A program made the translations under genes and the position numbers. Source: Pseudomonadota bacterium (GTDB lineage: Bacteria > Pseudomonadota > Gammaproteobacteria > Steroidobacterales > Steroidobacteraceae). From it: a stretch of DNA of 35,082 nt. Shown one piece after another: positions 1 through 35,082 of the stretch. Numbering within the stretch: the first letter of the stretch is position 1; each line of letters opens with the position of its first letter. A model generated the notes under the pieces. That model was not told where the DNA came from, did no database searches, and saw only the letters and a program-made list of their open reading frames with translations. The DNA is taken from the NCBI GenBank assembly GCA_947449495.1, contig CANFSB010000014.1, positions 1 to 35,082 of the forward strand, in the 5' to 3' direction.

Positions 1-1
1 A

Positions 2-976
2 AGTCTGCACTTTAATCACGCCTGCACCGGCCTTGCTGCCGACGGCACACCGCTGCTGCACGACGCACTGCAGCGCAGGCTGCCCGTGCCGCAGCTGTCA
101 CGTTGGATTGCTGCCGATGGTGCAGGCTCTGCCGTGCGCCATGCGCTACAGGCACGCGGCGTGCTGCAGTCGCAAGAGCAGTACATCGAGCACGACTACA
201 AAGAGCTTGATATCCCTGCAGGCTCGCCCTTGGTGCGGGAAGCGTTGCACATATGGCCGCGCGGCGGCTTCATGCTGATCGCATTGCCCAATGCCGATGG
301 CAGCTTTACGGCCACGCTGTTTTTGGCGCGTGACGGCGCCGTCAGCTTTGCTGCCCTGCAGACTGACGAGGCGGTACAGCAGTTCTTTGCACGCGAGTTT
401 GCCGATGTCGCAAGCCTTATCCCTGCGCTGGCAGCGCAGTTTGCTGCCCATCCACAGAGCCGCTTGGGTAGCGTGTATGCCGCGCCGTGGCATCTGGACG
501 AGAAGCTGCTACTGATCGGTGATGCAGCCCATGCGATGGTGCCGTTTCATGGCCAGGGCATGAACTGTGCGTTTGAAGATTGCCGCATTCTCGATGAGCT
601 GCTGGCAGATGGCGCGCCGCAACCATTTGCCCGCTTCTCTGTGCAGCGCAAGCCCGATGCCGATGCCATCGTGCAGATGGCGCTCGAGAACCACGCCGAG
701 ATGAGCGACAGCGTGCGCAGTGCGCGATTTAATTTGCAGCGTGAGCTGGCCCTGCAGTTACAGCGCCGTCATCCGCACCACTTTGTGCCGCGCTATTCGA
801 TGGTGACGTTTCGCGATGACATCGGCTATGCCACAGCCCTGAACCGCGGCCGTGTGCAGCAGCAGTTGCTAGATGAGATGACGCTACCTGCTGACGATGG
901 CAGCTTGCCCACTGCCGCAGAGCTGAACTGGGCCCACTGGGATGCGCAAGTCGTGGCGCGGCTAACGCCGCTCTAA
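2..976 (+). CDS. kmo: Kynurenine 3-monooxygenase, 3' part (5' end outside window)
   Basis: FAD-dependent aromatic hydroxylase that converts L-kynurenine to 3-hydroxykynurenine with NADPH and O2, in tryptophan catabolism. The frame is open from the first bases, so the Rossmann FAD-binding N-terminus lies upstream and about 324 residues are visible. Visible family marks are the DGAGSAVR segment near visible residue 39, the GDAAHAMVPFHGQGMN flavin-binding motif followed by AFEDC, and the FVPRYSMVTF stretch near the C-terminus. The GDAAHAMVPFHGQG form separates KMO from the wider PHBH-type hydroxylases. An internal GTG at 86 is not the real start because homology continues upstream of it. The stop (974-976) lies inside the 3' end of the convergent folA gene, a 15-base overlap. 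No other kynurenine-pathway gene is visible; partners, if any, would lie upstream. Family assignment is confident. Confidence 0.93.
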   Translation, partial: SLHFNHACTGLAADGTPLLHDALQRRLPVPQLSRWIAADGAGSAVRHALQARGVLQSQEQYIEHDYKELDIPAGSPLVREALHIWPRGGFMLIALPNADGSFTATLFLARDGAVSFAALQTDEAVQQFFAREFADVASLIPALAAQFAAHPQSRLGSVYAAPWHLDEKLLLIGDAAHAMVPFHGQGMNCAFEDCRILDELLADGAPQPFARFSVQRKPDADAIVQMALENHAEMSDSVRSARFNLQRELALQLQRRHPHHFVPRYSMVTFRDDIGYATALNRGRVQQQLLDEMTLPADDGSLPTAAELNWAHWDAQVVARLTPL

Positions 977-1450
977 CACCACAAAACTCATGTCGCAGGC
1001 ATTGCGCTCATCGGCAGCGCGACGCTCGCTGCACGACACTTGCTGCCACTGATCGGCAGGCAACTCCGGGAAGAACGCATCACCGGACACTTGCATGTGC
1101 AGTCGTGTCAGGTGCACGCGCGTGACGCGCGGCAGGGCTAGTTCATAGACCGTCTGGCCGCCGATCACCATGAGCTCGGGTACATCACCGGCTGCAGCCA
1201 ATGCCGCATCCAGCGAGCCAAACACCTCTATGCCTGCTGCAGCAAAGCCGCTGTCGCGGGTCAGCACCAGGTTGCGACGGCCCGGCAAGGGACGGCCAAT
1301 GGCTTCAAAGGTGCGCCGGCCCATCAGCACGGGCTTACCCAGCGTGACCGACTTGAAGTGCTGCAGATCGGCCGGCAGATGCCATGGCATGCCATTGTCT
1401 AGACCGATGACATTGTTCTCGGTGGCTGCCACCACTGCAGTCAGCCGCAT
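962..1450 (-). CDS. folA: Dihydrofolate reductase
   Basis: NADPH-dependent reduction of dihydrofolate to tetrahydrofolate; it regenerates the folate oxidised by thymidylate synthase, whose gene lies about 2.5 kb upstream on the same strand. The 162-residue protein has the usual single-domain length. Visible motifs: NNVIGLDNGMPWHLPADL (residues 12-29) with the catalytic acidic residue Asp28, MGRRTFEAIGRPLPGRRN (43-60) for cofactor and substrate contact, and VIGGQTVYE (95-103). The frame is open further upstream to 1624, but that extension runs into kup and has no family similarity, so the ATG at 1450 is chosen. It starts 2 bases after the kup stop, suggesting translational coupling. The 3' end overlaps kmo by 15 bases in opposite orientation. 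Confidence 0.96.
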   Translation of the reverse strand: MRLTAVVAATENNVIGLDNGMPWHLPADLQHFKSVTLGKPVLMGRRTFEAIGRPLPGRRNLVLTRDSGFAAAGIEVFGSLDAALAAAGDVPELMVIGGQTVYELALPRVTRVHLTRLHMQVSGDAFFPELPADQWQQVSCSERRAADERNACDMSFVVLERR

Positions 1451-1452
1451 GC

Positions 1453-3333
1453 TCAAATCTCGACCTGGGTCACCAGCGCAATAACGCGCCGTTCGGGCAT
1501 GCGGAAAAACTCCGACGCCTGGGTGCTGCGCCGCTGCAACCACGCAAACACGCGGCGTTTGATGCCGGTGTAACCGGTGCGGGTGCGCGGCACCACCAAG
1601 TGCCACCCCACAAAGAACGAGCAATCATCCGAGAACAGCATCAGGCCGCGCGCACGGGCATGCCTGAGCGCATCGCTGACGTCTGGCGTTTCCATGTAGC
1701 CAAAGCGTGCCTTCAGCAACGTCACGTCGGGCCGGATTTGTTCGATCTTCACGCGGTCTGCAGGGTCTTGGCGCGGCGTGCGGGCAATCTCGATATTGAG
1801 GATGACCACATGCTCATGAACGATGTGGTTGTGCTCCAGGTTGCGCAGCAACGCCGTGGGCACGGACTTGGCTGTACTAGCCAGAAACACTGCGGTGCCG
1901 GGCACGCGCTGCGCTTTGTCGAGTAGCGCACCGATCTGATCCAGGGGGATGGCTTCAGCCAGCAGTGCCTTGCGCAGTTGCTGGCGGCCGTTGCGCCAGA
2001 TCATGAAGATGGTGAACAGGAAGCCTGAGAGCACGATGGGTACCCAGGCGCCATCGGCGATCTTGGCCAGATTGCCGAACAGGAAGGTGAAGTCGATGCA
2101 AGCCAGCGGCACAAACACCAGGATGAGGCGCCAGCGCGGCCACTTCCAACTGCTGGCGGCCAATACCGCCCCCAGCATCGTGGTGATGGTCATCGTGCCC
2201 GCCACTGCTGCGCCATAGGCGCCAGCCAGCGCATCGGATGACCCAAAGGCGATCACAAACAGCGCCACAGCCACCATCAGAATGCTGTTGATCACCGGCA
2301 CATAGATTTGGCCTTCCTCGCTCTCAGAGGTCTGCAGCACGCGCACACGCGGCAGAAAATCCAATTGCACGGCTTGGCGTGTCATCGAGAAGGCGCTGGT
2401 AATAACGGCCTGCGAGGCAATGACCGTAGCCAACGTGGCCAGAATGACCATCGCGGGCAACAAGGGCTCGGGCACCAGCGCATACAGCAACTGCGACGGA
2501 GGACCCGGATGCGCCAGCAGCCATGCGCCCTGACCGAAGTAACTCAGCAGCAACGCCGGCCACACCAAACCAAACCACGCCACGCGTACTGGGCCGCGAC
2601 CGAAGTGACCCATGTCGGCATACAGGCCTTCACCGCCGGTCAGTGTAAGAAACACACTGCCGACAATAGCCAGCGCAATGCCAGGGTGACCTGCCAGCAG
2701 CATCGCTGCATAGGCCGGATTAAGCGCTTTGAGCACGGTGGGATTGGCTACCAGCGACACCGCACCAAAGAACCCAATCGACAAAAACCACACCACCATG
2801 ATGGGGCCGAACAGACTGCCCACCTTGGCGGTGCCATAACGCTGAATCGAGAACAGCAACACGATCACCACCAGGGTGAACGGCACGACAGACTTGCTCA
2901 TGTCGGGGTCGATGAGACTGATGCCCTCGACGGCGCTCATCACCGACATGGCCGGTGTGATGAGCGCATCGCAGTAATAGAGGGCGGACCCGAGCACCGC
3001 CAGCACCACCAGGTGCCGCCGCCACTCGCCTCCGCCAGCCACGTGCTTTTGCACCAGCGCAAACAGCGACAAGATGCCGCCCTCGCCTTGGTTATCAGCA
3101 CGCAGGATCAACACCACGTATTTGAGCGTGATGACGACCAACAGACTCCAGAACACCAAAGACAACACACCCAGCACCGTGGCGGCTTGAACCGCCTCGC
3201 CTCCTGCAGCGCTGAGCGTCTTGTCGAGCGCATACAGAGGGCTGGTGCCGATGTCGCCATAGACAACGCCCAATGCACCGAGAACTGCGGTGCCAGTGAT
3301 AGGGCGGCTTGCGCCGCCCGACTGCGCTGACAT
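1453..3333 (-). CDS. kup: Low-affinity potassium uptake protein Kup
   Basis: Inner-membrane K+/H+ symporter of the KUP/HAK/KT family. At 626 residues it matches the family (E. coli Kup is about 620). The N-terminus carries the signature GVVYGDIGTSPLY (residues 22-34) at the start of the first membrane helix. About twelve hydrophobic helices follow, including a conserved GGEGLYADMGHFG segment, and then a hydrophilic cytoplasmic C-terminal domain. The ATG at 3333 has a GAAGG-like ribosome site about 12 bases upstream. The gene lies 21 bases after the SET-domain gene and 2 bases before folA, so it looks like an internal member of the rlmI-lgt-thyA-SET-kup-folA run. Kup is not functionally tied to folate, so its place between thyA and folA is probably an insertion into that pair. 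Confidence 0.95.
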   Translation of the reverse strand: MSAQSGGASRPITGTAVLGALGVVYGDIGTSPLYALDKTLSAAGGEAVQAATVLGVLSLVFWSLLVVITLKYVVLILRADNQGEGGILSLFALVQKHVAGGGEWRRHLVVLAVLGSALYYCDALITPAMSVMSAVEGISLIDPDMSKSVVPFTLVVIVLLFSIQRYGTAKVGSLFGPIMVVWFLSIGFFGAVSLVANPTVLKALNPAYAAMLLAGHPGIALAIVGSVFLTLTGGEGLYADMGHFGRGPVRVAWFGLVWPALLLSYFGQGAWLLAHPGPPSQLLYALVPEPLLPAMVILATLATVIASQAVITSAFSMTRQAVQLDFLPRVRVLQTSESEEGQIYVPVINSILMVAVALFVIAFGSSDALAGAYGAAVAGTMTITTMLGAVLAASSWKWPRWRLILVFVPLACIDFTFLFGNLAKIADGAWVPIVLSGFLFTIFMIWRNGRQQLRKALLAEAIPLDQIGALLDKAQRVPGTAVFLASTAKSVPTALLRNLEHNHIVHEHVVILNIEIARTPRQDPADRVKIEQIRPDVTLLKARFGYMETPDVSDALRHARARGLMLFSDDCSFFVGWHLVVPRTRTGYTGIKRRVFAWLQRRSTQASEFFRMPERRVIALVTQVEI

Positions 3334-3354
3334 GGTGTGCTGTGCCTTCAGCGA

Positions 3355-4017
3355 TTAACGCGCAGAGCGCTTTTTCGCTGCCTTCTTGGCTTTCTTGCCT
3401 GCCTTCTTGCCGGCTTTCTTGCCTGCCTTCTTGGCCGCCTTCTTGCCGGCTTTCTTGGCCGCCTTCTTGGCTACCTTTTTCTTCTTTTTAGGCTTGGGAC
3501 GCTTGGCAGGCCACAGCATGGTGCCGCGGCACTTGGGCGCGCCACAACGGCAGGCATAGATCTCATCGACATTGGGCGGATCGTTCTTGTCACGACCAAT
3601 CTGATAGTCGTAACCGAGCTCTTCGCCCTTCTTGATGTCCTTGATGGCATCAATGTAGACGCGGCCCTTCTCCACCGTCGACTCGCAGTTCTCGGCGCAG
3701 GAGTGGTTGATGTAACGCGCATCGTTACCACCCACACCGCCGTCGATTACCGTCTTGCGGTCAACGATGAACAGGAAGGTATGGTTGTCGTTGACGTCAT
3801 AGCCTTCGTAACGCTTGTCCGACTCGGCCCAAGTGATGCGGTCACCCACGTACTCGCTGATGCGTGTGCCCTTGGGGATGTCCTTGCGGGCAAAGCAACC
3901 CTTGCCGTGCACCTTGGAGTTGCGCACCAGGAACCACGGGTTGAGCTTGTAGGGATCCGGCGCGAGCCGGGGTTCTTTTTTGGCCTTCTTGGCGGCCTTT
4001 TTGCGCTGGGTAGCCAT
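3355..4017 (-). CDS. SET-domain protein-lysine methyltransferase with H1-like tail
   Basis: A 220-residue protein. A short Lys/Ala-rich head (residues 2-15) precedes a SET domain (about 25-165). SET marks are GKGCFA (39-43 region), RYINHSCAENC (101-111), GEELGYDY (132-138) and a post-SET cluster CRCGAPKCRGTM (156-167). The cysteines of this cluster, with the one in NHSC, normally bind zinc. SET enzymes transfer methyl groups from S-adenosylmethionine to lysines. The tail (about 171-220) is almost only Lys, Ala and Gly, in repeated KKAG/KKAA units like histone H1 or AlgP-type nucleoid proteins, and probably binds DNA or another polyanion. The ATG at 4017 lies 1 base after the thyA stop and has no good ribosome site, suggesting coupled translation. 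The frame extends upstream to 4050, but inside thyA. The substrate is unknown; self-methylation of the tail or methylation of nucleoid or ribosomal proteins is inference. Confidence 0.9.
   Translation of the reverse strand: MATQRKKAAKKAKKEPRLAPDPYKLNPWFLVRNSKVHGKGCFARKDIPKGTRISEYVGDRITWAESDKRYEGYDVNDNHTFLFIVDRKTVIDGGVGGNDARYINHSCAENCESTVEKGRVYIDAIKDIKKGEELGYDYQIGRDKNDPPNVDEIYACRCGAPKCRGTMLWPAKRPKPKKKKKVAKKAAKKAGKKAAKKAGKKAGKKAGKKAKKAAKKRSAR
3370..3474 (-). repeat. Imperfect 12-base repeats coding a KKAG/KKAA tail
   Basis: Tandem, imperfect units built from two lysine codons followed by alanine and glycine or alanine codons, read on the minus strand. On the plus strand it appears as alternating GCCTTCTTG and GCTTTCTTG blocks. 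It lies wholly inside the SET gene and encodes its basic tail. Near-identical 12-base units are prone to slippage, so tail length may vary between strains. Confidence 0.8.
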
Positions 4018-4018
4018 G

Positions 4019-4813
4019 TCAGACCGCGACCGGGGCCTTGATGGCCGCATGATGCTGATAGTTCACGAACTGTATGTCCTCTGCTTGGTAATCGAACAAA
4101 GAATCGGGCCTGCGCAACAGATGCAGGCTTGGAGCGGGAAACGGTTGGCGTGAAAGCTGCTCATCAGCCTGCGCCAGATGATTGAGATACAGGTGGCAAT
4201 CGCCACCAGACCAGATGAATTCACCCGGCTGCAGATCGCACTGCTGCGCCACCAAGTGCGTGAGCAGCGCATAGCTTGCGATGTTGAAGGGTACGCCCAG
4301 AAACACATCGGCACTGCGCTGATACAGCTGGCACGACAAGCGTCCGTCAGCAACATGGAACTGAAACAGCACGTGGCAAGGCTGCAGCGCCATGCGCGGT
4401 AATTCGCCCACATTCCACGCACTGACCAACAACCGGCGTGAATCCGGATCGCGACGCAGCGTGGCAATAAGATCACTCATCTGGTCGATGACACGACCGT
4501 CGGCGGCCTGCCAGCCGCGCCATTGGCGGCCATACACAGGCCCCAACTCACCGTTGTCATCGGCCCACTCGTCCCAGATGCTCACGCCGTTCTGGCGCAA
4601 ATAGGCCGTGTTGGTATCTCCGCGCAGGAACCACAGCAGCTCGTGCACGATGGAAGGCAGGTGCAGACGCTTGGTCGTGACCAGCGGAAAGCCTGCAGCC
4701 AGATCAAAGCGCGCCTGCCAACCAAACAGCGACAAAGTACCTGTGCCGGTGCGATCTGCTTTGCGAACACCGCGCTCACGCACGGCACGCAACAGGTCTA
4801 GATACGCATTCAT
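4019..4813 (-). CDS. thyA: Thymidylate synthase
   Basis: Methylates dUMP to dTMP using methylene-tetrahydrofolate, producing dihydrofolate that FolA recycles. The 264-residue length equals that of E. coli ThyA, and the alignment is close along its whole length. Visible: [11 protein letters not shown] (21-31), [17 protein letters not shown] (52-68), the catalytic cysteine Cys146 in [28 protein letters not shown] and the C-terminal APVAV. The start ATG overlaps the lgt stop by the ATGA arrangement (4810-4813), a conserved lgt-thyA pairing in gammaproteobacteria. The stop is followed after one base by the SET gene start. Confidence 0.98.
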
Positions 4814-5628
4814 GCGCCGGCAATCCAGTTGCCCGAAGGCTGTGGATTAAGGCGTGCGCGCAGCATCAGCCACAGGCCACCGATCAGCATGGGTAAAGAC
4901 AGCAACATGCCCATGGTGAACCACTCGCCCATCAGGTAGCCCAGCTGTGCATCGGGCTCGCGCACGAACTCAACGCCGATGCGCACTGCGCCATACCAAG
5001 CCAGGAATAAGCCGCCCACCGCACCGCGGGCCCGCGGCTTGGCCGAGAACCACCACAGCACCACGAACAGCAGCAAGCCTTCGAGCAGCGCTTCGTAGAG
5101 CTGCGAGGCATGACGCACTGCCGGCAATTGCCCGGGCCCGGCTTGCACCAGAAAACCCCAAGGCACGGTAGTGGGCGCGCCCCACAACTCGCCGTTGATG
5201 AAGTTGCCGATGCGGCCGGCCATGAAGCCTAGGCCAGGCAAGGCCGCAGCAAAATCACCCATATCGAGAAAATGGCGCTTGCGCTTGCGCCCGAACAGCA
5301 GCAGCGCCAACAACACACCCAACAACGCGCCATGGAAGGACATGCCGCCCTGCCAGATCTTGATGGGATACCAAGGATCGAGCCGCCAGAAGCCCAGGCC
5401 ATAAAACAGGATGTAGCCGATGCGGCCACCGGCGATGACGCCCAGCATCAGCCAGAACACCAGGTCATCGACTTCGATCGGTGTCCACGTGCTGCGCAGG
5501 TCTGCTGCGCGACGGCGCGCCAGCCACCAGGCCACAGCAAAGCCGATGACATACATGATCCCGTACCAATGGATCTGCAACGGGCCCAGATGCAGCGCGA
5601 CGGGATCAATGTGCGGATACACCAACAT
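4810..5628 (-). CDS. lgt: Prolipoprotein diacylglyceryl transferase
   Basis: Inner-membrane enzyme that transfers diacylglycerol from phosphatidylglycerol to the lipobox cysteine of prolipoproteins, the first step of lipoprotein maturation. The 272-residue protein has about seven hydrophobic segments. Family marks are IHWYGIMY (19-26), [11 protein letters not shown] (94-104) with His99, the Lgt signature [13 protein letters not shown] (138-150) with the essential Arg and Glu, and RHASQLYEA (172-180). The start lies 27 bases after the rlmI stop. A TAGAAT hexamer lies in that gap, so a weak internal promoter is possible but has no recognisable -35 partner. The stop overlaps the thyA start by four bases. 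Confidence 0.97.
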
Positions 5629-5655
5629 GACGTGATTCTAGCCTGTAACGCGGCG

Positions 5656-6861
5656 TCAGCCGGTAATGTGGCAAAACACTGACTTGAGATAACGCGATTC
5701 CGGGATTGCCGGGTGCACCGGATGATCGGGGGACTGGCCACCGAACTCCAACACCCGCGCTTCGCGCCCGGCTGCAGCGGCCGCGGACTGCACCAACTCG
5801 GGCAGGCTGTCGTGCGGCAGGTGCCAGGAGCAGGAGCAACTGACCAGCACACCGGGGTCGTTGAGCAAACGGATCGCCAACTGGTTGAGCTTGCGATAGG
5901 CAGCCTCACCCTGCGGCAGATCGCGACGGCGCTTGATAAACGCCGGCGGATCGACGATGACCACATCAAACCTCTCGCCGGCGGCACGCAGCTGCTCCAG
6001 CGCCTGAAAGGCATCGGCCTTGATGACATCGACCGTCATGCCGTTGGCAGTGGCATTGCGCTGCGCCCAGTCCAGTGCCTGCTGGGACGAATCCACACAG
6101 GTGGCACGCGCTGCGCCGTGATGCAGCGCCGTCAGCGCCCAGGCACCCACATAGCTGCACACATCGAGCACCCGCGCACCCTTGGGCAGGTAACGACGCA
6201 GGCGCTCGCGGTTGGCCGTCTGGTCATAGAACCAACCGGTTTTCTGGCCAGCGGCCAACGGGGCCTGCAGGTGCAGCCCCGCCTCAATCACCTCGATGTG
6301 ATCGGGTATCTCGCCGGCGGCCACCACCACTTCGTGGGGCAACTGCTCCAGGTCGCGGGCAGAGCCGTCGTTCTTCCAGACCAGCACACGCGGTGCGACC
6401 ACTTCATGCAAAGCCGCTTCGATGAGCGGGCGCAAACGCTCCATGCCCAGCGTGGCCAACTGGCCCACCAGCACATCGCCATAGCGATCTACAACCAAGC
6501 CGGGCAAACCATCTGACTCGCCAAACACCAGCCGATAGCAGCGATCGGCATATAAGCGCTCGCGTAGTGCTAACGCCGACTGCAACCGGCGTCGGAGCAG
6601 GTTTGCATCGATGGGCTGGGCTTCGTCGCGGCTGAGGATGCGGGCGCTGATCAGTGCCTGCGGATTGACGCAGCCATAGCCGACAAACTGGTCGCGGTGA
6701 TTGACGATGCGCGCGGGCGCGCCAGGGGCAAAACCCGTCAGCGGTGTGGCAACCGTATCAACCTCATTGGAGAACACCCAGAGGTGGCCGGCGCGCAGGC
6801 GCTTGTCTTCGTTGCGCTTGAGGCGCAGCACGGGAAGCGCGTTTGCTGAGAGTTCGGACAT
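5656..6861 (-). CDS. rlmI: 23S rRNA (cytosine-C5) methyltransferase, RlmI type
   Basis: SAM-dependent rRNA methyltransferase; in E. coli RlmI methylates C1962 of 23S rRNA. The 401-residue protein has an N-terminal PUA-like RNA-binding domain (about 1-80, with HLWVFSNEVD), then the linker motif FGESDGLPGLVVDRYGDVL (113-131) and GQKTGWFYDQ (205-214). The Rossmann methyltransferase domain follows, with VLDVCSYVGA (231-240) for SAM, VDPPAF (303-308) and the catalytic cysteine motif SCSCS (341-345). It is the first gene of the minus-strand run towards folA and diverges from the DUF255 gene across 61 bases. The ribosome site at the ATG is weak. The close relative RlmK/L is excluded because there is no THUMP domain. 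Confidence 0.92.
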   Translation of the reverse strand: MSELSANALPVLRLKRNEDKRLRAGHLWVFSNEVDTVATPLTGFAPGAPARIVNHRDQFVGYGCVNPQALISARILSRDEAQPIDANLLRRRLQSALALRERLYADRCYRLVFGESDGLPGLVVDRYGDVLVGQLATLGMERLRPLIEAALHEVVAPRVLVWKNDGSARDLEQLPHEVVVAAGEIPDHIEVIEAGLHLQAPLAAGQKTGWFYDQTANRERLRRYLPKGARVLDVCSYVGAWALTALHHGAARATCVDSSQQALDWAQRNATANGMTVDVIKADAFQALEQLRAAGERFDVVIVDPPAFIKRRRDLPQGEAAYRKLNQLAIRLLNDPGVLVSCSCSWHLPHDSLPELVQSAAAAAGREARVLEFGGQSPDHPVHPAIPESRYLKSVFCHITG

Positions 6862-6922
6862 CGTGTGGCAGTGACCGTCTTGCGTATAGTGGCGCGCATT
6901 CTACGTCAGGAGCTCCTTGTCC
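6862..6922. promoter_or_regulatory. Divergent promoter region, rlmI / DUF255 gene
   Basis: The only 5' non-coding space for the six-gene minus-strand run and for the DUF255 gene. On the minus strand TAGAAT (6898-6903) could be a -10 box about 37 bases from the rlmI ATG. On the plus strand TATAGT (6885-6890) is a possible -10 box. Neither has a convincing -35 box at the right distance. A strong ribosome site AGGAG (6908-6912) serves the plus-strand gene. Promoter positions are inference. Confidence 0.35.
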
Positions 6923-8689
6923 ATGAGCGAACCGCAGACCGGCCGGCCAGGCTCCCGGCTGGCGGGCCAAAGCAGCACCCACCTGCAGCACCACGCGCAG
7001 GATCTGGTGCAGTGGTATCCGTGGGGCCCCGAGGCACTGAGCGCTGCGCGCGACAGCGGCAAACCGATCCTGCTGTCGATCAACTACAGCGGGTGCCATT
7101 GGTGCGACGTGATGACGCGCGAGAGCTTCAACGACGCTGCCACGGCACAGCTGATGAACTCCCTGTTCGTCAATATCCTGGTCGATCGCGATGAGCGCCC
7201 GGACTTGGATCGCATCTATCAGGTTGCGCATCAGCTGCTGACACGCCATGGCGGCGGTTGGCCGCTGACCATGTTCCTGATGCCCGATGACCAGATGCCC
7301 TTCTTTGGCGGCAGCTACTTTCCAGTGCAAGCCCACGACGGCATGCCGGCCTTTGCCGCTGTGCTGCAGCGTGTAGCGCAATATTTCAACGAGCAACGCG
7401 GCGGCTTGCAGCAGCAGAACGCTGCCCTGCGCGAGGCCATGCGCGAAGCCGATGCCGTGGGCGCGGCACTGCCGTTGGAGCCGCGCTCCTTGGCGGCGGC
7501 GCGCCAGGCGCTACAAGCGCGCTATGACCGCAATAACGGCGGCTGGGGCGATGCCCCCAAGTTCCCGCATGCACCGCGCATAGACCGGCTGCTGCGGGAT
7601 TGGCATGCAACCGCCTTTGATGCCGTGCCGGATCTGCAAGCGCTGTTTCTAGCCAGTATGGCCTTACAGCGCATGGCCGAATCGCCTTTGCGCGACCGGC
7701 AGGATGGCGGCTTTTATCGCTATTGCCTGACAGCTGACTGGCAGCAACCAGAGCTGGAGAAGTCCGTTGCCGACAATGCCTGCCTGCTACAGGTGTATGC
7801 CGATGCCGCGCGTGCAACCGGCGAAGCGCTGTTTACCGAGGTCGCAGCAGGTATAGCAACTTGGCTGCAGCATCAAAAGCCAATGCGTCAGGGGGCGCAC
7901 ATTGCCCTAGCACTACTGACTGCAGCCCCTGCGCTGCGCGATGACACACTGGTGCTGCACGCCACTGCAGTGCTGCAGCAACTTCGCCAGCAGCACTGGC
8001 ACAGCGGCCGCTTGCACCGCGGCAACAGCGCCAACAGCCTGCCGGCCAGCCTCGATGATCATGCGATGTTGCTGGCCGCTTTGCTGGCGCTGCAGACACG
8101 GCAGTTTGATGCGCCGATGTTGCACTGGGCGGGCGAATTGGGCGATCTGCTGCTGTCGCACTTTGCAGACTCGAGCGAAGGTGGGTTCTTCTTTACGGCA
8201 GAGGATCACGAGCCGTTGATCCACCGCAGCCGCATCCTGGCCGACGATGCCCTGCCTGCCGGCAATTCGATAGCCATCCGCACGCTGCAGCAGCTCGGCG
8301 GTCTGCTGGGTGAACAGCGCTGGATCGATGCCGCACGCGCTGCACTGCAAGTGTGCCTGGGCCGCGCCATCCAACAGCCTTTGGCACATGCCAGCCTGTT
8401 CACGGCACTGCAAGAAGCCGTGCATCTGCCGCTGTATGTGGTGGTGCGTGGCGACGCTTTGCAGCGCGACAGCTGGCGCAGCACGCTGGATCGGCTGTAC
8501 ATGCCACGGGTGATGGTCTTGTACATCGACACCACTGCCACCGACCTGCCTACATCACTGGGTGCCTGCACCGCAGCACCGGGTGAAACAGTCGCGTGGC
8601 TGTGGCAGACAGGGCAATCCGCGCAAGCCTTTGCAGCACCGGTACTGCTGCTCGATGCGCTGCGCGCCGCACAGCAGACAACTGGCTAA
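6923..8689 (+). CDS. DUF255 / YyaL-type thioredoxin-fold protein
   Basis: A 588-residue protein of the DUF255 (SPATA20/YyaL) family: an N-terminal thioredoxin-like domain followed by an alpha/alpha barrel resembling N-acylglucosamine 2-epimerases. The function of the family is not established. Visible marks are QWYPWGPEAL (30-39), the redox-type motif SGCHWCDVM (56-64) with Cys58 and Cys61, VDRDERPDLDRIY (87-99), GGWPLTMFL and GGSYFP. The ATG at 6923 has AGGAG 10 bases upstream; a TTG six bases earlier is in frame but less likely. It is about 100 residues shorter than usual members. The C-terminus lacks the paired cysteines usually seen near the family end and reads WLWQTGQSAQAFAAPV there instead. 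The stop directly abuts the stop of the convergent HIT gene. Confidence 0.88.
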   Translation: MSEPQTGRPGSRLAGQSSTHLQHHAQDLVQWYPWGPEALSAARDSGKPILLSINYSGCHWCDVMTRESFNDAATAQLMNSLFVNILVDRDERPDLDRIYQVAHQLLTRHGGGWPLTMFLMPDDQMPFFGGSYFPVQAHDGMPAFAAVLQRVAQYFNEQRGGLQQQNAALREAMREADAVGAALPLEPRSLAAARQALQARYDRNNGGWGDAPKFPHAPRIDRLLRDWHATAFDAVPDLQALFLASMALQRMAESPLRDRQDGGFYRYCLTADWQQPELEKSVADNACLLQVYADAARATGEALFTEVAAGIATWLQHQKPMRQGAHIALALLTAAPALRDDTLVLHATAVLQQLRQQHWHSGRLHRGNSANSLPASLDDHAMLLAALLALQTRQFDAPMLHWAGELGDLLLSHFADSSEGGFFFTAEDHEPLIHRSRILADDALPAGNSIAIRTLQQLGGLLGEQRWIDAARAALQVCLGRAIQQPLAHASLFTALQEAVHLPLYVVVRGDALQRDSWRSTLDRLYMPRVMVLYIDTTATDLPTSLGACTAAPGETVAWLWQTGQSAQAFAAPVLLLDALRAAQQTTG

Positions 8690-9133
8690 CTAGACCGCAG
8701 CGGTTACCAAGCGTGCGCGCAGGTCCTGCAGCAACGGCGCATCCCTTATCGCCTCAAATCGCGGCGCAGCGTTCCAGTCATACATCCACGGGTGTGCCGT
8801 GGCCAGTTGCGGCGCCTCATCCACATAGCGCGGCACCACATGCGCATGCAGCGCAGGCTCGACGTTGCCAAACATCGCGTAGTTGATGCGCAGCGCCCCA
8901 GTCACCTGCAACACGGCGTCGCCTAGCAAGGCCATGTCAGCTAGAAACTGTGTGCGACCGAGGCCCTGTAACTCATTTAGCGTGCCGACGACCGGATCCG
9001 GCAGCAGCAAGGCATAACCGCGCAAGAACTGCTGCTCCCCCAATACCGCCCAACCCGATGCCATGCGCACGATGCAGGTAGGATCGGTACCGGCGCGTAG
9101 CGCGGCGACCCGGCGGTGTATGGCGGTAGTCAT
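8690..9133 (-). CDS. HIT-family nucleotide-binding protein
   Basis: Histidine-triad fold protein, 147 residues; such proteins hydrolyse or transfer nucleotidyl groups, for example on dinucleoside polyphosphates. The motif near the C-terminal third is NVEPALHAHVVPRY (90-103). His96 and His98 keep the first and central (nucleophile) positions of the HxHxH triad, but the third histidine is a valine. ATG at 9133 has a clear AGGAG six bases upstream. The gene converges on the DUF255 gene with no base between the stops. The substrate cannot be told. Assignment to the superfamily is good; the exact enzyme is unknown. Confidence 0.8.
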   Translation of the reverse strand: MTTAIHRRVAALRAGTDPTCIVRMASGWAVLGEQQFLRGYALLLPDPVVGTLNELQGLGRTQFLADMALLGDAVLQVTGALRINYAMFGNVEPALHAHVVPRYVDEAPQLATAHPWMYDWNAAPRFEAIRDAPLLQDLRARLVTAAV

Positions 9134-9231
9134 AGCAACTCCTGTAAAGCATAGGTGACCTAGGTGCGGCCCCTGCCGCCAAGCCCTAGGCTAGACTACC
9201 GCCTAAGAAACAACCAAAAGAGCTCTAAGGC
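9134..9231. other. Divergent intergenic region, HIT / GH17
   Basis: Ninety-eight bases between two gene starts pointing away from each other. It holds the HIT ribosome site near its left end and a short inverted repeat TAGGC/GCCTA (9187-9191 and 9201-9205). TAGACT (9192-9197) could be a -10 box for the plus-strand gene, but no matching -35 box is seen. No small gene is evident. Confidence 0.3.
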
Positions 9232-10920
9232 ATGTCGCAGACGGAACCGATTCGGACACTGCCCTTTGGCAACAGGCCAGTGACCCGTCGTAATGCCTTG
9301 CTGATCGCCTGTGCTGCGCTGGCAGTGCTGTTGCAGGGGTTCTGGTGGCACCAAGGACGCTCCGTCGCAGTAGTTGATGCGCCGGAGGGCAAGCTCGACT
9401 GCGTGTCTTACACACCGCCGCTCGAGCAGCCGATGACGCTCACCACGGCTATCGAACCGGCGCGCATCCGCAGTGATCTGCAACTGCTGGCACAGCGCTT
9501 TGGCTGCGTGCGCATTTATTCAGTCAATAACGGCCTGGCTGCCGTACCGGGCATTGCGCGGGAAGTGGGCCTGCGCGTACTGCTGGGTCTGTGGATCGGT
9601 CCCGATCCTGTGATGAACCAACGCGAGATCGCCCGCGGCCTGCAAGTGGCAGCCGCAGATCACGATGTGATCGACGCGGTCATCGTCGGTAATGAAGTGT
9701 TGCTGCGTCGTGAGCTCACGGCCGACAAGCTTGCAGCGCTGGTTCGACAAGTCAACGACGCCACCGACCTGCCAGTGACCTATGCCGACGTGTGGGATTT
9801 CTGGCGCACCAATCCGGCGATGGCAGAGGTCACGGACTTCATCACCGTGCATGTGCTGCCCTACTGGGAAAACAAACCTACTGGCATAGAGGGCGCGCTG
9901 GCTGAAGCAGCATCGATGTACGGCGAAGCCACGGTCACCTTTCCGGGCCGTCGTATATTTATCGGTGAAACCGGCTGGCCCAGTCAGGGTCGGCAACGCG
10001 AAGATGCCAAGCCCTCCACGGTCGGTCAGGCACGCTTCATCCGCGAGTTCACGCGCTGGGCACACGACAACAGCATTCACTACAACCTGATCGAGGCCTT
10101 TGACCAGCCGTGGAAGCGCGGACAGGAAGGCACAGTCGGAGGTTACTGGGGCCTGTACGACAAGGACGGCCGCGCCAAATTCCCGCTGCAAGGTCCATTG
10201 CAGGAAGACGCAATGTGGCATCAAGGCCCCATCGATGCCGTGTTGTGCGCGCTGCTGTTTACAGGGCTTGGGCTACTGCTGCGGCGCTCGGCAAGATCTT
10301 GCGACTTGTTGTTGATGGCCGCGACCGGCGCCGTGGTGGGCCCGTTGCTGCCGCTGCAATGGCACTACATAGCTGACACCAGTCGCAACTTTCAGGAAGC
10401 GATTCTTGGCGGCACCACAGTGATAGTAGGCAACGTGCTGGCCCTGTGGTTGCTGCTGGTGGCCGCCGGTCTCAAGACCCGGCAACAGGCCGCTATTCCC
10501 GACGCCATCGGCCAGATGCTGCGAGACTTCAACCGTCATGCTCTGCCACCGCGTGCCGAGCAAGGTCACAGCAGGGTGCTGGGTCTCTTGCGACTGGCGC
10601 TGCTAGTGGGGCTCACCTATGTATGTTTGGGCTTAGCGCTGGATGCGCGCTACCGGGGCTTTCCGTTGCCGCTGTATGTGCTGCCGCTGACCATCATCAG
10701 CGCCTTGGCCCTCAGTGAATCACAGGCCTGGCGATTGCGTTGGCGACAGATGCCCGAAGAGGCGGGGCTGACGCTGTTGTGCGGCGTATGCGCTGTGGTG
10801 TGGGCGCTGCGCGAAGGTCCGCTGAACCCGGCCTCGCTGACACTGTCAGGCTTAGTGGTGCTGTTCAGCCTGAGTCAGTTGATCAGCAGAAACAGCCAGA
10901 GCGCGGGCCAGCACCAATAA
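9232..10920 (+). CDS. Membrane-anchored GH17 beta-glucanase/transglycosylase-like protein
   Basis: A 562-residue protein. A signal anchor (about 20-37) is followed by a glycoside hydrolase family 17 domain (about 50-325), which should face the periplasm, and then six or seven hydrophobic helices (about 332-551). GH17 marks are RIYSVNNG (94-101), IVGNEVLLR (151-159) with the presumed acid/base Glu155, and FIGETGWPSQG (243-253) with the presumed nucleophile Glu246. GH17 enzymes cut or rearrange beta-1,3-glucans. Proteobacterial members are linked to cyclic or periplasmic beta-glucan synthesis (NdvB/NdvC type), often with a GT2 glycosyltransferase; none is adjacent here. Role in glucan remodelling is inference. 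Its 3' end overlaps the convergent small membrane gene by 69 bases. Confidence 0.85.
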   Translation: MSQTEPIRTLPFGNRPVTRRNALLIACAALAVLLQGFWWHQGRSVAVVDAPEGKLDCVSYTPPLEQPMTLTTAIEPARIRSDLQLLAQRFGCVRIYSVNNGLAAVPGIAREVGLRVLLGLWIGPDPVMNQREIARGLQVAAADHDVIDAVIVGNEVLLRRELTADKLAALVRQVNDATDLPVTYADVWDFWRTNPAMAEVTDFITVHVLPYWENKPTGIEGALAEAASMYGEATVTFPGRRIFIGETGWPSQGRQREDAKPSTVGQARFIREFTRWAHDNSIHYNLIEAFDQPWKRGQEGTVGGYWGLYDKDGRAKFPLQGPLQEDAMWHQGPIDAVLCALLFTGLGLLLRRSARSCDLLLMAATGAVVGPLLPLQWHYIADTSRNFQEAILGGTTVIVGNVLALWLLLVAAGLKTRQQAAIPDAIGQMLRDFNRHALPPRAEQGHSRVLGLLRLALLVGLTYVCLGLALDARYRGFPLPLYVLPLTIISALALSESQAWRLRWRQMPEEAGLTLLCGVCAVVWALREGPLNPASLTLSGLVVLFSLSQLISRNSQSAGQHQ

Positions 10921-11268
10921 TCCCAGCACGATGCCGATGAACGCGGCATCGAAGCGGAACAGGATGACCGACATCGCGCCCAGCGCAATGGCGGCAACGG
11001 CCAAGGCCCGGGTGCGAGTGATGGTGCTCCACACGCCAAACACCGTACTGGCCATGCCCAGGATGTTCTTAACGAACAAGATCACCAAGCCTTCGCGCAA
11101 CAAGCACAACGCCTGCGGTGCCTGCTGACGCTCGCAGGCTGCAACAAAGGCCATGGGTTCGATGAGTGTGTAACGCGCCACCAGAGTAAGACCCGCCACC
11201 ACTGCGATGGTGACAACCGCCGGCCATAGCCAGCGGCCCGTGCCGGTGTTGGATACACCAGTAGTCAT
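10852..11268 (-). CDS. Small four-helix membrane protein at end of macAB run
   Basis: A 138-residue hydrophobic protein I do not recognise. Four likely membrane segments: about 13-33, 62-80, 87-104 and 108-125. A short loop between the first two carries Cys44 and Cys55. The ATG at 11268 overlaps the MacB permease stop as ATGA, so it is probably translated with the efflux genes; the frame is open further upstream but that part lies inside macB. The last 69 bases overlap, antisense, the end of the GH17 gene. It could be an accessory of the efflux pump or an unrelated passenger. Coding is supported by hydrophobic pattern and coupling only. Confidence 0.65.
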   Translation of the reverse strand: MTTGVSNTGTGRWLWPAVVTIAVVAGLTLVARYTLIEPMAFVAACERQQAPQALCLLREGLVILFVKNILGMASTVFGVWSTITRTRALAVAAIALGAMSVILFRFDAAFIGIVLGLLVLARALAVSADQLTQAEQHH

Positions 11269-12491
11269 TCGTAGCGCAGCGCCTCGATGGGGTTGAGCTG
11301 CGACGCACGACGCGCCGGCACAAAGCCAAAGATCACACCCACTGATGCAGAGGCCATGATGGCCATCAGCACCACACCAGGACTGATATAGACCGGCCAG
11401 GCGAACAAGGTCGAGATGACGATGGCTATGCCGGCACCGAGCACTAACCCGAGAAAGCCGCCCGCCATGCACAGCAATACTGCTTCGGTGAGGAACTGAC
11501 CGAGTATGTCGGAGCCACTGGCGCCGATCGCCATGCGCAAACCAATTTCACGGGTACGTTCGGTAACCGACACCAGCATGATGTTCATGATGCCAATGCC
11601 ACCGACGATCAATGAAATGGCTGCCGTGGATGCCAGCAGCAGGCCCAGCGTGCGCGTGGTGGCATTGCGCGTGGCCAGAAACTCGGCGAAGTTACGCACC
11701 ATAAAGTTGTCGGTCGCGTTGGGTGCTATGCGACGACGCTGGCGCAGCACGCGTTCGATGTCGGCTTGAACTTCAGACAATTCGTAGCGATCGTCGACCT
11801 TGACCAGAATCTGACCGATTTCGTCAGGCACCCGTACCCGGCCCATCAATCGAGAGCGTGCCGTCGACAAAGGCAGTATCACCACGTCGTCTTGATCGCG
11901 ACCACCGGCCTGACCTTTTTCAGACAGCACACCGATGACCTGAAACGGCACGTTGTTGATACGCACCATCGTGCCCAGCGGATCGGCCTCACCAAACAAC
12001 TCGCGTGCCACGGTGCTGCCCAATACGGCCAGCTTGCGCCCGGAGGAAGCCTCGAGCGCATCGTAGAAGCGGCCACTCTTGAGCGGCCAGTCACGCACGG
12101 TCTGCACCTCAGCGCTGGATCCGTTGATCTGCGTGACCCAGTTGACGTTACCCACCACCACCGTAGCGCCGCTGTTCATATTGCCGGCGGCGGCATCGAT
12201 ACCGGTGACATTCTCACGGATCGCACGCAGGTCTTTTTCGGTCAGCGGCGGCGCGGAACCGGCACCACCCTGACGACCCCCTACGTTCATGGAACCGGGG
12301 AAGATGGTGAGCTGGTTGGTGCCCAGGCTGGCGATCTGCGCATCGATCTGCTTGCTGGCACCGCTGCCGATAGCAGACATCACGATGACGCTACCCACAC
12401 CGATGATGATGCCCAGCGTGGTGAGCACGCTGCGCAGCACATTGCGGCGCAACGCCACCATTGCCGTGGCGATGAACTCTGCAAGTGTCAT
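11265..12491 (-). CDS. MacB-type ABC transporter permease
   Basis: A 408-residue inner-membrane permease of the MacB/FtsX class. The first helix (about 20-42) is followed by a large MacB_PCD periplasmic domain (about 43-285) and three C-terminal helices (about 285-395) ending in FVPARRASQLNPIEALRYE. That terminal motif and the segment SVTERTREIGLRMAIGAS are typical of the family. Here permease and ATPase are separate proteins, whereas E. coli MacB is a fusion. With the adaptor it should form a tripartite pump that drives substrate from the periplasm through an outer-membrane channel; no TolC-like gene is in the window. It starts inside the ATPase stop (ATGA) and ends inside the start of the small membrane gene. 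Substrate unknown. Confidence 0.93.
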   Translation of the reverse strand: MTLAEFIATAMVALRRNVLRSVLTTLGIIIGVGSVIVMSAIGSGASKQIDAQIASLGTNQLTIFPGSMNVGGRQGGAGSAPPLTEKDLRAIRENVTGIDAAAGNMNSGATVVVGNVNWVTQINGSSAEVQTVRDWPLKSGRFYDALEASSGRKLAVLGSTVARELFGEADPLGTMVRINNVPFQVIGVLSEKGQAGGRDQDDVVILPLSTARSRLMGRVRVPDEIGQILVKVDDRYELSEVQADIERVLRQRRRIAPNATDNFMVRNFAEFLATRNATTRTLGLLLASTAAISLIVGGIGIMNIMLVSVTERTREIGLRMAIGASGSDILGQFLTEAVLLCMAGGFLGLVLGAGIAIVISTLFAWPVYISPGVVLMAIMASASVGVIFGFVPARRASQLNPIEALRYE

Positions 12492-13222
12492 GACTGGTGC
12501 TCCGTCAATGCGCCGGTAACCGCACGGTCTTCAACCAAGCGACCATCTTTGACGCGCAGTAAACGCCGTGCGTGCGAGGCCACATCCAGTTCATGGGTGA
12601 CCATGATGACTGTCATGCCTTGGGCGTTGAGTGATTCGAACAACTGCAGAATTTCTAGTGACGTCGCGCTATCTAGTGCGCCAGTGGGCTCGTCGGCCAG
12701 AATGATGCTGGGCGAATTAACCAGCGCGCGGGCAATGGCCACGCGCTGCTGCTGACCACCCGACAATTGCGACGGCACGTGATCCATACGCGCCCCAAGG
12801 CCCACCTTTTCAAGGCAGCTGCGGGCGATGTCGGTGGCGTCGGCACGCCGCGGACGCGAATAGGTAAGCGGCAGCTTGACGTTGTCGAGCGCGCTGGTGC
12901 GCGCCAACAGGTTGAACTGCTGAAACACGAAACCGATAGTGTGATTGCGCAGTGCTGCCAGTTGGTCGCGATCCAGCGTGCCGATGTCTGTGCCATCGAT
13001 CAGCAACTGACCACTGCTGGGCACATCCAGCGCCCCGATCATATTCATCAAGGTGGACTTGCCCGAACCCGACGGACCCATGATGGCCACGAACTCGCCG
13101 CGCTGGATGTCGAACGACACCTCGCGCAGCGCATGCACCGACTGCTCACCCAGCTGATAGGTTTTGCAGAGGTTGCGCGCCGCGACCACCGGCACCGGCG
13201 AGGCGATGCCGGCCGCCGTCAT
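12488..13222 (-). CDS. MacB-type ABC transporter ATP-binding protein
   Basis: A 244-residue cytoplasmic ATPase that powers the adjacent permease. Complete set of motifs: Walker A GPSGSGKST (49-57), Q-loop VFQQFNLL (99-106), signature LSGGQQQR (153-160), Walker B IILADEPTGALD (173-184) and the H-loop MVTHELD. This belongs to the LolD/MacB/FtsE group of ATPases. Lipoprotein export (LolD) is an alternative, but the MacA-like adaptor directly upstream favours efflux. Overlaps both neighbours by four bases (ATGA), so the three proteins are probably made together. Confidence 0.95.
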   Translation of the reverse strand: MTAAGIASPVPVVAARNLCKTYQLGEQSVHALREVSFDIQRGEFVAIMGPSGSGKSTLMNMIGALDVPSSGQLLIDGTDIGTLDRDQLAALRNHTIGFVFQQFNLLARTSALDNVKLPLTYSRPRRADATDIARSCLEKVGLGARMDHVPSQLSGGQQQRVAIARALVNSPSIILADEPTGALDSATSLEILQLFESLNAQGMTVIMVTHELDVASHARRLLRVKDGRLVEDRAVTGALTEHQS

Positions 13223-14784
13223 TTCTTGACCTGCACACGCGAGCGGGTAATGACCGCATCGCCTTCTTTGATATCACCACCGACAATTTCGGTGTAACGG
13301 TCATCCGCCAGACCCAAGCGCACCGGGTTGGCCTTGGGCTGGTTCTTGTCCAGCGTCCACAGCACGCCGCCGCGCGCACGCACGCCGCCGCTGCCACGCG
13401 CTTTGCGCTGCGCCTCGTATTTCTGCATCTGCTCGGGCGTCAGCACGCTGCGCATCAGGTTGTCCATGCGCGCGCGCATGGCCTGACCTTGATCGCCGCC
13501 GAAACCGCCCTGGCCGCCACCGCCGCCGCCACCGCCAGCCAAGCCGCCCTGCGGCTGTGCCTGCGCACGCATGGCAGCGAACAACTCTTTGCGGCCGGCA
13601 TCGAGCTTGTCCTGCTGCTCTTTGCTCAGACCCAGTTCCTGGGTCATGGCGGCGTTCTGGGCTGCAAAACCGCCACCGGCTCCGCCAGCGCCACCGCCAA
13701 AACCACCGCCGCCCCCGCCACCACCGCCGCCCTGCGGGCCCCGAGCAGCACCGGCACCGGCAGCTGCGCCGGCAGGCTGGAAGCGTGCAGCATCGTTGGC
13801 CACACGCAGTACGTTCTCACGACGATCGGTGACGATGCGCACGTTGGCAGTCATACCGGGCAGCAGCAGCGCACGCGGGTTAGCGGCCTGCACCATCACG
13901 CTATAAGTCACCACGTTTTGTACCGTGCTGGCTGCCATGCGCACTTGGGCCACACGACCTTCAAAATTCTGATCAGGGAACGCATCCACGGTAAACGTGG
14001 CCACGTTGCCGGTCTTGATCGAACCGATGTCGGCCTCGTCGACCTTGGTCTCAAGCTGCACACGCGACAGATCCTGTGCGATCTGGAACAGCACGGGTGC
14101 CTGCAGACTCGCTGCCACGGTCTGACCACGATCGATGGAGCGCTTAATCACCACGCCGTCGATAGGCGAGCGGATTTGGGTGCGCGAGAGATCGATGCGA
14201 GCCTGGTCCAACGTGGCCTGACGAGTACGAATAGTGGCCTGTGAATTAGCCAGCTGCGCTTTGGCTACTGCCACATCACCGCGAGCCAATTCCAGTGTCT
14301 TGAGCCCTGTCTCCAGGTTGGAGGCTGAAATCAGCTTTTCTTCGGCAAGCTTTTGTAAGCGCACATAGTCGCGCTCGGATTGCGCCAAAGTGATTTGTGC
14401 TTTTTCGGCATTGGCTTGCTGAGTGCCTATGTTGGCGCGCGCCACGGCCAAATCTGCCTCGGCTGCGGTCACGCGGCTGCGGTAGGTCTGTCCGTCAATA
14501 ACGGCCAACAGATCGCCCTTTTTGACGGGGCTGTTGAAATCGACGTTGAGTTCGGCGATCTGCCCAGAAATTTGGGAGCCGACATCCACGGTAATAAGCG
14601 CGGCGACCGAACCCGACGAGCTAACGGTCTTTTCGACCGTGCCCTTGTCGACGACGGCTGTCTCGTAGCTGACTGCCGGAGCGGCTTTACGACCGAACCA
14701 GCTGTATGCGCCTGCTGCCACGGCCAGCACCACGACGACCCAGATTGCGCGCTTGAGCAGCGGCTTGTTGCTTTTGATGTCCAT
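13219..14784 (-). CDS. MacA-like periplasmic adaptor with glycine-rich LTxxQ insert
   Basis: Periplasmic adaptor of a MacAB-like pump, 521 residues, against about 370-400 for usual MacA. N-terminal anchor helix (about 12-30), first half of the lipoyl and barrel domain (about 55-100), coiled-coil hairpin rich in Ala, Gln and Arg (about 105-200), RSPIDGVV lipoyl return (205-212), beta-barrel (about 235-320) and a membrane-proximal domain split by an insert. The insert (about 338-474) lies between the strand ending RFQP and GGVLWTLDK. It is very glycine-rich and carries two short helical segments, LGLSKEQQDKLDAGRKEL (384-401) and VLTPEQMQKYEAQ (447-459), that resemble LTxxQ motifs of Spy/CpxP proteins. 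No clear ribosome site precedes the ATG. First gene of the efflux unit, 54 bases after the TauE/SafE gene. Confidence 0.92.
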   Translation of the reverse strand: MDIKSNKPLLKRAIWVVVVLAVAAGAYSWFGRKAAPAVSYETAVVDKGTVEKTVSSSGSVAALITVDVGSQISGQIAELNVDFNSPVKKGDLLAVIDGQTYRSRVTAAEADLAVARANIGTQQANAEKAQITLAQSERDYVRLQKLAEEKLISASNLETGLKTLELARGDVAVAKAQLANSQATIRTRQATLDQARIDLSRTQIRSPIDGVVIKRSIDRGQTVAASLQAPVLFQIAQDLSRVQLETKVDEADIGSIKTGNVATFTVDAFPDQNFEGRVAQVRMAASTVQNVVTYSVMVQAANPRALLLPGMTANVRIVTDRRENVLRVANDAARFQPAGAAAGAGAARGPQGGGGGGGGGGFGGGAGGAGGGFAAQNAAMTQELGLSKEQQDKLDAGRKELFAAMRAQAQPQGGLAGGGGGGGGQGGFGGDQGQAMRARMDNLMRSVLTPEQMQKYEAQRKARGSGGVRARGGVLWTLDKNQPKANPVRLGLADDRYTEIVGGDIKEGDAVITRSRVQVKK

Positions 14785-14838
14785 AAAGTAGTCAGACCAC
14801 GCCAGAGCCGGAAAGTTCGGCGCGAAGAGTGTACGGAA

Positions 14839-15618
14839 TCAGGGCAGCAATTTGATGCCTACAGCCACTAAAACGACGGCAATTGCCGCCCTCAACAGCC
14901 GATCAGGCAACTTGCCGCCGAAGTGGGCTCCCAACCACACCCCTGGCAGCGACCCGAGCAACAGTTGTCCCAGCAACACGAAATCGACATTGCCCAGCAG
15001 GATGTGACCGATTCCGGCCACCAGCGCCAGCGGAATGGCGTGGGCCAGATCGGTGCCAACCAGCCGGGCCGGCGCCAGCCGCAGCGGATACAGCAACAAC
15101 AACATCACCACACCCAAGGAACCGGCGCCAATCGAGGTGAGCGTTACCAGCAAACCCAGCACAGCACCGGCAATCACCGTCAGCACCGGCTGGTAGCGCA
15201 GCAGCTTGGCCGACTGCGACAGGCGTTGCTGTGCATCGGGTCGGATCAGCAACGGCATCAGCACCATCGCCGCTGCCGTCAGTATCAGGACGGCTCCCAA
15301 TACCGTCATGATCATGCCATCGCGCACACCGTTGGAACCGCGCTGGTGCAGCACGATCACGGTCACAGCAGCGGTGGGCAGGCTGCCCAACGCCAGCCGC
15401 CGCACCACTTGCCAATCGACACGCTTAGCAAAGCCATGCACGCCGACCCCAAAGACCTTGGTGATGGAGGCATACAGCAGATCAGTGCCAATGGCGGTAT
15501 GGGGCGCAACACCCAGCACCAGCAGCAGGATGGGCGTCATGATCGCGCCACCGCCCACGCCAGTGGCGCCGACCATGGCACCGACCAGCAGGCCAGCTAA
15601 TGAAACTTCCCAATTCAC
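14839..15618 (-). CDS. TauE/SafE (TSUP) family anion transporter
   Basis: Inner-membrane protein of 259 residues with about eight helices. Both halves of the TSUP repeat are visible: GLLVGAMVGATGVGGGAIMTP near the N-terminus and a second glycine-rich segment TSIGAGSLGVV near the middle. Family members move sulfite, sulfoacetate, sulfate or related sulfur anions. The start is GTG (15618) and overlaps the cysK-like stop (GTGA), so it is tied to the cysH-cysG-cysK genes. From this context it may export surplus sulfite or import a sulfur anion; the direction cannot be read from sequence. The 54 bases between it and the MacA-like gene may hold a promoter for the efflux genes. Confidence 0.88.
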   Translation of the reverse strand: MNWEVSLAGLLVGAMVGATGVGGGAIMTPILLLVLGVAPHTAIGTDLLYASITKVFGVGVHGFAKRVDWQVVRRLALGSLPTAAVTVIVLHQRGSNGVRDGMIMTVLGAVLILTAAAMVLMPLLIRPDAQQRLSQSAKLLRYQPVLTVIAGAVLGLLVTLTSIGAGSLGVVMLLLLYPLRLAPARLVGTDLAHAIPLALVAGIGHILLGNVDFVLLGQLLLGSLPGVWLGAHFGGKLPDRLLRAAIAVVLVAVGIKLLP

Positions 15619-16628
15619 CGCGCGACTAACCCGCGGCGCGTGCCGGCCTCGGCAGCCTCAAGCAGACCCTTTTCCTGCAGCCAGGCGCGGTCATATAGCC
15701 GTGAGGCGTATTTGGCACCGCTGTCGCAAAGAATGGTCACGATGGTGTGGCCAGGGCCCAGTTGCCGCGCCACGTTCACTGCAGCGGCCACATTGATGCC
15801 GCTGGTGCTACCTAGAAACAGCCCCTCTTCGTGCAGCAGGCGATACACGTATTCGATGCTCTCGGGATCTTCGATATGCACAGCATCATCGATAGGCGCA
15901 TCGCGGAAGTTGGCCGTCACGCGCGCAATGCCAATGCCCTCAGTGACCGAGCCCTTGCCGGTGGCTTTGAGTTCACCGTTGCGCACAAATTCAAACAGCG
16001 AACTTCCGGGCGGATCTGCCAACACCGCGCGCACGCTGGCACGCTGGCTCTTTAAAAATTCGCTGGTACCGGCCAAGGTGCCGCCCGTACCGCTAGCGGC
16101 GACAAACGCATCGATGCGACCACCCGTCTGTTCCCAGATCTCTGGCCCGGTCGATTCGATATGCGCGCGACGATTGGCTGTGTTGTCGAACTGATTGGCC
16201 CAGATGGCGTTGGGCAGTTCGTTGGCCAGTCGTCCGGCCACGTGCTGATATTGGTTCTGGTCGCTATAAGGCACCGCCTTGACCTTGCGCACCTCGGCGC
16301 CCAACGCCTCGATGAGCCGGTACTTTTCTGGCGACTGGTTATCGGGCATGACGATGACGCAGCGATAGCCGCGCGCGTTGCACACATGGGCCATGCCGAT
16401 GCCGGTGTTGCCGGCCGTGCCTTCCACTACAGTGCCACCGGGCTTGAGCAGTCCGCGCTGCTCGGCGTCTAGCACGATCCATTTGGCGGCGCGATCTTTG
16501 ACCGAGCCACCGGGATTCATAAACTCGGCCTTGCCCAATATTTCGCAGCCGGTCTCACGGCTGACGCCGGCCAGACGCAACAACGGCGTGTTGCCAACTG
16601 CATCGACAAATCCGTTTCTGATGCTCAT
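15615..16628 (-). CDS. cysK: Cysteine synthase (O-acetylserine sulfhydrylase family)
   Basis: PLP enzyme of 337 residues that makes cysteine from O-acetylserine and sulfide, completing the sulfate reduction path encoded around it. Visible: NTPLLRL (13-19), the PLP lysine Lys44 in NPGGSVKDRA, the substrate loop TAGNTGIG (71-78), the phosphate-binding ASGTGGT (178-184) and SGINVAA near the C-terminus. TAGNTG rather than TSGNTG, and the extra C-terminal residues, place it in a longer CysK subgroup; it lacks a CBS domain. Cystathionine beta-synthase activity is a possible alternative. Overlaps cysG and the TSUP gene by four bases each. Confidence 0.9.
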   Translation of the reverse strand: MSIRNGFVDAVGNTPLLRLAGVSRETGCEILGKAEFMNPGGSVKDRAAKWIVLDAEQRGLLKPGGTVVEGTAGNTGIGMAHVCNARGYRCVIVMPDNQSPEKYRLIEALGAEVRKVKAVPYSDQNQYQHVAGRLANELPNAIWANQFDNTANRRAHIESTGPEIWEQTGGRIDAFVAASGTGGTLAGTSEFLKSQRASVRAVLADPPGSSLFEFVRNGELKATGKGSVTEGIGIARVTANFRDAPIDDAVHIEDPESIEYVYRLLHEEGLFLGSTSGINVAAAVNVARQLGPGHTIVTILCDSGAKYASRLYDRAWLQEKGLLEAAEAGTRRGLVAR

Positions 16629-18040
16629 GCCCGCTCTCCACCACTCTGTGTTGTCTGTTGCCCTGCCACTGCAGCCTGCAGCCCCAATGCTGTGACCTCA
16701 CCCACCACCAACAGCGTGGGCGACTGCAGCACAGCACCCTGCGCCAGCGCCAGCAATCCGCCCAATGTGCCCTGCAACACGCGTTGATCGGGCCAAGTAG
16801 CGCGCTCGACCAGCGCCACCGGATGCGTTGCCGGCAAGCCGTGCTGCAACAACTGCGTCACCACTTGATCGAGTTGCCCCACACCCATGTAAAAGACCAC
16901 GGTCTGCAGCGGACCGGCTAACGCACGCCAGTCCAGTGAATCGCCCTGCGCGCCGGTGGCCGTCACAAAAGTAACCGACTGCGATACGCCCCGCTGTGTC
17001 AGCGGAATGCCCGCGCTGGCCGCAGCACCCAGGGCTGCGGTGATGCCCGGCACCACCACCACAGGAATGCCTGCATCGCGCAGCACCTGTAACTCTTCAC
17101 CGCCGCGGCCGAATACAAACGGATCGCCACCTTTGACGCGTGCCACGCGCAGGCCACGGCCCGCATGCTCCAGCAACAAGGTGTTGATGTGCTTTTGAGT
17201 GACTTCGTGATTGCCGGGCAGCTTGCCGACATTGATCTTCTCGGCATCGCGGCGCGCGCGGTCGATGATCACCTGCGGCACCAGCCGGTCGTACAACAAC
17301 ACATCGGCTTGTTGCAGCAGTTGCTGCGCGCGAATGGTGAGCAAGTCCGGATCACCCGGACCCACGCCGATCAAATACACCTCACCCAATTGCGTCGCCG
17401 CTGCGCTCTGTGCCCCATCCAACTGCAGCTGCATCGCGCTATCTGCACCGTGCTGTGCGCCCGACAACACTTGGCTTGCTACCGGACTGGCATAAAAACC
17501 GTCCCAGAATCGCAAGCGATCCGGCAGCGCCGGAAACACAGCTTTGACGGTAGCGCGCCAACGACTGGCAAAGGCCGCCAACTCGCCCAAGCGTTCGGGT
17601 AACAGCGTCTCGATCTGTGTACGCACGCGCCGCGCCAAGGTCGGCGAGCTGCCCTCAGTACCGATGGCAATCACCAAGGGTGAGCGATCAACAATGGCGG
17701 GGAAGATGAAGCTGGAGCGGCGTGCGTCATCGACCACATTGACCCACAGACCGCGCGCCTGCGCCGCCTGCGAGACCGCTTCATTGACCCCCTCATGATC
17801 GGTGGCAGCCACGACCAGACGCGCACCGTCCAGCACCTGCGGTTCAAATGCCTGAGCCAGATGTTCGAGCTGCCCTGAGTCGCGCAGTAGCGTTAGCTCA
17901 GCACCGAGTTCCGGCGACACCACCTGCACGTGGGCCTGCGCCTTGAGCAAGTGCTCTATCTTGCGGGACGCCACGATGCCGCCGCCCACGACCAGCACGC
18001 GCTGGCCGCGCAGATCGAAGAACAGCGGCAAGTAATCCAT
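16625..18040 (-). CDS. cysG: Siroheme synthase, trifunctional CysG
   Basis: Makes siroheme from uroporphyrinogen III by two SAM methylations, NAD-dependent oxidation and Fe2+ insertion. The 471-residue protein has the usual length. N-terminal CysGB half: NAD motif VVGGGIVASRK (17-27), NVVDDA (101-106) with catalytic Asp, and TEGSSPTLARRVR (128-140). C-terminal uroporphyrinogen methyltransferase half (about 217-460): YLIGVGPGDPDLLT, VKGGDPFVFGRGGEE and PGITAALGAAASAGIPLT. Its product is the cofactor of the CysI encoded 3.6 kb away. Coupled by four bases to the cysK-like gene and 27 bases after cysH. Confidence 0.97.
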   Translation of the reverse strand: MDYLPLFFDLRGQRVLVVGGGIVASRKIEHLLKAQAHVQVVSPELGAELTLLRDSGQLEHLAQAFEPQVLDGARLVVAATDHEGVNEAVSQAAQARGLWVNVVDDARRSSFIFPAIVDRSPLVIAIGTEGSSPTLARRVRTQIETLLPERLGELAAFASRWRATVKAVFPALPDRLRFWDGFYASPVASQVLSGAQHGADSAMQLQLDGAQSAAATQLGEVYLIGVGPGDPDLLTIRAQQLLQQADVLLYDRLVPQVIIDRARRDAEKINVGKLPGNHEVTQKHINTLLLEHAGRGLRVARVKGGDPFVFGRGGEELQVLRDAGIPVVVVPGITAALGAAASAGIPLTQRGVSQSVTFVTATGAQGDSLDWRALAGPLQTVVFYMGVGQLDQVVTQLLQHGLPATHPVALVERATWPDQRVLQGTLGGLLALAQGAVLQSPTLLVVGEVTALGLQAAVAGQQTTQSGGERA

Positions 18041-18067
18041 GGGCGGCGTATCCGGCAGTACCAGCCC

Positions 18068-18808
18068 TCAGGCCGGTGCCTTGGCAGCCGGACGGGCGCG
18101 CGACTGCAAACCGCATTCGCGTGAGTCGGTGTTTTCCCACCACCAGCGACCGGCTCTGTTGTCCTCGCCGGGCTCGATGGCGCGCGTGCACGGCGAGCAA
18201 CCGATGCTGGGGAAACCTTGATCGTGCAGCGGGTTGTAGACCAAGCCCTTGGCGCGGATATAGGCCCACACATCGTCGTGGGTCCAGTCGAGGATGGGGC
18301 TGACTTTGTGCAGACCATTGGCAGCATCGAACTCGACCGCAGGGATCTGCGCACGATCGGCCGACTGCTCGTGGCGCACGCCAGTAACCCAAGCCCCAAA
18401 GCCCTTGATGGCGCGCGCAAAGGGCTCGATCTTGCGCAGATGGCAGCAGGACTTGCGCGCCGCCACATCGTAGTAAAAGCCATTGATGCCGTTGGCCGCG
18501 ACCCATGCCTCTACAGCCTGTGCCTGCGGATGGATCAGGCGCATGCGGCGCTGATAGCGACGCTCCAGCATCTCCAGCAGCGTATAGGTCTGCTCGTGCA
18601 GACGGCCGGTGTCCAGCGTGAAGATGTCGATGGCCGGCGCTTGGGTCCAGATCATATCGGTCAGCACCATCGATTCGGCGCCTAGACTGCACGAATAGGT
18701 GACCGTGCCGTGATCGCTCACAGCCTGCTGCAACAACGCCACGCTGCGGGAAACCTTATCCTCCAGCTGCGCGTTAAGGGCCTGCGCGCCGGTTTTCTGC
18801 TGTGCCAT
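18068..18808 (-). CDS. cysH: Adenylyl-sulfate (APS) reductase, CysH family
   Basis: Reduces activated sulfate to sulfite. The 246-residue protein has the PP-loop-like SCSLGAESMVL (39-49), LDTGRLHEQTY (65-75) and a cysteine pair Cys121-Cys122 (KSCCHLRK) with Cys204 and Cys207 (GCSPC). These four are the [4Fe-4S] ligands that mark APS-using enzymes rather than PAPS reductase. Catalytic Cys232 lies in RECGLQ; the usual motif is ECGLH, so the histidine is replaced by glutamine. The ATG at 18808 gives the expected N-terminus; the frame is open to 19003 but without similarity. First gene of the cys run and divergent from hemB. cysND/cysC are not in the window. Confidence 0.93.
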   Translation of the reverse strand: MAQQKTGAQALNAQLEDKVSRSVALLQQAVSDHGTVTYSCSLGAESMVLTDMIWTQAPAIDIFTLDTGRLHEQTYTLLEMLERRYQRRMRLIHPQAQAVEAWVAANGINGFYYDVAARKSCCHLRKIEPFARAIKGFGAWVTGVRHEQSADRAQIPAVEFDAANGLHKVSPILDWTHDDVWAYIRAKGLVYNPLHDQGFPSIGCSPCTRAIEPGEDNRAGRWWWENTDSRECGLQSRARPAAKAPA

Positions 18809-18910
18809 CGATGATCCGTTGGGGTGACTAGGGCGCAGGGCCCAGAGTGGTGTATTTTCTGCCTCCAGCTTATAACAATGGCACATTGCCAAAGATCGAA
18901 CCGAGGGGTC
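18809..18910. promoter_or_regulatory. Divergent cysH / hemB promoter region
   Basis: One hundred and two bases between divergent starts. The core GCTTATAAC (18868-18876) gives TATAAC on the plus strand (18871-18876) and TATAAG on the minus strand (18869-18874), so one symmetric A+T-rich core could serve as the -10 box for both genes. No good -35 box is seen for either direction. A short palindrome GGCA-ATG-TGCC type lies at 18880-18890, a possible regulator site. A GAGGGG ribosome site (18903-18908) precedes the hemB ATG. Promoter roles are inferred. Confidence 0.4.
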
Positions 18911-19888
18911 ATGAGCCGAATCAACCTGCGTCGCCTGCGTCAGGATCGCCATATCCGCGGCCTGACCCGCGAACATCGCGTATCGCCCGAGCAATTCATC
19001 CAACCACTGTTTGTGGTCGAGGGCTTGGCCGGGCGTGAAGAAGTGCCGGGTCTAACCGGCGTCTATCGCGACACGCCAGACTCCCTGCTCTATCAGATCG
19101 AGTCCGACCTCAAAGCCGGTGTCGAGAAGTTCCTGCTGTTCGGCGTGCCGATGGGCAAGGCCACCCATGACATCGACTGGAGCTTTGATGCGGGGCAAAT
19201 CGCGCGCATCAAGCAGCGCTTTGGTAGCGACATCTGGCTGGCGGTGGACGTGTGTCTGTGCTCCTCCACGCCCCATGGTCATTGCGGCGTGCTCAATCCA
19301 GAGGGCGATCATCTGGACAACCGTGCCAGCGTGCGCGAACTGGCGGCCGCTGCAGCCGCTTACGCACAGGCTGGTGCCGACTGCGTCGCGCCCAGCGACA
19401 TGATGGACGGTCGCATCGGCGCGATCCGCGATGCCCTGGAGCAGGCCGGTTGCGATCGCACGCTGCTGATGAGCTATGCGGCCAAGTTTCACTCCACGTT
19501 CTATGGACCGTTTCGCGTCGCCGCAGACTCTGCACCCAAGCAGCAGAGCAAGCTTACCGATCGCTCCAGCTACCAGATCGATCCGGCACGCCCTGGCGAT
19601 GCCCTGCTGTCGGTAGAGCGCGATGTGGCCGAGGGTGCCGACATCCTCATGGTCAAGCCGGGCATGCCTTATCTGGACATCCTTGCCGACCTGTCGCGAC
19701 AGTTTCCGCAGCCTTGGGCGGTGTATGAAGTCAGCGGTGAATACGCGGCCATCGAATTGCTGGCCCGCGAAGGACTGACCAACCGAGTTGCCGCCCACCG
19801 TGAGGCTTGGACTGCGCTGGTGCGCGCCGGTGCCTCCATGATCATCAGTTACGGCGCGCGTCATGCGCGCGAATGGCTTGCTCCATGA
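18911..19888 (+). CDS. hemB: Porphobilinogen synthase (delta-aminolevulinate dehydratase)
   Basis: Condenses two 5-aminolevulinate molecules to porphobilinogen in tetrapyrrole synthesis. The 325-residue protein has the usual length. Active-site lysines are Lys192 (SYAAKFHSTFYGP) and Lys249 (ILMVKPGMPYLD). The metal site reads DVCLCSSTPHGHCG (113-126), with Cys115, Cys117 and Cys125, the zinc-binding type, unlike the aspartate-rich magnesium type of Pseudomonas. The ATG at 18911 follows GAGGGG; the open frame from 18824 has no similarity. The stop overlaps the hemL start by ATGA. Upstream gene of the hemB-hemL pair and divergent from cysH. Confidence 0.97.
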   Translation: MSRINLRRLRQDRHIRGLTREHRVSPEQFIQPLFVVEGLAGREEVPGLTGVYRDTPDSLLYQIESDLKAGVEKFLLFGVPMGKATHDIDWSFDAGQIARIKQRFGSDIWLAVDVCLCSSTPHGHCGVLNPEGDHLDNRASVRELAAAAAAYAQAGADCVAPSDMMDGRIGAIRDALEQAGCDRTLLMSYAAKFHSTFYGPFRVAADSAPKQQSKLTDRSSYQIDPARPGDALLSVERDVAEGADILMVKPGMPYLDILADLSRQFPQPWAVYEVSGEYAAIELLAREGLTNRVAAHREAWTALVRAGASMIISYGARHAREWLAP

Positions 19889-21162
19889 GTACTTCAGACG
19901 ACTTGTTCGCCCGCTCCAAGCTGGTGTCACCCGGCGGCGTGCATTCGCCGGTTCGTGCTTTTAAAGGCGTGGGCGGCACACCGCGCTTCATGACCGGTGG
20001 TCATGGCGCCTTCATGACCGATGTCGACGGACGTGACTACGTCGACTTTCTCAGCGCTTTCGGCCCGCTGATCCTAGGTCATGGCAATGCCGCAGTACGC
20101 GAAGCAGCCATCGGTGCCATCAGCCGTGGCTGGAGCCTGGGCACTACCGAGCCCTACTCGCTCGATTTGGCGGAGTTCATCACGCGCCGCATTCCGTGGG
20201 TAGAAAGCATCCGCTTTGTGAACTCGGGTACCGAGGCGGTGATGTCAGCACTGCGTGTTGCACGTGGTGCGACCGGTCGCGACAAAATATTGAAGTTCGA
20301 TGGCTGCTATCACGGCCATACCGATTCGATGCTCATCAAATCCGGCTCGGGTTTGGCCGAAGCCACCGTGGCCGACAGCGCCGGTCTGGATCATGCAACG
20401 CTGTCGGGTACGGTCGTGGCAGCGCTGGATGATGATGCCGCGCTGGAAGCAGCCTTCGAGCGCCATGGCTCACAGATTGCCGCTGCGATCATCGAACCGG
20501 TACCGGCCAACTATGGCTTGTTACCGCAGCGTTTGGCCTATCTGCAACGCCTCGCGCAGCTGTGCCGCAAACACGGCGCGCTGCTCATATTCGATGAAGT
20601 GATCAGCGGCTTTCGCGTGGGCTTCCAAGGTGCCGCGGGTCTGTATGGCTTTGAGCCCGACCTGGTCACCTATGGCAAGGTCATCGGCGGTGGCTTCCCG
20701 GTCGGTGCCTACGGCGGCAAGCGCCAATACATGGATCTGGTAGCGCCCTCGGGCCCGGTCTATCAAGCCGGTACGCTCAGTGCCAATCCTGTGGCCATGT
20801 GCGCAGGGCTTGCCACCGTGCAGCAGCTGGCCGATGGCAGCCTGTATGCGCGGCTAGAGAAACTGGGGCAGCGACTCGACGCGGCGTTTGCCACGCAGCG
20901 ACGCATCACGCTGCAACGCGTGGGCTCGTTGTTCTGGTTTTATCTGGTGCCGCCGGCTGCACCCATACGCTCACTGGCCGACATGCAAGCACGCCCTGCC
21001 GCACCCTTCGGGCCGTTGTTTCATACGCTGCTGGAAGGCGGCATGTATCTGTCGCCCAGTGCTTATGAAGTGGGATTCTTGTCGGCAGCGCACAGCGAAG
21101 CACAAGTCGATGCCATGGCCGCAGCGGTGCTGGCAGCCACGGCACATCTGCCGTCGGGTTGA
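19885..21162 (+). CDS. hemL: Glutamate-1-semialdehyde 2,1-aminomutase
   Basis: PLP enzyme that moves the amino group of glutamate-1-semialdehyde to give 5-aminolevulinate, the HemB substrate; the organism therefore uses the C5 route. 425 residues, as in the family. Visible: SPVRAFKGVGGTPRF (21-35), NSGTEAVMSALRVAR (113-127), FDEVISGFRVG (236-246) and the PLP lysine Lys265 in VTYGKVIGGGFPVGAYGG. Starts at 19885 in a four-base overlap with hemB. It converges with the DUF934 gene; 32 bases separate the stops and contain a hairpin. Confidence 0.97.
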   Translation: MSTSDDLFARSKLVSPGGVHSPVRAFKGVGGTPRFMTGGHGAFMTDVDGRDYVDFLSAFGPLILGHGNAAVREAAIGAISRGWSLGTTEPYSLDLAEFITRRIPWVESIRFVNSGTEAVMSALRVARGATGRDKILKFDGCYHGHTDSMLIKSGSGLAEATVADSAGLDHATLSGTVVAALDDDAALEAAFERHGSQIAAAIIEPVPANYGLLPQRLAYLQRLAQLCRKHGALLIFDEVISGFRVGFQGAAGLYGFEPDLVTYGKVIGGGFPVGAYGGKRQYMDLVAPSGPVYQAGTLSANPVAMCAGLATVQQLADGSLYARLEKLGQRLDAAFATQRRITLQRVGSLFWFYLVPPAAPIRSLADMQARPAAPFGPLFHTLLEGGMYLSPSAYEVGFLSAAHSEAQVDAMAAAVLAATAHLPSG

Positions 21163-21163
21163 T

Positions 21164-21185
21164 CGCCAGGGCCGACGCCCAGGCG
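21164..21185. terminator. Hairpin between convergent hemL and DUF934 genes
   Basis: Inverted repeat CGCC-A-GGGC, loop CGAC, GCCC-A-GGCG: eight G-C pairs with one A/A mismatch. It starts one base after the hemL stop. No run of T follows on either strand, so it is not a standard intrinsic terminator; a two-way stem or an RNA-end stabiliser is the likely role. Confidence 0.5.
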
Positions 21186-21194
21186 CGCGTGGTG

Positions 21195-21692
21195 TCAGCC
21201 GACCTGCCCGCGACGGTGCGGCTGCACTACCGTGCCTACGACGGTCTGATAGGCCACGCTGAAGCGATCCAGTTCTGCAGCGGCCAGCGTCAGGTTCTCC
21301 CCTGGCGCCATATCAAAGGCATCAAAGCCGCAGCGCGCCAGCAGGAACACCTGATCCAGCAACACCGCCCCGGCAGCGCGCAGTTCACCGCAATAGCCAT
21401 AACGCTCACGCAGCATGCGTCCTTGCGTGTAGCCGCGACCTTCGGCGCTCTTGGGGAAGTTGACCACCACCAACTGCAACTGGGCAGCAAAAGGCAGCAG
21501 CTGCGCCTCGTCATCGGCAGGTTCCAGTTGCACGCCCAGCGCAGCGCCTGCGGGCGCTGGCGAGGCTAGCGTACCGGCTTGTACTGCAAGGTAATCGGCC
21601 AAGCTCACCACCACACCGGCTGCAGCAGCAGCTTCACCAGGCATAGACCAGGCATCGGCCTGGCACTGACGATGCTTAACGATTTGGCGCAT
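21195..21692 (-). CDS. DUF934 protein associated with sulfite reductase
   Basis: A 165-residue protein of the DUF934 family, found next to cysI in many beta- and gammaproteobacteria. Family core: VNFPKSAEGRGYTQGRMLRE (77-96), RYGYCGELRA (97-106), LLDQVFLLARCGFDAF (111-126). The biochemical role is unproven; a helper of the sulfite reductase (cofactor loading or electron supply) is the usual guess from gene neighbourhood. The ATG at 21692 lies inside cysI, 17 bases before its end, so translation is probably coupled. The frame is open further up but only within cysI. Confidence 0.88.
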   Translation of the reverse strand: MRQIVKHRQCQADAWSMPGEAAAAAGVVVSLADYLAVQAGTLASPAPAGAALGVQLEPADDEAQLLPFAAQLQLVVVNFPKSAEGRGYTQGRMLRERYGYCGELRAAGAVLLDQVFLLARCGFDAFDMAPGENLTLAAAELDRFSVAYQTVVGTVVQPHRRGQVG

Positions 21693-23322
21693 AGACCCGC
21701 TCACGAAACGGCGTGACGCCCACACGGCGCACGACTTGCAAGAACGTCTCGTCTTCCTCGCGGATCGAGACATACACATCGAGCAGCGCGGCCAGTGTGT
21801 TGGCCACCTCGAGCTTGGCTACCGACGGCCCGATGACCTCGCCCAGCGAACTGTCGCCACTGGCCGAACCGCCGATGGTGATTTGGTACCACTCCTCGCC
21901 ATGCTTATCGACACCCAAGATGCCGATGTGACCCACATGGTGATGGCCGCAGGCATTCATGCAGCCGGACATTTTGATTTCGAGCGGCCCCAGATCGTAG
22001 AGGTAGTCGATATCGGAAAAGCGCTCGGTAATCTGGTGCGCAATGCTGATCGAACTGGCATTGGCCAAGCTGCAAAAATCCAAGCCCGGGCAGCAGATCA
22101 TGTCGGCCAGTGTGCCAATATTGGCCGTGGCCAGGCCCAATGCAGTCAGGCGCTGCCAGGTTTCATACAGGTCTTGCTGACGCACTTCGCCCAGCACCAG
22201 ATTCTGATCGTGCGTACTGCGCACTTCGCCCGAACTGATGCGATCGGCCAGATCGGCAAGACCATCCATCTGTTCTGCGGTCATATCACCTGGGGCAATG
22301 CCCGGCGTCTTGAGCGACACCATCACTGCGCGATAACCACTGACTTTGTGGACGCGAGTGTTGTGCCGGTACCAAGCAACAAAGGCCGCTTCGCGGCCGG
22401 CAGTGACATCGATGTCGGGCAACTTCTCGTAGGGCAGCGGCCGGAAGTACTTGCGCATGCGATCGATTTCAACCACATCCAACAGCAACGCCGTGTCGCG
22501 TATCAGCGCCCATTCCTGCTCTACCGCGGCGCGGAAAGCCTCTTCACCCATGGCTTTGACGAGAATCTTGATGCGTGCCTTGTAGATGTTGTCGCGACGG
22601 CCCGCGCGGTTGTACACGCGCAGCACGGCTTCCAGATACGACAGCAAATGCTCGCGCGGCAAAAAGTCACGGATGACCTTGCCGATGATGGGCGTGCGAC
22701 CCAAGCCACCACCGACCAGCACTTCAAAGCCGATTTGGCCATCAGGGCCACGACGCAGGTGCAGGCCGATGTCGTGCACCTGTGAGGCAGCGCGATCGGC
22801 CGGCGAACCGGTGACGGCAATCTTGAATTTGCGCGGCAGGTAGTTGAACTCGGGGTGCAGCGTCGACCACTGACGGATGATCTCGCAGTACGGCCGCGGG
22901 TCATCAATCTCGTCGGGAGCAATGCCGGCGAAGTGATCTGCCGTGGTGTTGCGGATGCAGTTGCCGCTGGTCTGAATGGCGTGCATCTCGACGGTGGCAA
23001 GGTCCGCCAGCATGTCGGGCACTTCTTCGAGCTTGGGCCAGTTGTACTGGATGTTCTGGCGCGTGGTGAAGTGACCATAGCCACGGTCGTACTTGCGCGC
23101 CAGATGCGCCAGCATGCGCACCTGCCGGGTGGACAGCAGCCCATAGGGCACAGCCACGCGCAGCATGGGCGCGTGTGTTTGGATATAGAGGCCATTGCGC
23201 AGACGCAGCGGCTTGAACTCGTCTTCGCTGAGTTGGCCAGCCAGAAAGCGTTGGGTCTGATCGCGGAACTGTGCCACGCGCTCGGCGACGAGAGTGTGGT
23301 CCAAGGTGTCGTATCGGTACAC
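21676..23322 (-). CDS. cysI: Sulfite reductase hemoprotein, ferredoxin-type
   Basis: Six-electron reduction of sulfite to sulfide, using siroheme and a [4Fe-4S] cluster; 548 residues. Two ferrodoxin-like half-domains and two NIR_SIR domains. Siroheme contacts: GYGHFTTRQNIQYNW (81-95) and TSGNCIRNTTAD (118-129). Cluster ligands are Cys411 and Cys417 (CCPGLDFC) with Cys454 and Cys458 (MSGCMNACGHH). Nitrite reduction is a possible alternative in this superfamily, but the partner DUF934 and the cysH-cysG genes nearby favour sulfite. The start is GTG (23322, giving MYRYDTLD) without a clear ribosome site. Eighty-three bases separate it from ppc upstream. No CysJ-type flavoprotein is visible. Confidence 0.93.
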   Translation of the reverse strand: MYRYDTLDHTLVAERVAQFRDQTQRFLAGQLSEDEFKPLRLRNGLYIQTHAPMLRVAVPYGLLSTRQVRMLAHLARKYDRGYGHFTTRQNIQYNWPKLEEVPDMLADLATVEMHAIQTSGNCIRNTTADHFAGIAPDEIDDPRPYCEIIRQWSTLHPEFNYLPRKFKIAVTGSPADRAASQVHDIGLHLRRGPDGQIGFEVLVGGGLGRTPIIGKVIRDFLPREHLLSYLEAVLRVYNRAGRRDNIYKARIKILVKAMGEEAFRAAVEQEWALIRDTALLLDVVEIDRMRKYFRPLPYEKLPDIDVTAGREAAFVAWYRHNTRVHKVSGYRAVMVSLKTPGIAPGDMTAEQMDGLADLADRISSGEVRSTHDQNLVLGEVRQQDLYETWQRLTALGLATANIGTLADMICCPGLDFCSLANASSISIAHQITERFSDIDYLYDLGPLEIKMSGCMNACGHHHVGHIGILGVDKHGEEWYQITIGGSASGDSSLGEVIGPSVAKLEVANTLAALLDVYVSIREEDETFLQVVRRVGVTPFRERVYAPNR

Positions 23323-23405
23323 GGTGCGGGCTCGGTGGCGTTGCCAGTGTCGAAGGTTGAGGGGGCGTATTGTGACCTGCGCAGGGCTGCAGCGCTAACC
23401 GGACA

Positions 23406-26192
23406 TCATCCGGTGGTCTGTAAGCCTTGGGCGATGCCGTTGACGCTGGCCAACACGGCCTGAAACAGGTCTTCATCTTCGCGTCCGCTGGCACGCCAAC
23501 GCCGCAACAGGTCTACCTGCATCAAATTCATCGGATCGACATAGGGATTGCGCAAGGCAATGGCCCTTTGCAGGGTCCGGTCACCGTCCAGCAGCTCGCT
23601 GGCTTGCTTGATTTGCAGTAGCTGCTCGCAGGCCAGCGCATGCTCGGTCTGCAATTGAGTGGCAAAACGCCGCAGCACCGGCGTGGCCAGTTGGTCGTAA
23701 TGGCGCGCGATCTGCAGATCGGTGCGTGCCAGCATGCGCTCTAGTTCATCGAGCATCTGCGAGAACAGCGGCCAACTGGCATAGCTGTCCCGCAGCGCCT
23801 GCACACCGTGGGCAGTCACAGCCGCGGCAAGGCCCGTGCCCGCGCCATACCAACCGGGCATCATGCAGCGCGATTGCGACCAGGCAAACACCCAGGGTGT
23901 GGTGCGGATGGACTGTAACGGGCTGGCGCCAGCACTGAGCGGACCCCACACGGTGCGCGAGCCGATCTGCATGCGTTCGATGACATCAATCGGCGTGACC
24001 GCCCGAAAGTAATCGTGGAAGTCTCTGTCCTCCATCACCAACTTGCGCCAGGTGTCGCGACTGGCGACAGACAGGGTCGTGGCGCACTGATGGGCCAGTA
24101 CCGACTCGGACTTGCCAGTGCCTGCAACGGTGGCGGCAGTGGCTAGACTCAGTGCGCTGAAAGCGCGCTCGAGGGTGCGCATCGCATTGGGACGCAGGCT
24201 GTAGCCTTGGCTGACGCTCTCGCCCTGTTCGGTGATGCGCAATACACCATGAGCGGTGCCCGCTGGCGCTGACTCAACCATGGCATCGATGCGCGACCCG
24301 CCGCGACCCAGACTGCCGCCGCGCGCATGAAAGATGATCGGCTCTAGGCTGCGCGCCGCAAAGGCCTGCGCCAGACTGCGCTGCGCGTCATAGGCAGATA
24401 GTCGTGTTGTCAGATAGCCAGTATCGCGACAGCCATGTGTGTATCCCACCAGCACACACTGACGACGACCGCGTGCCGCTAGATGTTGGCGGTACACCGG
24501 CTCATCAAGCACCGTGCCGATGATGGTTGCGCAATCGCGCTGTGACTCAAATGACTCGAATAATGGTGCTACATCCAGCGACACGGCACCGCTGCGCTTA
24601 TCGTAGGCACCGGCCCAACGGGCCAGCACCAGCGGCGCAAGCACATCGTCTGGACCACTGACACCGCTGACCACGTAATAACCGATCGCCTCGGCGCCAT
24701 AGCGGTTGCGCGCTTGCATAGCCGCATCAAATACTGCCAGCACGCGTTTGCCCAACGCATCAAACGATCCGGTGGGTCCGATATCGCGCTCCAGCAGTGC
24801 GACCAATCTGGCGTAACGTTCGGCCGGCGGACGCTGCATCCACTGCGGATCATCCAAGCCCTGCGCGAGCACCTCGTGATGCACATCAGCATGCTGACGC
24901 AGATCGAGCATGGCCAAGTGAAAGCCAAACGTACGAGCCCGTAGCACCAGACGATGCACCTGGTGATAACCGGCGTTGATACCCCGATTGGTCCGCAGGC
25001 TGTCGGTCACCAATTGCAAGTCATCCAAAAATTGCGCCGCAGACTCATAGCGGTTAGGGCGACCCTCGTAGGTGTGGCGCAGTCGCTCTGCCACCTGACC
25101 AAAGAAGCTGCGATAAGGCATGCGATCGTGCCGGCCTTGCGAGTCCAGTCGCGCGCCGGGCAACAGCACGCGGTATTCCTCTATGCGGCGCGCAAGCTCT
25201 GTTGAGATGGCCACTCGGCTGGCGCTCTGCGACAAAGACTGAGCCAAGCGCTGACACTCACCAAAATAAGCGTTGATGATCACTTGCTGCTGACGGGCCA
25301 AGGTTTCGCGAATGGTCTTGGCATGCACTTCGGGCGTGCCTTCCATGTCACCGCCGACCCAACTGCCAAAGCCCAGCATATTGGGCAGGTCCAGTTCGCT
25401 TGCCGGCTTGTGCCACAACTTCTCGATTGCAGTGCCCACTTCTTCATAGAACGCCGGCACGATGCGGTAGAGCACCTCCACCAGATGGAAGATGGCATGT
25501 TCGCGCTCATCGGCCACGGTCAGCCGGTTGCGCGGGTGCTCTTCGGTCTGCCAGCCAGCGGTCAACTCGGTGCGAATGCGTGTCCACAACTGTCGTCGCT
25601 CGCGCGGATCAAGATTGGGATTGAGCTTGTCGAGCAACACGCCGGCCATGCGCTGATTACGGCGAAGCTGTGTGCGGCGCGCTGACTCGGTGGAGTGGGC
25701 CACCAGCACAGGACCAATGCGCAAACTGGCCACCAGCGACATCAACTCATCCAGACCCATGCCCTGATCACGCAAGGTGGCTAAAGCCGCCTCGACACCG
25801 CTGGGTTGCGGGCGATCGCTGTCGGTCTGAAAGTATTCGCGGCGGCGGCGAATGCGATGCACACGCTCTGCCAGATTGACAGCACGGAACCACGTCGAGA
25901 ACGCGCGCACCAGATCACGCGCGACTTCAGGCGGGCGGCCGGCCACCCGCTGCGCCAACGCACCCTGATCGGCGCCATCGTCCTCACGCCGCTGAATGGC
26001 CGCAAGGCGATCACCCTCGACCAGGTCAAACAGCGGGTCCCCGCCCTGCTCACGCAGGATCTCGCCGACCAAGGCACCGAGTTGGTGTACGTCTTCGCGC
26101 AGCGCAAGGTGCTTGGCGGGGAACTGAATCTGATGTCGGTGCACGATGGTGACGATTCTACCCGCCGCGGTGCCCACAGTGGCATCCTGCAT
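23406..26192 (-). CDS. ppc: Phosphoenolpyruvate carboxylase-like protein with altered motifs
   Basis: PEP carboxylase family, 928 residues, similar throughout to the Xanthomonas-type enzyme that makes oxaloacetate from PEP and bicarbonate. Retained: His166, Arg432 (LDLRQHA), His622, Arg624 and Arg630 (FHARGGSLGRGG), Arg746 and Arg763 (RTTPWVFAW). Changed: the usual TAHPTE is VAHSTE (164-169), GGD(M/R)DGNP is GGDMEGTP (280-287), and GYSDSxKD is GYTHGCRD (583-590), where Arg589 replaces the lysine equivalent to E. coli Lys546. The C-terminus ends TTG rather than NTG. There is no frameshift or stop. Start is uncertain: ATG at 26192 has a weak GGA; GTG at 26144 would give the family's usual distance to LREDV. 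Activity should not be assumed. Confidence 0.88.
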   Translation of the reverse strand: MQDATVGTAAGRIVTIVHRHQIQFPAKHLALREDVHQLGALVGEILREQGGDPLFDLVEGDRLAAIQRREDDGADQGALAQRVAGRPPEVARDLVRAFSTWFRAVNLAERVHRIRRRREYFQTDSDRPQPSGVEAALATLRDQGMGLDELMSLVASLRIGPVLVAHSTESARRTQLRRNQRMAGVLLDKLNPNLDPRERRQLWTRIRTELTAGWQTEEHPRNRLTVADEREHAIFHLVEVLYRIVPAFYEEVGTAIEKLWHKPASELDLPNMLGFGSWVGGDMEGTPEVHAKTIRETLARQQQVIINAYFGECQRLAQSLSQSASRVAISTELARRIEEYRVLLPGARLDSQGRHDRMPYRSFFGQVAERLRHTYEGRPNRYESAAQFLDDLQLVTDSLRTNRGINAGYHQVHRLVLRARTFGFHLAMLDLRQHADVHHEVLAQGLDDPQWMQRPPAERYARLVALLERDIGPTGSFDALGKRVLAVFDAAMQARNRYGAEAIGYYVVSGVSGPDDVLAPLVLARWAGAYDKRSGAVSLDVAPLFESFESQRDCATIIGTVLDEPVYRQHLAARGRRQCVLVGYTHGCRDTGYLTTRLSAYDAQRSLAQAFAARSLEPIIFHARGGSLGRGGSRIDAMVESAPAGTAHGVLRITEQGESVSQGYSLRPNAMRTLERAFSALSLATAATVAGTGKSESVLAHQCATTLSVASRDTWRKLVMEDRDFHDYFRAVTPIDVIERMQIGSRTVWGPLSAGASPLQSIRTTPWVFAWSQSRCMMPGWYGAGTGLAAAVTAHGVQALRDSYASWPLFSQMLDELERMLARTDLQIARHYDQLATPVLRRFATQLQTEHALACEQLLQIKQASELLDGDRTLQRAIALRNPYVDPMNLMQVDLLRRWRASGREDEDLFQAVLASVNGIAQGLQTTG

Positions 26193-26194
26193 CA

Positions 26195-27100
26195 ATGTCC
26201 ATGTCTACACGGCCCAACCGGGCTGTCACCGGCCTGTTAATGGCTGCTGCAGGGGCCATCCTGTTTGCCAGCAAGGGTCTGTTCTCCAAGGCGCTGTTCC
26301 AGCAAGGGGTCGATTACCAGACCCTGACAGTGCTGCGCGCGCTGTTGGCGCTGCCGCTGTTTGCAGCTCTGGCTGTCCACCGCGGTCTGCGACTGCGCGG
26401 TTTGCCGCCGCGCGCTGTGGCGCAAGCCTGTTTTGCCGGCGTGTTGTGCTACACGGTCGGCGCCTTGATCGACTTCCACGCACTTGAACTCATCGACATC
26501 AGTTTGGAGCGCGCCCTGCTCTTCAGCTATCCGGCGATGGTGGTGTTGTGGACCGCGCTGGTACGTCGCCGCCTGCCCTCCCTGCCGGTGTTGGGCGCGC
26601 TGATATTGACCTGGGCGGGCATCTTGCTGGTGGTGGGCGGCTTTGATGCAGCAGCTTGGCAGCGCAACCTGACCGGCTCACTGATGGTGCTGTTCTGCGC
26701 CACCACCACTGCCACTTACTTTTTGGTGGGTGAGCGCAGCATTGCGCAGCTGGGCAGTACGGGCTTCACCGTCGTGTCGATGAGCGCGGCAACTGCGGGA
26801 GTGGTCTGCTGGTATCTGGCAACGCACCGGCTGGACGCCGTGCTACAGGTCAGTGGCCACGGCTGGCTATTGCTGATGGCCTTGGCCGTGCTGTGCATGT
26901 TCCTGCCCACACTGTTGCAGGCAGAAGGCATCAATCGCGTGGGCGCCGTGCGTGGCGCACTGGCCGCCACGGTTGGTCCACCTGCATCCCTGCTGTTTGG
27001 TGCAGTGCTGTTGGGCGAGCGCCCAGGCGTGATTCAGTTGGTCGGCACAGTGCTGGTGATCGCAGGCATCGTGGTACTGAGCCGCCCTTCGGCCACATAA
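26195..27100 (+). CDS. EamA/DMT-family transporter
   Basis: Inner-membrane drug/metabolite transporter superfamily protein of 301 residues with about ten helices in two EamA repeats. Conserved points are the early GAILFASKGLFSKALF segment, the repeat 1 end with ELIDISLERALLFSYPAMV, and the second repeat with GAVRGALAATVGPPASLL and GERPGVIQLVGTVLVIAG. Members export amino acids, purines and other metabolites; the substrate is not readable here. ATG at 26195 or 26201 (two residues shorter); no good ribosome site for either. The start lies 2 bases from the ppc ATG in the opposite direction. The 3' end overlaps the cytochrome-like gene by 67 bases, antisense. Confidence 0.88.
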   Translation: MSMSTRPNRAVTGLLMAAAGAILFASKGLFSKALFQQGVDYQTLTVLRALLALPLFAALAVHRGLRLRGLPPRAVAQACFAGVLCYTVGALIDFHALELIDISLERALLFSYPAMVVLWTALVRRRLPSLPVLGALILTWAGILLVVGGFDAAAWQRNLTGSLMVLFCATTTATYFLVGERSIAQLGSTGFTVVSMSAATAGVVCWYLATHRLDAVLQVSGHGWLLLMALAVLCMFLPTLLQAEGINRVGAVRGALAATVGPPASLLFGAVLLGERPGVIQLVGTVLVIAGIVVLSRPSAT

Positions 27101-28404
27101 CGGGCGAACTCCGGCTTGGTGGCAATCAAGATCTCGAGCCCCGCCTTGCGATCGGCCGCACTCCAACGATCAAAGCCGGCACTGGTGTCCTGCCCACGCA
27201 GCACGGCCAGCACGCGTGCATACACGTATTCGCGGCCCAACTGCGGCAAGCTGTCAAAATATTCGGTCAGAATGAAATAACTAACAGGCCAGCGAAATAG
27301 CGTGGTCTGCAAACTCAGCTGACGCAGCGAACGTCCCTGAGCGTCGCGCGGGCCACGTGCCTCAAGCGCCTTTTCGAAACCGGCATGGCCACTGATAGGG
27401 CTGGTGAACTCGATAGCATCAGCAAACAACAGGTGTCGCGTCAGCGGCTCGAGCAACGCTTTGACCGTGGTCTGCGACTTGACCGACAGCCCCTCCAGTT
27501 TGGTGGGCAGCACACCGCCCTCAAATCGCGGCAACAACGTGCGCAACTTGAAGTTGGCACGCGTCATAAAGTTCTGCGCGGCGGTTTGGTGTTCCAGCAC
27601 CATCAGTGCCACAACATCGCTTTGGTTGCTGATGTAAGGCTTGGTATTGAACAGACCATCCAGCGTTTTAAGATTCAGCCGCTGAGCATCACTGCGACCT
27701 GCCAGCAACGGATCACCGCTGACAGGCAAGTTGCCCAGATGCAGCTGCTTGCCCACCTGACCGGTGACATACCATCCACCCCAACGATCGCGCAGGGCTG
27801 AATGGTCCGAAGTCTCGTCGGAGGTTTCGCGCCCTGACGGGTTGTGCTCGCCGTCCACCGCTGCCGACAACACCATGAGGCGCGGCACGCCACCACCCAA
27901 CATGGAATAGGTGTCGTGACAGGTCAGGCACCGCCCTGCCTCCCGATCAAAACGCGGCGCGACCGGTGGGCGATTGACGATGCTGTAGAACACCAGGCCC
28001 AGCTCGCTGTCCACAGCAGCCAGCTCCAGCAGCGGCATGCCCTGCACAAAACCGACATAGGCCTGATCGTTGTAATAGACCGCACGCGGTGTGGCCGCCA
28101 CGATGCCATCGATCTGCAGACTGGTTTTGGAATACACCAACACTTGCGATGAGACATCGATGTTTAGCTCTTTGAGCAGTGCATCGAGGTAGCCGCGTGT
28201 CGGGTGATAGTCGAGCTTGACCTCGCCGCTATCAATGCGCTGCTGCAGCCGCGCAAATACGTTGTGTGTTGCCGCCGATGAATAGGCAATGCTGGGGTAA
28301 TCACTGTCATAGCGCAGTGAACCCAGCAATGGCGCATCGGCGGCTTGCGCTGCCGCTGCGGCCAAGGCCAGCAACAGAACACTTGAAACGAATCTAAACA
28401 GCAT
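27034..28404 (-). CDS. Secreted protein with one CXXCH heme motif, function unknown
   Basis: A 456-residue protein with a signal peptide (1-22, cleavage near AQA-AD) and a single c-type heme motif CLTCH (159-163). It resembles an uncharacterised conserved family from memory of segments such as RAVYYNDQAYVGFVQG (107-122), a PRFDREAGRCLTCHD block, RWGGWYVTG and DVVALMVLEHQ. The heme should be attached in the periplasm. No axial methionine can be assigned. The ATG at 28404 gives the signal peptide; the frame is open to 28509 but without support. 101 bases after the KefB-like gene, so co-transcription is possible. The last 67 bases overlap the EamA gene, antisense. Confidence 0.78.
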   Translation of the reverse strand: MLFRFVSSVLLLALAAAAAQAADAPLLGSLRYDSDYPSIAYSSAATHNVFARLQQRIDSGEVKLDYHPTRGYLDALLKELNIDVSSQVLVYSKTSLQIDGIVAATPRAVYYNDQAYVGFVQGMPLLELAAVDSELGLVFYSIVNRPPVAPRFDREAGRCLTCHDTYSMLGGGVPRLMVLSAAVDGEHNPSGRETSDETSDHSALRDRWGGWYVTGQVGKQLHLGNLPVSGDPLLAGRSDAQRLNLKTLDGLFNTKPYISNQSDVVALMVLEHQTAAQNFMTRANFKLRTLLPRFEGGVLPTKLEGLSVKSQTTVKALLEPLTRHLLFADAIEFTSPISGHAGFEKALEARGPRDAQGRSLRQLSLQTTLFRWPVSYFILTEYFDSLPQLGREYVYARVLAVLRGQDTSAGFDRWSAADRKAGLEILIATKPEFARYVAEGRLSTTMPAITSTVPTN

Positions 28405-28505
28405 CAACCACGCTCTAAAAATGTAATGCCAAACAGTGTGTGCCGCATCGGCCCCAAGCAATGCAGCCAACGCTCCACACAGAGTGTGACAACTACGTAT
28501 TTCCT
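28405..28505. other. Gap between KefB-like and cytochrome-like genes
   Basis: 101 bases, both neighbours on the minus strand. It contains a weak stem, CACAC-TCT-GTGTG read on the minus strand, shortly after the KefB-like stop, and an A+T-rich stretch before the cytochrome start that may hold a promoter. No small gene is evident. Confidence 0.3.
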
Positions 28506-30491
28506 TCAACCTGCCAGCAACAGGCTCTCGGCATGCTCCAGCGCTGCCGGCAATCCAAAGATGACCAATATGTCACCCTGACGCAGCGGTATGTCAGCAG
28601 CAGGTTGGCGACCCGTCACGCCCTGGCGCCGCAAGGCCACAAACGCCACCTCAGCACCGCGCTGGCGAACCTGATCCAGTGTACGGCCGACAGCCCAAGC
28701 TCCGGGAGGCAGCACGACTGTGGCTTGATGCTCTATCGGTGCGTCCAGCGAGGCATCGGATTCTTCACCCTCGCGCGGAATGATGGTTCGCAAAGTGGCG
28801 TAGCGACGACTGCGGATGTCTCCCACCGTGCGCACGACACGCGACACCGGCACCTGCAGCAACATCAGTACCTGCGACACCAGCATGAGGCTGGCCTCGA
28901 ACGTCTCGGGCACCACTTCGGTGGCACCTGCAGCGGTGAGCTCGGCGATACCGGCGTCGTCCTGGGTGCGCACCAGTATCGGCACATCGGTGCGCAGCAA
29001 GCGCACAGCCCGCACAATGCCCAGCGCCACTGCTGGATTAGCAAAACTGATCACCACGGCACTGGCAGTGCGCAAGCCGCAACTGAGCAAGACATCTTCA
29101 TCAGAGCAATCGCCATACACCACCGGCTCACCAGCCTGACGCGCCGGGCGTACGCGGGCGGTATCGAGATCAATCGCCACGTACTCAAAGCCCTGCGACT
29201 CCAGCACACGCGCAATGTTCTGACCCACACGGCCAAAGCCACACAAGATGACGTGCTCACGGGCTGCCACGGCATTGGTGGTTTCGGCTTCGCGCTCACT
29301 GGCGCGTTGTGGCGGGCCGCGTTCGGCCAGCAGCCGACGCGCAATGGGCTTGTTGAAACGGATGCCAAACGGTGCCAGCACCATAGTGAGCACCATGGTG
29401 ACCAGCAGTACCTGAGCAATGCTGGCCGGCACTGCGTTGGTAGGCAGCAACACTGTCAGCAATGCCACACCAAACTCGCCGCCACCACCCAATACCATGC
29501 CGGTACGCAGTGCTTTGAAGTGCGTGCTGACAAACGGGCGTGTGACCAATGTCGCCACGCCAACCTTGCCAACAGTGAGGACCACCAGCAGCAGGAAGAT
29601 CACCCAGAACTCGTTCAGGAGCAGATGCAAATCCAGCAGCATGCCGACCGAGATGAAAAACAAGCCCAGCAGCAATTCGCGAAACGGCCTGATGACAGCC
29701 TCGATCTGATGGCGGTATTCGGTCTCTGCCAACATCATGCCGGCAAGAAATCCGCCCAAGGCCATAGAAAGCCCGGCGCTCTGAGTAATCCAGCCAGCAG
29801 CCAGCACCACCAGCAGCACTGTCAGCGTGAACAGCTCCTTGAGCTGACTGCGGGCGATCTCCACCAGCAAAGGTCGCAGCAACAAGCGGCCCACGGCAAA
29901 CACGGTAAGCAGTGACACTGCGCCAAGACCCAATGCGCGCAGTGCACTGGCAGGACTGAACGCACCGGCCAAGGCGCCGGTACCCACCGCAGTGGCCACG
30001 GCCAGCAGCGGTACGAAGGCAATGTCCTGAAACAGCAGGACGGCCAGCGCAGTGCGGCCATGCGTGCGATTGACTTCGCTCTGTTCGGTGAGCTGGCGGA
30101 TGACGATGGCAGTAGATGACATCGAAATGGCGCCACCCACCACGATGGCTGGCAGCCAATCAACGCCGCTCCACCACGCCAACAGCGCAAACACTGTGCC
30201 GGTGCACACCACCTGCAGAAGACCTAAGCCAAACACTTCACGACGCATCGCCAGCATGCGCGGCCAGGAGAACTCCAGACCCAGTGTGAACAACAAAAAC
30301 ACCACGCCGATCTCTGCCAGCAGATGCGTGCCGTTGGTTTCAGCCATCAATGCCAAGGCATGAGGCCCCAACAGCATGCCGACAAACAGATACCCCAGAA
30401 TGGCGGGCAGTCCCAATCGCCGGGCGACCGCCACCACGCCGACAGAGGCCAGCAGTAGCAATAAAACTTGGGTCAGTGGTTGGTCGACCAT
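28506..30491 (-). CDS. KefB/YbaL-like CPA2 cation:proton antiporter
   Basis: A 661-residue monovalent cation:proton antiporter-2 family protein. Membrane part about 1-385 with roughly 12-13 helices, including LFTLGLEFSW (67-76), SMSSTAIVIRQL and VLLFQDIA (151-158). A cytoplasmic RCK/TrkA-N domain follows (about 412-540) with the dinucleotide motif VILCGFGRVGQ (414-424) and an acidic VAIDLD. A TrkA-C domain (about 560-655) closes it. Such proteins export K+ or Na+ for H+ under nucleotide control; Kef proteins respond to glutathione adducts. No KefF/KefG ancillary gene is adjacent. ATG at 30491 has a GGA five bases upstream. It diverges from the SYLF gene across 98 bases. Confidence 0.92.
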   Translation of the reverse strand: MVDQPLTQVLLLLLASVGVVAVARRLGLPAILGYLFVGMLLGPHALALMAETNGTHLLAEIGVVFLLFTLGLEFSWPRMLAMRREVFGLGLLQVVCTGTVFALLAWWSGVDWLPAIVVGGAISMSSTAIVIRQLTEQSEVNRTHGRTALAVLLFQDIAFVPLLAVATAVGTGALAGAFSPASALRALGLGAVSLLTVFAVGRLLLRPLLVEIARSQLKELFTLTVLLVVLAAGWITQSAGLSMALGGFLAGMMLAETEYRHQIEAVIRPFRELLLGLFFISVGMLLDLHLLLNEFWVIFLLLVVLTVGKVGVATLVTRPFVSTHFKALRTGMVLGGGGEFGVALLTVLLPTNAVPASIAQVLLVTMVLTMVLAPFGIRFNKPIARRLLAERGPPQRASEREAETTNAVAAREHVILCGFGRVGQNIARVLESQGFEYVAIDLDTARVRPARQAGEPVVYGDCSDEDVLLSCGLRTASAVVISFANPAVALGIVRAVRLLRTDVPILVRTQDDAGIAELTAAGATEVVPETFEASLMLVSQVLMLLQVPVSRVVRTVGDIRSRRYATLRTIIPREGEESDASLDAPIEHQATVVLPPGAWAVGRTLDQVRQRGAEVAFVALRRQGVTGRQPAADIPLRQGDILVIFGLPAALEHAESLLLAG

Positions 30492-30589
30492 AAGTCCACG
30501 TTAAGCCGCACGCCGGCGCCCCGCAACGCGCCAGTTCACGCAGTAGAGTAAGCTCTGCCTCGTATTTGTTTGCAGTGAGGATTACGCCC
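30492..30589. promoter_or_regulatory. Divergent promoter region, antiporter / SYLF
   Basis: Ninety-eight bases between two divergent starts. TAGAGT (30544-30549) on the plus strand is a possible -10 box for the SYLF gene, without a good -35 box. TGAGG (30575-30579) is the likely ribosome site for the ATG at 30590. No small gene evident. Confidence 0.3.
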
Positions 30590-31417
30590 ATGCCCCGATT
30601 CACATCCCGGCTCGTCGCTGCCGCCCTGCTACTGCTGTCCTGCATAGCCACCCCCAAAAGCTATGCACAGGCCCGCGAGGAATCGCGTCTGCTGGTGGCC
30701 ACCGAAGTGCTCAGCGAACTACGCGGGCAACGCGATGACTCCATCCCCGACCGTCTGTTGCAGCGCGCCTATGGCATCGCGGTCATTCCCGATGTCACCA
30801 AAGTGGCTTTCGTGCTCGGCGGCCGGCGCGGCAATGGTTTGCTGGTGGTGCGCGATGCCTCCGGCAAGTTCAACAATCCAGTATTTGTGTCGATCACCGG
30901 TGGCGGTGTCGGCTGGCAGATCGGCGTGCAATCGACCGACATCGTGCTGGTGTTCACCACGCGCCGTGGTGTCGAAGGCTTGGCAGGCGGTCAGCTGACA
31001 CTTGGCGCCGGTGCCTCGGTGGCGGCAGGCCCGCTCGGTCGCCAAGGTGAAGCCGCAGCCGGTCTGGATGCCGAGGTGTTCTCGTACTCACGCAACCGCG
31101 GACTGTTTGCCGGTGTATCACTGGATGGCACGGCCCTGTCGATCGACAAGGGCGCCAATGCGCGCTTTTATGGGCGCAGCGGTGTGCTGGCCTCCGAAAT
31201 CATGAGCGGCGCGGTGACACGCGACAACCCGAACCTGCAGGCCTTCATGGCTGAGATCGCCCGCAGCACCAGCGGTAGCGCCGCATCTGGGCCGGCACCG
31301 ACCCCGGCCAAGGCCCCTGCCATGCCGGTTCCTGCGGCCCCAGCGGCTGCTGCACCCACCGGTGGTGCGCGCAGCTTTCCTGCCGAGGACCCGCGTCCGG
31401 GACAGGAACCCAGGTAG
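30590..31417 (+). CDS. SYLF-domain (Ysc84-type) lipid-binding protein
   Basis: A 275-residue exported protein. A signal sequence (1-28) precedes the SYLF domain (about 35-225), which binds phosphoinositides or other lipids in studied members; bacterial roles are unclear. Seen: GIAVIPDVTKVAFVLGGRRG (62-81), then VSITGGGVGWQIGVQ, TTRRGVEGLAGGQLTLGAGAS and FSYSRNRGLFAGVSLDG. The stretch LLLLSC could be a weak lipobox, in which case it would be a lipoprotein; otherwise cleavage follows AQA. The tail (about 236-275) is rich in Ala and Pro and probably unstructured. ATG at 30590; an upstream in-frame start is less likely. Converges on the AEC gene. Confidence 0.9.
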   Translation: MPRFTSRLVAAALLLLSCIATPKSYAQAREESRLLVATEVLSELRGQRDDSIPDRLLQRAYGIAVIPDVTKVAFVLGGRRGNGLLVVRDASGKFNNPVFVSITGGGVGWQIGVQSTDIVLVFTTRRGVEGLAGGQLTLGAGASVAAGPLGRQGEAAAGLDAEVFSYSRNRGLFAGVSLDGTALSIDKGANARFYGRSGVLASEIMSGAVTRDNPNLQAFMAEIARSTSGSAASGPAPTPAKAPAMPVPAAPAAAAPTGGARSFPAEDPRPGQEPR

Positions 31418-31428
31418 CGGATCAAGCA

Positions 31429-31447
31429 GCCGGGCGGTCAGCCCGGC
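31429..31447. terminator. Hairpin between convergent SYLF and AEC genes
   Basis: Perfect inverted repeat GCCGGGC (31429-31435), loop GGTCA, GCCCGGC (31441-31447). It overlaps the AEC stop codon and lies 12 bases after the SYLF stop. No T-run follows on either strand, so a bidirectional, non-canonical terminator is only likely. Confidence 0.5.
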
Positions 31448-32346
31448 AGATGCAACAGCCAGAGCATCACGGGCACATACACCAGCGCCATCAGCACCGT
31501 CAGTGAGGCGGCGCTGGCCGCCAGTTCGCTGTCGAGCTTCTCGCGGTTGGCCATCGCCACCACCGAGAACCCAATGGGCGCCATGCCCGCCAGCAATACG
31601 ACCGCGCGCGGCAAGCCGGTCAAGCCGGCCAATTCGACAAAGCCCCAAGCCAGCGCCATGCCCAGCCCGATGCGCAGCAACACGATGCCCACCACCCGTG
31701 TGGAGCGTAGCAAGCGCACATCAAACAAAATGCCCAGCGCCAGGATCACCAGCAGCAGGATCAGGCGGCCCGCCCAGCCCAGCGTGTCGAGCACCACAGC
31801 CGGCACAGGCACCTGCAGCAGATTCAGCGCCAGCGCCACAATCACCGCCCAGAACGGTGGAAAACTGATCATCCGGCGCAGCAATGCACCGGCACTGGCG
31901 CTGTGGCCGCCATACCAGGCAGCGGTACCAAACACTGCCGTGGCCTGCAAAATCGAATTGCCCACATCAAACAAAGCCAGCTGCGCAAAGGCCTGCGGCC
32001 CCCAACCGGTCAGCACAAAAGGGAACAGGAAGGCGTCGTTAATCGACATGCTGCAGATGATGAAGGCGCCCAGCGAGGCGCGCGGCAAGCCCATGGCGCG
32101 GCCGGTAAACACGGCGACGGCCATGGTCACCAGCATGATGAACAGCGCCGCCAACGGCAGGGCCGCCAGCTCACGGGTCAACGGCGTGCGGGTAATCGTG
32201 GCCAGCAACATGGCCGGCAAGCCGACATTGACCACCAGTTGCAGCATGCGGCCGGCATGCGGTGGGGCGAGCCAGCCGCGCCAACGGGCCAATCGGCCCA
32301 GAGCGAACAGCAGGATGAGGGAAGCAATCTGCATTTGTACTGACAT
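31438..32346 (-). CDS. AEC-family transporter
   Basis: A 302-residue inner-membrane protein of the auxin efflux carrier/malate permease family, with about ten helices. Family features are the early LVVNVGLPAMLLATITR segment, a SMSINDAFLFPFVL stretch with the conserved Asn, FDVGNSILQ, and the C-terminal repeat APIGFSVVAMANREKLDSELAAS. Members move organic acids or auxin-like anions; substrate unknown here. ATG at 32346 chosen over an in-frame start nine codons upstream because it begins just before the first helix. It diverges from the isocitrate dehydrogenase gene. Confidence 0.88.
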   Translation of the reverse strand: MSVQMQIASLILLFALGRLARWRGWLAPPHAGRMLQLVVNVGLPAMLLATITRTPLTRELAALPLAALFIMLVTMAVAVFTGRAMGLPRASLGAFIICSMSINDAFLFPFVLTGWGPQAFAQLALFDVGNSILQATAVFGTAAWYGGHSASAGALLRRMISFPPFWAVIVALALNLLQVPVPAVVLDTLGWAGRLILLLVILALGILFDVRLLRSTRVVGIVLLRIGLGMALAWGFVELAGLTGLPRAVVLLAGMAPIGFSVVAMANREKLDSELAASAASLTVLMALVYVPVMLWLLHLPG

Positions 32347-32372
32347 GGCGACGCACTCTAGCAAACCGGTCA

Positions 32373-32389
32373 CGGCCCGGCGCGGGCCG
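32373..32389. repeat. G+C-rich inverted repeat upstream of idh
   Basis: CGGCCC, five-base loop, GGGCCG. It lies in the 105-base divergent gap between the AEC and isocitrate dehydrogenase genes, with TATCAT (32396-32401) just after it as a possible plus-strand -10 box. It could be a regulator site or RNA stem; the role is unknown. Confidence 0.35.
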
Positions 32390-32451
32390 CTGCTGTATCA
32401 TCGCGCCGCGGCCGCTGGGCCGCTACGCACCTGCCAAGAATGAGGATGGCC

Positions 32452-34671
<2,220 letters not shown>

Positions 34672-34699
34672 CCGCCACCACCACCAAGAGGGCTACACC

Positions 34700-35082
34700 A
34701 TGACAAGTAAACAAACACTCGGCATGGCAGTGGCCCTGGGCCTTGCCGCTGCCCTGTTCGCACCGGCAACGCTGGCCCAGCAGCCGGCCAGCGCCGCCAT
34801 CGCCGCGGCGCATCAGAACAGCGGCCGTTACGAGCGCATCAGCGTTCATGGCGCCTCGCTCGAGGGCAACCTCGAGGGAGATTCCGCAGACCGTCAGGTG
34901 TCGGTGTACCTGCCGCCCGGTTACGACCAGGCACCGCGCAAGCGCTATCCCGTGCTGTATCTGCTGCACGGTTATACCGATTCAGACAGCCGCTGGTTCG
35001 GGCTCGACGGCAAGCACTTCGTGCATGTGCCCACGGCCGTCGACAAAGCATGGGCGTCCGGCGCAGCGCACATGATCATCGT
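34700..35082 (+). CDS. Secreted esterase/alpha-beta hydrolase, 5' part
   Basis: Open to the window edge; 127 residues visible. A signal peptide (about 1-26, ending near LAQQ) is followed by a protein matching the esterase D-like alpha/beta hydrolase family (PF00756). Seen: RQVSVYLPPGYDQ (65-77) and YPVLYLLHGYTDSDSRWFG (83-101), the strand and HG oxyanion region typical of this fold. The nucleophile serine and the rest of the triad would lie beyond the window. ATG at 34700 has AGAGGG (34687-34692) about eight bases upstream. Possibly co-transcribed with the isocitrate dehydrogenase gene 28 bases upstream. Substrate unknown. Confidence 0.85.
   Translation, partial: MTSKQTLGMAVALGLAAALFAPATLAQQPASAAIAAAHQNSGRYERISVHGASLEGNLEGDSADRQVSVYLPPGYDQAPRKRYPVLYLLHGYTDSDSRWFGLDGKHFVHVPTAVDKAWASGAAHMII

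Follow-up and report, generated by a model that had tools for sequence, protein, structure and literature searches.

Phosphoenolpyruvate carboxylase (PEPC) of E. coli, Ppc (PDB 1fiy and 1jqn; PF00311), is a full-length homolog of the protein described here and shares its predicted fold and most of its substrate residues. The two proteins are, however, only about 29% identical, and Asp543, Lys546, Lys620, Lys773, and Asn881 of the E. coli enzyme are replaced. The gene lies in a stretch of 35,082 nucleotides that was analyzed as a whole and is called the window. Its orthologs are designated type A, and "family" refers to the window's own bacterial family. Canonical type A PEPCs from other families of the order (L055–L058 and L061–L065) belong to the same clade and are 43–46% identical to the window protein but, unlike it, are unchanged at the ten catalytic positions and retain Asn881. 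Divergent PEPC is also found in plants, where, according to three sources (PMC13172252, PMC5854131, PMC8100219), the bacterial-type subunit (BTPC) of class-2 PEPC affects regulation. BTPC acts in complex with an active plant-type PEPC, whereas no PEPC besides the type A gene is encoded in the window genome. The trypanosome AdoMetDC prozyme is presented in PMC5201418 as a retained inactive enzyme fold. It is a catalytically dead paralog that has been kept, as proposed below for type A, but it partners an active paralog; no such paralog was found here. Among the matches listed, no inactive bacterial PEPC clade was found in the literature.

The window gene occupies an uninterrupted minus-strand open reading frame (23406–26195) and encodes 928 residues when counted from the ATG at 26192 (Table 1). 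Where translation begins is uncertain: in most relatives the alignment starts only at about window residue 8–20, in G001 and G002 at residue 2, and the ATG of a divergent neighboring gene lies at 26195. PF00311 (Pfam PEPcase) matches residues 31–928 over positions 1–919 of its 919-position model, with 692.5 bits, above the curated cut-off. The frame is intact, as the first-pass annotation had stated. The NCBIfam PEPC equivalog NF000584 also matches over the full length, but the score of 698 bits falls below the cut-off of 815, a threshold also failed by a type C copy unchanged at the ten catalytic positions (768) and by family type A copies likewise intact there. Two of two tested canonical type A proteins from other families pass this cut-off, compared with none of five tested from the family. 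The PF00311 score alone was dropped as a proxy for decay, since low scores are also seen for type C and for family type A copies that are intact.

Table 1. Window coordinates of the ppc-like gene, its diagnostic residues, and neighboring genes
Feature	Position	Strand	Remarks
ppc-like gene, type A PEPC homolog, 928 aa	23406..26192	(-)	stop codon 23406-23408; only PF00311 match in genome
VAHSTE, residues 164-169 (E. coli TAHPTE 136-141)	25686..25703	(-)	His138 kept, Pro139 to Ser
GGDMEGTP, residues 280-287 (E. coli GGDRDGNP 250-257)	25332..25355	(-)	Met normal for type A
Asp356	25125..25127	(-)	58/59 in family clade; Arg in 15/19 type A rows outside
Gln366	25095..25097	(-)	59/59 in family clade; Leu in 18/19 type A rows outside
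Asp470	24783..24785	(-)	58/59 in family clade; 19 outside rows: Arg 7, Gly 4, Asp 2, Asn 2, others
GYTHGCRD, residues 583-590 (E. coli GYSDSAKD 540-547)	24423..24446	(-)	Asp543 to His586, Ser544 to Gly, Lys546 to Arg589
Gly663 at E. coli Lys620	24204..24206	(-)	Lys in 8/60 family type A rows; not named in first-pass annotation
Arg823 at E. coli Lys773	23724..23726	(-)	from alignment
Thr926 at E. coli Asn881	23415..23417	(-)	Asn in 0/60 family type A rows
Nitrite/sulphite reductase family hemoprotein, downstream	21676..23322	(-)	8/60 family loci by tblastn: seven of window's genus and one other
DUF934 protein	21195..21779	(-)	
CPA2-type cation/proton antiporter (Na_H_Exchanger, TrkA_N, TrkA_C), upstream	28506..30491	(-)	several other genera also have it near type A ppc

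The structure model has a pLDDT of 76 and a pTM of 0.77. A Foldseek search with it returns 6v3o, 1jqn, and 8oj9 (E about 1e-37, TM about 0.75 over the full length, rmsd about 9). The model and the fold search support a retained PEPC fold for the window protein. The window model is poorest in the active-site loops, but this was rejected as a sign of a degenerate active site, because a canonical type A protein modeled with the same nine alignment rows is poor in mostly the same loops.

Residue equivalences were taken from an alignment with E. coli K-12 Ppc (locus L073). The three motifs initially singled out as altered were confirmed by re-reading their codons: GTG GCC CAC TCC ACC GAG for VAHSTE, GGC GGT GAC ATG GAA GGC ACG CCC for GGDMEGTP, and GGA TAC ACA CAT GGC TGT CGC GAT for GYTHGCRD. 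The change in GGDMEGTP is real, but its Met, found where E. coli has the Arg of GGDR, is not unusual: it is present in 59/59 family type A rows that are ungapped at this position, as well as in 16/19 type A rows outside the family. The alignment also bears out the equivalence of Arg589 to Lys546, which presumably has a role in bicarbonate use in E. coli. It likewise agrees with the proposal that a C-terminal Asn and a lysine tied to aspartate inhibition are replaced; these are Asn881 and Lys773, which we take to be the aspartate site. Judged from the alignment, the most important change is one that the first-pass annotation did not mention, Asp543 to His586. Asp543 is assumed here to be a metal ligand in E. 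coli together with Glu506. The Glu506 position is kept (Glu546), and it is the Asp543 ligand that is replaced.

Eight of the ten catalytic residues are retained in the window copy (His138, Arg396, Glu506, His579, Arg581, Arg587, Arg699, and Arg713), and two are changed. His138, His579, and Arg587, which matter for PEPC catalysis according to PMC11832675, correspond to His166, His622, and Arg630. The window copy may be a mild or early case in which altered activity is possible. A read error at the changed motifs, the refutation named at the outset, is very unlikely because G002, a separate assembly, carries identical motifs and identical residues at all ten catalytic positions; the G002 and window proteins are 98% identical, with a synonymous distance of 0.20.

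Clades B and C are canonical PEPCs, and family members make up 30/30 and 6/8 of their rows, respectively. No row of either clade is changed at the ten catalytic positions (B 0/30, C 0/8), whereas 44/57 complete family type A rows are changed at one or more of them, 36/57 non-conservatively. Thirteen of the 57 are intact at all ten sites, and another eight carry only D/E or K/R exchanges. Rows with gaps at the ten sites were dropped (6/63 family type A and 3/19 other type A, including the changed L066, L054, and L031), and one divergent PPC, L051, was excluded from the residue alignments. The ten-site pattern in family type A needs at least 13 changes. L013 is a family copy with many of them, and G035, which has a single type A ppc, carries D543A and R581Q. 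Position 543 has changed at least 13–14 times, to H, E, Q, G, Y, A, or R, and relatives lose varied residues (R396, R581, R587, R699, R713, and H579) with no common replacement pattern. The differing losses therefore point to relaxed or lost catalysis and speak against the view that the motif changes mark one altered enzyme. The suggestion of a divergent form is upheld, as a property of the whole family and not of the window alone.

The universal core columns display the same tendency. Motif columns in family type A have 5.64 changes versus 3.19 elsewhere (p = 0.001). The opposite is seen in clade B (0.02 versus 0.75), and the values for 13 canonical type A rows outside the family are 0.10 and 0.62. 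Over all type A rows, Asn881 is Asn in 3/68 changed and 15/29 intact rows, with one partial row omitted. Its loss was not used as proof of catalytic change, as both classes within the family lack Asn (0/46 changed, 0/13 intact) and relatedness is uncorrected.

The gene appears to be maintained and not decaying, in agreement with the first reading. The dN/dS ratio is 0.056 between the window gene and its nearest relative, G002, and 0.11–0.22 for five other family type A pairs, similarly low to the 0.04–0.21 of canonical B and C pairs. Nearly all copies among the matches listed lack internal stops, though lineages differ by half of their residues. PF00311 is found in 111/114 good-quality family genomes. 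Catalytic sites are changed in 27/36 family genomes with a single PF00311 match, so the idea that type A decays since a second PEPC took over was rejected; the list of 36 does not include L035, another family copy, which is changed at three sites.

The best explanation, to which we assign a probability of about 0.58, is that family type A is a clade of PEPC pseudoenzymes that have been retained for some role other than carboxylation. This monophyletic clade would have kept the PEPC fold while selection for PEP carboxylation was lost or nearly so. From the residues, standard binding of Mg/Mn, PEP, and bicarbonate would be gone, and the replacements at the aspartate site would abolish feedback. 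Its retention would reflect a task other than carboxylation, most likely the binding of a partner protein or metabolite in a scaffolding or sensing role. Oxaloacetate could be supplied by a GTP-dependent PEP carboxykinase, malic enzyme, or a split pyruvate-carboxylase-like operon, all of which are encoded in the window genome. Catalytic residues have been lost within a retained fold, and purifying selection is evident between the window and G002, which are two marks of a pseudoenzyme. Positions conserved in the family clade away from the motifs, such as Gln366, and the parallel His138Pro genes elsewhere in the order also speak for this reading. Against it, only two of ten sites differ in the window copy, where the His could serve as a metal ligand and the Lys to Arg exchange is mild. 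The invariance of His138, unchanged in 58/58 scored family type A rows, would also be odd if catalysis were gone. The 13 fully intact family rows and the eight with conservative exchanges alone weigh against it as well, as does the failure to find a partner or a family-wide operon.

The eight retained residues and the invariant His138 favor an altered but active PEPC, in which His586 would bind metal and Arg589 handle bicarbonate, giving a weaker or tuned, aspartate-insensitive enzyme that serves as the genus's oxaloacetate source. The window genome yields one match in the PF00311 profile search, hence no second ppc, and no match to archaeal-type PEPC (PF14010); neither isocitrate lyase nor full-length pyruvate carboxylase was found in it. 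An active PEPC would be useful to the window genome because these are missing. The D to E, E to D, and K to R exchanges common in the family clade fit as well. Nevertheless, relatives lose varied residues without a shared replacement, the motif columns are more variable than the rest of the core, unlike in canonical PEPCs, and the alternative routes to oxaloacetate are present. We consider an altered PEPC unlikely, though a serious competitor. The data do not show the regulatory form suggested at first: with one PF00311 match and no archaeal-type PEPC in the genome, the protein is unlikely to serve another PEPC as its regulatory subunit.

A new enzyme on the PEPC scaffold, acting on another substrate or acceptor, is improbable. 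It would account for the invariance or near-invariance of His138, Arg144, Trp248, and the TEQGE motif, and for the positions conserved specifically in the family clade, among them Asp356, Gln366, and Asp470 (Table 1) together with Arg221, Arg230, and Glu251, which lie away from the motifs and carry no control for the count expected in any clade. The catalytic positions, however, drift differently in each lineage with no new motif settled, and clustering of neighbors at 60 family loci (ppc frame recognized in 50; a longer antisense frame taken instead in 8) reveals no family-wide operon hinting at a substrate. An ExbB/ExbD/TonB-like block recurs upstream of type A ppc in some genera. No function is drawn from this block, the reductase, or the antiporter, because none is family-wide. 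A gene on its way out, under relaxed selection that ends in loss, is very improbable: three of the good-quality family genomes lack a PF00311 match, motif sites are relaxed, and some pairs of lineage f15 elsewhere in the order reach a dN/dS of 0.28–0.33, higher than canonical pairs, but the canonical-like dN/dS of the family clade, the lack of internal stops in nearly all listed copies, and the wide presence of the gene contradict it.

The proposal that type A decays where pyruvate carboxylase or isocitrate lyase is present is suggestive only, judging by the four family genomes that lack both. Type A is intact in G025 and changed in the other three, of which G007 and G024 also have a type B and G004 a truncated type B piece.

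Apparently separate losses of catalytic residues occur in lineages f1, f6, f15 with f12, and, mildly, f4. In a parallel case elsewhere in the order, three full-length genes carry His138Pro, Lys546Asp, and Arg713Asp, with dN/dS of 0.13–0.18; the f6 copy L182 has His138Pro. The f15, f6, f4, and f7 rows were chosen by hand, and those of f15 are all lower-scoring copies, so that 12/12 there represents a non-random sample; at the ten sites, f15 rows L170, L171, and L175 differ by R to K exchanges alone. Tentatively, type A PEPC of the order may have a second, non-carboxylase function that is older than the loss of catalysis and would by itself explain why the protein persists in at least four lineages. 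If the second function predates the loss, a moonlighting role may also exist in the canonical PEPCs of the order.

Because PEPC is a textbook enzyme of central metabolism, genome annotation and metabolic models take the presence of its gene to mean that carboxylation occurs. If a whole family indeed has full-length PEPC homologs unable to carboxylate, such inferences would be wrong there, and the retained function would become a concrete question within reach of ordinary E. coli assays.

The window encodes a PEPC homologue in a single open frame of 928 codons. The protein matches PF00311 with 692.5 bits over model positions 1–919, which places it in the PEP carboxylase family at full length. 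The NCBI PEPC equivalog model also matches over the whole length, at 698 bits, under its cut-off of 815, and E. coli PEPC (1fiy) is the top-scoring solved relative (E = 2e-87). The first-pass annotation had described three altered motifs, VAHSTE for TAHPTE, GGDMEGTP for GGD(M/R)DGNP and GYTHGCRD for GYSDSxKD, and all three are borne out by re-reading of the codons and alignment to E. coli K-12 Ppc. The last change is real and worse than described, as the aspartate of the motif, E. coli Asp543, is replaced by His586. We take E. coli Asp543 and Glu506 to be metal ligands, Arg396, Arg581, Arg699 and Arg713 to form the substrate site, Lys546 to serve bicarbonate use, and Lys773, Arg832 and Asn881 to form the aspartate site. 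The model predicted from a nine-row alignment (pLDDT 76, pTM 0.77) matches PEPC structures along the full length, with a TM-score of about 0.75 and an rmsd of about 9. Its low-confidence active-site loops were rejected as evidence, since a control model of a canonical type A protein (see below) mostly shows the same.

The window protein has a match in 53 of 60 relatives searched, and PF00311 is matched in 205 of 217 genomes of its family, f1 (111 of 114 good-quality ones). The collected sequences were sorted by best match into type A (window-like) and the canonical types B and C. On a tree built by a quick method (LG+G4, SH-aLRT support), B and C form separate clades, and the 59 f1 type A rows make up a single clade with a support of 100 that sits within the type A rows from other families; a long-branch warning applies to several rows, including the pairs L053 with L054 and L059 with L060, whose placing is unsure.

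Ten E. coli positions (138, 396, 506, 543, 546, 579, 581, 587, 699 and 713) were scored, a row being intact when canonical at all ten. Letters at all ten were available in 57 of 63 f1 type A rows, with 13 intact and 44 changed; 36 of the 57 carry at least one change beyond a D/E or K/R exchange, and eight only such exchanges. Type A outside f1 gave 12 intact and four changed rows (16 of 19 scorable), while every type B row (30/30, all from f1) and type C row (8/8, six from f1) is intact. The non-conservative state within f1 type A requires at least 13 changes on the tree, likewise when the ten columns are removed from it, and position 543 alone requires 13–14. In 59 rows this position is D in 30, E in 14, A in seven, H in four, and Q, G, Y and R in one each. 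His138 is constant (58/58). At the aspartate site, Asn881 is present in none of 60 rows scored; Lys620 is kept in eight of 60. Changed sites occur in 27 of 36 f1 genomes with one PF00311 match (those whose type A sequence was collected and listed), so the residues are lost independently of a second copy.

In f1 type A the active site is relaxed while the fold stays constrained. A core of 83 columns, near-invariant in type A outside f1 as well as in E. coli, B and C, was divided into 47 columns in catalytic motifs, with ranges of our choosing, and 36 elsewhere. In f1 type A a motif column changes 5.64 times on average and a column elsewhere 3.19 times (Mann–Whitney p = 0.001); with a 96-column core based only on E. 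coli, B and C, the averages are 5.80 versus 4.13 (p = 0.006). The corresponding values are 0.02 versus 0.75 for type B (core defined without B), and, with the 96-column core, 0.10 versus 0.62 for 13 canonical type A rows outside f1; all 19 type A rows outside f1, changed ones included, give 1.86 versus 1.84 (p = 0.24). Motif columns thus change more in f1, and less in type B and in the canonical type A rows, so that f1 reverses the normal order. The dN/dS ratio (Nei–Gojobori) is 0.056 between the window copy and its nearest relative assembly, G002, and 0.11–0.22 in five other f1 type A pairs with usable distances, one further pair being saturated; canonical pairs give 0.07–0.21 (B) and 0.04 (C). 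By this measure the f1 type A genes do not look like decaying genes. In addition, ten positions are near-invariant within f1 type A yet variable in type A outside f1, although other clades may show such positions too. They include Gln366 (59/59; Leu in 18 of 19 outside f1) and Asp356 and Asp470 (58/59 each), and a few carry the same residue as most type B rows.

Changed copies extend beyond f1. PF00311 is present in 152 of 158 genomes searched in the order; among the matches listed, family f7 scores about 850–906 bits where full length, and f1 type A and f15 single copies score at most 806. Twenty extra copies chosen from these matches are changed in 12 of 12 cases in f15 (all 12 being lower-scoring copies, three of them with R to K exchanges only), three of four in f6, one of one in f4 and none of three in f7. 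Seven f15 genomes (G281, G284, G289, G299, G301, G309 and G321) have two PF00311 matches each, one high-scoring, plus one low-scoring where both are listed; judged by score, the high-scoring copies beside changed type A are apparently canonical. The dN/dS of f15 pairs is 0.12–0.33, the upper part of which exceeds the canonical range. Among 98 type A rows, conservation of the canonical residue ranges from 65% (543) to 96% (138) at the ten positions, whereas many other core residues stand at 98% or more. One study reports that His138, His579 and Arg587 matter for catalysis in E. coli PEPC (PMC11832675). Two f6 copies and L066, a changed copy from the first sequence set, all full length, carry proline in place of His138 and aspartate in place of both Lys546 and Arg713, with dN/dS of 0.13–0.18 among them. 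Given the known importance of His138, normal PEPC function is not expected of the f6 copies.

Features located in the window and in related contigs
Feature	Location	Strand	Description
PEPC homologue	window 23406–26192	-	type A ppc
491-aa protein	window 27037–28509	-	CLTCH heme-binding-like motif; no Pfam or NCBIfam match
Nitrite/sulphite reductase hemoprotein	window 21676–23322	-	DUF934 partner
Split pyruvate-carboxylase-like set	L164 4828–7800, window genome contig 68	-	carboxyltransferase with weak PYC_OADA, biotin carboxylase, frame with biotin-site motif
Type B ppc fragment	L167 6117–6560, genome G004	-	matches over residues 3–161 only, away from contig end

The 491-aa protein gene lies between an antiporter gene and ppc, and is conserved in several genomes of the window's genus. 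None of the NCBIfam models that match the hemoprotein reaches its cut-off (best 215 bits versus 594). The type B fragment is a canonical copy that has been cut short or disrupted, and its genome, from the window's genus, also carries a changed type A. A 160-aa protein, presumably YajQ, is encoded upstream of type A ppc, either adjacent to it or one frame away, at 10 of 19 loci outside f1 (L055–L059 and L061–L065) and at none of 60 f1 loci. Several genera (L111, L119, L125, L126, L128 and others) have an upstream block of ExbB, ExbD and TonB-like genes, names assigned by reading the sequences.

The window genome (2.58 Mb, rated 100% complete; the window is contig 14) contains one PF00311 match. 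Archaeal-type PEPC (PF14010), ATP-type PEPCK and isocitrate lyase were not found in it. GTP-type PEPCK is present, malic enzyme matches within a 774-aa frame, and PYC_OADA has a weak match (78.5 bits). The carboxyltransferase of the L164 set, where this weak match falls, has 489 residues with HMGL-like and PYC_OADA domains, and its best NCBIfam match, pyruvate carboxylase subunit B, scores 281 bits against a cut-off of 402. The biotin carboxylase gene adjoins it and the biotin-site-like frame lies just upstream, so that the set looks like a split pyruvate carboxylase. With this gene content an active PEPC would be useful, though other oxaloacetate routes may exist. The window copy could accordingly be an altered enzyme that is still active; it changes only two of the ten sites, both replaceable in principle, its clade keeps His138, and its genome has few other oxaloacetate sources. 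We consider this the less likely reading, and favor a non-carboxylase one with a probability of about 0.58, the case being weaker for the window copy than for the clade.

The clade is most simply explained by purifying selection that keeps the fold while the carboxylase site is free to drift. Its members would then be pseudoenzymes, or at any rate proteins kept mainly for something other than carboxylation. The residues, tree, counts, dN/dS, gene content and predicted fold are results of this analysis; the loss of carboxylase activity and of aspartate control, and a role as scaffold or sensor, are inferences. Pseudoenzymes are an already known kind; among the matches listed in the open-access literature, none described an inactive clade of bacterial PEPCs. 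The f1-specific conserved positions are the best lead to what the window protein may bind.
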